Source: Rhyzopertha dominica
Taxonomy: Eukaryota; Arthropoda; Insecta; Coleoptera; Bostrichidae
Reading direction: 5' to 3'
DNA length: 64,000 nucleotides
Assembly (NCBI GenBank): GCA_025024175.1
Contig: QCXZ01000064.1
Span: 14,384,001-14,448,000 of the forward strand
The notes beneath the pieces were generated by a model. The model was given only the letters and a program-made list of their open reading frames with translations. It was not told where the DNA came from and made no database searches. The translations under genes were made by a program, and so were the position numbers. Positions 1 to 64,000 of the stretch are shown here, piece after piece; the stretch's first letter is position 1; every line of letters starts with the position of its first letter.

Positions 1-67
1 GTAACCACTTACGACCTAGTGCAGGAACCTGTGATGGCACCGGAGAAGCTTCTCAAGAGCAGATATA

Positions 68-815
68 CAGGGTCCGCCACCTAAAACTCCCCAGGCTCGT
101 ATTTTAATTATTTTTTTAGGTACAACCTTAAGTTATATCTCAAATTGTAGGTCTNTTTAAACTCCTTAAAAATATCATAGTTAGCGNACGAAAATTTGTT
201 TGTCGATTATGATATTTTGCAAATAAAGTAATTTTTTGTAAATATTTTGTTTACCTTACCCCGTATAATAAATATTGCTTCCCAGTTGGATGCCGACTTT
301 TGTCTTCTTCAGTTTGTGTCATTACAACGCATGGGTAATTTTTACTCCTTTTTTACTGAAAAACAAGGTGCGTGATGACGAAAACCAAACTAGCCTCATC
401 GCAGGGTATAGTTTTCTAGCCTCTTTCTTTTTAGAACGAACTTGGTACTCGATTTATTTAAAAGTTACTCTAAATTTTAGGGTTTTGTGTACAGCGATGG
501 GCATATAGGCATAATTTGCACCATTATAAGCTGTTAAACTAACACTTGAACAATTGTGAACAGTCATATTTACAGAATATGGCGTCGACGAGTTTTTCTT
601 GTTTTTCAGTGAAAAATTTTCGGTATCCATACATTGTAATAATACAAACTGAAGAAGACAAAAGTCGGCATCCAACTATGAAGCAATATTTATTATACGG
701 GGTAAGGTAAAAAAATATTTACAAAAATTAACTTTATTTGCAAAATATCATAATCGGCAATAAAAGTTTTTGGACTTTCACTAAGCTGTTTTTAAAGAGT
801 TAAAAAATGCCTACA
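68..815. mobile_element. Foldback element, copy 1 (long inverted arms)
   Basis: The left arm starts at CAGGGTCCGCCACC after a TA and runs to about 350. Its inverted counterpart runs from about 640 to 800; for example CGACTTTTGTCTTCT near 295 returns as AGAAGACAAAAGTCG near 655. The segment between them (about 390-560) matches the interior of copy 2 at 38.6-38.8 kb. The outermost right end has decayed, so the exact 3' boundary is uncertain. No transposase is encoded; the short ORFs here lie in the arms and are not credible genes. It is most likely a non-autonomous DNA element that duplicates TA. Confidence 0.8.
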
Positions 816-3800
816 TTGCAATATTTAAATTAATGGTACAAAACCTGTATGGCGTAAACCATGGAAGGTTTTCAAAACGTGCTCTATATTTAAACCCGGA
901 TGTATATCGGACGTTGGAAATTATACTCTAGTGGCAATAGCAATGTCTGACGTGTTGCACAACTATATGAGTAATACTTGTCACCAGCGTGACTTTTTTA
1001 AGTGAAGATCATAATCCTCCAACTTATTCCCTTCATAACAAGGATTAAGTGGATCTAACTTTAACTGATTTTCCGAAGACTTAGGGCAGACCTGGATAAA
1101 ATTTTCACCAAATTGAGTAATTTTTGTGTATCTGGAGATATTTCTTAATCACTGTTATGCCAAGAGTTTATTGCTGTTGTTGATGTTAAAGGAATGTTAA
1201 CGTAAGGTAAACAGATTTGATAAATTCACAAACAAACTTGTACAGATACAGATAGTATTCGATTGTTCCACAACGTGCAAGTTACCGCTATATGGAAATG
1301 CAAGATAATGGAGTGTGTACGTGACTCCGGGCAACTGAAATGATTAATATGAAAATCAACTAATTCCAAATGTGTATTGTTTTAGATCACTAAAATATTG
1401 TCCTTTAACCGTTGCGTTATCGACGATGCCCGGTTTGGAAAAAAAAGTTTAAATGAAGGCATCTCACATGATTTTTTTTAGATATTTTAAACTTATCTTC
1501 ACTTATACCTTATACTTATACCATTTAGATGTAAAAGTATACAGTAGACCACAACTTAACATCAACATAATCATTTTACAATGAACACAATTTAAATCCC
1601 TCCTCCTGTCGTAGACCATGGCTATAATTTTTGTGAAGGATTTTAAGAATGTTATGTTAATGAACTATTTAGTGCATGAGCACACACCATTACTGCAAAT
1701 TTAATCCCAAAAGTACGCAAAGCGATTAAGATAAGTTGGTGCGCTTTAATAGGTACCGTTATAGTTAAACGCATACACGTTTCAGTAGACTTATGAATAA
1801 AATTAATGTCTGCTTCTTCTGGTTAGAATCTTAAAAGTATTATTCATAATTATCACGAAAAACACTGCCATCCTTCGGAATATCAAGAAGTGTATATTGA
1901 CTTAAATATTTGGCTACAGCTGCAAATCTTTTCAATAACGTGTGAAAAATAAAAGTGCTTTTTCAATTAAGTTGCGTCGGAAGCATTAATTACGGGATAA
2001 GCATGTAGCAAATTTGAAGATAACGCACCAGGCGTTGCCAAACAATTCTTTAAAAATAATAGAAACAAGCTTCACGCACAGGTTTTGAATGAAACCAAAG
2101 AACTTATTTTTTCCTGCAAATATTTAAATATAAGGCTTGCGTACTGCCTGCACACATTAAATTAAAATATATATTGAATTATTTATCGTCCTTTATGTGG
2201 TACAGCATGTAGATATATGTTAAGTAGCATTATTGTAGATATTGCAACCTAGCGTGCTATTATCGCAATTTGTAGTAACGTAGTCTACTATCAGTTGCAT
2301 AAGAGTATTGAACCCAAATATATAATATCTAATGTATAATACTCTACCTATAGTTAACTTGAAGTCATTAATTACACACGACTACACTTGCCACGTATAT
2401 TACAACTGTGAATAAATTTTAAGTTAAAAAAACTTGTATGGGGCTTAATAAGCTTGTAGGAAATAATACTGCAGTAGTTATTGACACAACCGGATGTTGA
2501 AAACTGTAATCGTAATTAATTAACACATTGAAAATTAAGAAATCATACAACATCGAACAATTTTTATTTAAAAACGTAGTACAAATAAATAGTTATGTAA
2601 TAACCTCAACTTGGAGGGAATTCGAGGACACTATAGGTGAATGATAAAACACGTACGTCTAAATTTATAACTACAATATATGGCACAATTCCTCTAACTA
2701 GTTCGTAAACCCTGAACTGTATTTACATTACCATTTGTGATCGTAAAATGTAATTCTACAAAATACCAGCACCACATTATAAAATAATCAAATAATTAAC
2801 CTATACACTTCTACTTACTTATCAACCGAACACGCCTGCTCATCTACGATTCAACACAGTGCATAATTTCGTTTTAATAATAATAATGCTGCTTTGAGAA
2901 AGTCTTTCCTCATTTGTATTGCATATTTATTCGCTAGTCAATCATTATATAAATGCCTTTTTAATACGAATTACTGCACTGGTTATTTTGTAATCAATCG
3001 ATACACCTCGCCAACAACAAAAAAGCGTATTCCTAAAAACTTTATTCAAAATCAACCTCATTGGATAACAGCTCTAATCGTACTGGGGCATTCCAGTCCA
3101 TGTTCCTTAAATCAATATGCTTTGCATCGAAAAGTCGTACTGGGGTCCACCACTATCGCGGGTCGAATAATTGCAGAGTATATGTCTCCTCCAATCTCAG
3201 CTTTCCCGGGACTGTGCCGCTACTTCTAAAAGCGTTTGCATTAAACATTAACGTGTCGGAGGAAAACACTTGCCTTTGTTGGTACAACGGCTTTCCCTCC
3301 ATCTATATCCAGAAATTACATCGTAATCCCTTACAGATCAGATGCTGGAAGGGAAAGCGATAATCGACTACGAAGAGCAAAAACTTTGGGGTGAGTCGCC
3401 GGAAGCACGTTTATGTCGACTTGAAAACCTTCCACGATACAGCTCCTTGGGGTTGTTTGTTACGGAAGAACACAAAAGGACGCCCTCAGGAATACACTGA
3501 CGACATAGGAATATTGTAAAGCAACAACGACGGTAACTTTCCGTAGTTTAGAAGGGCACAGAGAGTGATCTATAATTGATATAACGAAACTTTCTTACAG
3601 CAGCTGTATTTTAAAACTGACGCTTAGCTTTTACTTTTTGTCATAAATACTGAAAAAGAAGGTTACTATTTTGTTCAGTTGCTATCTATATGAAAGGTTC
3701 AGACTAGTTTCAGCAAATATATACAAATGCTATGCCTACCTATTCAAAATAGGTATTTCAAAGAAATATAGATGCTGGAGCAACGGCCCACAGCTAGAAT

Positions 3801-4869
3801 ACATTTATTTAGCGACAAATGCGTGTCATTAATTTCTAGATTTCTTTGACTCCAAAACAAAATGGCCAAATTAGAAAATATATCCCATAGGTCTTATGCA
3901 GGTGACCCATAAATATAAATTTTTATATAAAGACAGGTATTAGCTCCTTAAAAATAATGCAGTATACAGGTACTAGAAAGTAAATTTTTGTTGGAAATGT
4001 ATCGTTTCAATTTTTTAACTGTTAGTGTGCATAGTTATTGATTACAAACAATTTATATACTTTTGAGCACGCAGAACAAGATACATATTAGACACACAAA
4101 TACGGAGGTGTACATTAACTTCGTTAGTTTAAATGGAACACCTTATTTATTATTGCATTTTGAATTTGGCGCTGAAAATAAATACGAGTTTCTTGATATT
4201 ACAATATATTTGGACTAAATAGCAGTATTCAGGACTTTATTTCAGATTCAGTGCAAAATTTGATGTTTGCAGTGTTTGGTGTCATTTTGAAAATCCGCTA
4301 AACGAAACCATTGTGAGGGTCAACATTTCAACAGTTCGCTTCTGAAAGGAATAGTCTACTTTCTTAGATGTCACAAGTGTACATTATTCTGGAACTTCGT
4401 AAAATTTGTGAACATTTATCTCCTAATTCAAATATAAATAACTTGTTTATTTTAAATAAAACATATTTTTTTCTCACGTCGTTGATTGCGGCATCAAATT
4501 TTTTCTATCCTGCTGATATCAAGTTGTTGGTATCTGGACACCAAATTTCAAACAATCGCATTAGCTGTGAGTTAGGTTTCGCAAATTTTATTTTGTCCTA
4601 CTGAAGAAGTGTCATTGCTTTCGCAATTTTCAGGATTTTCCAGTATTACATGTAGCAGAAAGATGTTATGTATTTTGACTTTGCGTTCCTTAATTTGCAG
4701 GAGTCAGGCTAGTATAGGCGTGGTAGCAGAATAATACGAAATAAAAACTAAATAGCCACTTAAACAATAAAAAGCAGTTAACTCGACATCATATAAAAAA
4801 CGGATAGTAACGAAGTCAAAAATTAAGTGGTGTTTTCCACACAATTATCATATTGACAATAACAAACGC
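816..4869. other. No recognisable gene
   Basis: AT-rich sequence. Two overlapping ORFs of about 100 codons at 2894-3363 resemble no family I know and have no start context or repeats that argue for coding. No RNA gene or convincing repeat was seen. Confidence 0.5.
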
Positions 4870-5410
4870 GCAACTGTTTTAATAATAAGTTGTTTATACA
4901 TTTACCAAATCATTTTAATGCATACTATGAAAGGCATGACGAATGCGTTCCTTCATATGCTTATAATAGTAGTTGGCAGTTCTTTATAAATCAGTTGCCT
5001 AACATGACATCACAAGAAGAAATCAAGATTCTGAAGATCGCGCTACCCATGGGGTACGGCCTCTCCTTTCAATCCATTTGTTTGAAAATTCTGCGTTCAA
5101 GAGTAATATGTGTGGGTGCTCCATTATTTTGGAACCACAGATGCTGTCTCACAGCAAGTGGCACCTTTTATAACATTTCTGCCACATCGTGTTGCAGAAA
5201 CTGAAGTAACAATTTCCGTTGACATTTCCATCGAAAAAATATGGTCCAATTTTGTTTCGTCCAAGGACTCCACCCCATACATTTAAAGACCACCTACGTT
5301 GACGGTCTTTATCCAATCTCAGCACTAACTGTATAAGTTCTGTTGTGTCTTGACAGGAAAGCATTTTTTTATCAAGTATAGCTTTGTCCGTAAGAAGAAC
5401 TTTATCAATA
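4870..5410 (-). pseudogene. mariner/Tc1-like transposase relic
   Basis: On the minus strand this holds the middle and C-terminal part of a transposase of the mariner/Tc1 (DDE) superfamily. In order: LLTDKA (degenerate first catalytic Asp block, about 5390), RRWSLNVWGG and IGPYFFDGNVNG (5210-5300), WFQNNGAPTH (about 5120, where the family has a catalytic Asp in QQDGAP), RIFKQMD, then in another frame KWIERRGRTPWVARSS (about 5050) and ERIRHAFHS. At least two frameshifts and the replaced second Asp show the copy is dead. Its N-terminal DNA-binding half is not visible. Family assignment is from motif recognition; the exact clade is uncertain. Confidence 0.8.
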
Positions 5411-6747
5411 AAGTATATCTGTGTAAACTATGTATGTAAACTACAATCGACTGTTAAAATTAACCTGATCTAGTTGCTGAACTAACTGAGCAGGATACGT
5501 ACGAAATTTGTTTTTGTGCAATGTTCTTGACACACAAGTTTCGCTTATTTATAATTCACGACTGCTGCTTAAATAAGGATCTTGAACAACACCTATTATG
5601 AGATGGTAAACTTCAAGTGTCACATACTTGATTTTTATCGTATTTTACCGCTGAATTTGGATCTCTAAAGATGGACAGGCCTAACACGTATACATTCTAG
5701 AGGCAAATGAATTTTCGTCTGCGTTCTTTAAGGAATACCTAAACCATGTCAATTAATTCTTACAAATGTGTTCTTTAATACCTATTTTAATTTCAGGCCA
5801 AAATTACTAATCTACATCTACACAATGAAATGACACTCCCCCGTCAAGATAGAAAATTCGTCAAACTTCAGTTACGGCTAACGAAATAACATGATTATTT
5901 ACTATTTCAAAAAAAAAATTTCAAAAACCAGCACAAATACTAACAACTTCATATTACCAGAATTGAAATATTGCATTCGATGATGCGAAAAAAATACATT
6001 GTAAGTTATTCATGTTTGAAGTATTAAATATTAGCCCCCACAAATTTTATAAAATTTCAGCAGAATGTAGAATATTGCTTTCAAAAGCATATTGCTGAAG
6101 TCGCATTCCTTTCAGTGCTTTAGTTTAAGAGATGTATAAGGTGGCGCCAAACACTGAAAACGTTAATGGTATGGTGTAACAAATCTAATACTAAAAGATA
6201 TCGAAGTTAGTATCCACTTCCAGTATAACAGAAAGCCTGCCATCTTCGAAACTATTTTCGTTTTATAAAGCGCTACATCTTGTACAACTTTCATTCGGAA
6301 TGTTTTTATTGCAGTTCAAATGTATATAACTATATTTCTGTTTAGTATCTCATCATGTACATTAGGTTTCCGAAATAAAAAAAAAAACATTAAGGACGCG
6401 ATTGTACTTAACTGGCGCAAGTCCTTTTGCCATTTATGAAAATTCGGTAGTGGCAGAAATAGAAATAGTCTAAATAGATTTACTATCACTAGACACAGAA
6501 ACTACAAGCAGTATAGGCTATGCTATGCTGCATATGGATGGAACCCACCTCGAATATTTAAAATCTACATTATGTCTACAAATCACATTTAATTAATTCT
6601 CGTTTGAACAACATCACATGATACAGCAGAATTCATTTGTAATTCTATTTTAACCATATGCATCATTAGAGTGAAATATCATGCAGTTGTATAGATTTTT
6701 TGGTAATTCACCTAGGTTACTACTATCTCAAATTAATTTAAATACAA
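5411..6747. other. No recognisable gene
   Basis: AT-rich intergenic sequence in which I see no coding, RNA or repeat feature. Confidence 0.5.
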
Positions 6748-6894
6748 TGGGTCGGTTCCTATTCTCTTTGTTAAAGTTGATGTTAGCTAAAATCAACCAG
6801 TAACCATGACAACACCTTAAATTGAGGTGTGTGATTGGTTTAAATTTAAAAAATAGAGTTGATTTTACTTTAAAATATAGAAGATAAACCGGCC
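6748..6894. mobile_element. Small MITE, copy a
   Basis: About 147 bp beginning GGTCGGTTCCTATTCTC and ending in a degenerate inverted copy (GATAAACCGGCC). Inside, AAAATCAACC and GTTGATTTTA form a second inverted pair. A closely related copy lies at 15559-15692, which shows it is a dispersed unit. No clear target duplication and no coding capacity. Confidence 0.7.
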
Positions 6895-9800
6895 TAATCA
6901 CGTTAAAATGTTTTTTTAGTACAAGGTAGAATACTACCTACATTTGACCTTAGTAACTACAAATCTTGTCAAGCTTCGATTGACGGCAGACGTCTACGTC
7001 AATCAATTAAATGAAGCGACACTTGAGTGGCAGTAAACGTGATTTTATGGCACACCCACTGTCCGGATAAAATACAAACCCCTACAAAATGCAAGTTAAG
7101 CAATATCCATAAATCCCAGATTGCAGCCATATCCATATGTCAAATATTGATTAATAACCGCTGTGTGCTATCAGGATGTGCTAGAGCACGTAATGCCACA
7201 CTGCCAGGCGAAATTTAAATAGCGCCAATAAAGGCATTAAATGTTATCAGCCGTTCGCACTTCCTTTCGGCAATCGGAATTTTTGGCGTCAGTTTCACAA
7301 TTCGGAGTCTCGTGAAACCGTTAAGGACAGTCGTTATATATTTTACAACCCGTCTGGTGAAAATCGAGGATGATTTTCAATTTCACCCTAAATTCAGTAT
7401 TTATTTGAGTTCACCCTCCAAGGTGCCCACATCAACACTTGGAGTGCATTCGCGCGTCCAATTCGATTTTGCGTTGGCAGCATATCTAATTTGGGGCGCC
7501 GCAAATTGCTGGGAGAGAATTTCATTTAATTTGTATGAAGTTCTCTACACACAGAGTTTGCAGTGCAAGGTAGTTCATGTGCTACATTGAAATAACTTGA
7601 CTGTTTCCGAGTATATGCACCGCTATTAGTCTATATATTTTACTGAATCTTATTTGGCGGCTAAAAAACCTAAGATTAGCGGTCGAACTAAATTCGTTTT
7701 CACTACAGACACAAACCAATATCGACAAGAAATGAAAAACCGATGATACTGTGCAAATAACTACTACTATTAAAATGCATGTCTATGCTATGCTGTCTGC
7801 ACTAGACCTAAACTGCACTGATGAGCTATAATGATAACGAAATAGATTCTATCTGCAATTGTTTGCGGTGCAGACACCACAGCATGTCTATGCATTTTAA
7901 TGTATGTCGATTCTTGCTCGCTAGCAAAAAAGTGCCGTGGGGGCCTGCTGTCAAATTGAAGTATGCAGTTGCATTCCAATTTGTCAGGCTACAGGTCACT
8001 TCCTTTAGGAAGTAGTACCCGTTTAGGCAGCTAGGTGGCTTTGTCATCATGTGAGTGTAATGTTGACAGATGGCATTGCCATCTAAATTCTTACTTACTA
8101 CTATTAAAGTTATCGCAGCTTGATGCTGTCTCCCACAAAAGAACGTCGAGTGATTTTGAAACATGAGATCTAGAAATCGCTCCTAATAATAATAAAAGGC
8201 AGATATTTAAATGTGTTCAGTAAATGATAAAATGTATTTCACGATATAAGAGGAATGGGATCAAACTTTCAATTTGCTAAACCTATCTACGTATAACTAC
8301 TTTGTATGGCAGCTATTGTCGCCGGTCGAAACAGAGTTGTAGATAGGCTACATAAAAACCGTTTTCTAAAAGCGCTTGTTTTGTCCATATGAACAGAAAT
8401 ACCTTTTTTTAGCATTAGTCGCCTTATGTGTGTGCCAACTGTATATTTGTTTTATGAACACCCAAACACTCAATTTTAGGAGGAGCTTCAGATTCCGTTA
8501 AGACTTTGAACTGAAGTCTCACGCAAAAAATAAAACTCTTAGGTATACGAGGGTGAATGCTTTCAGGGTTCATAATACAAGATAATATTTTCTCGGAAAG
8601 AACTCTCAGGTATTGATGTGATTCCAATACTACCTAAATCTTATAAAAAGTGATTTTTTATAAGTAATCAAATTTATATATGTTCATCGTACAGATAACT
8701 CAAGTAGAGCAGCAAAACTTAGTTAGATGCGTCTTTATTAGTTTTTTTCTCTTAAATATTCTGCGATAACAGTTTGAACGAACTTTTTAATATTTAAAAT
8801 ACTATGCAAGCGAAAGGGTGTCTTGCAGTGACATATTTGCAGCAAAAAGTAACTTAAAAGACCAACTGTTGTCATATTACCGTGGAACGCAGACTAATAA
8901 GCAGCAATTTCTTGCTGCAAAAATACTGTTGTAACGTAAGCAATTATAAAAAAACACACAAACACAGTCCTACACTCTCCTTTTTACTTTACTTTACTTT
9001 ACTATTTAATAGAGTTGAAATTTTTCGAAAGTGGACGTACTGTATGTGCACAAAAAATGTTGCCTCAACAAAGAGAGAACCGCAGACTCGGCTATTTTTA
9101 TTGGCTTTCTATTATAATTTGTACGTAGTACTTAAATTTTAAAAAATCGTTAATATGCTTCCAGTTTGAGATGATCAGTCACTTAATTTCATAGTTTCAA
9201 TTTGTGAGAGTCATTTGCATATCGCGGACATACGGACATCATTATCGGTATGTTTCATATTTGTTAAGCAGAAAAAGGACTATTATTTTGTTATGTTTGA
9301 CACGTATTTACGCAACAATATATTCCTGCAGGCAATTTTCTTTGAATTCATAGAAACTTAAACAAGTCATATACAGAATATTTGTCCGACATAAAAGGTA
9401 AGCGTCCAAGTTATATTACATTTCGCCTGGAATATAACATTGCGATATACAACAGACCTATTCAAGAATGAAGTTCACTGCTGTTAAAAAATGCCCAATC
9501 TAAATTTATAATTTACTAATTTGGAAGTATAGAGAAAATCGTTCATCAAATTTGACAGATGGCCTCGCGCTGTATTCATTATTGTTACACATCCCGTAAT
9601 TTAATTACCCTATTGTTCTGTTTGCTCATTACCTGCACCTACATTATTTTACACTATTAATTTTCCCGGTTTTCAAGTTAAATTGCTAAATATTCATGAA
9701 GATGTCGGCATTTATAAAATTTAAAAATTATAAAATCATTCGCTGTATCTTTTTTTAAATAATATATTGTGAGGAACACCAACTGTGTCGAATTTTTTTA

Positions 9801-12800
9801 CTGCGTCAGCTTATGTGAGTATGCAATCTGCAAACTCAGTTGCCTTCAACCGAGCGATTTATTTCGAATGGCAGCATAAAACACAAAACACTTTATTTTA
9901 CTCATATAAACAAGCCGATCTAAAATTGCATCATCGTCAAAATTGCAAATTTAGAAATAGTCGAGACGTCCTCATACTCTCCTATGTGAAAATAATTGTA
10001 AGTAATTTTAAACTATTCCAAAACTTAATACAAGCAGTTCATGAGATTCATTTTTTTATTACACATACATGCCACTTCGAACAGAGAAATGTGAAATTAC
10101 TTATTATTACTAATTATTATTAAAAATGTACTAACCAAATTACAGCACCAAATACGTTTACTTATACCTCTAAATTATGCTGCAAATAACATAGGAATTA
10201 AACACAATATCATCTTATTCCTCTTTCATCCCCGCTATTGGTCGTTATTTTACATTTCTAAACGTTATCACTATACCCGTGTCTAAGTGGCAACAAAACA
10301 AGTTTAAATATATAGAACTTGAAATGACAAAACGATAAGTTAAGAAGCTTGCATATACACGTAGAGTAAATTTCAACCTAGTTTAAAACCTTTTAGTGTG
10401 TCACGGCATGTTTTATTTTGTGGTCTTTCGCATCACACACACCACAGGAAAAGCCTTCAAAATTTGTTTTAGAAGTTCGTCTAGTGTATGCTCTTCAATT
10501 TAAATGCAAACCATGCCCTTCGTTTCATTACAGTATAAAACGAACAGCTTTTTTTGTAAATACGCTTGACTTTTATTTCGATATCTTCTACAATATAGAA
10601 CTCTGCAATATCACATATACAAAGAATACAATTTTTACTCTTATAATTTATCTCTAACGACACAAATGTGACCAAGAAATAATGTGTATTTATCATTTGT
10701 GACGTCATAAAAGCATTAACTCTTTCCGGATATATTTTTTTGAGTGCGCTCCAACAACATCGTATTACTTTAGGATTAGGATGTTGTTAGAATGCACGAA
10801 GAATAATTTGGGGGTATGACTTAATGCTAGAATATACCTAGATTCCACTAGTGCAATTTTAAAGTGCTTGCTGACTTTTAACCATAATAAAACTTCTATG
10901 AAACACTATATCAACCATTTAGTATTTAAAATATTACTTAGTCGGTACGTTTAAGTACTAAAGACGCACTCAATAATATTAACATTAAAAACTGTTTTGC
11001 TTCTGCTATTGTGAATAAGTAATAATGGTAAGGACCTTATTGTTCGCAGTATTATATTCCAATAAAGGTTTGTCAACACCATCCTTAAGTGACGTTCGTT
11101 CCATTAAAGCCAGATTCTATGTAATACCTATTTCTAAAGTCACGGAAATTTGATTATTGGATACATTTCATAAAATGAAATGCATTTAAATAGATAGTTC
11201 GTGGTCTCCAGAGATTGAAATAAAATTATTGATTGTATTGTTTAATTAAGTTTGATGAGTCTAAGCTGTTAAAATTTTAAAACAATGTGTTAATTTGGCC
11301 GTAAATTTAGGCAACAGTTAGAATGGTGAAACAAATGGCGATGAAAAAAGATTAGGCTATCAACTCAAATATTTTAATTAGCACCTTTTATTTGTATAAT
11401 CTTCAACCACACTTTCGTTTTAATGTAACTTCAATGTCAATGGATCGAATGGATTATTCTATTTCATTGTACTAAACACATCATGCAGACAATTAAATTG
11501 TTATTAAAAGTGGTGTCACAGAACCTCAGTTGATATTTAAATTTTTCAGTTTGTTGCGCCTCGATATGACTACAAGTGTATTTATTTTCATCCATGTGCG
11601 ATATCATTCAAAAGTGTTTACTGCGAAATGCAGCCGGATCGCAGCGGCACGTGCTTATTGGCGGACGGAAAACAAAGCGCCTGGGCTTGCATCGCTTTTA
11701 AATTCAACGTACAATGCCAGAAATTCAAAAAGCGGGATTTAAATTAGCAGCGGCGAACAACCTTTGAGATCGAATTTCAAATAACTTGTTACAAAACCGT
11801 CCTTTCAGACAAAGCAACTCGGCGACGAAAAATGCTGCAACCGTTTCACAGTGCCTGCGAGAAACAATTTATTTTTGTGTTACTCACCCTAGTTCTCCCG
11901 AGCAACAATGCATCCATTTCACCTTCCGGATGTGCTTGAACGCCGCCTGCAGTAGAGATCACAGCCGGCTTGATGTCAGTTATGGTACTCGCCATACCAT
12001 TAAGTAATTAGAGGATAACCGCGCGTTTGCCCGAGACAGCCGTTCAAATGTTTGCTTTTGACTGTATCGTGTTTTGTAGTGTTTTCAATATGGTAGAAAG
12101 AAATTTATCGGGAAGACTAAATATGCAAAATATATTTGCCATACAGCAGAAAAACTAATTTTGTCACTATGTTTAACTTGGCACCTTGTTTATTTTGCTC
12201 TTTTGGTCTTACTAATTACAGCTGGCCCCTAAGTACAATGTAAACACTCGACAAAAATATGATATGAACAACTAGCCTTTGAGCACATTTATAAGTTCTA
12301 AACTACGTGTATAAATAACATTTAACAATATTTCTAAGTGACACTTAGTATTGTTGTTTATTCTAACAGTGTAAACATTCATAAAAATGGTCCCAATAAT
12401 ATTTCTATATCAAAAATACTATTCTCTAAGTTACGACATGTAAATTCTAAATACGTGCGTGGTTTTCAAAACAACGGCCTGATATGTGGGGTCGAGACGT
12501 TAATAAGCTTTTGACACATAGTTATAAACTTTAGTCCTTCATATGTGTGGACGCCGGTTGTGCTCATGAAATTCGGAACCGCTCTTGCTCGACCGTAAAC
12601 ACTGTTATTTTAACTGTCAAAATTCAGTACATGTGACCGAGCGAAAGCTAGAAAGCGAGTGCGTATGAATACATTCGCTTCCGTGCGATGTTGATGATAG
12701 CGCCCCTGGCGGACAGCGCCCGAACATCCTCGCCGATATCGATTCTAAAGCGCACTCAACAATGTTTGTATTAAATTAATAGGACGTAATTACTCCTGTT

Positions 12801-13518
12801 ATACTTTTTGCTCATGGACACTCCCGTTTTGTATTAATGGATTAATAGCAGTAGCGGTTGAAGGACAATGAACGAGATAAGAATGACACCCTGATAACAT
12901 CCAGCATCATTTTTAATAATACAAATAATTCTAACGCATAGCCCAGAAAAAAAATCGTCACCGTTAATAAGTGTTCTAATTCTGACACATATATCAGCAA
13001 AATATTATTTCAGCTAGCACTTAACAAATCATCCGACGCAGGAAATTTTCGCGGGAATTTTAGCATGCGCGCGAGCTTTACAGATAGATTCAGCATGTTG
13101 ACTGGGGAGCTTTCTGTTGGCGCGATGCTGCACTACAGGGAAAATCCTGCGCTTTGATGAAGATGGAGTTCGGCTCCTTGGAAACGGATGACGAAGAGGA
13201 AGCTGCGTTTAATTGAGGGCGCTGGGCGCTTTTACATAATGTGATTAGTCGACAGATGCTGATGGGAGGACAATATAATTTGCATGTTTATTAGATCATG
13301 ACGCACGGAATTGAAAGACAGAGCGACGCTGGCATTTTTGCAACGGATGCCTGTGACGCAGTTCGCTTGTGAAAAAAAAACAGGAAATTCTATTCGTAGA
13401 AATAACGTAGATGGCGGAAAAGTTTATATCGATATTAATATAATTTAACTGTTCATGTGTTTATGTTTATCCACTGAGAAAGTCGATTAATGTTATTCGT
13501 AATTTATAATCAAACTAG
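6895..13518. other. No recognisable gene; GC-richer patches
   Basis: Mostly AT-rich. Patches at about 7180-7590, 11620-12030, 12540-12760 and 13030-13370 are visibly richer in G+C and CpG than their surroundings. They carry only short ORFs that I cannot assign. They could be conserved non-coding elements, decayed repeats or isolated exons. Confidence 0.4.
8979..9005. repeat. (CTTTA)n-type microsatellite
   Basis: Short run of CTTTA units, slightly imperfect, on the plus strand. Confidence 0.7.
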
Positions 13519-14122
13519 ATGCAGACTTGTGCTGTAAGAATTTGGAATCCTTTAATTCGATACGAACAAACGAATATGTGTATTCGATCTATTCGGAAAC
13601 GAATAAGAATAAACGAGTATTATGTTGGTATTATTCAAAATCGAATAAACAAATATTCGAACGAAAGCAGCTGCTATACAAAATACTTATGTAAACTTCA
13701 AACTGCAAACTACACATCATATATCCATTTCTTTCTTCGCTATCAAAATTGTTCAAAGATTGATATTAAAAAAAAACACATATTGGGTTCAAAAACGAAT
13801 AAAATCCGAAACCGCATAATCCAATGAATTTATTCAATGCATTCCAAACATCCAAGTTAAATTAATACAAACATTTCGTTTTCGCACGTTTATTCTAATA
13901 AAAGAAGTACCAATATTCGTTTTTTCGATTTAAAATAAAACCTACACCAATATGCGTTTATTCTTTCCGAATAAAACGAATACGATTCGTCTGCGAATAA
14001 ACGAATACGAATATTCGTTTATTCCTATCCAGTAATATTCGGACCTATTTTGAACGAAAATTTTCTCTACCGTATTCGAATAACGAATATATTCGATACG
14101 AATTGACAGCACTAATCCAGAC
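13519..14122. mobile_element. hAT-type MITE with CGAATA-rich arms
   Basis: An element of 588 bp (13527-14114) flanked by near-identical 8-bp target duplications, ATGCAGAC on the left and ATCCAGAC on the right (7 of 8 match). The termini are an inverted pair: TTGTGCTGT at the left and, read inward from the right, TAGTGCTGTC. Both arms are filled with CGAATA/TATTCG motifs, so the transcript could fold into a long hairpin. An 8-bp duplication with TAGTGCTG-type ends fits the hAT superfamily. There is no transposase; the 102-codon ORF at 13519-13827 is a by-product of the arm sequence. Confidence 0.85.
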
Positions 14123-14774
14123 GTTATAGGTACATTGAAGGAATAATTTAGTACGCCAAATACGGTTTTTTATGGTAGCACATGTCTATTAGGTAGTATT
14201 TTAAGTAGTAGTATATAAAAATGTGTCAATTTGTATTCAATTTGAGACATTATATAATCGATTATATTTTATTTACAGACTTGAACCTTTACCTTTTTAC
14301 CTTTAATAAATGTAAATGTTTATATTATTTTGGTATTAAAACCAAACTAATACTACAATTTTTCTTAAAAAAAAGTAGAAAAAGAACAAACCATACATTA
14401 CAAAGTTTAAAGACTTAAGATTGTTTTAACAAAAAAAATAGCATTTCTAAAGAGCTCTGTTCGGCAAAATATGTAGTAGTACTTTTTGTTACTTTTCACT
14501 GCTATTTTCATCAGTAGCAGAATTTAAGTTTATTAAAGCATTTGCTTGCTGATATAAAGCTGTACAGTTAGGTTACTTTGTTGTCTTATAATCAGATCAC
14601 TTTCAGAATTCGTTGTGTTGCTTGTTGTACCACACGTTGTAGTGTGAGTACCGTAGATTTTATTTATCAGATGTTTATACTTTTTTAACCAGGATTTGAA
14701 ATATAATCAATAAAAAAACGGCTGCTAATTTCACTAAGGATTGGTGCGGCAGCATATAGTTCTATTATTAGCGG

Positions 14775-14935
14775 GCTTGGCATGATTAAAACGAAATGTT
14801 TAAAACAGAGTGTTTTAAACTTGTTTAAAACAACGCTTCTGTTTAAAACTTTGTTCTAAACAAATGTTTAAAACATTTGTTTTAAACAGTGCTTTTTAAA
14901 CTAATGTTTTAAACAATACTTTTTGACGATCATTG
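14775..14935. repeat. Clustered TGTTTTAAAC / GTTTAAAAC motifs
   Basis: About ten copies of a palindromic GTTTAAAC-like motif occur in both orientations within 160 bp, which gives a self-complementary stretch. Its origin is not clear; it may be the core of a decayed foldback MITE. Confidence 0.55.
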
Positions 14936-15558
14936 TGTGTGATCCATTAATTATTACTATTAGGCTCGTGTACCCTCCACAAATAGATAGACAAGACAAG
15001 TAATTACATATCTACATAATGTCACTCCACATTTGGATTAAAAATGAATTGTATGCAAAACCAGGCCCAGTTAGTAAATAAGTAGGTAAGTATTTTTTCA
15101 GAAGAAACATGCAGTATTTTGTTCGGCTTTTTGTTGATACAACGGGTATAGAAATGACTTTTTCATTTTTTCAAANTTTTCATAACTGCAATTTTCAAAC
15201 AATGTAAGACAACAAATAAAAATCTTAATCTTTCTTAACATAACATAAAATTTGTTTTTCTGGCCAAATACAACAAAACAATAAATACGGCGTTCATTCA
15301 ACACTTACTAGATAATTATATCTTGCACAAAAAAAAACAAATAGTTATCAGAACCTAGGAATATAAAAAACAATAAACAAAAAATAATGAAATATCAGTA
15401 TTTTTACTTTTTTTACTAGTGTAACCATATCTTTTTTGTACTTCTTGCATCGAGCTAGCATTGTACCATTTTGCACCTTAATTGTGTCAAAGCAATTCCA
15501 CGCTGCATCGTTTCTCCTGCGTCATTGCAATTGTTGAACTTTAAACTTTTAAACAGAC

Positions 15559-15692
15559 AAGGTCGGTTCCTATTCTCTTTGTTAAAGTTAAGATTATTTA
15601 AAATCAACCCAGTAACCATGATAACACCTTAAATTGAGGTCTAGATTTTAAGAACAGTGTTGATTCTAGCTTAAAATAGAAATGAGAAACTT
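15559..15692. mobile_element. Small MITE, copy b
   Basis: Second copy of the unit at 6748-6894. It starts GGTCGGTTCCTATTCTC, shares GTAACCATG, CACCTTAAATTGAGGT and GTTGATT, and ends in a degenerate inverted terminus. The two copies differ by scattered substitutions and small deletions, indicating an old family. Confidence 0.75.
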
Positions 15693-18600
15693 ACTCATAA
15701 TAACTAAAATTGTTGCGTAAACAAAAAAGACTAATGACAACTGACAATTGTAGTCATTTAGGGATTTAGGATTAGGTATGAAAGTTTTTCACGATCTAAT
15801 CAGCAAAGTTAAAATCCTTAGTAACATTCATCTACTGTTGGACACGAGTATTACCAATGCTTAAGAGGTACTTTTCTAAACTGACTTGTCTATTTTTTGT
15901 GTATCATTTGTGTTTGATATGACTATTCTCTTTAAATCTTCAAAACATTCATGAATTTGCTCTACTACAAAATAAATTTCTTTAATAGTTGACTAAATCA
16001 CTTCAATGAACATACATATATTAAACGTTTGTAGTGAAAGCATTAAACCTATGGCTATATAACAAAAATTTTTCAAACATATTTCTATAAATTTTTATTA
16101 ATCAAAAGTTCTTATAGCCAAAGTCAAGTTATGGACATGATTTTATGTGTGTCTGTCTGCTACAATCACGGAAAGAAACTGGGGATAAAACTTATCTAAG
16201 CACCACAGCTAAGATAATGCTTTAAACGGCTCTTAGTTCGTTTTGATGAAAGTAATTTTAAAAAATAATAGCTTTGTAAAGCTATCATCGCTGGATCTAG
16301 CTACGATCCGATAAGGATCAGCTCTATAATGACCCATGTATGAAATTCTTGTTCTTATAAGTATGCGTAGTTATATCAAATGGCCAGCAAAATGGATTCA
16401 TATTATTAATAAAGAACGATTTTTTAAGATCCTCGTAGACCATGTACAACTAATTCAACTAATCGTTTTTTATTAGTATTTGAATTATTCCCAAAGAATG
16501 CTGCCAACTCCTGAAAACACCCCGTATTTTTGGCAACGCAAAAGGAATATATCAGATAAAAGGTTCCGTTGCTATGTGTAGGCGAAACAAATATAAATAA
16601 GGGATTGAGTCGGCCAGTTTCAACGCTAAAGCGCTTTAATACTGTCACGCTCTCAACATGGAATAGCCTTTTTTATAGAAAAATCCTTGAAACCTTACTT
16701 TATTTTAATCGTATGTCAAATCGTATCCCTTCACCCGTTTTGAATACATGCCGTAGATATATATGCGGATGCTTTCAGCATACTTAATACAAGTATTACT
16801 TATATTATAATTTCGATTCAACTATAGTAGTTAATATTCGGCTGTCGAAGATCACCACAAGGAAAATAACTGAAAACGTCATTTAATCATAAAACCCATC
16901 GCCATGAATCTTAATATTTTAAAAACCACACTAGCATTCAATAGCAACGTGAATCGGAAAATAACTACGCGTACAGCGTTTTTCACGGGAGAAAGTGACA
17001 GCGACGTCATCAAGTGGTACCGTCATATGCGCGGCGAGCCTGGTTGCCTATGTATTCATCGCGATACCAGTGGCGTGTCGAAAATATTTTCTGGATATAT
17101 TACAGAAGATATTGGTGTTGGGGTGGACCTGCTTCAGCACTTCCTTCGCCGTTTCTTCTTTTTGTTGCTCTTCGAGATGCTCTTTTGCACCTTTCAAGCC
17201 TTCTTGGCGGCTTTACCGGTAGTCTAGTAAACCGGTTTCGACGCCTATGGGATAATTATTCCAACAGCTGACCTTGTTCGAAAATAGAGCTACTGCGCAA
17301 TGATGTCACTGATGACGCCCTGTCACTTTTATAGATGAAAAACACTGTACACTTGTATTTGAAAACTCAAATCAACAATTAGAACTAGCATACATTATAT
17401 TCAGTTTTAGTCTTCAGGATGCTTGGAAAATAAATAGTTTAAACAACTAAAAACGACTGTGTCTCATAGCACTGTATATCATTATTAAACGCGAGATATT
17501 ATGGGGAAATACGCTTTCTTCTAGTTTATGAATCATACATCGCATAACCTGCAGTACCAGTAGAATTATAACATACGAATAGTGTAAATGTTTACGACTT
17601 TTTAAGCCTACCATTGAAAACATTATTATTTGTTTTTAGGGAAATGAGTACGGCAAAATCGCAATTACCGTTGACTGACACGTCACTTTAAGAACTTACA
17701 GGCTTTTCTTAGCGAAATAGCATATGTGTCTGTCACTGCTAAACAACTTATGAGGTAACATAAGCAAATGCGCAGCATACGGCACACAACGAAATACGTT
17801 CGTGCGTCGGAGAGCAACAGGCAACGTGGATAATAACGAAGTGTTTGCTAAAGTACATAAGCATGTTAGATTCAATTAATGCAGTTGCTAGTGCTGTAGT
17901 GGAGATATTAAACATGTATACTCATACTATAGGTATTACGGCCAACGTATGAAATCTCCCGTCAGCGGGCAGAAGGTTACAAATAACACTACTACTTTTT
18001 ATAATATTTCTTTACTTCTTTAAAAAGTTATGCTTTAAGTTCTGGTTTAAAATTATGAAAGATCCCTTATAATATCTTACTGAGCTAGTATACTTTTATA
18101 ACCATGTACAAAACAGCACATGTTTTGTTTTACATACATAATAGATTCTTGTTAAACTACACAAATCACTTTTTGGTGCGACCTCTTACACCGTCCTTTC
18201 AATAAACACCACACAAAAGCTTTTCCAATACAAGACTGATACTATACCATTAAACAGCACGCTTCTCGGTAATGTTTACATGACACTTTACGTCACAAGT
18301 TGAATAACCTTGGATAGAAGCGTTCTGGCGGTGACTCCTAAGATTCGACCTGGAATTCTCTACCTACAAATATTTTTTTTGTTTTTTCTTTTAACATGGC
18401 GTACGATATATATGCACTTCAAGATTCATTTTACGTAATTTTCAAAAAAGTGATAATACCCAATTTAGTCTCTTTAGTACTCTGTACCACTTAAATAGTG
18501 GTAAAGTAGGTGACGTAAAAGAGCTAGCGGAAAGAAGGTGAAGCGAACGGGTTGATAATATCAAGGTTACCTTTTTAGCTCGCCAAACAATAAAAAAATC

Positions 18601-21503
18601 GTATTGCCTCGTCTGTGCGAAAACAATCTTGTCTACTTGTGGGTGTATTACGTTATCAGTTCCCCGTTAGGTACTAGTTAAATAGGTTTACGATTATACA
18701 ATAGGGGTCGCATTAATAAACCCTGCGGTCGTGAACATTTCCGTAACATAACTTGTTTCAAGAGATGAAGAAGAAGGGGTAAGAAAACCATGACAGAGTG
18801 CTGTACCGTATGTATCTACTTGTTTAAATTAAGCAAATGAGAGACATTCTAAAATCATAGCTTAGCTTACTTATGTATTGCATAATCAAGAGATATTGCA
18901 ATCTTTAATTACATGTCCGTGCCATTTAAACAGAAAATCAGCGTTCAGCTCAGTGTCTAATTTCACTTCTAAATGGCCTCGTAAGCGAAAGATAAAGTGG
19001 TTTAATTACAATGCGGCTGCACACGACGTCTTGCAAGTTGCAGGGAAACGATGCACTATAAAATAAAAAGAATTTACTTCCCATTTTCAGGCTACGTATT
19101 TTTATTATTTTTTCCTCTCTAGGCAACGTAAATTCCACTGTGTACTCTCAAAGGTAGAGTGGTAAATGTAATTTTAGTAGGCTCGCACGAGTTACGGTAA
19201 TGGAGCAAACAGACATACGACAGCGTAGGGACGAAACTGATGAAGGTTCGGTTGTAAAATTTTAATTTGTGCTGGACGGACGTTGAGATGGATGTGTAAC
19301 CTTATTTAAATATGTATCTTGTTATAAGAGACGCGTGGGAGCATGATAGCAGTTAAAATGTGACCTGTTTCCAAGTGGCAACAGCTTATAAGTAACGTTT
19401 GATTGACAGAAAAGCTTTAACATTAGAATGTTTCTGATTTCGTATAGAAATTCGTATATACTGTCTGTGTAATTAATCACAGTGTCGATATGGTTTTGGT
19501 TATGTTGTTTGTATTTTGTTTATTTCTATAATGTATTATTATCGTGTCATGTATATTTTATGTTGACAACTTTTTTAACCACCGTTTATTTTTTGTTATT
19601 GATAACTTAAAAAGTTCGTTGCACCCTTGCGAAGGTCTGTAAATTTTTCAACCTATGGTGTTCACTACACAGCAATTTTTATTAGAAAAAATAACAAACA
19701 AGAAGGTTTCATAAAATATGTTCATGAAAGTCTCTCAAAGTAGGAAATTAAAATTTATTCAGTAGTGTGCTGATCCTTGTAAATAACACACTTGGTATGT
19801 TTTTAAGACGTCACGAGCTTTTGACAGCATACTAAATATAAATTGTTATGAGAATTTCTGTTTTACTACAAAAAAATTGGTGCTAATAACAAAGAAATAG
19901 ATGAATTGGCTACTTACCTGTATGAAAAGAATCTTACTACATATTTGGTGTCCCACAGTTCAATTCCCAAGATTGATATATAACTTACCTGCAACAAAAA
20001 AATTCCGTAAACACTGAGTTCCTAATTTATCTATATAATACATTTATCTTATGCCATACATATCTTCAGCGTTAAAATCTATGCTGCTCCTGAATGATAA
20101 ATTAAATTTCAAAGTCAAAGTTCAAAGACTTGTCTAATGAATACGATGTCAAGTAAAGTCATACAAACTAACAACTTTGCTAAAGAGAATAACGGATGGT
20201 TACAAACTGAAGAAATCTAAAGTTTTTGAGCGAATTGATATGACAAAGAAGCTGGAGATGATGAGTATCTCTTTATTAAGATTTTGATAATGAGCTTATA
20301 TAAATTAATTATACAAGTTAGAAACATCTCATGTGGAAGATCGAATACTGGTTTATGGTCGTGTCACTAATGGATACCAAAACTAAGAAATATCGGTAAT
20401 TTTGTATTACCGACAAGGGAAGTGGTGTTTGTATTTTAATACAGTGAGAAACTGCGCTGCTGTATGCCCTAAAAATGTACCTACCTCACAAGAAGTTTTC
20501 TGTTAACTACCCTTAAAGAAGATGCATATCTAACCTCTGGAGATAAACGCTTTTTGTAATGCTCCAAAGAAAATTTTAATTTACTGAATGCAGGAAGTTG
20601 TGCATGTAATTGTCTCCGCCGCTCTGTAACCACGATGCTAGCAAATTTTAGCGTTGATCTTGTAATGGTGAAGCATCTAAAAACTTGAAAACCTTCTTGT
20701 AGTAAAAAAGTTTGAGATAGCGAAGAAAATAGTATATCGAATAGAAAATTATTGTGTCTATAATTCAAGTTCTACTTCTATTCAGTTATTACAGGAAGAA
20801 TTAGATCAAAATCAGATTGTAAAAAATACTGTATCTAAGCTTGATGTTAAAAATAAATATTATTTTACATATCATTTAGTCTAAAATGTTCATTGACCCT
20901 TGAATTTGAATAGATCAAATCGCATTTAAACACCTGCTGACCAAAAAAGTTATTATTCATTTTCATATGATAACAAGATAACAAGCTTACGTTTTTCTAT
21001 ATATGCGTAAAACGTTGATATGTCGCCTAAATATTATTAATCCAGTTCGTTGACAACTCACTCTGTCATCTGTTCGTTATCGGGCGTGTTAGTTGTTGGA
21101 GCGTTAATATAACGCCATGACGTCAGGTCGTAAAGCACGGTATTAGTAAGCAACTTTCTTAATAAGAAAATATCCGCCGTAATCGAAAGATAAACCTAGC
21201 ATAAATGATGAGAAATTTGACGCGCCGTGAAATAAGATTAGTGCCAAACTTGCAATAAATTCATGCAAAAATGAATATCTGGAAGCTGACAGTGACACTT
21301 ATATCCAGGATTTTGCCTTTTGAGCCATAAGTAGAACGCAGTGTACGCGGCAGTTACCCAAGAGTATTGTGGATTAAGGTTAGCACTGCTTTTTGTTAAA
21401 GTATGTCGTTCTTATGATTACAGAGAAAGCAGAACATATCTTTGTTTGAAGCTCAATATTTATATGAACCATCTGTTTACGACCAAACCAAACCAACGGT
21501 ATA
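15693..21503. other. No recognisable gene
   Basis: AT-rich sequence without an identifiable gene, apart from the GC-richer ORF cluster listed separately at 16904-17271. Confidence 0.45.
16904..17271 (+). other. GC-richer patch with overlapping ORFs, unassigned
   Basis: About 370 bp, visibly richer in G+C than its surroundings. It is open in all three plus frames (longest 107 codons, 16904-17227). On the minus strand one frame gives a highly charged stretch (AKEHLEEQQKEETAKEVLKQ, about 17115-17190) that could form a coiled coil. I recognise no family on either strand. It could be a decayed transposon gag-like segment, an isolated exon or chance. Strand is not established. Confidence 0.25.
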
Positions 21504-21700
21504 CAGGGTGAGTCAGGAGGAACGGACCAAACTCCTAGTATAATATGCAGATGAGAAATTTCTAAAGATCTTATACCTTCTAGTTCGGTTTCACTTGTAT
21601 TTAGTAGTTTGCAAAACCAGATATGCCATGTTAGATATTGAAAAGCATTTGATTAGTCTGTCAGTTTATTATGATAGTGAGTGAACATTTATTGATAATT
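21504..21700. repeat. Possible transposon terminus (TA-CAGGGTGAGTCAGGAGG)
   Basis: The sequence TACAGGGTGAGTCAGGAGGA at 21504 looks like the end of an insect TIR element of the CAGGGTG type, preceded by a TA. I could not find its partner end, so the extent is a guess. Confidence 0.35.
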
Positions 21701-21890
21701 TAAAATATTCAAATATGGTGATTGATTATTGTTTTTGGAATGGAAGTGACATAGCTGCCTTTGCTTTGTCAACGGTTTCCATAACGGAGGTAGCCTATAT
21801 ATAATATATAATATATGATATTTTCCTTAAATTTGGGGGTATCGACCTTGTTGTTATTTATAATAGAGTGAACTCTTTAATTATTGCCAA

Positions 21891-21919
21891 GTTTTCGACT
21901 TTATTAAAGTCTTCTTCAG
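21891..21919 (-). ncRNA. Degenerate hammerhead-like motif
   Basis: Read on the minus strand: core CTGAAGA, one extra A, stem II GACTTT/AAAGTC around a short loop, then GAAAA. This matches the hammerhead pattern CUGANGA-stem II-GAAA, but the required GUH after stem III is not present and stem I is not evident, so it should not cleave. It lies about 290 bp from a Penelope-like coding relic on the other strand; Penelope-like elements are known to carry hammerhead motifs. Confidence 0.35.
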
Positions 21920-22157
21920 GGCTTCTGTAAAAACAGCACATAAATTACAGAATATGTGACACATTTAACTTACAGATTCTGAGATTGTTATAAATCAGCC
22001 TTTTACAAACACATGTCACGTTCTCTAACATACACCTATCTACGTATATTAGTAAGCCTTTGGTAAATTTTCTCCTTGTAATTTACATTACATGACACAT
22101 TTAAAAAATAAAACAATACCAAAATTTTTTTGTCAAACTTATAATGTCAAGTCACAG

Positions 22158-22509
22158 TGCAAACGATGAAAAAACTTTCATATAACATCTATTAGATTAG
22201 CTCTTCACAAAAGTGACATCACCATAAAACGTGATAGATGTGCTCTAGCTGAGCATATTATTAATCAACGATCATAAGGTAGAATGGAATAACGTTAAAA
22301 TTTTGAACAAAGAACAGCAAACCAACAAAAGATTAATTCTTGAAATGTACTACATTAATAGAACAGAAAACACCATCAACAAAAAATCAGACACAAATCA
22401 ATTAACTAACATTTACACATATTTACTGTCTCCTGACCTTCTTCATTAAAATTCTAGCTATAAATTTGAACAGAAATGTATGTTATATGAAAGTTTTTCA
22501 TCGTTTGCA
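22158..22509. repeat. 30-bp inverted repeat around the Penelope-like relic
   Basis: TGCAAACGATGAAAAAACTT at 22158 (continuing to 22188) recurs inverted at 22480-22509 with about one mismatch. The arms bracket the Penelope-like fragment, and the right arm abuts the mariner-like fragment. This may reflect a local inversion or a hairpin-forming repair event. Confidence 0.7.
22188..22434 (+). pseudogene. Penelope-like element, C-terminal (GIY-YIG side) fragment
   Basis: Two adjoining plus frames read SIRLALHKSDITIKR then RCALAEHIINQ (to 22274), and after a one-base frameshift KVEWNNVKILNKE, LILEMYYINRT, ENTINKKSDTNQL, TNIYTYLL (to about 22432). The order 'ALAEH...H.I.W..VKIL..E....KR.I.EM..I......N...D...L...Y..LL' is the pattern that closes the GIY-YIG endonuclease part of Penelope-like retroelements. 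A stop and a frameshift make it a relic. The reverse transcriptase and the GIY-YIG start are missing upstream, where an inverted repeat interrupts. Confidence 0.75.
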
Positions 22510-22655
22510 CCCCACAAGAAATAGTCTAGCAGGGTCAAATCTCACGATCCTGGTGGCCAATTTACGTCACCTCTGCGAGAGATAATCATAACTTCAAATC
22601 GTTCCTGCAGAATGCCCATCGTGGCGTTCGCTGTGTATAGTACATGTGGCCCGCG
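22510..22655 (-). pseudogene. mariner-like transposase relic, C-terminal piece
   Basis: The minus strand reads ATMGILQERFEVMIISRRGD, VNWPPG, a stop, DLTLLDYFLWG. This corresponds to the stretch of insect mariner-like transposases around the third catalytic Asp (usually NWPPRSCDLTPLDYFLWG). The preceding second-Asp block (QQDGATCHTA in the family) is scrambled by a frameshift. It has the same orientation and belongs to the same family as the piece at 23785-24330, and it supplies the part missing there, so the two are probably halves of one copy separated by about 1.1 kb. Confidence 0.8.
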
Positions 22656-23784
22656 TCCATACACATAAAAGTGATTGTTTCAGATAAAAATATATATTTG
22701 TTTAGAAATAGATGCTTACGGGAAAAACGATGCACATTTGCATTAAAATATCTGTAATATTTTCAAAAACGCTCTTGTTTTATGAAAAGATTAATGTATA
22801 TTTGAATGGTATTTTTAAAAGCAGAAATCGCATTTCGTGGTAAACTTATTCCTTTTTATCACTAACAAACAGAAAGCAGTCCTTTAAAAATGTACGTTTG
22901 GTTAATTCTAATTGTCATTATATTTGTATAAAAGTATCAAACAGTTTTCGTCCAAACCTTTTATTCTTTTACTTAAACCACTGAAAGTCTAGTTCTAAGT
23001 TCTAACCTATACTATGAACATATCAACACTCCGCACTTCCGCAGTCCAGCCCAGTGTTTATTCACATAAAAACATTGAGATCAACTTCAACATGTATGCA
23101 AGTGTGGTAAGTTTGCTGGAAGACTGGAGATTTCCAGAACTAGTACAAGTGTTCGAGGGTAAGTAAGTGGTAATCATTTACTATAGCGTGCCATCACCTA
23201 TCGAGCTGAAATTTTGCATACCCCTAGAAAATAACCTTCTGAATACGAATCTGTAATCCGTTTACTGCGGTGGCGACAAGCTTGTGAAAAATACATGCTT
23301 ATATACCGAACTTCTTTACGACGCGTGGTGTTATTCCGTATGCTATGAGTGTTTGGTTTTCTGTATATTGCACAAGATATAGGTAATAATAAAGACGTTT
23401 GACTTTAAAATATAATCGTTTTATTCTAAACCTTAACAAGTTTAAAAATAAAACACATACATTTTTATTATAACTACATTCTTTATTTAAAATTGAAAAT
23501 ATCAGTTGTTTAAAACAACACTATTTTATAGTTGAATTGAAAAAATCTGTTTTAAACCAATGTATCATAACTTTTAACCTACTATATACTTTTTGTAGAG
23601 GTTTATTATTATTATTTATTATATCCTTAGGTTTATTATGATAGTAAAGTGTAGTTTCCTTTCAAACTAATGAAGTGCCTTAAAACAAGTAAACAATCTT
23701 AAAGCAACCAAATTCTTACAGTAAATATATGATTTAGTTGCGGATATGGGAAACGTTCATGCATTTGAATTGAACATTCATGTT

Positions 23785-24420
23785 TCACTTCAAACAAACA
23801 TTTTTATGAGTGTATGGTTCAACTAAAAAGAAATTAGTTGGCATCAGCCTGTAGCGCTCGCCTGTGACATTGATGGCCTTACCAAGGTCGTTTTCAAAAA
23901 AATAAAGACCAATGATGCCGCCGGCCCAAAATCCACACCATTGTGAAGTGGTGAACCTCGTGTGGGTTTGCGTATATATACGGCAATTTTGTTTGTTAAC
24001 AAAGCGATTCAGCCAAAAATGAGCCTTGTCGCTAAGAATGATTTTTCGGCCAAAGGTGGGATCCTCTTCCAATCGTTGCGAAGCCCAGTTAGCGAACAAA
24101 TAGCGATGTCTATGGTCAATAATTTTCAGCTCCTGGATCAGTTGGATCTTATACGGCGGCAGGCCCAGGTCTCGAATTTGGCCACCAAACGTTGGAGAGT
24201 CGACTTGAAGGACCACTGCGTCTTCTATAAAATGGGAGCTAAGCGCGCAATGTCTGCTCCACGGAACCCTAATTTTGATAATAAAGTTTTATCATTTGCA
24301 CGTGTTGCTCAGTTGCGTAACTTGACATAGTGATTAAGCATTAGTGACAACAGCATTTTTACAGGCGCCGCTAAAACGATACGGCTGCAACAAGCTGTCA
24401 ACATCGACGCGCCCATTTTG
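23785..24420 (-). pseudogene. mariner-like transposase relic, N-terminal and middle piece
   Basis: On the minus strand an open stretch of 143 codons (24216-23785) contains LPPYKIQLIQELKIIDHRHR, FANWASQRLEEDP, FGRKIILSDKAHFWLNRFVN (first catalytic Asp), NKQNCRIY, WCGFWAGGIIGLYFFEND and NVTGERYRLMPTNFF. Just upstream in another frame is STLQRLVAKFET, the end of the N-terminal helix-turn-helix region. About 100 residues between the two are missing. DEAHF has become DKAHF, the segment before WCG is out of register, and the second and third Asp blocks are absent. The copy is therefore broken. Its 3' part is probably at 22510-22655. Confidence 0.85.
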
Positions 24421-24679
24421 AAAAAAAGTAAAGTAATAAAATAACGGGTTATTAACAGTATTTGTCTGTTGCAAAACTATTCATGCAATACAAATCTTAC
24501 ATGGCAAATACAAACAAGGTAATATTAGATAGCTGTTTTACACTAGCTAACTAGAATATATTACAACTCCCCTCCTCTTTATTAAATTCAATTATTGAGA
24601 TTATTATCTGGAAGTTGCTGCAAAGTAGTAGTACATTTATTAATTTGATTAATACGTCGCTTCTTAATAGGATAACAAA

Positions 24680-25500
24680 TATTTAAAGTTACCTAACTTT
24701 TCATCTATTACTGCTTTTACCCAAGCCTTTTTATTTGAATTCTTAAAATCCCTGCAATACGCTTCCTCTCCCATTTGGAATGTTTCAAATCAAAATCCCT
24801 GCCTGATTTTACAATACTGCTCTTTATTGACATTATGTCAACAAATCCAATCTAGTTTTTTTATTAGTGCAATAAATCCCGCACCTTTATTAGCGTCATC
24901 CTTGATTGATTTCATCAAAGTATTTTTATGAGCTTTTATTAAATTTTCAGCTTGACCATTGCTCGACGGATGGCACATAGAATTTTATACCATCATTAGA
25001 TAGAAATTCAGTAAACTCTGTGGAGGTAAATTGAGTTCCATTATCAGTTACCACCAAATCTGGAAACCCAAATTTTGCAAAACATTCCCCAAATTTCTCT
25101 ACCATTCTTTCGAATTTACTTTTCCTACTACAAATACTTCAGGCTATTTTGTATAAGCATCTATTATTACCACCAAGACGTTTTTACCAAAAAAAGGGAC
25201 CCAAATAATCACAATGTACTCTGTTATACACCCTAGTGACTTGTTTCCACGAGCTGCTAATAGCTTTTGGAAGATCTAGTCTTTGCTTCATTTCTCGATA
25301 TCTTGGCCACCAAAAGTACGGCCTAGCCATTGTTTTCATTTTTACACTTCCTTTATGATTTAAATGTAATGCCCTCAAAGGGCCTTTTTAAACTCATACC
25401 TGTATATCCCCACATAATAATTCCTTTATCAGTAGATAACTCATCCTTTCTAACTACAAATGGTCTTAAACTTTCATATGTGTTGTTTTACACTCTCTTA
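24680..25500 (-). pseudogene. Ty3/gypsy-type integrase relic
   Basis: The minus strand, in several frames, reads LRPFVVRKDELSTDKGIIMWG, RALHLNHKGSVKMKTMARPY, FWWPRYREMKQRL (the HHCC region, with the CC half deleted), NRVHCDYLGPF (first catalytic Asp), VIIDAYTK-stop-PEVFVV, LVVTDNGTQFTS (second Asp), NGQAEN (catalytic Glu) and finally KKAWVKAVIDEKLGNFKYLL. The order and spacing are those of a Ty3/gypsy integrase and its C-terminal tail. Multiple stops and frameshifts inactivate it. No reverse transcriptase or LTR was found beside it. Confidence 0.85.
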
Positions 25501-28500
25501 ACTCACTCTTAACTCGTAAAACAAATTCAAGCAGCAACTATTCATATCAATGCAATTTATAACTATTATTTATTTGATCACAACAGGCATGGTTGTATTT
25601 AACAAATTTATAATAAGTGGTGAACGCTAAATTTATTAGGTACGTTGCATAATTGGAATATTTTCATAGATGTAATATAATATATTCAAATTTCCTATCC
25701 AGACAACCTGCAAACTGTACATCAAACATTCCCAACGGATGCCTTGTTCCCAAGAGGACCTAAACCCTTTTCTCCAGAATTTCGAGTTAGTGAAAATCGA
25801 TGTAACGAATCGGATTGCCTCAGTACAAATACAAACGTTTACGTGGGTAATCCGAACTCCCGGACGCTTATAATAGAGACAATACGTCACTCCGTCGGGA
25901 CTGAGAGAAACAAAGCTGAAATATGACGGTACACGTAAGTAGAATAGAGCCCTAGTTCAAGGGGACAAAGAGAAAATAATAAAGGATGGATTTGCGAACG
26001 ATGGATGGCGCTCAGCTCGTTTATCAAAGCATTAGTTGGCTTGGCAATCTGTATAGTGTTTCTCCGCGGGGTATTTACTAAGTGGGTATTTAAATATGAA
26101 ATTGTCATAATAAACGTTTTTCAGTGTAGGGCAATGACAAGCAACTAAGCCAATTAAATAAGTAGACATCCCAATTCAAGAAAATAAAGAAAAACCAACG
26201 ACGTGGTTCTGCTTTCAGACTGAGTTTGGCTATTAGTGGTATAAAAAAGTATTTGTACGTAGCAGTGGAAATATTAGAGTCATACATGTCGCTGTGACGG
26301 AATACACATTTGCACAGGTAAAAAGCGAATGCTACACCGAAAAAGCATGGAAGATGTAAGCAAATTTAAATTTAAAGGCTCCTGTTATATCGAATTCAGA
26401 TGAAAATTGTTTCTCCGAAATATTAAGAGTAGTTGAGTCAAATAAGTAAGTGTTTAGTGTTTAAAAGCTTTCAAACACTTTTTCCGAATTATTCACGATT
26501 GAAATTCGTAGTAATTCGTGGCAAATAGAAAGCACCATATTGAAACCATAAAATGACTAAAAGCTCTGACTCTTTTTTATATCATTATTTAAGTAAAAGT
26601 GCAATAAAATATTGAAAATACATAATTTTAGTATTATATTACAATACTGAATATATCGCACTACATGCAATAATATAATAGTAATAAGAAGTTTATGTTA
26701 AAACACTAATGCAGTCCTAGTTTAGATTTTTTCGTAGCGTGTGTGAATGAAACGATTTTAGATGCTTATCTAAAATCAACAGAGACATACAATTTGTTTA
26801 TTTATTTATTTATTTATTTGCACAAAGGGTGCTTCACAGGTAAGCCCAAAGATGGTAGCCACTAAAAAAATGCACATCTGTGTGGTGATAACATTAACAA
26901 GTTCCTGCAGGATTCCACACAACTGAAGTAAAGTTAAACTTGCTGTGTATGAACGAATAGTACAAAGTTTTTTTATGAAAATTGATTTAAATTTTTCGTT
27001 TCTCTTATTAAGAATTCCATAATTTTGGGTTATTTAAAGAAAATGTCTATTTGTGTGTTAAACAACATTAATTTTATAGTCAAACATCATGCACAAGCAT
27101 AGAACCTTTCAGAACAGTCCCATTGAAATTATTCTTACAGGAAAAAGTTCTAAAGTTTCTAGTGGTTGTGATACATCACTTGCTCGGATTTAAAAAAAAG
27201 CTTATTTTTTGCAGTAACTAAGATGAGTGCTTAAGTCTTTCTGGAACAAACTGCAATCTATCTATTTATTGAAGCAAAGATTTTCAGGTCGTCTACTATA
27301 GCAGATAATTGCAAAATGTAAAGCATGAGTTGATGTCGTTACGTATATTAAAAAAGTAAAGGGCTCAGGCTGGGCACATCCGATGAAGCCCATGCAATGA
27401 AGCAAGAACTTATGTCCATTTATATACACATATTTGTATTGGACCTTGAACGTAACGGGGTATCAAGGCCAGCTGGCTTATTTCGAAGCTTACGGTGATT
27501 TTATCAAATGCTTTCTAAAATCGTTGTACATTGAAGCTGAATATAATTACTGTATTCAGTGAGGATTGTTACTAGAGACCACTGAAGACAGAAGCCATGT
27601 TGCTCTGTAGCAATATGTGCCCTGGTCGCTTCAAACAAAGAGTTGTGGACAAGACGCGCAGGTACTTTACTAAAAATTTCCATTTTAGAAATCGGTTACC
27701 AAATTTTTATCGCAATTCTTAAAAACAAGAATTACCTTGTCCTTTCATCTTGTTTTTTCACTGGAGGAAAACATTTTTGTTTGAAATTATAATTTCTTTT
27801 TTGATGACTTTACTGCTGCTTGATTTAAAATAAATTTTAGCTAATTACAACTGCCTTACCACTTAATCTGGCGAATGGTAATCAGAGACGCCAGGTTCTC
27901 TACACATACTACTTAATTAAAAAATTATACTATCGTAATTACATTTTTATATTTCAATATGAAGGAACAGCCACTACTTATTATTTCCATATGGGACACT
28001 CGAAAAGCTAATTAAACAGTTTTGTTGTATATATCTTCAGCCACACCAAGGGTAGGCAGCAGTGTTTGAATTCACCTGAAAACCTCTGATGGCCCGTGTT
28101 TAGGTAGGTAGGTCTCCGCACATGAGAACTATATTGTCACTAAGATTGACTCAGGAGTCTGAATTTTACTAATAATTTATTATCAAGTTTAACATCTTTG
28201 GAAGGCAAATACACGCAGCACAAACAGAAGCTTCTTGTGTTGTGACGAAATCCCCTTACACTTTGATATATTATCGATAAGTTTTTTATTACCTTTTTCA
28301 GCGACTATTTTCAGTCTTCAGATTATCGACTACCAAGTCGATTGATTATAATTTCAGATTACTAAAGATAAGTTTAGCCATGCCGTTTGGAGTAGTGTAT
28401 AAGGTGATCAAACGCCAGCCATCCTGATCGTATGTCAAGCACAAGTTTCAACAATACAAGGTAACACTTCAAAAGCTCTAAGTGGCAAACATACCTTTTC

Positions 28501-29737
28501 GAAATAACTTTAAAATTATGTTTTTTTTTATTTAAAAAAAACACTAAGAATTTTCATCGCAGTGCCAGTGTTTTTAAGTTCGTCAAACTGGATGCAACTA
28601 AAATCGATCGTGCTTGCCTTTAAGCAACTTCAAACCGTGCCGAGAATAACAGCTTTTTATAATGCCCTTCACAGTAAATTCTCCTTAAAAGTTGCAAGGA
28701 TGCTGTCAGTTACCGTAAAGCTCTTGTACGAAGTCAACTAAAGACCCGAATGGTTCCAGCGGAGTTGGCCTGCGGTAATAGTAAAAAACAAGGTTGCCTG
28801 CATGTTTCTATGCAGGGATCTGAGAATATATGTAAATCCCTATGCATTAATTTACACATTGTTCTTTAACATAACCAGTGTTCGCAGGGTGTTACACCGG
28901 TTAAAAATAATTAAAATCACTTCTAGCCATCAACATTAATAAAATAGTGAAATGAATTTTATAAGCTTGGTGAGTTGGCTTACTTCCATTTAGTGTTAGT
29001 AGAGCAAGAAACGTACTGTGAGAAAAATTTTGTAGCTACAACTAAAAGAAAATGGAAGGGTATTTTTATAGTTAGACTTTCTTATTTGTAAAATCCATCT
29101 GCAGTTGATGGCCCATTTTAAATAGCTATTAGACGTTTAGATTTCACAAAAATCTTTTTTTATGTTATCAATTTAGCAAGAGCAATTTTAGATCATTCGG
29201 CACAAAGTTCAAAGGGAGATTTACTAATTTGTTGCAGGGTNTCATCATCAGTAGGGTTCTTAGCTATTATTATTCGTTTTATGTACTTATAATCATTTTC
29301 TCAGCAGACAGTAAAATGTATTGCATTATTTTTCTTAACGGTGGCCAGATAGATTATACAGAGTAAATTTCAGATTTGACACTACATTCCTTTATTCTTT
29401 ATCCCCGTGGTTAGGCGATTAGTTTGCCGAAAAAGTATATATGTGTGCAAGCGGTAATTCTTAAACATTTAGCGGTGCAAGACGGGACATAAATAGAGTA
29501 TCCAGGTATTAATAAAAATAAGGTTGAAATAGCAAAAACGTAAATTAATGTTTCGGTACAGTTTCATTTTATACCTCCTTATACACCCTATGCAGGCAGA
29601 ATTGGGGAAGCGAGTCTAAAATTGGTTCCGAAGAAATGTGTCATTTCTAGCATGTATTATGTCTTACTTCAAGACCCATTGTTTCAATAACTCCTGATGA
29701 TGAAATATAAAATTTATTTGGTCTTAAACGTGCGCAT
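25501..29737. other. No recognisable gene
   Basis: AT-rich sequence with only short spurious ORFs. The one distinct feature is a (TTTA)n tract at 26797-26820. Confidence 0.5.
26797..26820. repeat. (TTTA)n microsatellite
   Basis: About six tandem TTTA units. Confidence 0.85.
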
Positions 29738-29965
29738 TTGCTGACCCGACGACATCGTCTGACAAGAACAAACGAATTCTCGACAACTCTTCAACACCGC
29801 TACAAGTGGAAACAAGCACCACCAAATCCAAGTGTTAGAGACGCGGTACTCATTAAATTTCAGGTCCCTCACCTTCTACTGAAGTTAGCAAGAGCTACTA
29901 GAGTCCCATGGTGGCATTAATGGTTTGGTAGCTGTTACTTTGGTGAACGGAAACAAACAAGACTA
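29738..29965 (+). pseudogene. BEL/Pao retrotransposon, C-terminal domain fragment
   Basis: LLTRRHRLTRTNEFSTTLQH, RYKWKQAPPNPSVRDAVLIK, then after a stop and frameshift NGLVAVTLVNGN. This follows the pattern 'L..Q.R.KW......VGD.VLIK.......W...RV...DG.VR...' that ends BEL/Pao polyproteins after the integrase (the DUF5641-type domain). Only about 75 residues remain. The central W-x-LGRV portion is degraded and no neighbouring integrase core or LTR is visible. Confidence 0.65.
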
Positions 29966-31044
29966 TCGGTGATAACGTTGTGCATATACGAATATTAATT
30001 AAAAAAGATGTCTAACAATAGATAAAGAAAGCTACAAAAGCAGTAAAGTCAACATCAATCTGTAGAAGTAGCCATCATTTAACAGATAACTGTAACTGCA
30101 CTGTTCTATTTTAATTAATTTCAAACAAAACGATAAACTTCAAGAAAAACGTAAATGAAACATTTGCGCTAATCTGTCTTAGATAAATGAAAATAAAGAG
30201 GCAATCAATTAAAAGCTTTCCAAGCATCGGAAATTATTGACAGGCTTATAACTGCAATCAAATTAATCATTCGACCGGCACGCAACAACAGCACACTGAA
30301 CGCTGCATCCACTGAAGCTGAAATTCCGCAGAGAAATCGTGGGGAAGTAACGCGGCTGTTTAGAACAGGCGTGCTGCTGCTATCCTGCTGGGATCTCTGG
30401 GTTCTAGTAATGCTCAAATGTGCTCGTTATTATCAATTCTGGTTATAAGAAAATATATAGATAAATAACTATAGAAGCGTGCAATTCACTAAAACCATAT
30501 AGGTATGCAATCACGGTGATTATCAAATTTTTAGGTATCTTCTGTAGGCATTATAGTTAAATATTCTAAGAATCTTTAATATAAATAGCTTTTTGTGTTC
30601 ATCGATGATGAGAAAACGTATACATCGATGAAATATACTTTGCTTGATGTATGGGATTATTGATGACAGATTTTATACCAGTACCAATACCAATACCTAG
30701 TGGAAATACTAGTTGCCTTAACTTACACTTTTCAGGAAGAAAACGACTGGACATTGTGATACACAATTGCCATAAATTAAAAAAAATGAAGCATTACAGG
30801 AACAAAAGCATAAATCATATAAATTTAATTCTAATGTAACTTTAAAAAAATATATAATTCACACTTTAGCCAACAAAAGTCAGTTTATACTTAAAATATG
30901 TTTTTAAAGTCAAAAGGAATGTTGATGACAACTTTAAGAATAGAAGGATACGATTCTCTTTTCAATTATAATAATATGTTTGAGTTAAAATATACTGGTG
31001 GTGGAGTTACATATAAGAAAGGAATGGTTATAGTAACCTTAGCA
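29966..31044. other. No recognisable gene
   Basis: AT-rich; short ORFs only, none with family resemblance. Confidence 0.5.
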
Positions 31045-31300
31045 CACGAGTTTTTCTTTGTTTTTCATTACAAATGCATACACGGTAATGACACGAATTG
31101 AAGAAGACTAAAACCGGCATCCAACTATAAAGCAATATTTATTATGCAGAGTAAACAAATATTTACTAAAATTCACTTCATTTGTGAAATGTCATCATCT
31201 GCGGGATTTCAAAGAGTTTAAAAGGATCTTCAATTTGACATACCACTTAAGGTTGTACCTCAAAAATTAAGAAAATACGAACCTAGGGAGTTTTAAATTA
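31045..31300. mobile_element. Foldback element, copy 3 (right arm only)
   Basis: Matches the right half of the foldback family: CGAGTTTTTCTTTG, GAAGAAGACTAAAACCGGCA, AGCAATATTTATTATGC, then CTTAAGGTTGTACCTCAAAA and the terminus CGAACCTAGGGAGTTTTAAA. That terminus is the inverted form of the left end of copies 1 and 2. The left arm is missing, so this is a solo half-element. Confidence 0.8.
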
Positions 31301-33359
31301 TTTCAGCTCCCAGGTGCAACTAAGCACCCACTGGTGAACGAACGATATTTGCCTGAGAAACCGAGATTTTTAGAATCTAAATACAATGAAACTCCTATTA
31401 AACAAGAAAAGGTTTAAATTTTACGTTATTTGCCTCTAGTGCCTTAAGGCATTGTTACGATATATTTAGGAGCCCAACATAATATTTCAAGTTACCTATT
31501 TCAGTTGTTAGTACATAAAGACGACTACAAACTTCATCGAAGTAAGGTTTGTGTTCCAGTTTCCAGGATCTGCCCACTTCTTTCAGTTCCAAGAAGCTAA
31601 TTACCATTGCACAAAGCGAGTAGCTTATTGTTTTACTCCGTGTATATCGCCTAGACGAGGTAACTAGTTCAAACAACAGCTTTAGACGTGATAAAGGAAC
31701 CGTAACTTTAACCTTTGCAACAAGGGACACAAAACGGAGAGATTGCATTTCTGATTTACGTCAGTATGACTCGCAGATTAATAATAAAACAAGGCAGTAG
31801 AACGTCTGGCAATGCAATTCTGAAACTACAGCATCTCCAATGAAGGTGTCGACGCGTAGCCCAACAAAATATTTTAATGTCTTATCAGCTAGCTCAGTTA
31901 TATGTACTTTTAAACTTTAAGCCTTAAACCAGTTCATAGATATCTACGTACCTAAAAGTAAATTCGGTTTTTCACTATATCCGAGTAGGTATACACTGTC
32001 TATTATCAATAAAATCAGGTTGAATACTAAGTACAAACAAATTAAATTCTTCTTCTGCCTAGAGCGAGTAAGTTGTCTCAGAAAACAAATCGAATTAAAT
32101 ATGAATTTGGAAAAACATATAAGTATATTATTAACGCTTGTCAACAACTATGAGCTTTTATTCGGAAGGTCCGTCAACGGCTTCGGACATTGGAAAGGAT
32201 TCGCAGCTCGCTTTAGTATTTTATATGATGGAGATGGTTGTAAAGATATTAGTGGAACTTCCTAAAATAAAATGAACTCCCGCTATAATAGAAGTGTTAG
32301 GGGCCCTGTTAATGTAATTAATATATTCACAGTTACAACGAATGACGTCACAAAGGCCAACAAAAAGTCCAATTTCACCGCCGATCCTGATTATCTAGTT
32401 AGAAATCTTGTGTTTGGTTGAAACTTTTGTGTTATCTACACAAACTGAAAACTGAGAGGAAGGAGCGTTGCACACTTTATCACATATTATCTGTAATGGA
32501 AGCGGCTATGTTGAATGACCAAATATGACTCTTATTTTAGTTGATTGTAGTGACCATTGTCTTCAGTTTGGAAGTTTAACAGATTTAAGCAGTTCAGTTT
32601 TAGTTGCTTTAAACATTAATAAGTGTGGTGAAATAATTATTTTGGGTGTTCTAGTGTAAATGAATATTATTACGATTTATTTAGATAATAATTTGGTGAA
32701 TGGTGTAATTCCGGTATAACAGATATGGTTGATTGGTTGTGGTTGTTCCCTGGCACCAATAAATAAAAATTTTGGAATAGATTTTCGTAGCTAAATTTGT
32801 CAACCACGTAGAAATAAAAGAATATTTTGTTTGAATGGAATTCTAAGGTTACGATGTATGAATCAACATGTATGTATGCATAGTAAACCAGTTACCGTTT
32901 GTATAGTGATTTTTTTCTAAGTTTTTCACACCCACAAAGAAAAACCTCTTCAACATAAATTTGAAATCCGTTTGTTGCCATCGCGTCCAGTATTTGAAAA
33001 ATCCGTGTTTATATGCGGAACTGTCGTACTGCGCTGAGTGTTATCCATCCTATTAGAAAACTTCTAATATTTGTCTTATTCTTAAGTATGGAAAAAAGGC
33101 TTGCATAAAATAATACAGGCCTGTAATTAAAATTTTAAAATTTATCTTGGCAGAATCTTTATCTTTCTAGTTACCTTCCACTATTAATATAAGTTTGTAC
33201 TATAAAGTACTATCATAACTAATTTGTGCGAATTCACTCAACTAATCTCTACAAATTTTGTAATAAGTGTCAGACCGATGTAGTGATTACTGATTTGTCG
33301 AAAGCGTAGATATTATAAATCAGGAGCGGTTAATGTGTGAGCAGGTATATAAAGTGGGT

Positions 33360-34075
33360 TTATGTAATGACTTGTTGTAGTTGCTTCATTCGCTCATTCG
33401 GGGTAAAACTCAATATGTTGAATACAGAGGGTACCGCGCTTTAGGGTACAGCTTATCCAGTGGAGTAACGGAGAGCTCAAACTTGGGACCCATTTTGCTT
33501 GGATATTTCTTAATACTATGTTTGATATTTTCAGTTGTTATATGTTTGTCTGCATGTGCTGGTGAATTAAAAATGGTTCAGACCGTGAAAACTACCACCG
33601 ATTCTGCATGCTAATTTAACAAAGTTTATTATGTGGTACTCAGCTGGTCTTGAATATAGGTGTAATGTAAATGAAACACCTAAATATTATAAAACCAAAT
33701 TTTATAAGATTATCATTTAGATTATTGATTATTGAAAGGATCTATTCTTCTAGAGATCTTAGCATCATATTAGACACGACGTTATCATTTGTTACAGCAT
33801 TACACATAAGTGTAATATATATATAAATATATTAGCGCACTACTAAAATGTTGGGTTTATTAACCGAAGTGTTAGAGGTTTCACAAATGTAACTCCTTAT
33901 CTAAATTCGTTAGGAGTAAACTTGAATGTGGGTCCCTAATTTGGGCACCATACTATGCAATAGATTGTAGATTCTCTTGGGAAAATACAAAAGTCTTTGT
34001 AAGCAGCTGTTCCGTGTGTGATTTAAGAATTATCCGCTTCCACATTACCCAACACACCTGCTAATAGTTAAATTC
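33360..34075 (+). pseudogene. jockey-like LINE reverse transcriptase relic
   Basis: A 77-codon ORF (33381-33614) reads LHSLIRGKTQYVEYRGYRA, SLSSGVTESSNLGPILLGYF and CLSACAGELKMVQTVKTTTD. These line up with the reverse transcriptase palm: R.QYV...G, the SGVPQGS.LGPLLF block, and the catalytic FADDLKM box, here eroded to CAGELKM. Downstream, in shifting frames, are ERIYSSRDLSIILDTTLSF (family DLGIILD..LSF..H), LGFINRSVRGFTNV, VDSLGKIQKSL and NYPLPHYP, in the order expected of the C-terminal part of jockey/CR1-group LINEs. The catalytic aspartates are lost. The endonuclease and ORF1 are absent (5'-truncated). Confidence 0.8.
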
Positions 34076-34085
34076 CAGCTCCAGT

Positions 34086-34134
34086 TATTGTTATTATTAT
34101 TATTAATAATAACATTATAATTATTGTTATTAGT
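34086..34134. repeat. TTA/ATT-rich low-complexity tract
   Basis: Imperfect (TTA)n running into its own inverse. It begins about ten bases after the LINE relic and could be what remains of a simple-repeat tail. Confidence 0.6.
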
Positions 34135-34747
34135 GAACAACACAATATAAGGTTTCACCGAGGGTTTCACAGTTTGAAGCTGTTAGGTTTGCACATAATG
34201 GTGTAGCTTTTGTTATTCACGTCAAATAGTAACTAGATATCCTTACTACTGAAAAGTGATCCTACAGTTCACCGGTAGAGGCAGTGGAAAAATTGTGTTC
34301 AGATTGCTTCCGATGGATTGATGTATTATTCGATATCTCCATAAATCTGATTCCCGTACTCTCTCTCTCTCTGTACATCAATCGTTGAAAAAGCCCGGGT
34401 TTCCATTTCCGGAACGAGCGGATGATTTAAATTAGCTATTATATCACGAAGTGATGAATAAGCAAAACTAGAAATGTAAACAATGCAGTTTTATTATTTC
34501 CTGTGAGCATCTAGGTCAGCACGGTATCATCTACGCAAAAAATGTGACGTTATGCACCAAAAATAAAAGTTGTGTAGATTAAAAAAAAGTGCCACAATAT
34601 TTCGCCCAAGTTTAAATACTAATTAGATTATTCGTCTTCGAATAGCTTTAAACGCGCTATTTATGGGTCTATTATAGCGCAAAATGGATAAATAATTGCT
34701 ACAAAATGGACCATGAAACCAAATGTGTAGCCATTCCGTAACACAAA

Positions 34748-35100
34748 TAAAATATTTACCAAAAAACCAGTAAAACTTTAAAAATTTACACAACTAAAAT
34801 TTGAAGTAGTATATACATGCCTTTTTAAATATTGGTAGTACTTATTCAAACACTTTTAATCTGTAAAGAAAATTTTCCGAAATGGTTGGAAAATGAAAAT
34901 TTTCCACCATCTTTTACGTATAAGCTCGAATTTGGCCCTCCCTAACATTTTTCGACGATTTCGAAAATTTTCCTTTAAAGATAGATTAAAGGTCATTCAT
35001 TAAGAACTATCGATATTCAAAACGGTATATAATTCCTGCTTTAAATTTAAGTTGTGTAAATTTGGAAAGTTTTATCGGATTTCCGGTATATTTCGCAAAA
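34748..35100. repeat. Inverted repeat, arms about 130 bp
   Basis: The left arm 34748-34878 (containing AAAATTTACACAACT) is inverted at 34966-35100 (AGTTGTGTAAATTT). The loop contains its own small hairpin, GGAAAAT/ATTTTCC, at about 34885-34908. No target duplication was found. Probably the body of a decayed foldback DNA element. Confidence 0.75.
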
Positions 35101-35180
35101 CATTAGAGGAAAGTCGGAAAAAGATATATCATAACAGACTAGATCCACATACCATATTTCATTCCGATAGCTCGAATAGA

Positions 35181-37098
35181 AATTAAAATAATTGAAAAAA
35201 TTCTATCATTTTTCGTTCTCCGACAACGGCTCTCTGAAGATTGACATTTATTTATTTACTCCAAATTTGGAGGAAACATGGCGGCACCAATAGAAAAGTT
35301 TGGCCACCGTAGGCCACACTGTGCTTATAGAGTCAGTGTTCAGGCTAGATCTTTTGATTTGAATGCAAAGATGGACATGTACTGGCATCTATCTAGAGAA
35401 CCAATAAAACACTAGTGGCAATAAGATCGAATAGGAAAAAAAGGACAAGTCAGTCACAAAAAGATCACCGGCGTGTGTGTGCGATGCTAATTTATTGCAA
35501 ATGTTCGCGATCGCCCAGTTTTTAACTGAGTGTATCTAACAAAAGCGGGTTCTTCATTTCCATCTCCTTATTCTTCCCAACCCCCTAAAGAGAAGAGGAA
35601 GTCAGGAAAACTGGGGTAAGTGCGCTTTTCTTTTCACTATTATAATCACGATCTGGTGCATAACTAGTCAGTGTAGCTAACATATAACAATATCATCTGT
35701 TTTGATCTCTGGAAGTCCTCATTGTTTTGAAAACGTTTCAACTTTTTATGAAACTTTTTTATCAATTGATAAATCTAATTGTTTTATTAGTGAAATAAAG
35801 CGGATATTTTATGTGAACTTTTCTCTTATAGGAACATAATCATTCATAATAAAATTAATTGCTTGATAATATTTAAATACTGGTAACTTTTCGCCAAATC
35901 AAACAATTGCATCAAATCGATTTTCTGTACACATTAGATAAGCAAAAGATAGGGATACGTAACTAAGTATTTGGTGCATTATAACGAAAGTATTACCAAA
36001 CACGAATGGCCGCCATTTAAGGGCGCCTTAGGACTTGTCAAACACCGTAGATTTTGCCTGATTATTCTGAAACATTAAGGTTTTCCCCAAACAACGGCAA
36101 CTGAACAACATGGTTTTATGTGTATATTTCAGGTGTAAAGGTTAGAGTGGAAAAATCGTTTCTAAAATTTGGAAAATAATTCAATTCACTACGTGCTTTT
36201 AGTGGTGTAGGTCACCTTTTCTTATTTCTGCTAAATAGATACCCTATACGTGCTAATACGCCACTGCCTATTGGTGCCGTTTGGTAACACTTTAGCTTAT
36301 TATTAATTTTGCGTTTCTAAGACATAGAGAGAGAGAGAGCAAAAATCACCTTTTCTAAAATTTAACACATAAGGTGCTGCGTCTTATAGTAGATCATTTG
36401 AAAAAGAGCAAGTGAATAAAAATTTGGTTTGCACCGTGATGTGAATCCTGAGTTACCGGTGGTGTTTGCAAAAAAACTAGAGTATTGTTACAAACAATTA
36501 CGTCTAGAAATTTATTGTTAGAACTTTTCACTAATTTAAATTGCATTAGTTAACGCGACTGAAGTGTATTTATGAAGACGCTTGATTTAGTCATGGATTT
36601 AATACATTTCTAGTGATTGGCCTTGGGTTTACTTTGTAGTATGTAACATGTACACGATATCAAACAAATTCAGCCATATTATCCATCTGTTTAGATATAT
36701 TCTTTCTATTACGTATCTTGCACAAATGTAATACATCCTGAACCGCAAACTTCTAGTATGTATAAAATTTATTGACAAGTCGGACGACGCTGGACGATTA
36801 GCTTTTGTTGACAAGATTGCTTCCGTCCGGAATATTCATATCCCAGCACACGAAGCTTGAAATGAAATTCACACTCCTGTCAATATTTGTCCACCGTCGC
36901 GCTTACGAACTGCAGAAAGTAAACATACAAAATCACGAAACTACCTCCTGGGATATAAGGCCACGGCGAGCTAGCTTTTCAACACTCATCTTGTTAAAGT
37001 GCGTGGAAATGCTGCGACTCCCTTAGTACGGGAGATGTGAGAGTTGTTATAGAGCGTCATAATGCGGGCGTCTTGTTAGCATGAGAAATTCCTTCCAG
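35181..37098. other. No recognisable gene
   Basis: Short ORFs only; an (AG)n run at about 36327-36339 is the one simple repeat. Confidence 0.45.
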
Positions 37099-37099
37099 T

Positions 37100-37291
37100 G
37101 TGGGTATGCTACATTATTTCTCTCCACCAGAGCCAATTTACAACGAGGCTCCGGAGGTCTTTGTTACCGTTATCCATTATCAAAGCAACTACCTTCTCGA
37201 TATTCTCATCAGGTCTCGCCACATTAAGGGTCATCACTTCTGACATACGCGACGAGCTTCGGCGAATACCACTTATCGCGGTAAAAGACAA
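37100..37291 (-). pseudogene. Possible mariner transposase N-terminal fragment
   Basis: The minus-strand ORF of 60 codons reads SSSRMSEVMTLNVARPDENI then EKVVALIMDNGNKDLRSLVV. The DENIEKVVALIMDN stretch matches the linker and second helix-turn-helix of mariner/SETMAR-type transposases (pattern '...RPSTS.TDENIEKVR.LIM.NRR.T...'). Everything after about residue 55 diverges and no catalytic domain follows. An isolated short match, so moderate confidence. Confidence 0.45.
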
Positions 37292-38154
37292 GAACCATAC
37301 TTAAACCACACAGAAATTTTTCTACACGTGGAAGTTCCTTCCGAAGTAACTTGTAAAAAGAATCTTACGTTAAACCACACCTATTTGTAATTTGTAAAGC
37401 TAATAATTCTCGATTATTTATCAGCACTTTTCAGGCTTATACTTGGTAATTTTAAAAGCAGTTTGTCCACTGGATAATTATGACCATGGGAATCAGCTAG
37501 GCTGGCCGAAGGGTACTGAATAATTAAAAAAGGCTTCACAAGTTCTTTTCCGTGCACCATGTCTATGTTATGAGGTCAGTACCTGTTATATACCTACGAC
37601 AAGCTGTTAGGTTTATAAATAAACAGAATCATATTAATAAACCTTTACTTACTGGGTTATGTCAAGCTACATTATTTTGTGCCTTTTCTTTTGCGACAGA
37701 CAGAGTAGATCCATTAATTCATATTAGACCTTAATATAACGGATAAAAGATAAATACTTAATCCAACACCTCGCGTTGAAGAGTTGTATACATTATTGTT
37801 TTCATATATAAATAAAACTGTCAATTTAACGATTGCTCTGTGAAAGTTATATAGATACGCAGAGGGGATCGAAAGTGAAGGATTTCGCCCGCAGCCAAGT
37901 TTTGTGGCTTGACGAAGGAAGACCTTAATTTTTTAAGAGGGTAGTCTACTTTCGGCCTGACGTGCGTATAATGTTTTAGGCACAAACTGTAACTGAAAAG
38001 AAAATCAAACAAATTCAATATATTTACTTATTAAAGAATTGTATACGCTGGCGTTAGAATTAAAAGGTGGTGTTTGTCGTTAGTTAGATTCATCTGTAAA
38101 TGAATGAATCAGTAAAAGCCAAAATTGATAACTGTGTTGACGCCACAGGACTAT

Positions 38155-38828
38155 ACAAGGTCCGCCACCTAAAACTCCCCAGGCTCGTATTTTCATTATT
38201 TTTTTAGGTACAACCTTAAGTTATATGTCAAATCGTAGGTCTTTTCAAACTCTTTAAAAATGCATAGTGAGTGTCCAAAGTTTTTTTTGCCAATTATANT
38301 ATCTTGCAAATAAAGTTAATTTTTATAAACATTTTTTACCTTATTCCGTATAATAAATATTGGTTCATAGTTGGNTGCCGACTTTTGTCTTCTCCAATTT
38401 GTGTCATTATAATATATTTATGCGTAATGTTTACTCCTTGCTAATAAAAAACTCGTCGCTTCCATATTCTGTTAATAGTTAATTTTAAGTGTTAATTAAA
38501 CAGCTGTAGAAATTATGCGTGCATCCCCGTCGCTGCACACAAAACCCCAAAATTTAAAGTAACTTTGATATAAATCACGTACAAAGTTCGTTATAAAGAG
38601 AGAGGCTGGAAAACAATACCCTGCGAGGAGGCTAGTTTTGTTTTCTACATTTTGCACTAGCCTCATAGCAGAGTATGGTTTTCTAGCCTCTCTCGCTTTA
38701 GAACGAACTTTGTACTTGATTTATTTGAAAGTTGTTCTAAATTTTGGGGTTTTGTGTGCAGCGATATGTATGTAGGTATAATTTATACCTTAATAAGCTG
38801 TTAAACTAACACTTAAAAATTATGCTCG
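38155..38828. mobile_element. Foldback element, copy 2 (left arm plus hairpin interior)
   Basis: Begins CAAGGTCCGCCACCTAAAAC after a TA, nearly identical to copy 1. The interior holds a large perfect-looking palindrome: the left arm 38530-38636 (from CGCTGCACACAAAACCCC to AGGCTAGT) is inverted at 38656-38765 (ACTAGCCTC to GTGCAGCGAT) around a 19-base loop. Copy 1 keeps only one arm of that palindrome, so this copy shows the fuller structure. The right half of the element is missing: sequence common to copy 1 stops near 38817 and the 330-bp ribozyme repeat begins at once. Confidence 0.85.
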
Positions 38829-39068
38829 AGAACTGCATTCGTTGCAGAAATAGTCGTTGGAGGACGTCTGCCGCTTTTAAACGCCCACAACACAGTGGGC
38901 TGCCGTTTAGATTAGTTCTCCACAGAAACGAGTGGATGATGCCGTATTGTCACTAGATAGCATGGTATCATCCACACTGTAATTCTCGCAAACACAACGG
39001 CTACCTTGGCGTATATAAGGGAAGCCAGATGTATGCCATGTTGTCTGCGTTGGTCGTTGGTACTGTAG

Positions 39069-39110
39069 CTGTGCTGAGGAGGCTTTATAAGCCGAAACAG
39101 ATGTCCACAG
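39069..39110 (+). ncRNA. Type I hammerhead self-cleaving ribozyme, unit 1
   Basis: All parts are present and in order. Stem I is CTGTG (39069-39073) paired with CACAG (39106-39110). The core CTGAGGA (39074-39080) fits CUGANGA. Stem II is GGCTT/AAGCC (39081-39093), a perfect 5-bp stem with loop TAT. GAAA follows at 39094-39097. Stem III is AC/GT closed by loop AGAT (39097-39104). Cleavage nucleotide is C39105, giving a GUC site. Short stem III with stem I open is the minimal type I form found in Penelope-like elements, newt satellite and animal retrozymes. No core base deviates, so it should be active. Confidence 0.92.
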
Positions 39111-39398
39111 ATTGTTTTGACGCAGGCGACATGGCATAGACGTAATTATTGTGCTTGTGAACTGCATTCGTTGCAGAAATCGTCGTTGGAGAACGTCTGC
39201 CGGCTTTTAAATGCCCACAACACAGTGGGCTGCCGTTCAGATTAGTTCTCCACAGAGAAGAGTGGATGATGCCGTATTGCCACTAGATGGCATGGTGTCA
39301 TCCACACTGTAATTCTCGCAAACACAACGGCTACCTTGGCGTATATAAGGGAAGCCAGATCTATGCCATGTTGTCTGCGTTGGTCCTTGGTACTGTAG

Positions 39399-39440
39399 CT
39401 GTGCTGAGGAGGCTTTATAAGCCGAAACAGATGTCCACAG
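39399..39440 (+). ncRNA. Type I hammerhead self-cleaving ribozyme, unit 2
   Basis: Identical over the whole 42-nt motif to the unit-1 ribozyme: stem I 39399-39403 with 39436-39440, core 39404-39410, stem II 39411-39423, GAAA 39424-39427, cleavage after C39435. The two predicted cleavage sites are exactly 330 nt apart, so a transcript across the array would release one 330-nt monomer (39106-39435). Confidence 0.92.
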
Positions 39441-39650
39441 ATTGTTTTGACGCAGGCGACATGGCATAGACGTAATTATTGTGCTTGTGAACTGCATTCG
39501 TTACAGAAAACGTCGTTGGAGAACGTCTGCCGGCTTTTAAACGCCCACAACACATTGGGCTGCCGTTCAGATTAGTTCTCCACAGAAAAGAGTGGATGAT
39601 GCCGTATTGCCATTAGATGGCATGGTATCATCCACACTGTAATTCTCGCA

Positions 39651-41642
39651 TACTTCTTATCAACCTATTCAACAGTTATCGAGCTATGGAAGGAATACGT
39701 TCACTTGGTCTGTCTAAGTACATCTAGAATAGAATCACTTATAAGTTTCTAGACAAGATCTTATAAATAGTAATCACGAATTGGTGCAGTTTTTAGCATC
39801 GTCCAAAATAGTGAGGTTGAATGTCAATTAACTTAGTTTGTCTCACATTATTGCCCGTTTTGCTTCAAGTATGTTCTTTCCTATCCACACAAAGTTAGAC
39901 TTCTGCCGCTCCAGTTTAAACGTGAGTTGCACTTTCAATTACTTTATTTGAAACTCTTACCTAAAGTTTGCTAGACGTGTGACAAGAATCTGTGGACTCG
40001 AATTTAATATTTAACGAGACAATTGGTTAACCGAGAGAAACTGGACGGATCCTATCCCCACGTGAATTCTGCAGAAGTAATCGTAAACATATCGTTGCTT
40101 GTGTGCAGATTACAGTGACGGTACGTGGACTCATGAATATTTAAAATCTCATTATTTCCATGAAGCGGAAGGCTGCGCTTTCTTTGAAACACTTCTGGTG
40201 GCGGCAGCGTGACGATTGTTGAAATGCTCGGAAAATTCTCGGCGACTAAGCGAGACAACGAAGTTTTAGTTTAATTTCGGCGACAGTCTTGTTTCTCTTT
40301 GGAGATACGTTCTTCCGGAAACTTTCAAGGAAATGTTGCCTGTAACTTGTGACCGTGGCGCTATTGGATGAAATCATTGCTATTCCCTTATGAATTCCAC
40401 CGTACGAGTTCATATGACTACTTTCTGTAACTACAAGAACTAAGGTAAAGAATCACTTCGCAGAATTCATGGACCTACTTTGTCTTTCGAAATGCAAATT
40501 ATTTAATTATTTTAACATGAGTATGTATGAAATCAAATTCCTTCTCACACAAATACCTCGTAAACTAAATAGCAGTTAACCATGCATGTATATTGTATAC
40601 CACAATGTTGTGTCCATTACATGTTGTTATATAAATGATGATATTTCATTTTAAAAATAATAGCAAAAATTAGTGTTAAAAATTAGACTCGTATCTTCAT
40701 TGATTTTAAAAGTGGGGCGCTTTTAGAAGTAGAAACTCAATTACTCATTTATACAGCTACCGACTGCAATTTCCAAAATGTTTGCATCTTTAGCAGCAAA
40801 AAAAGTTTGCCATAAAGATGCAATAAAAATACAACATACTGTCTTATACAACCGTTTATTTGAATTTTGCAAACAAGTACACTAAAATATGCTGTGGAAG
40901 TCCTTGTTTTTTGTATTTTCACTTATTATTTTACTATTGATATTATACCTGAAACATGGCCTTTCAGAAGTAATAAGTTCTTGATCCCGTTGATCTACTG
41001 AAGAACTTTGAACGAAGAGGCAGCCATAAGGTTTGAGAGTCTGTGTAACCATACGTGACAGTGGTAGTAACCATTAGGGGATGTACGAGTTCATACCGCT
41101 ATAGTGAAAGACTGGTGTTCCTCCCAGGTGTAAAGTTTATTATAACGTATGGGATTGATGTTTCCCCAGCTAAGTAGGCGATAACATACGAATACCTGCG
41201 ATTGTGTTTTATGTTAAACTGAGAACAAGAAAAACTTATAATTGATATTTTCGTAACACGCACGTTTATGTGCTAGGGACCATTGGAGATATGCAACATC
41301 TACACCGCTATACAAGTGGTCGCAGACACCAGCACCTGCACTGTCCACTGAAGCTCAAAAATTCTAGCCTAGCTTTACGAGGCCAAAAATCAATAGGAGT
41401 CTCGTGCGAATATGGTGCGAAGACGGGTATTAACAGATTATTAAATGATTACTGAGGCTCTAACCTAGGGGTCTCGTAATGTACCAGGTTAGGACGTAAC
41501 TCGAACCGGCAATTATCGGTTTGTTTCAGATACTACGTGGCGTGTGACGTTTGTGACAACNTNNTTTTTATCTTAACTTGATAACTACTGGCATCTTTCA
41601 TAATCCCGTTAATTTCAGTTTTAAGCGGGGTTGCGAATGTTT
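39651..41642. other. No recognisable gene
   Basis: A slightly GC-richer part at 39900-40400 has a 68-codon minus ORF that I cannot assign; the rest is AT-rich. A short phrase near 41300 vaguely resembles the BEL/Pao fragment but is too weak to call. Confidence 0.45.
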
Positions 41643-42540
41643 AGTCGTAGACTAGTGGTTTAAGTGGGAAAGTTTTATTAATTTTTAAGAAGAATTTTGT
41701 GGCGTTTACAAAAAAACAATTGAACATCAATTTACCGAAATATTATATACAAGTTTGTCATTTTAAATAGAACGATCCTATTTTTATAGCTCATTCGATT
41801 AAGGGCAAGGCTCTAAGATGTTCCCATCCTACAGTTCATTTGTTTTCGAGATATTGCATGTTGAACAATTGCTGTTCAGTCTACAATAGCTAACTTTTTA
41901 TTTGACATCGTAGACTAGTGTGGTAATAGGGGCATTTTCATGATTTTTTGAGACGAATGTTGTCGTGTTTAAAAACAATTAAAAGTCAACCGACTCCACT
42001 ACAAGTTTGTTATTTTAAATAGAACGACCATTTTTACAGCGCATTTAATTAAGAGCATCTAATTAAATAAAAAACCACTACAGTACTGTACTACTGTGTT
42101 CTAACCCACAGTCATCTGTTTTCAAAATATCGCGTGCTAAATAACTGCGGTTTACGACACAGTCAGTCAGTTAATGTTCAATTGTTTTTGTGCTAGAAGC
42201 ATTAAATTTTGAAAAAATCGAATACGTTTCCGTTTAAACCACCATTCTACGACTGCAAATAGAAAAGTTAGCTATTACAGGATGTTTCGTGTATAGCAAT
42301 TATTCACTATGCGATATCTCGAAAACAAATGACCGTAGGGTAGTGGTATCTTGATAGCTTCTTGTTTAATTCGACGACATGAATCGAATGCGCTATAAAA
42401 TGGGGTCGTCCTATTGGAAACAGATTTGTAGTCGATATCTCGGTCATATGATGTTCAATTGCTTTTTTTCTAGACACCACAAAATTCCTCTCAAAAATTA
42501 ATGAAACTTCCTCATTTAAATCAATATGCTGCCACGTTGA
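41643..42540. repeat. Compound head-to-head repeat of a ~260-bp unit
   Basis: Two direct units start with TCGTAGACTAGTG (41643-41904 and about 41905-42165). They are followed by an inverted partial unit (about 42166-42252, its start CGTAGAATGG read on minus) and an inverted full unit (about 42275-42540). Shared blocks include ACAATTGAACATCA, TTTGTTTTCGAGATAT, AATAGAACGA and the junction phrase AATAGCTAACTTTTT. The layout + + - - makes a large imperfect palindrome of tandem subunits. No ORF. Units differ enough to be old. Confidence 0.75.
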
Positions 42541-42829
42541 ATAAAAAAGTTAGCTATTATAGAGAGNTACAACCAATAAGTGTGGGATATATCGCATTTA
42601 ACTTGGGAATAATTTTAAGCGCCTTTACAAAATTTTAATTTGGCCCCAAGATTTGAGATTGGTAGGCACCGCTTCACCTGGTATTTGACCGAATTTGATA
42701 CTTTATACCCTTACATTTAGCATAACGTATATTAGTGTCAAATTAATAACGTCAGAATGAAAATAATTTATTGCAAGTTAAATTGATTGTAAAATTTAAA
42801 TGTATGTAGATTTATGCTTCTTTTTGTAG

Positions 42830-42885
42830 CCAAGGGTCCGATGACGAGGTTGCATTAATTACCTCGAAACCGGTCAGGAATTTGG
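42830..42885 (+). ncRNA. Hammerhead-like motif, one core base changed
   Basis: Stem I outer part is CCAA (42830-42833) with TTGG (42882-42885). The core CCGATGA (42838-42844) has C where CUGAUGA needs U. Stem II is GAGGT/ACCTC (42846-42865), with an extra C before it. GAAA is at 42866-42869, then a CCGG stem III with essentially no loop, and GTC (42873-42875). The overall order is that of a type I hammerhead but with a core substitution and a non-canonical stem II closing position, so cleavage is doubtful. Palindromic stem III could pair between two copies, as proposed for dimeric hammerheads. Confidence 0.45.
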
Positions 42886-45049
42886 AGATAAAGGAATTGG
42901 TATATTCACATCAATAATAACGTATATGGTTGAAATTTTAAACTCCTTAAACAGCTAAATGGCTAACCCATTACTCACTAAATATTTTCTTTAATAAAGT
43001 CGTCACTACCTACCATACTTGGATGCTTTCCTACTGAAATGTCATAAGCTGGCAAGGTCATTAATTAAAAAAAAATAAAGTCTGTATAAAGCTTATTTCC
43101 ATCGTCGATTCCCCTAAGAATTATAACCACTGCAAGGTCCCCATTGAGCCTCTCACCCTTGCAATGGGTCAGAAGCCGCCGCTGCCCTGTGATGGTCAGA
43201 AATTCACACCGCATGTGCTAGCTAGCATCGAATTATGTTTAGTACAGAAAATACACAGTGAGGGTATGAAATAGGACGAGAAATAGAAAATAGAAGGTTA
43301 GTGAAAGACAGAAGGTAGATATTTAACCCTCACAGGTATATTCAACATTCAGGTAAGAACAGGCCGACAAAAATGTTTCAGTGCTGTAATTCCCTTATTG
43401 TTTTGTTTTCGGTTTTGGTGGACGATATCTGCCATAGCCTCAGATTAGTTTCTTCCCATTTATAGAAAGAGCGATATTTATATAGTACGCCACCTATCTG
43501 CTTGGATATATTATTTTGACCAACTAACATCTATTAAAACTCTTGGCTGTTGAGGGCTTTTTGCAGCCTACAAACTTCACCGTTACAAATCATTATGCAA
43601 AGCTATAAAACATTGTTCACGCAGAGGTTTATTTTCCACCCCTTATACTGCAAATACAAGTTTATTCAATTCGTTGCAGTGCTCATGCACCTAAACATTA
43701 TTTATTTCCTTATTATGCAACTTGGAATGGAGTGTCATAAACATATAGAAGCCCAGGCGCATCTGGGACATACGAACACAAAATCCGGCAGTCCCATTTG
43801 TTAAAAAATTATTACGTCGTTCGGCTGAGAATAGCTCATCAATCTTCCAGAAAAAGAAAACTTCTTAAGTATTCGCTATAGCGGCTTCGAAAGTGTAAAA
43901 CATAAACAGCGGTTAACACGGCTACGATGATGGATGGCGCACTTAGGGATTTCCGTCTCGGAACTGTTATATAAAATAATCCCAGCTATAACTATTTGTA
44001 ATAAATATATTTTTAACATAATGTCACAATCCATATTGTTTCTTCAGAAACAAAGTTCAAAACATATTTATCGTTTCTTTATAGGAAATAACAACCGCAA
44101 TTTATTTCAGCATGCGCTATAAATAATACATCACATTTGAATGCTGTGGTATTTGAAGGCGGCCCTCATGTTATTACAGTTGATAAAACAATGCAGCATG
44201 ATAAAACTGGAGCTCGTTCGAGGCAGCAGGTTTTCATATCCTGAGAGGAAATGCATTCGTTCAAATAAGGGGTACTCCTTTAGTAAAACATTAAATTACT
44301 GTTGGTGAAAAAACGAAAATTCGAAGTACGAGTGATACAAAAATATTTTACCCTAAAACTGATTTCCACAATTTTTTTCCACTACTATAATAAAAGTGAG
44401 ACAAGGAAATCACACAGTGTTAGAAAGACCGGCAAACACCGCTACTATTGTAACAAGAACAACATCTGTGTTTCATTGGAGAGATATTCAATTCAGATAA
44501 TACGACAATATTCATCAGTATAATATGCAAGCTGTTGCACACAATTTCTGATTGTATAAGTTGTATTGTTTTAATTAACACAGTTAAGCTAACAACTCAT
44601 CACATCTTATCATAAATATAGGCAAAGGCGTTATGATACCAGATGAATGTCACTATTTAATAACTCATTTAACACAGTTAAACATTTTTTGACTACGTTA
44701 TACCACTATTGTAAGGACCAATTTACAAATAAAGCTACTTCTGTTGCGACCTTTCTGTCATCGTTGGGCTGTTCTATCCAGCCATAATATTTTAACGTGG
44801 ACATGACTGATACGTTGTAGAGAAAATTATGACGCTTTATACCTTAAAAATAGTGAAAATTTTGCCTAGTACTAGGTTAGGATATGCATCACAAACTGTT
44901 AAAATTATTTTCATGTTTTTTTGGCACCTGAAAAACAATATTGTTTGCTTAGTGCAATCTGCATATTTACACTTTTTCGGGATAATATTTATTTAAAATT
45001 AAAGTATAATGAACATTTTATGAAGGTACTGATACCTTTCTCAAATATG
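42886..45049. other. No recognisable gene
   Basis: AT-rich; ORFs of up to 84 codons without family resemblance. Confidence 0.45.
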
Positions 45050-45625
45050 CAACCGTTAGGCTTCCAGCGCTTGCACATTTCGTGGTTTTTCTTTGCACAC
45101 CTGATCTTTTAAATGAGCTCAAAGGAAAATATCCACAATACTTAAACCAAGCAGCAGGACATTCGATGGTTCTCTGGACGTCCTATCCACCGACATGGGA
45201 TGATGTTTTCTAGATACAGGCGAAAATTAACTCCAAAATGTGGCGAGCATCGTCTTCCTAAAACCAAACATTGCGGTGTGGCATTCCTCGTAGATCTTAA
45301 TCGACAATTGAATATACAGTGTCATGTACGATATTATTATGAGTTGTAAGTGCAGGTAAACATCTGCTGCTACATTTGCATTTATAAAGTATGAACCATA
45401 AAGTTTTGTCCAATAATACCAGGCCACACATTTAGTTTCTAAGGATACTATATTATTATACTATCACTAGACCGGTGTCAGTGGCAGTTATGTCTGTGTA
45501 CAAACCCATTTAGGTAAAAAAATGGGTTCGTCAAAAAATAATATGTCGTTTGCAAAAATTGTATTACCATTGGTCATTCCTGAATTCTTCATGCTCATGT
45601 ACCTTATACCTTGTAGGGGTTATGT
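45050..45625 (-). pseudogene. mariner/Tc1-like transposase relic
   Basis: Across shifting minus frames: NPYKV (about 45620), GAHEHEEFRNDQW, DILFFDEPIFL (first catalytic Asp block, about 45530), LNVWPGIIGQN then YGSYFINANVAADVYLHL (45330-45440), HFGVNFRLYLENIIPCRWIG (45195-45255), and finally AHLKDQVCKEKPRNVQALEA (45055-45115). This is the order ILFSDEA - NVWAGIIG - F..Y..ENIFP.RWIGR - FLWGHLK of insect mariner/Tc1-type transposases. Several frameshifts and stops, and neither the second nor the third Asp is convincingly kept. Similar in type to the relics at 5 kb and 24 kb but not an obvious recent duplicate. Confidence 0.75.
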
Positions 45626-48180
45626 TTGTCCTTTCTTAATAGCCGAGCAATCAACAATTGACTACTATTAATTATTGTCGAAAGCAAGTTGCGTTTTGAC
45701 ATAGATGAGCTACCCATAACAGCAGTACATCTAACTTGATTTTCATTTGTAGCTGATTTCAGACTTCAGGACTTGAGATATCTTCTACGGGTCCAGTTTC
45801 TTTAAACTACGCTGGACACTGGACAGGACAAAATGATTTCTTCCAGCGTAAACGTTATTAATAAATCATAAGCATTTTAGTGTGAAAGCTATCGATCTCC
45901 ATAGACAACTGTTATTAAGTAAGACTGCAGTTCGTTTAGCTTCACTGGCTCTCACCATGTTTGCAAATTAGAATGAACCTGCTGTTACTGCATTAGCGTT
46001 TTATTTTACTGGAAAGGCACTTCAAATCGGTATTAGAAAGAGGAACACACCAAAGGTAACCTTACGTTTTTGCAGGATTTTCATCAGATGAATAAAAACT
46101 ATTATTTACACCTGCAGTACTTAATTTGATAACGTTTATGCCAATTATTTACAAAATATTCTTATCAAATCAAACAAAATAAACACTATGATAAAAGAAG
46201 CAATGCAAATTCGCAAATAATTGCTTGATTGCCATTAAGGAAAAATAGAAAGGTACGCTGCCATGAAAAAATGCCTTGACATTTAAAAACAAAAAGTAGA
46301 TTAAGAAATGAAATATAATTAGCAAAAGAAGCTTTCGTTGAGGACATTTTGCTTCAGTTTATATTTGCAGCATTCGCTATGTACTAATAAGATCTACCAC
46401 GTTCCAGTCTCCTCGTTAAACGAATAAAATAAAGTTTTAACTTCCTTCCACAAGTGCAGTAACTAGATTTTCCTGACTAGGGTTTCAAACTGGAAATTGG
46501 CATTATGTTGCCGCGCAATTTGTTGGAAGTTAGTCGTCTGCAAACAAAAGGATCACGCCAGTTCGAATTTTAAATACGAATTCGCTTGTTTACATGTTTC
46601 ACTCGGTCTGTCACGAACACTGGCCAAGCCCGTGCAGATATAATCTCATTACGATGGGAATGCATTCTTGAAAATTAAAGAGAATGGGTCGTTAGGGACG
46701 AAGACCATGAAATGCGTCAGCTAACAAAATAAAAAGTTTGAGAGGTCGTATCATGGACATAAATTTGCGCATCGCAAATAAAGTTGCATTAAAGGAGATG
46801 CTCATATAAAAGCGTGTGTATATTTTGTAGTAGAGTAGCTATGGCTTTACATATACATAAACAACTACTACAATTAGCGGGATCAATTTTTCCTGTAATT
46901 TTTATGTTGAAACGAGCTGTTATATTTATTGTGGGGGATTTGGAAACGTAATTTTCAGAGGTCAAATGTGACCTATAGCACATAAAAAATAGAAAGGTTT
47001 TCGAATCATCCATTTGTGAAGTCCTGATAAACATTCGGCGTTACTGGCACGTGTACGTCTATTGGACTCGACAAATAAATAAATCTTGAAAAGCAAATCA
47101 TGTATACAAAGAATGAACTTTAACCCGATCAATAAATGCAATGACTACAACTTCGACAAAGCTTGTTCGTAGGAAATGCACACGAAAGCCTGGAATAGGT
47201 GTCAGTTATTAACTGGCAACTAAGTACTAGGCAACTGACAATAAAACACGAACCCCCAAATTTGTTTAAGGAACCTCTGCTCTGGTCACATCTAAGATTA
47301 TCTTTCTTGGCAGTATTGAGGTATAACGGTGTTTGTTTAAATATTACTCAATTATTCCACTACATAGGTTATGTGGATGTAAATAAATTGTCGCAGTAAA
47401 AGAATTTAATTTAATTTGGTGTACCCGGGAATAAGCTCACGCCAGTGGCGTTCCGAGGCTATTGAAATAGGTGAGGTTGGAGGAATTTACTTTATTAATA
47501 TTGGTTAATCCTAGACATAGCAAGCATAGTTAATTCATTGTTTTCAGTTTAGCCATCTTATTTAATATCTAGAAACTGAGGCATACGCGTACACTTACTT
47601 ATAGTTCTCACTTCTCACTACGTTAATTCAAAACGTAATACGGTATTCTCCCACTCATACGCTCGTGAGGTAAACTACTAGGGAGCCTCATCCACAAATT
47701 AAACGTTTGGAATAACTTTTAATTCTAGAAAAACCGAATAAATTGCACAATGCGTTTTTGAACAGAGACAGTTTGTAAGCTGGTCAAATGAGTTAGAATA
47801 TCAAAAGAAATCATCCTTAGAATTTTTCAGATGAGATCCCGCCACACCTGCCTTTTGCCGCCGATCGCAAGGTTCAAGGAAAACTATCTGTCTACCTAAA
47901 GTATAGAATAAATAATATCGCATACCTAGCATTCACATTATAAGCTTTTTTAAGTAAAAAGATATTAAGAATCAAAGGTTTACATTAAATATCAGGTTAC
48001 TTTTAATTTCAAAAAATATACATACCATGCCAACAGAAATCTATAAACATAAGAAGCAATTTTATTGCTGCGTAGTTATCTGAATCATACCCTTGTACTG
48101 ATACAGACAAGACTGTTAGTAATTTGTATATCTAAAGAAGAAAGTAAAACTAATAATCAAAACGCTGTAATATATCTAAA
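45626..48180. other. No recognisable gene
   Basis: AT-rich; no ORF, RNA gene or clear repeat that I can support. Confidence 0.5.
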
Positions 48181-48317
48181 TACAGGGTTTCTGATCACGC
48201 AACGTGGGCGGCGTTGATTTCTGAATTCTTAATGCCGCCTTTTTGTAACTGCTGCCAAGCTAGAATAAGCACAGTATACTGTCAACTGCCATGTACTGTA
48301 CTGAAGGCTTATATGAC

Positions 48318-49329
48318 ATTTCGCCCCAGCCGTTTCGCCCCCGACCCCCCCCCCCATAAATGAAACAAACATCTAGATAACCTTTATTAATATATTTATT
48401 TAAAATTCAAAATTATGTGTAATGCCCAACAAATGAACCATATTGTCTATTCCAGCATAGCTTTCTACGATATTTTTATCCGTGTTCAGATCGCACGATT
48501 ATTATTAGTTTTAGGTTTAACACCTAATAATAATTGTAAAACCTCATATCTACGCAGAGACTGTTTTTTTTTTAAATTATTTATAAACTCATAAATGTTT
48601 GAAAACGCATTACCACAAGTGCTTTAAAAACCGCGGTGCCATCCTTCGATATTGTCGTTTATGTTGTGGCGATCATTTAAAGTTCTGTTGTGCACATACC
48701 ACATTGCAATAGTAAACTGAGGAGCTGGACTTTGTCTTCTTAATGTAGTTCACGCCTATTTTACTTCAAAGAACAGTCAGCAGCGCATTTATACAAATCT
48801 GGTTTAGTCTTAGCTCCTCAAGTTTATCTAAGTTCTGCATATATAAGTCTTTATGTTAAAAAACTTATCGTATACCGATTAATATAGCTTCTAGTTTTGC
48901 AATCTGCGAGTCTTAGAACAACAAATTGAAGAGCAAAAAAATAAATTTGTAGGTATTCTAATATCCATCGCGTCTAGAACTTTTCCTATATGTAAAAGAA
49001 ATCATAAACAGGTATAACATTTCATTCCTTATCATCTGCTTATTTTTATCCTTTTCCAGCTATTTTTGTCAGTATATGTCTCGTTGATTTTAGGTACTTG
49101 CATATTGTTTTTGTACTTGCTTTTTTTGATTTAACATTTAAATTATTTATTCTGTTATGTGATCACGACCTTATCAAAAAGTGGGCAAAAAAAACACCAC
49201 GTTTTTCTGCAACAATAGGATTGACGACCAATATCGAAATATTTTTTAAAATTAAAATAAATAAATTGAAATTTGAAGAAAATAACACGCGACAAATTTT
49301 ACTCAGGGGCGAAATGGCCGGGAGCGAAA
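48318..49329. mobile_element. MULE-like element with GGGGCGAAA-type termini
   Basis: An insertion of about 1.0 kb relative to element B. The termini are inverted copies of one another: ATTTCGCCCCAGCCGTTTCG at the left, and from the right inward GTTTCGCTCCCGGCCATTTC. A poly-C run (48344-48355) follows the left end. The interior contains a MULE transposase fragment on the minus strand. No convincing target duplication is visible, perhaps because host sequence was lost at the junction. Confidence 0.7.
48512..48780 (-). pseudogene. MULE-type transposase, C-terminal fragment
   Basis: The minus strand reads TLRRQSPAPQFTIAMWYVHN, RTLNDRHNINDNIEGWHRGF, KALVVMRFQTF, then after a frameshift FINNLKKKQSLRRYEVLQLL LG. 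This matches the tail of MULE transposases in insects, where the phrase '...W.V..RTL....RTNN.IEGWHR.F......HP..W.FI..LK.EQ....' is characteristic. The catalytic core lies upstream and is not recognisable. The frameshift at the oligo-A run shows the copy is inactive. Confidence 0.7.
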
Positions 49330-49657
49330 CACAGCTACGTTCGTCACAAATGGCTTTTGTTGCGGTCACCGCCTTTCAATCATGACNTTATACCTATATT
49401 CAACAATTTTCCGCAAATTTGAAAATCTACGAAATTAANCTCGGTTNTTTCCCTTTTTTAATGTTTGCACTTCTTTTGTAACATTGTACCACGGAAACTT
49501 ACACTTACAATTTCTAAGTTAGAAAACGTCCGCGTAAAATGCCCGGTACACCGTCAGTGGAGCTAACGTCACTGTCACTTAATGTAACTGTGATTTTTAC
49601 CATTGTGACAGGCTAAAAACATATTTTTGTTCATCACAGTACAATTTAACAGGCTTA

Positions 49658-50350
49658 CTGAGTCATGACCCCACAACCATGGATGTATAAAAGAGGGGAT
49701 ACCGCTTACCGCATCTCATTGACAGAAAGCGCATTGGTGTGAATCCAACATATAAATGGCGTGAATTTAGCGCAATAACAAAGTTTGTTTTCTTTCCGCG
49801 GCATTGGCGTGCCGTAATTTGTATTCTTCAGTATGTTTCGGAAACCTAAAAATAATAGATAGGAAAAAATATTGTATGAATATGATTTATGCACACATAT
49901 AAAACTCATTTTTTGTTATACACTAGTAGACAATTCATCTTTCAGTAGTAGTGTTGTAAAATATCGGCATAATAAGCAATTTAAATACCTATGAAGCTTA
50001 ACCTTATATACTACTTGGGTGTTACATACCTGTGAAATGATACATTGGGTTAACGTATGTCAATCTTTCTGCACAATTGACACTGTCTGATCATCTTATC
50101 ACTGCTACCGTTAACAATTATATGGAAATCATTCCCTGCGTCTTGCACATCATAAAACCAAATAAAAAGAAACACGCAAACGCCCAAATGGTGTGTGACC
50201 GTGAACATGAAGCTTAGTCATTGGACATACACAACTGGTCAACTGGAAGATCCAATGTTTCTACAAATAAACGCTTAGACTGTGATCACATGTTGGCATC
50301 AGTTTAGACTGTGAAAAGCTGCATCCCCTCTTTTACTCTATGACTCCGAA
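49658..50350. mobile_element. Inverted-repeat insertion inside element A
   Basis: GAGTCAT followed by TATAAAAGAGGGGAT (49658-49703) is inverted at 50317-50350 (ATCCCCTCTTTTA then ATGACTC). About 690 bp interrupt sequence that is continuous in the related element at 59.3 kb. The inside is AT-rich with no recognisable gene. Classification unknown. Confidence 0.55.
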
Positions 50351-50936
50351 ATTTTAACTTTCTCCAATCTTAAAATTAGTTATCCCACAAAACACTACAG
50401 CATATGTTGAGAGCTGGCAAATTGATTTAATCGATAATTTCCATTACGCCGCGAAGCATCAATCATTTATACAGGGTTTCTATAAATAATTCATGCATTC
50501 AGGTGCATATAGAAATTATCTCAGAAAAGTGAACACAAATATTGCTTTGACAAATGCTCGTCATCTTGTCGAATTATTTTATTATTTTTAACATATGCTG
50601 TAGTGTTTTGTAGTATAATTAACGTTAAAGTTGGAGAAAAGCCAGATTTCAAATCTGTGGGATTATACGGTTGCGTATAACTTTTAGGAAATGCATCGTA
50701 ATTGGGTGTATTTCAGCGTTTTTTTTATTATACATTCCGAACGATCCAATTGAAATAAGACTGCGTGTTTTTTTTAATTTCTTTCAATATTGCCTAGAAC
50801 TTGAGATATTAATTAATATAAACTAAGGAATTCTGTTGTGACGTCATAAGTGAACAATCAGGTTGTACCGTGTTGAAAAAAAGGGATAAACAGCAATCGG
50901 AGAAAGTAGCAACATCGTGTACAGCTGACCAGTGAC

Positions 50937-52350
50937 CACTTGAGTAGGGATGTGTCGTTCCAAGTGGAACGGTTACTTTGGAACGTTACCTTGTAGGAAC
51001 GTTATGGAACGTTACTCGGATCCGCGGTAACGCGTTACTCAGGAACGAATGTTCTGCCACGTTTTTAAAGAGAACGGTTGCGTATTGAGGTAACTAATAC
51101 AGTATGGTCTCATATCGATTGTCGCTGTTCTTCGCGTCAAATGAAACGAACTTCGTCTGTTTGAGTATCGTTACCAATCATGTTCCTAAAACCCGACTTC
51201 CCGATCACACCTAATAACACTCGACGCTACGTGTTACCGCGAGTTCCGCGTTTCAAAATAATGAATCGTCCTTTTTGGAACGTAAATGTACGAATATCTA
51301 ATACGTTTTCCAACCTCCAGTACAATAGAAATGGAATAACTAATGCATTGTAATTGTATCGAGTAAATTAACTGTTGTTGAAAAAACTTAAAACGAACGA
51401 AATTAGTAGTTTTAATTGCTAGATTCTGTTCGTCTGATCGTATAAATGTGTATTAGGATAAATAAAGTATTACTAACTGAATTAAATCAATAGGAGTAAA
51501 TGAAATAAATTTATTTTTCAACCTCGCAAAACAAATATTTTTTACCTTCATGTTACTACTACTACAAAGTTGAAAGATAATTAATAAGTAAAAAAATAAA
51601 TACTACATAATAAAAACAGTAATATATATAACGAATTAACGATCTTCCAATTTTGTAGTCACTTATATGAAACAAAAGAAAAACTATATGTATAAAAGAA
51701 TATCATATGTGTATTATAAGCTCAAAATATTCTGAAAATCTTTAAAAAATAAACTCACTGATCACATACATATTTGTTATACTGAACAAATAATAACTGC
51801 TTAAGCTTTGAAGCACTTAATCTGCTTCTGCGATCGGTCAAAATTTGTCCTGTTTTTGAAAAGAGCCTTTCGCATGGCACGGATGTTGCTACTGGTATAA
51901 AAGACGTTTTTACAAGTTTTTACAATACTGTGTTTCTATTGGATTTAAGCCGAGAGGGTTGGTAGTGGGGGGGGGGATATCGGTTAAAATTTTAAAAGCG
52001 CTGTTTAAGTAGATAAACAGAAAATTCGTATGGCAAAGTTGAAACGAAAAAAGTAACGCGAATCTGCATTATCGGATCTGCTTTGCCAAAACAGAAAAAG
52101 TATGGTATATATATATTGTATATTCTCCATTAACGCTAGTTCACCATCGGCAGGTGTACACGAAGGGGAACGAGCAGTTCCGACAATACCGCATAATAGT
52201 TATAATAGCAAAGGAATAAAGGAAACGTACAGCGACGCGCCGCACCGCATCGTTCCACAGTAACGGTTACTTAGGAACGTTCTTCTTAAGGAACGATAAC
52301 GTTTGGAACGTTCCCGACGAGGAACCGTTTTTCCCATTCCTACACTTGAG
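50937..52350. mobile_element. hAT element (deletion derivative) with perfect 8-bp target duplication
   Basis: The 8-bp target duplication CACTTGAG is perfect (50937-50944 and 52343-52350). The element runs 50945-52342 (1398 bp), begins TAGGGATGTG and ends, read inward, TAGGAATGGG. Both ends carry many GGAACGTT/AACGTTCC motifs in subterminal position, as transposase binding sites often are. A transposase C-terminal piece survives on the minus strand. An 8-bp duplication, TAGGG-type ends and an hAT dimerisation motif agree with one another. A poly-G tract is at 51967-51975. Confidence 0.92.
51775..51905 (-). pseudogene. hAT transposase C-terminal dimerisation domain
   Basis: The minus strand reads PVATSVPCERLFSKTGQIL then TDRRSRLSASKLKQLLFVQY and ends at a stop shortly after. 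This is the hAT dimerisation signature (family: 'PATSVPSERLFS.AG.I.TD.R.RLS...V..LLFL'). It is open through the motif. The catalytic RNase-H-like domain upstream is not recognisable, so the element cannot encode a full transposase. Confidence 0.88.
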
Positions 52351-53396
52351 TACAGTGACAGCTGAGCTGAATTGCTGAATCATCTGTAAACGCGTTTTTT
52401 ATGTGTTGTGTTTGTTTTTTTGTTTATCGTTCGTTGTTCATGCGTTAATTAAGCATCATCAAACACAAACACAACAAATCCAACACCGGCACAAGATGAT
52501 AACGTTTAGAAAACCACGTGTGTTTACAATCAGCTTGTCTGACGCCCGACATCAGAGCATCAGACCGTGATTTGACAGACACGAGGAAATGCAAAGTAAC
52601 ACTGTTGCCAAGTTGCATATTTCCGTTTTCAGTTAAGTCGTCACATCCTTTGGAGGGCGTTTAAAAATAGTTCAACTTTGACTTGAATATTCACGAACTT
52701 AAATACATTTTTATACTAACCAAAATATAGAATTATTTGCATATGTTACAATTAGTAACGAAACTATATTGAATTCCGTAATTTTTACTTCACTGAAATA
52801 CCCAATTGTGAGGTTATAACTACAGCAAGCCGGTTAAATTATACTGTGATGGACTAAAAGATATTTTTAGCCTGCCTCAATGGTAAAATTCACAGTTAGG
52901 ATCTGTATTATGTAGCACTGACGTTAGCTGCAGTACCCTGTATTGTATGAGGAAGAAAAACAGCTAAATTGTGATGGTGCAATGCTAGTTACAAAAGAAG
53001 TAGGTACACCATTAAAATATATAAGAATACCGAGATTGACTGCGAAGGCTTTCAAATTTGCGGAAAATAATTGAATTTATAAAGCCATGTCTGAAAATCG
53101 GTGACCGCAACAAGAAGGGGTTATGTCGGACGTAGATGTGTCTATTAAAGTAACGTGCAGTTTCGTACAAGCAAATTACATCACATACCTTTCAAATCAA
53201 AATAGAACTGTAAATTGTTGGAAAATCTTTATGAAACCATTAATTTCGTGGCTATAAATTGATCCGCAACCTTCAGTGCAGTAAACTGTGTATATTGTAG
53301 CTTGGCAGCTGTTACAAAAAGGCGGCACAGAGAATTCACAAATCAACGCCGCCCGTGTTGCACGAATCATTTATAAAAACCCCGTATAAATTCTGT

Positions 53397-54732
53397 GGGA
53401 TCTAATCCCACAAACTTGTATCCCAAAGAAGTGCCGCACTGAAATGTAATTTATGATGATCCATAATATATTCTGCATTGTAAAAGCACATTTCTTCTCA
53501 AGCTCCAAAATTCTAAGTTGCTAAGTCATTTCTTACACCTTATCTTGCTTTCCATTGCACTTAAGATAGCCTTACACAAGACGCGTCATACACATTTACA
53601 GATTCGTCTACTAAATATGCAGTGAATATGAGCATCACCTTATAATCAAACGTCCTATTTTGAGACTGTACGTCTTTAATACACAAAACAGCCGACAACT
53701 TAAACTCCACTTTATGCGTATAATGAAACGACCCTCAGGAGGAACATATCAGGACAGGCGGCCTAAGTGTTCGCTCGACCCTTGGAATCCTCATGCCCGC
53801 AGGCAATCACTACACCCTCCCCATACGGAAGGAAATTGATGGCCGACTCAATTTCAAACCCCATCGATGAGGGCTTGCCATACGCAATCGAGATGTCATG
53901 ACCCGGTGACAAAACGAGGAAATATGGATATCGAGTACCAAACGGCGTATCTTCATCAGATGTGGGATGAGTGGATAGCGCAGGTTTGATTTCGACTCAT
54001 TGAAGTATTTTTAATATAGCTACAAATGTTTATTTATTAATCAGAAGACATGGAGTTTACCATGCAACTGCAACATCAAAAAACTGAACGTCCTACATGG
54101 TTCTTTAGTATTAGACATGCTCAAGATGGTGTTCAGGTATTGTGTATGCACACCTAGCAGAACTTTTTAGAGTACAATAATTCATCAATTATTTTCAAAA
54201 GTTGAAATGTGTGTGCTACTTGAGGGAGTTATTCTCGAAATTGTCACTGGTAGGTGCTACTTTTTGCATGTCAAAGAGACAATACATGCAGTCTTTGCCT
54301 GTAACGCCAAAAGTTCGACAAGGGGCACATGCTGACACCTATCCTTTCTTGTTTCCTATTCTGAAAGCTACTTATATATACAGATGACTTGAGATGTTTT
54401 AACTTTTCGAACATCCAGTGTAACTAAATAATCCAATATTTCTAACAAGTGAGGTTGAGCATTCGTAAATTAACGGTATTAAAGCTATCTACCAACCATA
54501 AATGCTTAAATACAATTAGTATTGGTATTCAGGTTAATATTTTTCACAAGCCACCCTGTGTGCATCTTAATAAATACACTGTTACTTTGTTAATTTTTCT
54601 AGCAGTTCATTGAAGTTATCATAACCTCCTTTTTAAACCATAGTTTAGTGTCGCAAATAAATCTTGACTGATTTCTATTGACGCTCATACCTTGATTGCT
54701 ATAATAGCTAAAAATTGCTGCAAATTGAATCA
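53397..54732. other. No recognisable gene; GC-richer patch
   Basis: At 53740-53960 there is a markedly GC-richer stretch that matches nothing I recognise. The rest is AT-rich. Confidence 0.4.
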
Positions 54733-55000
54733 ATACTTCCACATCCAATTGTCAAATGACATTTACGTTTTTGTTTCTTATACTATACGATTGGTAATCA
54801 GGTTTTGAGCATTTTTTCTCTCTACACATTTTTTCTAATACAGTCTTCGTAATATTAGACACACAGACAAGAAATTTGTTTTTGCTCAAATTTTGGTTTT
54901 TTTTTGCGTTTTCGACCATTTTAAAGCGAATGAGCAAATAAAAATTTTTAAAATTTTTTTCGCTATACAATGCTTCCCATCCGTTGGATGTGGAAGTAAT
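54733..55000. mobile_element. Short MITE with ACTTCCACATCCAA termini
   Basis: ATACTTCCACATCCAA at 54733-54748 is inverted at 54984-55000 (TTGGATGTGGAAGTAAT), giving a 268-bp unit with ends next to TA. The 72-codon minus ORF inside is not recognisable and is probably incidental. Confidence 0.65.
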
Positions 55001-55356
55001 AACGTTTTCTTTTTTTCTTAATTAAATTTTACGAAGTATGACATTTGTTTTTTTTTCTGTGTGTTAAATATAGCGTAGCAAATAGGGTACCAGTGCCAAT
55101 AGGTCAATTGAATAAAATAAAAAGAGATAAATTTTCCTTGCCGCACTAAGCTATGTTCGAAAAAAGGAATTGTTGACTCCAGCTTTAGTTTTTAGCGCAA
55201 CCCACTCAAGGGAGCCCTTACACATATACTCGGCGTCCGTCCGACCTAAGCATGATATCGAGCTTGAGGTTTCGATAGATGGTTTCTTATCGTCTGTAGG
55301 GTCATAGGATGCTGCCCTGGGTCAAAACATCCATCTTTCATACAAAATTTAATATG

Positions 55357-56411
55357 CAGGGTGTCCCATTTTCGTTGTAATTGTAGGGTATCTTGGTAAC
55401 TATTAATGCTAGAGGGTTGCGGTTTCGACATTACTTTTTTGTTCCGAGTTCAGCTGTACCGTCGCCATTTTTATATCGTCTTTTGTTTTAAAGCCATAGC
55501 CAACTTTTGGAAAATGTAAAATTTTTCCAACTCTCACTTTCTCGCTTGGGTATGTAGATACAGAAAAACTGTCGACATTTTTTATAGATAGTTTTATTTT
55601 GCATTCAGTGGCGTACACCGTACACCATAGTTGGCTTTGCTATAGTTGAAAAGGCCTATTTTTTCTGATTAAAAATGTATACATTGTTAGGTTTATTTTT
55701 ACTAATTCAGGAATTATTCAAATTTTTTAAAATAATTTAATCATATTTTACGAGGCAATGGAATACGAAAACACACGATATAATTTATATTATTAAGTAA
55801 AACAAAAATAATATGTGCATATTTGGATACATACATAAGAAAGAGCGCTAATGCATTTTTATCGTTAATCTAGGAGGCCATGTAACTAATGAAAATGATT
55901 GTTTATTTGGAGATAAGTACCTATGCATTGTTTATCATCAAGTATTTACATCCATTTTAGCGAAAAACGTAAAATCTCATTAAATTATTACAAGAACATA
56001 ATCAGTAAACATAAAAATAACAATGTATACATTTTCTTAATCAGATAAAATAGTTCTTTTCAAACATATCAAACCCAACTATGGTTTCAATTAAAAAAAT
56101 CAAGTTTGTGTTATATCTCTAAAATGTGACCCCCTAAAAAATTCTGTGTACGCCACTGTATTCAGGTTAAAAAATATCTATTAAAATGTCTCAACAGTTT
56201 TTTTTTGTATCCACATAGCCAATTGAGAACTGAAGAAATGTTACATTTTTGAAAAGTTGGCTATGGCTTTAAAACAAAAGACGATACAAAAATGTTGATG
56301 GTGCAGCTCAACTCACAACAAAAAAATAATACTGTAATGTCGAAACCGCAACGCTCTAGCATTAATAGTTACCGAGATACCCTACAATTACAACGAAAAT
56401 GGGACACCCTG
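55357..56411. mobile_element. Long-TIR element (CAGGGTGTCCC), arms about 400 bp
   Basis: The left terminus CAGGGTGTCCCATTTTCGTT at 55357 is mirrored at 56411 (AACGAAAATGGGACACCCTG), followed by TA. The arms stay alignable far inward: GGTTGCGGTTTCGACATTAC, ATCGTCTTTTGTTTTAAAGC, GTGGCGTACAC, and AAATGTATACATTGTTA near 55680 with its inverse near 56020. About 400 bp on each side thus pair, with roughly 250 bp between. No transposase. A transcript would form a long double-stranded hairpin. Confidence 0.88.
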
Positions 56412-56420
56412 TACACTGCA

Positions 56421-56810
56421 TCATGGGTGTCATTGATTCCTGATTTTGTTGTCGAGTATGATAGTGCACGCATGTCAGGTGTTGATTGAGGCTATGCGTG
56501 CACCACAGTGCCTAAATGTGCAAAAATTCAATTTACTGATTGAAAGTAATTTTTGATGTTGAGTATGTTGGTATATCCAAAATTTGGATTGAGATTATGA
56601 AGGACATACACCGTGGTGACAAAAGTAGATATTGTTCATGGGTGTCATTGGAGGGAATCTGATCATGTAGAATTATAGGTGCAAAAATTTGATTTTGCTT
56701 TCCGGGAGTTGTTGAATGTATTTTTTGGTGCTGAGTATGATTGTATATGTTAAATATAGATAAAAGCTAGTGCGGACGTGCACCATGGTATTTACGACAT
56801 GATACTAAAT
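56421..56810. repeat. Degenerate tandem repeat, unit about 170-215 bp
   Basis: TCATGGGTGTCATTG occurs at about 56423 and 56636. GTGCAAAAATT occurs at about 56518 and 56689. Blocks like TTGAGTATG and CACC(G/A)TGGT recur in the same order. Roughly two diverged units lie directly after the long-TIR element. Confidence 0.5.
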
Positions 56811-56811
56811 A

Positions 56812-58689
56812 CTGATCTGTGACCTGTTGCGCCAGTAACATACAGGTATATTGGGTTTTGATTAACTATTATTCTGTAGTCTTCATTCTGGGAACCTATC
56901 TTGAGCAAACATTTCGTTAATACAGACATTTGTACTGTTTGTGACACTTCATGTTGGTTTGAATAGTCAAAGTTTTCGAACGTCTCGCGTGCGGTAAATT
57001 TTTGACCGTTATGAGGCCCTCGTTAAATTTCCTACATCGTCAGCACCTCGGTTTCTTTGACAGAGTGTATTCTTTATATCGTACTTGAAGTATTTGCAAC
57101 ATAGTACTTAGTTTGATACTCTCGTTCACAAGAAATCTAACTATTAGGTATGCCTGTAGTGAAAAGGAAACATCAACTGCCTGCTCTACCGTTTTAACAA
57201 TTACTAAATAAAAACAATTGAAGTGACTTTTACATGCACTTATTGTGTTTAGTACACTCAAACACAAAAACTTGTTTAAAACTCATGATTGGGATGGGAA
57301 TCAGTCTTTTTCATGTAAGCATCAGCGGAAGGAGAGAATCAATGCAAAAACGTTATTTAAATCTAACATACCCTTACTAAATCCCCTAGACAAAAAATGT
57401 ACAGCTTACCAAAAATGTATAAAAACTATATTATGTAGCTGCACACTTATGAAAATGGATGTTGTATCTATGACAATCTACTCCTCAAAAGCTAGTTTAG
57501 GAATCGGTGTCTTTTTTTTTTTCTAAACTGAAGTTATGTTACCAGCACTGGAACTGTTTTCAGCCCGAAAAAAGTTTATTATACATAAAGCAAAATTTTA
57601 TTTCGGTAACTTTTAATCGCATTAGAACCATAAACTTGCCTTGTTTTTCCTTTGACGTTATCATTAAAGAGTTAATGCAATGTATACCCGTCGTTAATCT
57701 AAAATTACTTGAATGAGACGTAAAACGTGCATGCGAAACCACTGCACTGAAAACTGGCTGTTACAGACCATGTTAAGCATATGTAAATTGCAAGCACTGC
57801 AATGCAGTTGTCACGCCTTCTCCATCAATAGGAAGAAGCAATAATTGTTGCTAGCGTGGAAGCTTGCGCTTTTGATAAAAGCCTATTTGTCTTCACAAAG
57901 GGACCAGCCGTTAATTTTCGACCCAAATGAAAAATTTGATCAACCTCCTGGAATTCGTGGAAGCTAAAATTATACGGTAAAAATAGGCGGCACTAGAGCG
58001 TATTGTGGATCTGGCGAAGCACGGAGAAAAAAGCTTCTAGGATAATTGCAGCATTCGCTATTTAAATAGTCACAGTGATGAATTTCCAAGCCTTGATTTA
58101 TGGGGCAAATCTAGTAGACGCCTGTTAAGCTTCGGATGGAATAATTTGTTGGAAATTGCGAAATGAACTAAAGTTCTGGAGCTAATTATTAGATTGAAGC
58201 TAAAATTTATATAGCTACAGAACACTTTGTACGAGTAAAAGCCTCTCATTCGATATCGTTAGGAATTTGAGGTATTCCTTTTCAGTTGTAAAGCCAAGAG
58301 ACTCTTATTTCCCTTGGGCTTGAATTTAGTTTGTCAGGTTAGGTTACCTGAAATAAGAGTAAATAAGAGTAGCGCAAATAATACTTGAACAATTCACAAT
58401 TTGAATTAAGACCGTGGTATGAAGACCTGAATATGGTTTTCTACTCCTCCAAATTTAGTACTTATTATTAAAGTAACCAAAATGCCCATAGTTATTTTGG
58501 CTACTCTTCGCGAGTACTGGAATTTATTATTAATCCATTCGAATAAAATAACATCCAGGGATTTTTAGTAATAAGGGGTTTCAATTTTAATTGGGTCTTT
58601 GCAATAAAATAAAACAAATTGTGTATATAGGTCACCTTGCTTTAAAAATTATATCTATGATGTTCTCACATAAAAAATGGCTTAATTTC
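56812..58689. other. No recognisable gene
   Basis: AT-rich; ORFs up to 93 codons with no recognisable family. Confidence 0.45.
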
Positions 58690-58960
58690 ACTATGTACGG
58701 GAATGATGCTGGTTTTTAGGGCAACAGTTTTCTGAGGTTTGTCAGCATAGACTCAAGACATTGAGCATCCTCACAAAAGTAGATCCAGTTGGTGTTAGAT
58801 CACAAGACCGCGGATGGCAGTTAACGTCGTCATTTTGCGATATAACGGAACGAAAATAAATCACTGTTTTCTGTGAACATGACATTTGTGTCATACTGCT
58901 GCACCAAACCTTTTCAGAATGCAGTGGTGCCTCATGTATTCCTGCCAATGAAAGAGAAAT
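58690..58960 (-). pseudogene. mariner-like transposase relic, C-terminal fragment
   Basis: The minus strand reads SVISQNDDVNCHPRSCDLTP (family: 'R.GDVNWPPRSCDLTPLDFFLWG'), then in another frame VYADKPQKTVALKTSI (family: VYADKPQT...L..NI). This is the third catalytic Asp region of the same transposase type found at 22.5-24.4 kb. Frameshifted and missing the FLWG motif, with no upstream half nearby. Confidence 0.7.
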
Positions 58961-59991
58961 GTGCCAATGAATACACGGCGTTGTCCGTGGACGTCGGACT
59001 TTATCCCTAGAGTTTAAGGCACCTTTATGTGTCTGAAAAACACTTGATCTCTAGTGTATTAATAGTGTTACGCATATTTAGTATTCAGCGGTTTTTAAAT
59101 GTCAATATACACGGTTTCTTTAAATGACTCATGCAACCACCCGCTTATGGTATTGAAATTATCGATTAAATCAATTTTCCGCCTCTCAGGTAATTGAACA
59201 GAACCAGTCCTTTGACAGATACTTGTCATCTGTCGATTGTGCAATTACTTAATATCATTTTAATGCGAGAAAACGCGTGTGGGTGTGTATTTTCAACATA
59301 ATGCTGTAGTGTTTTGTGAGATAGTTAACTTTAAGAATGGAGAATGCTCAGCTGTGGTGTGACACGGTTTCGTATAACTTTTAGGTTATGGATCGTAGTT
59401 ATGACGTTGTGAAGTTGTAAGTACAGTAAGCCTGTTAAATTGTACCGTGATGGACTAAAAAAACGTTTTTAGCCTGCCACAATGGTAAATTTCACAGTTG
59501 CTTAGGATCAAAACTAAGGCGCAGCCATGTCAGATGGTTGGTGACCACAACAAAAGGATGTTATGACTAACGTACTTGTGTATAATAAAGTAATGTTTTG
59601 TAGTTAAAAAAAATTTAAAAATAAATTACTGTATATTGTACTTACTGTAGCTTGACAGCAGTTAGAAAAGGCTGTACAATACAGAATTGGGTGTGTTCAC
59701 TAGTTATAAAATACAAACTTTTATACATTAAAAAAGAGTACTTAATTAATTAAGTGTGTATCTGCATCCATAACGCTGCAAAAAAATTTTTAACCAAAAT
59801 AAATTGTTTACAACTTCTTAGTGCGCAACGTGGCAAAAACGCAGCTTTAAGCCACGCTCAGATTGACTAGGACCGGCTGTGACGTATCACCCGATGTAAA
59901 CAAGATAGTGTCTGCTATTTTCCGTATTTAGTTTGCGTTATTGGTTATGTTTGAGAGTGTTTTCGTTTGTTTTTTTTATAAATTCAACAAT

Positions 59992-60364
59992 ATGTCGTCG
60001 GAATGCTTTGTTAAAGCGTCTTCGAACATTTTGACGACTGTAGATATGTTTATAGTCACCGAATTTATGAAGAACGACCTACGTTTTAATGCTGCAGAAA
60101 TCAAAGGCACTAAAGCAGCAGTATAAGTAATTAATAAAGCAGCTTAATCTTCAATTTAATACATTATGGATCATTGATATTTTGAACGAAATGCATCTTT
60201 TTTCTAGTACAAGTCGTGAGCAACACGGAGATGCAGCTATACGTTATTTTCAGGTGAAGCGAGAGGGGCCCATATGTATACTGCAGTCCAAGATATGCCC
60301 GGAAGACAAAGTTCGTGCAAAAAATTATGCAGCTACTCTTAAGTCTCTCTTAAGTAAAAAGTAG
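59992..60364 (+). pseudogene. Fragment resembling insect SWIM/YqaJ-type protein, two putative exons
   Basis: First open part (ATG at 59992): MSSECFVKASSNIL then TTVDMFIVTEFMKNDLRFNA, AEIKGTKAA, up to 60120. Second part (60208-60364): SREQHGDAAIRYFQVKREG, PICILQSKICPEDKVRAKNY, AATL, ending at a stop. From memory, this pattern ('..VD.FMV.EFFK.D.RF....KG.K....RE.YGD.AIGYVQVKR.G..C....K..PEH.V..K.Y') opens a family of insect proteins that go on to a SWIM-like zinc finger and a YqaJ (lambda-exonuclease-like) domain; those parts are absent here. Between the parts is a plausible intron (GTATAAGT at 60121, pyrimidine tract and AG at 60206-60207), but the two frames do not join in phase, consistent with decay. 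Confidence 0.6.
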
Positions 60365-60565
60365 ATTTTGTCTTGGTCATACCCCTTCTGGTTGCTTTAA
60401 ACCATCTCCGTTTGCGTTCGTAGTCTCCGGGTACACTTACGAATGTTTTGTTGAGACTATTGACGGATGTATTTGAAATTTGGACACTTTGGCACAATGC
60501 ACCATCTGCTGTTAGCTTCTGGTTTGTACATGCTTAAACATTCTCCCAGTTGTTAGGAGGAGTCC
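60365..60565 (-). pseudogene. THAP-like zinc finger fragment
   Basis: In two minus frames: RWCIVPKCPN (with C-x4-C), then after a shift TSVNSLNKTFVSVPGDYERK and RRWFKATRRGMTKTK. This resembles the start of THAP-like C2CH fingers in insect transposon proteins (pattern 'C..P.C.....P.KTF..VP.D..RR.RW..A..R......K...CCEDHF'). The final Cys/His pair is lost where the plus-strand fragment begins. It is transcribed away from the right terminus and converges on the plus-strand fragment. Confidence 0.55.
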
Positions 60566-61648
60566 GTTAAAAGCAAGAAAACAACTCGTTTCACTCGGCA
60601 CAAGCAAAGGCACGTAGGCACGTAGGTAACATAACCTATATTCTTTGTTTACATCGGGTGCTACGTCACACCGTCTCCATCCCGGGACACTGCGTTTGTG
60701 TGGTCAATTTATATATTTGAACTTCAGAACGGTTTTTTTTCGAAAACTGGTGCTAGAAAAATTTTGAAATTTTTAGGACGTAACAAGGATGCTCCAAATA
60801 TCATATGGCATGATTTCTAAAAAACGTGAAAACACCCAATTAAGAAATCACCGCCTTTCTCGTTGCATAAATCATTCATAGAGAACTCTGTATAACGTGC
60901 CTATGGAAGCAATTTAAATATTAGCCTGCAACCGTCTTGGAACTTTATCATAAGTAGTTTCAGATACACTATATTCTCTAATGCATCAACCGTGCAATAA
61001 TAAATAAACTTCAGCTCAACTCACAGACCTAAATATGAAATCTACAAATGTTACCAATATCTGAATTGCAGCATAATACATGGTTCGATCCTTAGTTTAA
61101 TGTGATATATGGTATTACCAGACTGTTTGTGAAGAGTGAAATATGTTTACTTACTGAAAAGCTCGATACGCCCGCCTGATAAAAACAACATCAAATAAAA
61201 TCCGTGAATTCGGGCAGTCGCCCAGGATTATTATTTAGCGCTTTCATAGCAGTCTGCGTTTAGGAATGACGGCGCCAAATTAACTTGGTCGTTTCCAAGA
61301 ATTAATTCTGTTATAAAGCGACACGAAGAAAACGGTAGGGACCGCTAACTGGCTTAACTTTTTGCTTGTTCAACAAAATGAGTCAGAAAATCGGCTGTGT
61401 AAATTGATTGCATTAGCTATGCTGAAATACGAGATTATTTTAGAGCCTGCTTTATATTTATTTTACACAGAAATCTATTTATCCATTTAATGTTTGCTTT
61501 GTATAGACTATGACGAAGTCACTTTGATTGCCTCAATTTCTAGAAGAGTTAATTAACGAGAAGGTTATAGGGGGGAACTAAACGAAGCTAAAGATTTCCT
61601 ACTGACAGATCTAAACGAACTTTCGAGGTTAGCTGGTTACAAAGTCAA

Positions 61649-62347
61649 GTGATAACTAAGGTGACCAATTTCCCAAACCAGAAAATCCGGACGCCTTCAT
61701 GGTTTTATTTATAATATAGGATAAAGAGAGATGGCCACTTGGCCAGGCATTAGGTTATGCCGGCTACACAATTGCGTGCTGACACCACATGACTAAATAC
61801 CTAGACCTAGAAGTTTAATGTAATAAGATTTTGTGATAATTGATCCTCGAGCATGTAGGGCCGGACGCATGCGCAGTAAAGATTATAATATGGAAACGTC
61901 ATGGCAACAGTACAACAAACAACAGGACCTGTCGCACATTTGGCTAATCACCACTCTCTTTGTCACACCAGCAAGTTACCGCGCAGACTCGTTGCCCTAC
62001 GAACGAGCAATATGGCGACTTACAGGTCGTTATAATATTTTCTCGCGCATGCCATAACAATTAGCCGTCTACATAATTATATGAGATGTCTGTGGTTGAC
62101 ATATTTTAATGTGACACATTCAACTATGAAGTTAGCTACGCCTGACTGCATGAAAAGACCACTGGCAACAATGAAAAAATAAAATACCATGTGCACATTT
62201 TTAGCTCAAACTATAAAAAACCGAACAAATCCAAACAAAATTTTGAAAATCCGGACAAATCCAGATACCATATTAAGTACGGACTCATAAACAAAAATAC
62301 AAACCTGTCCGGGCTAAATCCGGACGGTCGGTCACCTTACTGATAAC
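61649..62347. mobile_element. hAT-type MITE with TAAGGTGACC termini
   Basis: The element spans 61657-62339 (683 bp). It begins TAAGGTGACCAATTTCCC and ends, read inward, TAAGGTGACCGACCGTCC. Flanking 8-bp repeats are GTGATAAC (61649-61656) and CTGATAAC (62340-62347), matching at 7 of 8. Subterminal AAATCCGGAC repeats occur near the right end and AATCCGGACG near the left. The 8-bp duplication and the GGTGACC-type end fit hAT. No transposase. Confidence 0.88.
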
Positions 62348-64000
62348 GTTAAAGGTGAAGTTTTTTTTGTAGAGACCAATATCGGACCTGTAAATGCAGG
62401 CAGTTGACCACAACCTACTTTAATTAGGCAGTATATGACGTACATTATGCCGAAACAGGATACTGTCCAGAAATGGTGGACATATAACCTCAATGATTAA
62501 GTTGCTTCAGAAAAAAGGTATAGTCTTAAAAAATATCTTCTCACCTTGTAGGTTTGATCCTGGATTGCGCCAAAAAGATCACCACGTCACCTTAATAGGA
62601 ACCCAATTTTTTATAGTATATTCTTGTAGCTTATATGAAGAGCTTTCCAGGACACTATGGAAAGTTATATTTTTCTTCAAAATTGCCTTGAACCTTTAAA
62701 GTTATGATGCCACCGCCATAAGCATTGCAAATGTACTACATTGAGGTTACTCGGTTTGACTTACTTAAGGAAAAAAAAGTACCGACTAACTCTCTTATTA
62801 TTTAGTTTTACATATTCTGGCTTATTTTGAAATGGTATTTTGTTTATGCGAGATGTAAATCTGCCGGGGAACCTTTACTTTACACTTTGGGTGTAAAATT
62901 AGACAATTTTCCAGTGCTTCGAAAAACTATTGAGATAAGCTACAAGAGCTTGTTATAAGAATAGGGGTACTATTTGATAAAATCAAGTGACCTTGACCTG
63001 ACCTTTTGGCGCAACCCAAGGTCAAAAGATGCAAAAATATAATTTTTTACACGCTATTACCTTTGTTTAAAACACTTTTAGTTTAAAATGCGGAGTTTCA
63101 AATATATTCGAGGTTTTACAAGCTTATATTAGAAATTCATTCCAGCTCTTTTTATACTTTTGTATTGTTTTTTAACTTATTTTCGCATAAATTTTATATA
63201 TGTTGCAATCAGTTTTTCAATAACAGTTGAATACATGCGTTTCGTTTCTCTTGAAATTTCCTGTATTTTGGCCATAATAAATACTAACAAACTAAGCAGC
63301 ACGTAAAGTCGACTTAAAGTTTACCGTTGATTCCTAAATGTAATGTAATGTTATGCTCTTTGTCAATGTTAAAATTAATGTACCTACATATTTATAAATA
63401 ACTGTTTTTGTAGCACACAAGAGACGATTCTATAGACTTATAAAATGTGAGGAGACATGTGCCGTATCCTTATTAGTGTGCTGCGTTCAATTTAGTTTGA
63501 CAAAGCCGCTACCTTATGCAGCTAGTGCACGTTATATTAGTATTAGAAACTCTATAACAGAATCAATTACTATCTGACCCTCTGTCCCTTACTCAGCGCA
63601 TATTACTAAAGCGGATGAAGTTACATTTACTTTATATGTAAGTAAATGCGGCGAAGTGAAAAAAAATTTTCTGCGGGAATACAGTTTTTTTGTTACACGT
63701 TAACTACGTGTACTGTTTCTTCAGCCTATTACAGAATCGCAAAAGTATAATCAAAATACGTTCAGAGTTAATTTCATTTAAAATTGAAGTTCCTAAACCC
63801 GAACAATCGCGATGTTACATCAGTAGCAGAAACTTGGGAGAACACTAAACCAGATGAGATTTACTAAATGTACCAGAAGTCCCCCTTAGGCGTCATATTC
63901 GGGAGAAATGACAAATTTGATTAAACTTAAACCATACAAATTAGCAATACTCCATAGACGTTGTCGTATCTGTCTTTTGCGGCTACAATTAATAAAACTA
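62348..64000. other. No recognisable gene
   Basis: AT-rich. A phrase with TGACCT half-sites at 62985-63035 (TGACCTTGACCTGACCTTTT, then AAGGTCA) is reminiscent of a decayed repeat; nothing coding is evident. Confidence 0.45.

Follow-up and report, generated by a model that had tools for sequence, protein, structure and literature searches.

A 330-bp tandem array

Within the window, the whole 64-kb stretch of Rhyzopertha dominica DNA analysed here, a tandem repeat carries what look like hammerhead ribozymes, and it raises two questions: what kind of element it is, and what machinery could have inserted it. The features referred to below are the following.

38819..39651, plus strand: retrozyme insertion, single-armed, 2.5 tandem 330-bp units (TRF, repeat finding and cyclic alignment; locus L048)
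38932..38975, again at 39262-39305 and 39592-39635, plus strand: second hairpin (sequence; paired in the predicted fold of the unit)
38979..38984, again at 39309-39314 and 39639-39644, plus strand: GTAATT after the second hairpin, start site B region (sequence; the family ends here)
39032..39138, plus strand: hammerhead hairpin, copy 1, with the motif at 39069-39110 and outer arms at 39032-39050 and 39120-39138 (sequence, descriptor)
39360..39470, plus strand: hammerhead hairpin, copy 2, with the motif at 39399-39440 and outer arms at 39360-39380 and 39450-39470 (sequence, descriptor)
39142..39147, again at 39472-39477, plus strand: GTAATT after the hammerhead hairpin, start site A region (sequence; the family ends here)

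TRF placed the repeat at 38819-39650 (period 330, 2.5 copies, 95% matches, score 1531) and repeat finding gave the same 330-bp register, bearing out the description of about 2.5 near-identical 330-bp tandem units in an earlier, sequence-only reading. The array has a GC content of 47% and contains no frame of at least 130 aa, and the unit is thus without a reverse transcriptase (RT) or endonuclease frame. As RNA, the 330-nt unit folds far better than its shuffles (z -7.8, 0/100 shuffles as good). Each full unit also contains TATATAAG (39012-39019 and 39342-39349), about 90 nt before the predicted cut, which may serve as an internal promoter (TATA box). A fold-back element (38483-38818) adjoins the array on its left, where the boundary is certain only to within about 10 nt; it has 99-nt arms that are 84% complementary, plus pairs of 23-nt and 39-nt arms, and looks like a MITE or a fold-back transposon.

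Hammerhead motifs in the window

The motif of copy 1 starts with CTGTG (39069-39073) and CTGAGGA (39074-39080), followed by stem II (GGCTT/AAGCC) and GAA, and ends with stem III (AC/GT, loop AGAT), C39105 and CACAG (39106-39110). The second motif is the first shifted by 330, with predicted cuts after 39105 and 39435. Two type I motifs with a complete core and cuts 330 nt apart, as the earlier reading had claimed, were therefore confirmed by the sequence and by a strict type I descriptor, which detected 2 motifs in the 64-kb window, both on the plus strand, 0 on the minus strand, and 0 in 60 dinucleotide shuffles of the 64 kb searched on both strands. Moreover, stem I is extended outward by complementary arms of 19-21 nt, a feature missing from that reading.

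The covariance search that had been proposed for this locus gave nothing at the Rfam gathering threshold, either in the window or in 20 related loci; only in E-value mode, below threshold, was Hammerhead_3 found, at 24.4 and 22.9 bits (E 0.024 and 0.063, gathering score 48.5). A score no better than that of shuffled sequence had been fixed beforehand as one result that would refute the retrozyme reading. The descriptor separated the motif from every shuffle (0/60) and so did not refute this reading, although Rfam placed the motif below its curated cut-off. Minimum-energy folds retained the outer stem and stem II without forming a complete hammerhead.

A family dispersed through the genome

The assembly holding the window comprises 479 Mb in 138 contigs; a COX1 search gave a single fragment of 58 positions, with a stop. 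A 25-nt core pattern, with up to 2 mismatches, was found at 902 places in it (465 + 437), compared with 0 for the reversed core in the same assembly, which upholds the expectation of genomic copies beyond this locus; a scan of viral contigs with the core gave 0. Comparison of the window unit with the assembly yielded 112 matching pieces at 40 loci (best 40 of 1390 candidates). A consensus built from 16 full-length units measured 323 nt, giving a family unit of about 323-330 nt, and positions below follow this consensus, position 1 being the first base after the predicted cut.

Fifty loci were read by cyclic alignment allowing both orientations: 40 (the window and 39 others) are the best matches to the window unit, and the 10 further loci, which lie on a single contig, were taken in order from the exact core matches not read before, out of the 902 matches. 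This sample is biased to long copies, since 40/50 loci are best matches to the window's own unit. The counts exclude a stray segment in L055 and, in L010, L015, L026 and L042, weak pieces that lay beyond the scanned ranges.

At least one complete motif passed the strict descriptor in 22/40 loci. Stem III is the palindrome ACAGCTGT in 38/61 hairpins, the window having ACAGATGT; such a palindromic stem III could pair between two units, and amphibian hammerheads have been described as acting as dimers (PMC7229834). Among the 61 hairpins, compensatory changes in the hammerhead stems were seen in 0/1255, 0/295 and 0/303 cells, and conservation of the hammerhead core (0.947) was no better than that of the rest (0.934). 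Both results are as expected of decaying copies of one lineage, yet they lend the motif no support either. As biochemical events, self-cleavage, circular RNA and retrocopying are proposed for this family.

Insertions with two fixed ends

The outer ends of the insertions lie mostly at either of two sites, A (42-53) or B (209-219). Site A is just 3' of the hammerhead hairpin (..GACGTAATTATT) and site B just 3' of the second hairpin (..ACTGTAATTCTCGCA), about 170 nt from A, and both have a common form consisting of a hairpin, a few bases and GTAATT. For counting, ends were classed as A at 40-54 and as B at 207-220, ranges chosen after the ends were seen.

Two arms were present in 33/50 loci, in all 33 of them arranged head-to-head with their 3' ends outward. 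Both ends could be classified in 22 of these 33 loci, and all 22 combine one A with one B, for which random pairing gives P ~2e-6; the other 11 have one classifiable end (10 loci) or none (1 locus). Three loci (L009, L011 and L038) have similar junctions with differing exact breakpoints and may not be fully independent, and breakpoints within the complementary stem arms are ambiguous. Single-armed loci (n = 17) end at A in 14 cases, at B in 2, one of them the window copy, and at neither in 1. Relative to the sequence-only reading, to which other copies were not open, three points are new: the head-to-head form of the insertions, the pair of fixed 3' ends and the role of the second hairpin.

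By cyclic alignment, the left end of the window copy is near start site A and its right end is at start site B, where GTAATT at 39639-39644 forms the right end of the insertion. No target-site duplication was detected at this single-armed copy. Its three passes have private variants in common at 9/25, 5/22 and 6/14 variant positions, compared with 41/552 for passes within an arm overall, a high degree of sharing that would be expected if the passes were copied from one RNA and the insertion is fairly young.

The A-ended single-armed copies in L031, L040, L042 and L058 start at 203-209, close to B, and the B-ended window copy starts near 35-45, close to A, as though synthesis had been halted on reaching the other origin. 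Over all arms, the excess at the B site is weak (7 vs 3.9, p 0.09).

Target duplications, arm stops and junctions

Flank words were measured outward from GTAATT. In the 22 two-ended loci, the words shared by the two flanks averaged 7.3 nt, compared with 4.6 nt for shuffled pairings (highest of 300 runs, 5.2), and they reached at least 8 nt in 7/22 loci where 0.27 was expected. No such excess was found in the 17 single-armed loci (mean 4.6 vs 4.5), with L023, which has a 10-nt flank word in common, as the exception. Two-armed insertions have the look of completed events in which both nicked strands served, and single-armed ones that of events left incomplete. Moreover, private variants were common to opposite arms at 54/692 positions (7.8%), compared with 3.2% when arms were re-paired (highest of 300, 5.0%), so that a single RNA, or a single source, probably served as the template for both arms.

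Arm ends accumulate in the 3' arm of the hammerhead (positions 17-43, 20/83 vs 6.9 expected) and near its 5' arm (264-287, 16/83 vs 6.2 expected), in windows that were picked after looking; the densest 11-nt window contains 14 arm ends, above the 99.9% level of simulated maxima (12). At the predicted cut site arm ends are not enriched (5/83 vs 2.8 expected, p 0.15) and so offer no evidence of cleavage. An enrichment there was striking in the first four or five loci and was gone at 83 ends.

The position of the junctions bears on another origin of the head-to-head arms, namely self-priming of one cDNA or of a folded-back antisense RNA, as has been suggested for Penelope elements (PMC3846280). 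Two observations would suit such an origin: the unit is highly self-complementary, and 10/33 junctions have summed positions within a single 20-nt window, with 9 of the 10 lying across the hammerhead stem (permutation P 0.009). However, 0/33 junctions are mirror palindromes within 15 nt, and self-priming accounts neither for the duplications nor for the consistent pairing of one fixed site with the other at the two outer ends, so we regard it as distinctly improbable. Exact microhomology was not raised at the 26 junctions of the first 40 loci (1.0 vs 0.68 nt).

The same data address the view that the repeat is a fossil satellite or a DNA-type repeat, with a decayed or accidental hammerhead, that is no longer or never was processed as RNA. 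The lack of covariation, of extra core conservation and of cut-site enrichment would all agree with this, as would Rfam scores below threshold and a descriptor passed in only 22/40 loci. Against it, fixed 3' ends, variable 5' ends, variable unit number and target duplications are marks of retrotransposition, and the complete motif is absent from 60 shuffles, making this view highly improbable for the family; individual copies may well be dead.

A Penelope-like family in the same genome

Penelope-like elements have been considered strong candidates for moving animal retrozymes, because they have type I hammerheads and tandem copies in common with retrozymes and coexist with them (PMC7229834), and LINEs or Penelope-like elements are still both named in this role (PMC11722881). 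In the assembly, a GIY-YIG search gave 144 matches among 150 scored (of 2080 candidates), more than 50 of them with an identical 33.5 bits. Neighbouring matches within 5 kb were oriented minus/plus in 19 cases, minus/minus in 1 and plus/minus in 0.

One Penelope-like element, L059, was analysed; it has an 813-aa frame, its 3' part is tandem and its left arm is inverted. Its protein is 42-49% identical to closer relatives and 31% to an Anolis protein, and its best named relatives include those of a ladybird beetle and flies. Together with the mostly spider relatives of a transposase fragment in the window (see below), these would suggest an arthropod, perhaps an insect. The relatives have RT and other precomputed domains, with GIY-YIG in part. 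As a Pfam scan of the L059 protein at E 0.001 gave 0 families, its domain calls rest on the precomputed domains of the relatives, on the GIY-YIG match at this locus and on a visible YVDD motif, which we take to be an RT signature. Of 5 further ends fetched, 4 belong to the same family.

A 37-nt tail distinguishes the two outward ends of L059. Searches with its 3' end, in which the best 40 of 781-786 candidates were scored, gave 7 close head-to-head pairs, 7/7 with one tailed and one untailed end, and with L059 itself 8/8 pairs are long plus short. Short-plus-short pairs are invisible here because the query favours long ends; long-plus-long pairs, which the same query can detect, were not seen.

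A hammerhead-like hairpin is also present in the L059 family (L059 742-890 and 3522-3633, reverse strand of the locus), in which stem II, GAAAC and GTC are kept but CGACAAA stands in place of CTGANGA. Stem II is retained together with GAAACGTC in L060, L063 and L064, and in L062 with one base missing. Judging by these changes, the ribozyme of this family seems to have been lost. The retrozyme has no sequence similarity to L059 or to the GIY-YIG 3' regions of L060 and L062-L064, and its 22-nt match to L061 (E 0.09) is at chance level. Likewise, no start-site sequence common to the retrozyme and an autonomous element was found among L059-L064.

The pattern in this family also weighs on the possibility that the retrozyme is moved by a LINE, with a first cDNA started at A and the second strand priming internally, with a preference for B. 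As is generally known, L1 twin priming also yields head-to-head inversions with duplications, and the single-armed copies, mostly A-ended (14/17), look as if A were the first start site. Twin priming would nevertheless be expected at variable places, and B is fixed and in use in 22/22 two-ended loci; in addition, the same pattern is found in the Penelope-like family of this genome, the only autonomous type compared. We therefore consider movement by a LINE unlikely.

A model for the insertions

The explanation that we prefer, and hold to be probable, is that of a non-autonomous retrozyme family copied by a Penelope-type enzyme from both nicked strands at A and B. Tandem copies would be transcribed and their RNA cut by the hammerheads, some of it probably being circularised, to judge from the family. 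A Penelope-type reverse transcriptase/endonuclease would nick both strands of the target, and each target 3' end would prime DNA synthesis inside the RNA, at A or at B, and each of these sites would serve once in a complete event. The two resulting cDNAs, which often exceed a unit in length, would then be joined head-to-head, often within the hammerhead stem, and would sit between target duplications of about 8-12 bp, while a product from one primer only would give a single-armed tandem copy, as in the window.

This model builds on what is shown at the level of DNA sequence: the motif, the family, the fixed ends and their polarity, the one-A-one-B rule, the duplications, the variants shared between arms and the Penelope-like parallel. 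Cleavage, circles, the simultaneous use of both sites and the enzyme are steps that we infer from them, and the identity of a Penelope-type enzyme would follow from the insertion pattern rather than from shared sequence. Against the model, A and B are about 170 nt apart and the Penelope-like tail is only 37 nt.

If the template were a circular monomer carrying a single A and a single B, the pairing rule and arms longer than a unit would both be accounted for. Linear multimers, together with enzyme halves that prefer different sites, also fit, since the Penelope-like pairs obey the same rule. A bolder and more tentative version, which we regard as quite possible, is that a dimeric Penelope-type enzyme reads one RNA, probably circular, from two origins, that retrozymes parasitise Penelope-like elements, and that the hammerhead hairpin is doubly used. 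In such a case A and B would lie on nearly opposite sides of the circle, with one subunit per nicked strand, the hammerhead hairpin would cut the RNA and also mark A and help in the joining of the cDNAs, and the one-A-one-B rule would be the genomic footprint of the process.

Published properties of Penelope-like elements bear on the preferred model. In support of it, Frangieh et al. (2024, PMC11167929) reported that a Penelope-like enzyme from Anolis can cut and extend AT-rich DNA on both strands; this enzyme initiates internally, at two neighbouring sites that match the tail, and a dimeric form is predicted for it. Inverted pseudo-LTRs, one of them with a tail, and duplications of 8-10 bp were described by Arkhipova and colleagues (2013, PMC3846280), who favoured self-priming. 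Head-to-head arms, two 3' ends (there differing by the tail), duplications of 8-10 bp, a hammerhead near the start site and tandem copies are points of likeness (PMC11167929, PMC3846280). In contrast, the retrozyme has no RT or endonuclease frame and no similarity to L059, and its ends are about 170 nt apart, whereas those of Penelope-like elements are 30-40 nt apart (PMC11167929, PMC3846280).

Relation to known elements

The designation of the locus as a retrozyme-like element is supported by one motif per full unit, unit size, GC content, dispersed copies, duplications and coexistence with Penelope-like elements. Published unit sizes of animal retrozymes are 170-400 nt. By the criteria for animal retrozymes, units here fall within about 150-450 bp and copies are dispersed, with duplications of more than 4 bp in the two-ended loci. 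The element resembles the animal non-LTR retrozymes of Cervera and de la Pena (2020, PMC7229834): its tandem units measure a few hundred bp, carry one type I hammerhead each and encode no protein, its GC content is below 50%, and its copies are scattered through a genome that also contains Penelope-like elements. The amphibian 330-bp class described there has a weak helix III with a palindromic tetraloop, like the 38/61 hairpins noted above. This likeness is one of described features, and the main text of that work contains neither "inverted" nor "head-to-head" (0 occurrences of each). No report of head-to-head arms or of a two-end rule for retrozymes was found in searches of open-licence papers or in the same main text.

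Newt satellite 2 (PMC7229834), with a repeat likewise of about 330 bp, and pDo500 of cave crickets (PMC2808323) are also animal tandem repeats with type I hammerheads, but they form long arrays, whereas the copies described here are mostly short scattered insertions (50 loci). Plant LTR retrozymes are similarly non-autonomous, with a hammerhead-processed RNA as the proposed intermediate (PMC4918200, PMC7229834), but they differ in having type III hammerheads, LTR-type signals and 4-bp duplications (PMC7229834). We conclude that the element is a further family of a known kind, the retrozymes, with an insertion pattern that is undescribed for retrozymes in the literature covered.

This pattern bears on the choice between the movers proposed for animal retrozymes (PMC7229834, PMC11722881). 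It provides a test applicable to any assembled retrozyme-bearing genome, head-to-head arms with one of each end, and it names two short hairpins as candidate start sites. That the same site was never used twice in 22 pairs constrains how a Penelope-type enzyme would engage template and target.

The window also contains a mariner/Tc-like transposase fragment of 167 aa (23785-24288, minus strand). A Pfam scan of this frame at E 0.001 gave 0 families; it has 84 related proteins, the named ones being mostly from the spider Trichonephila clavipes.
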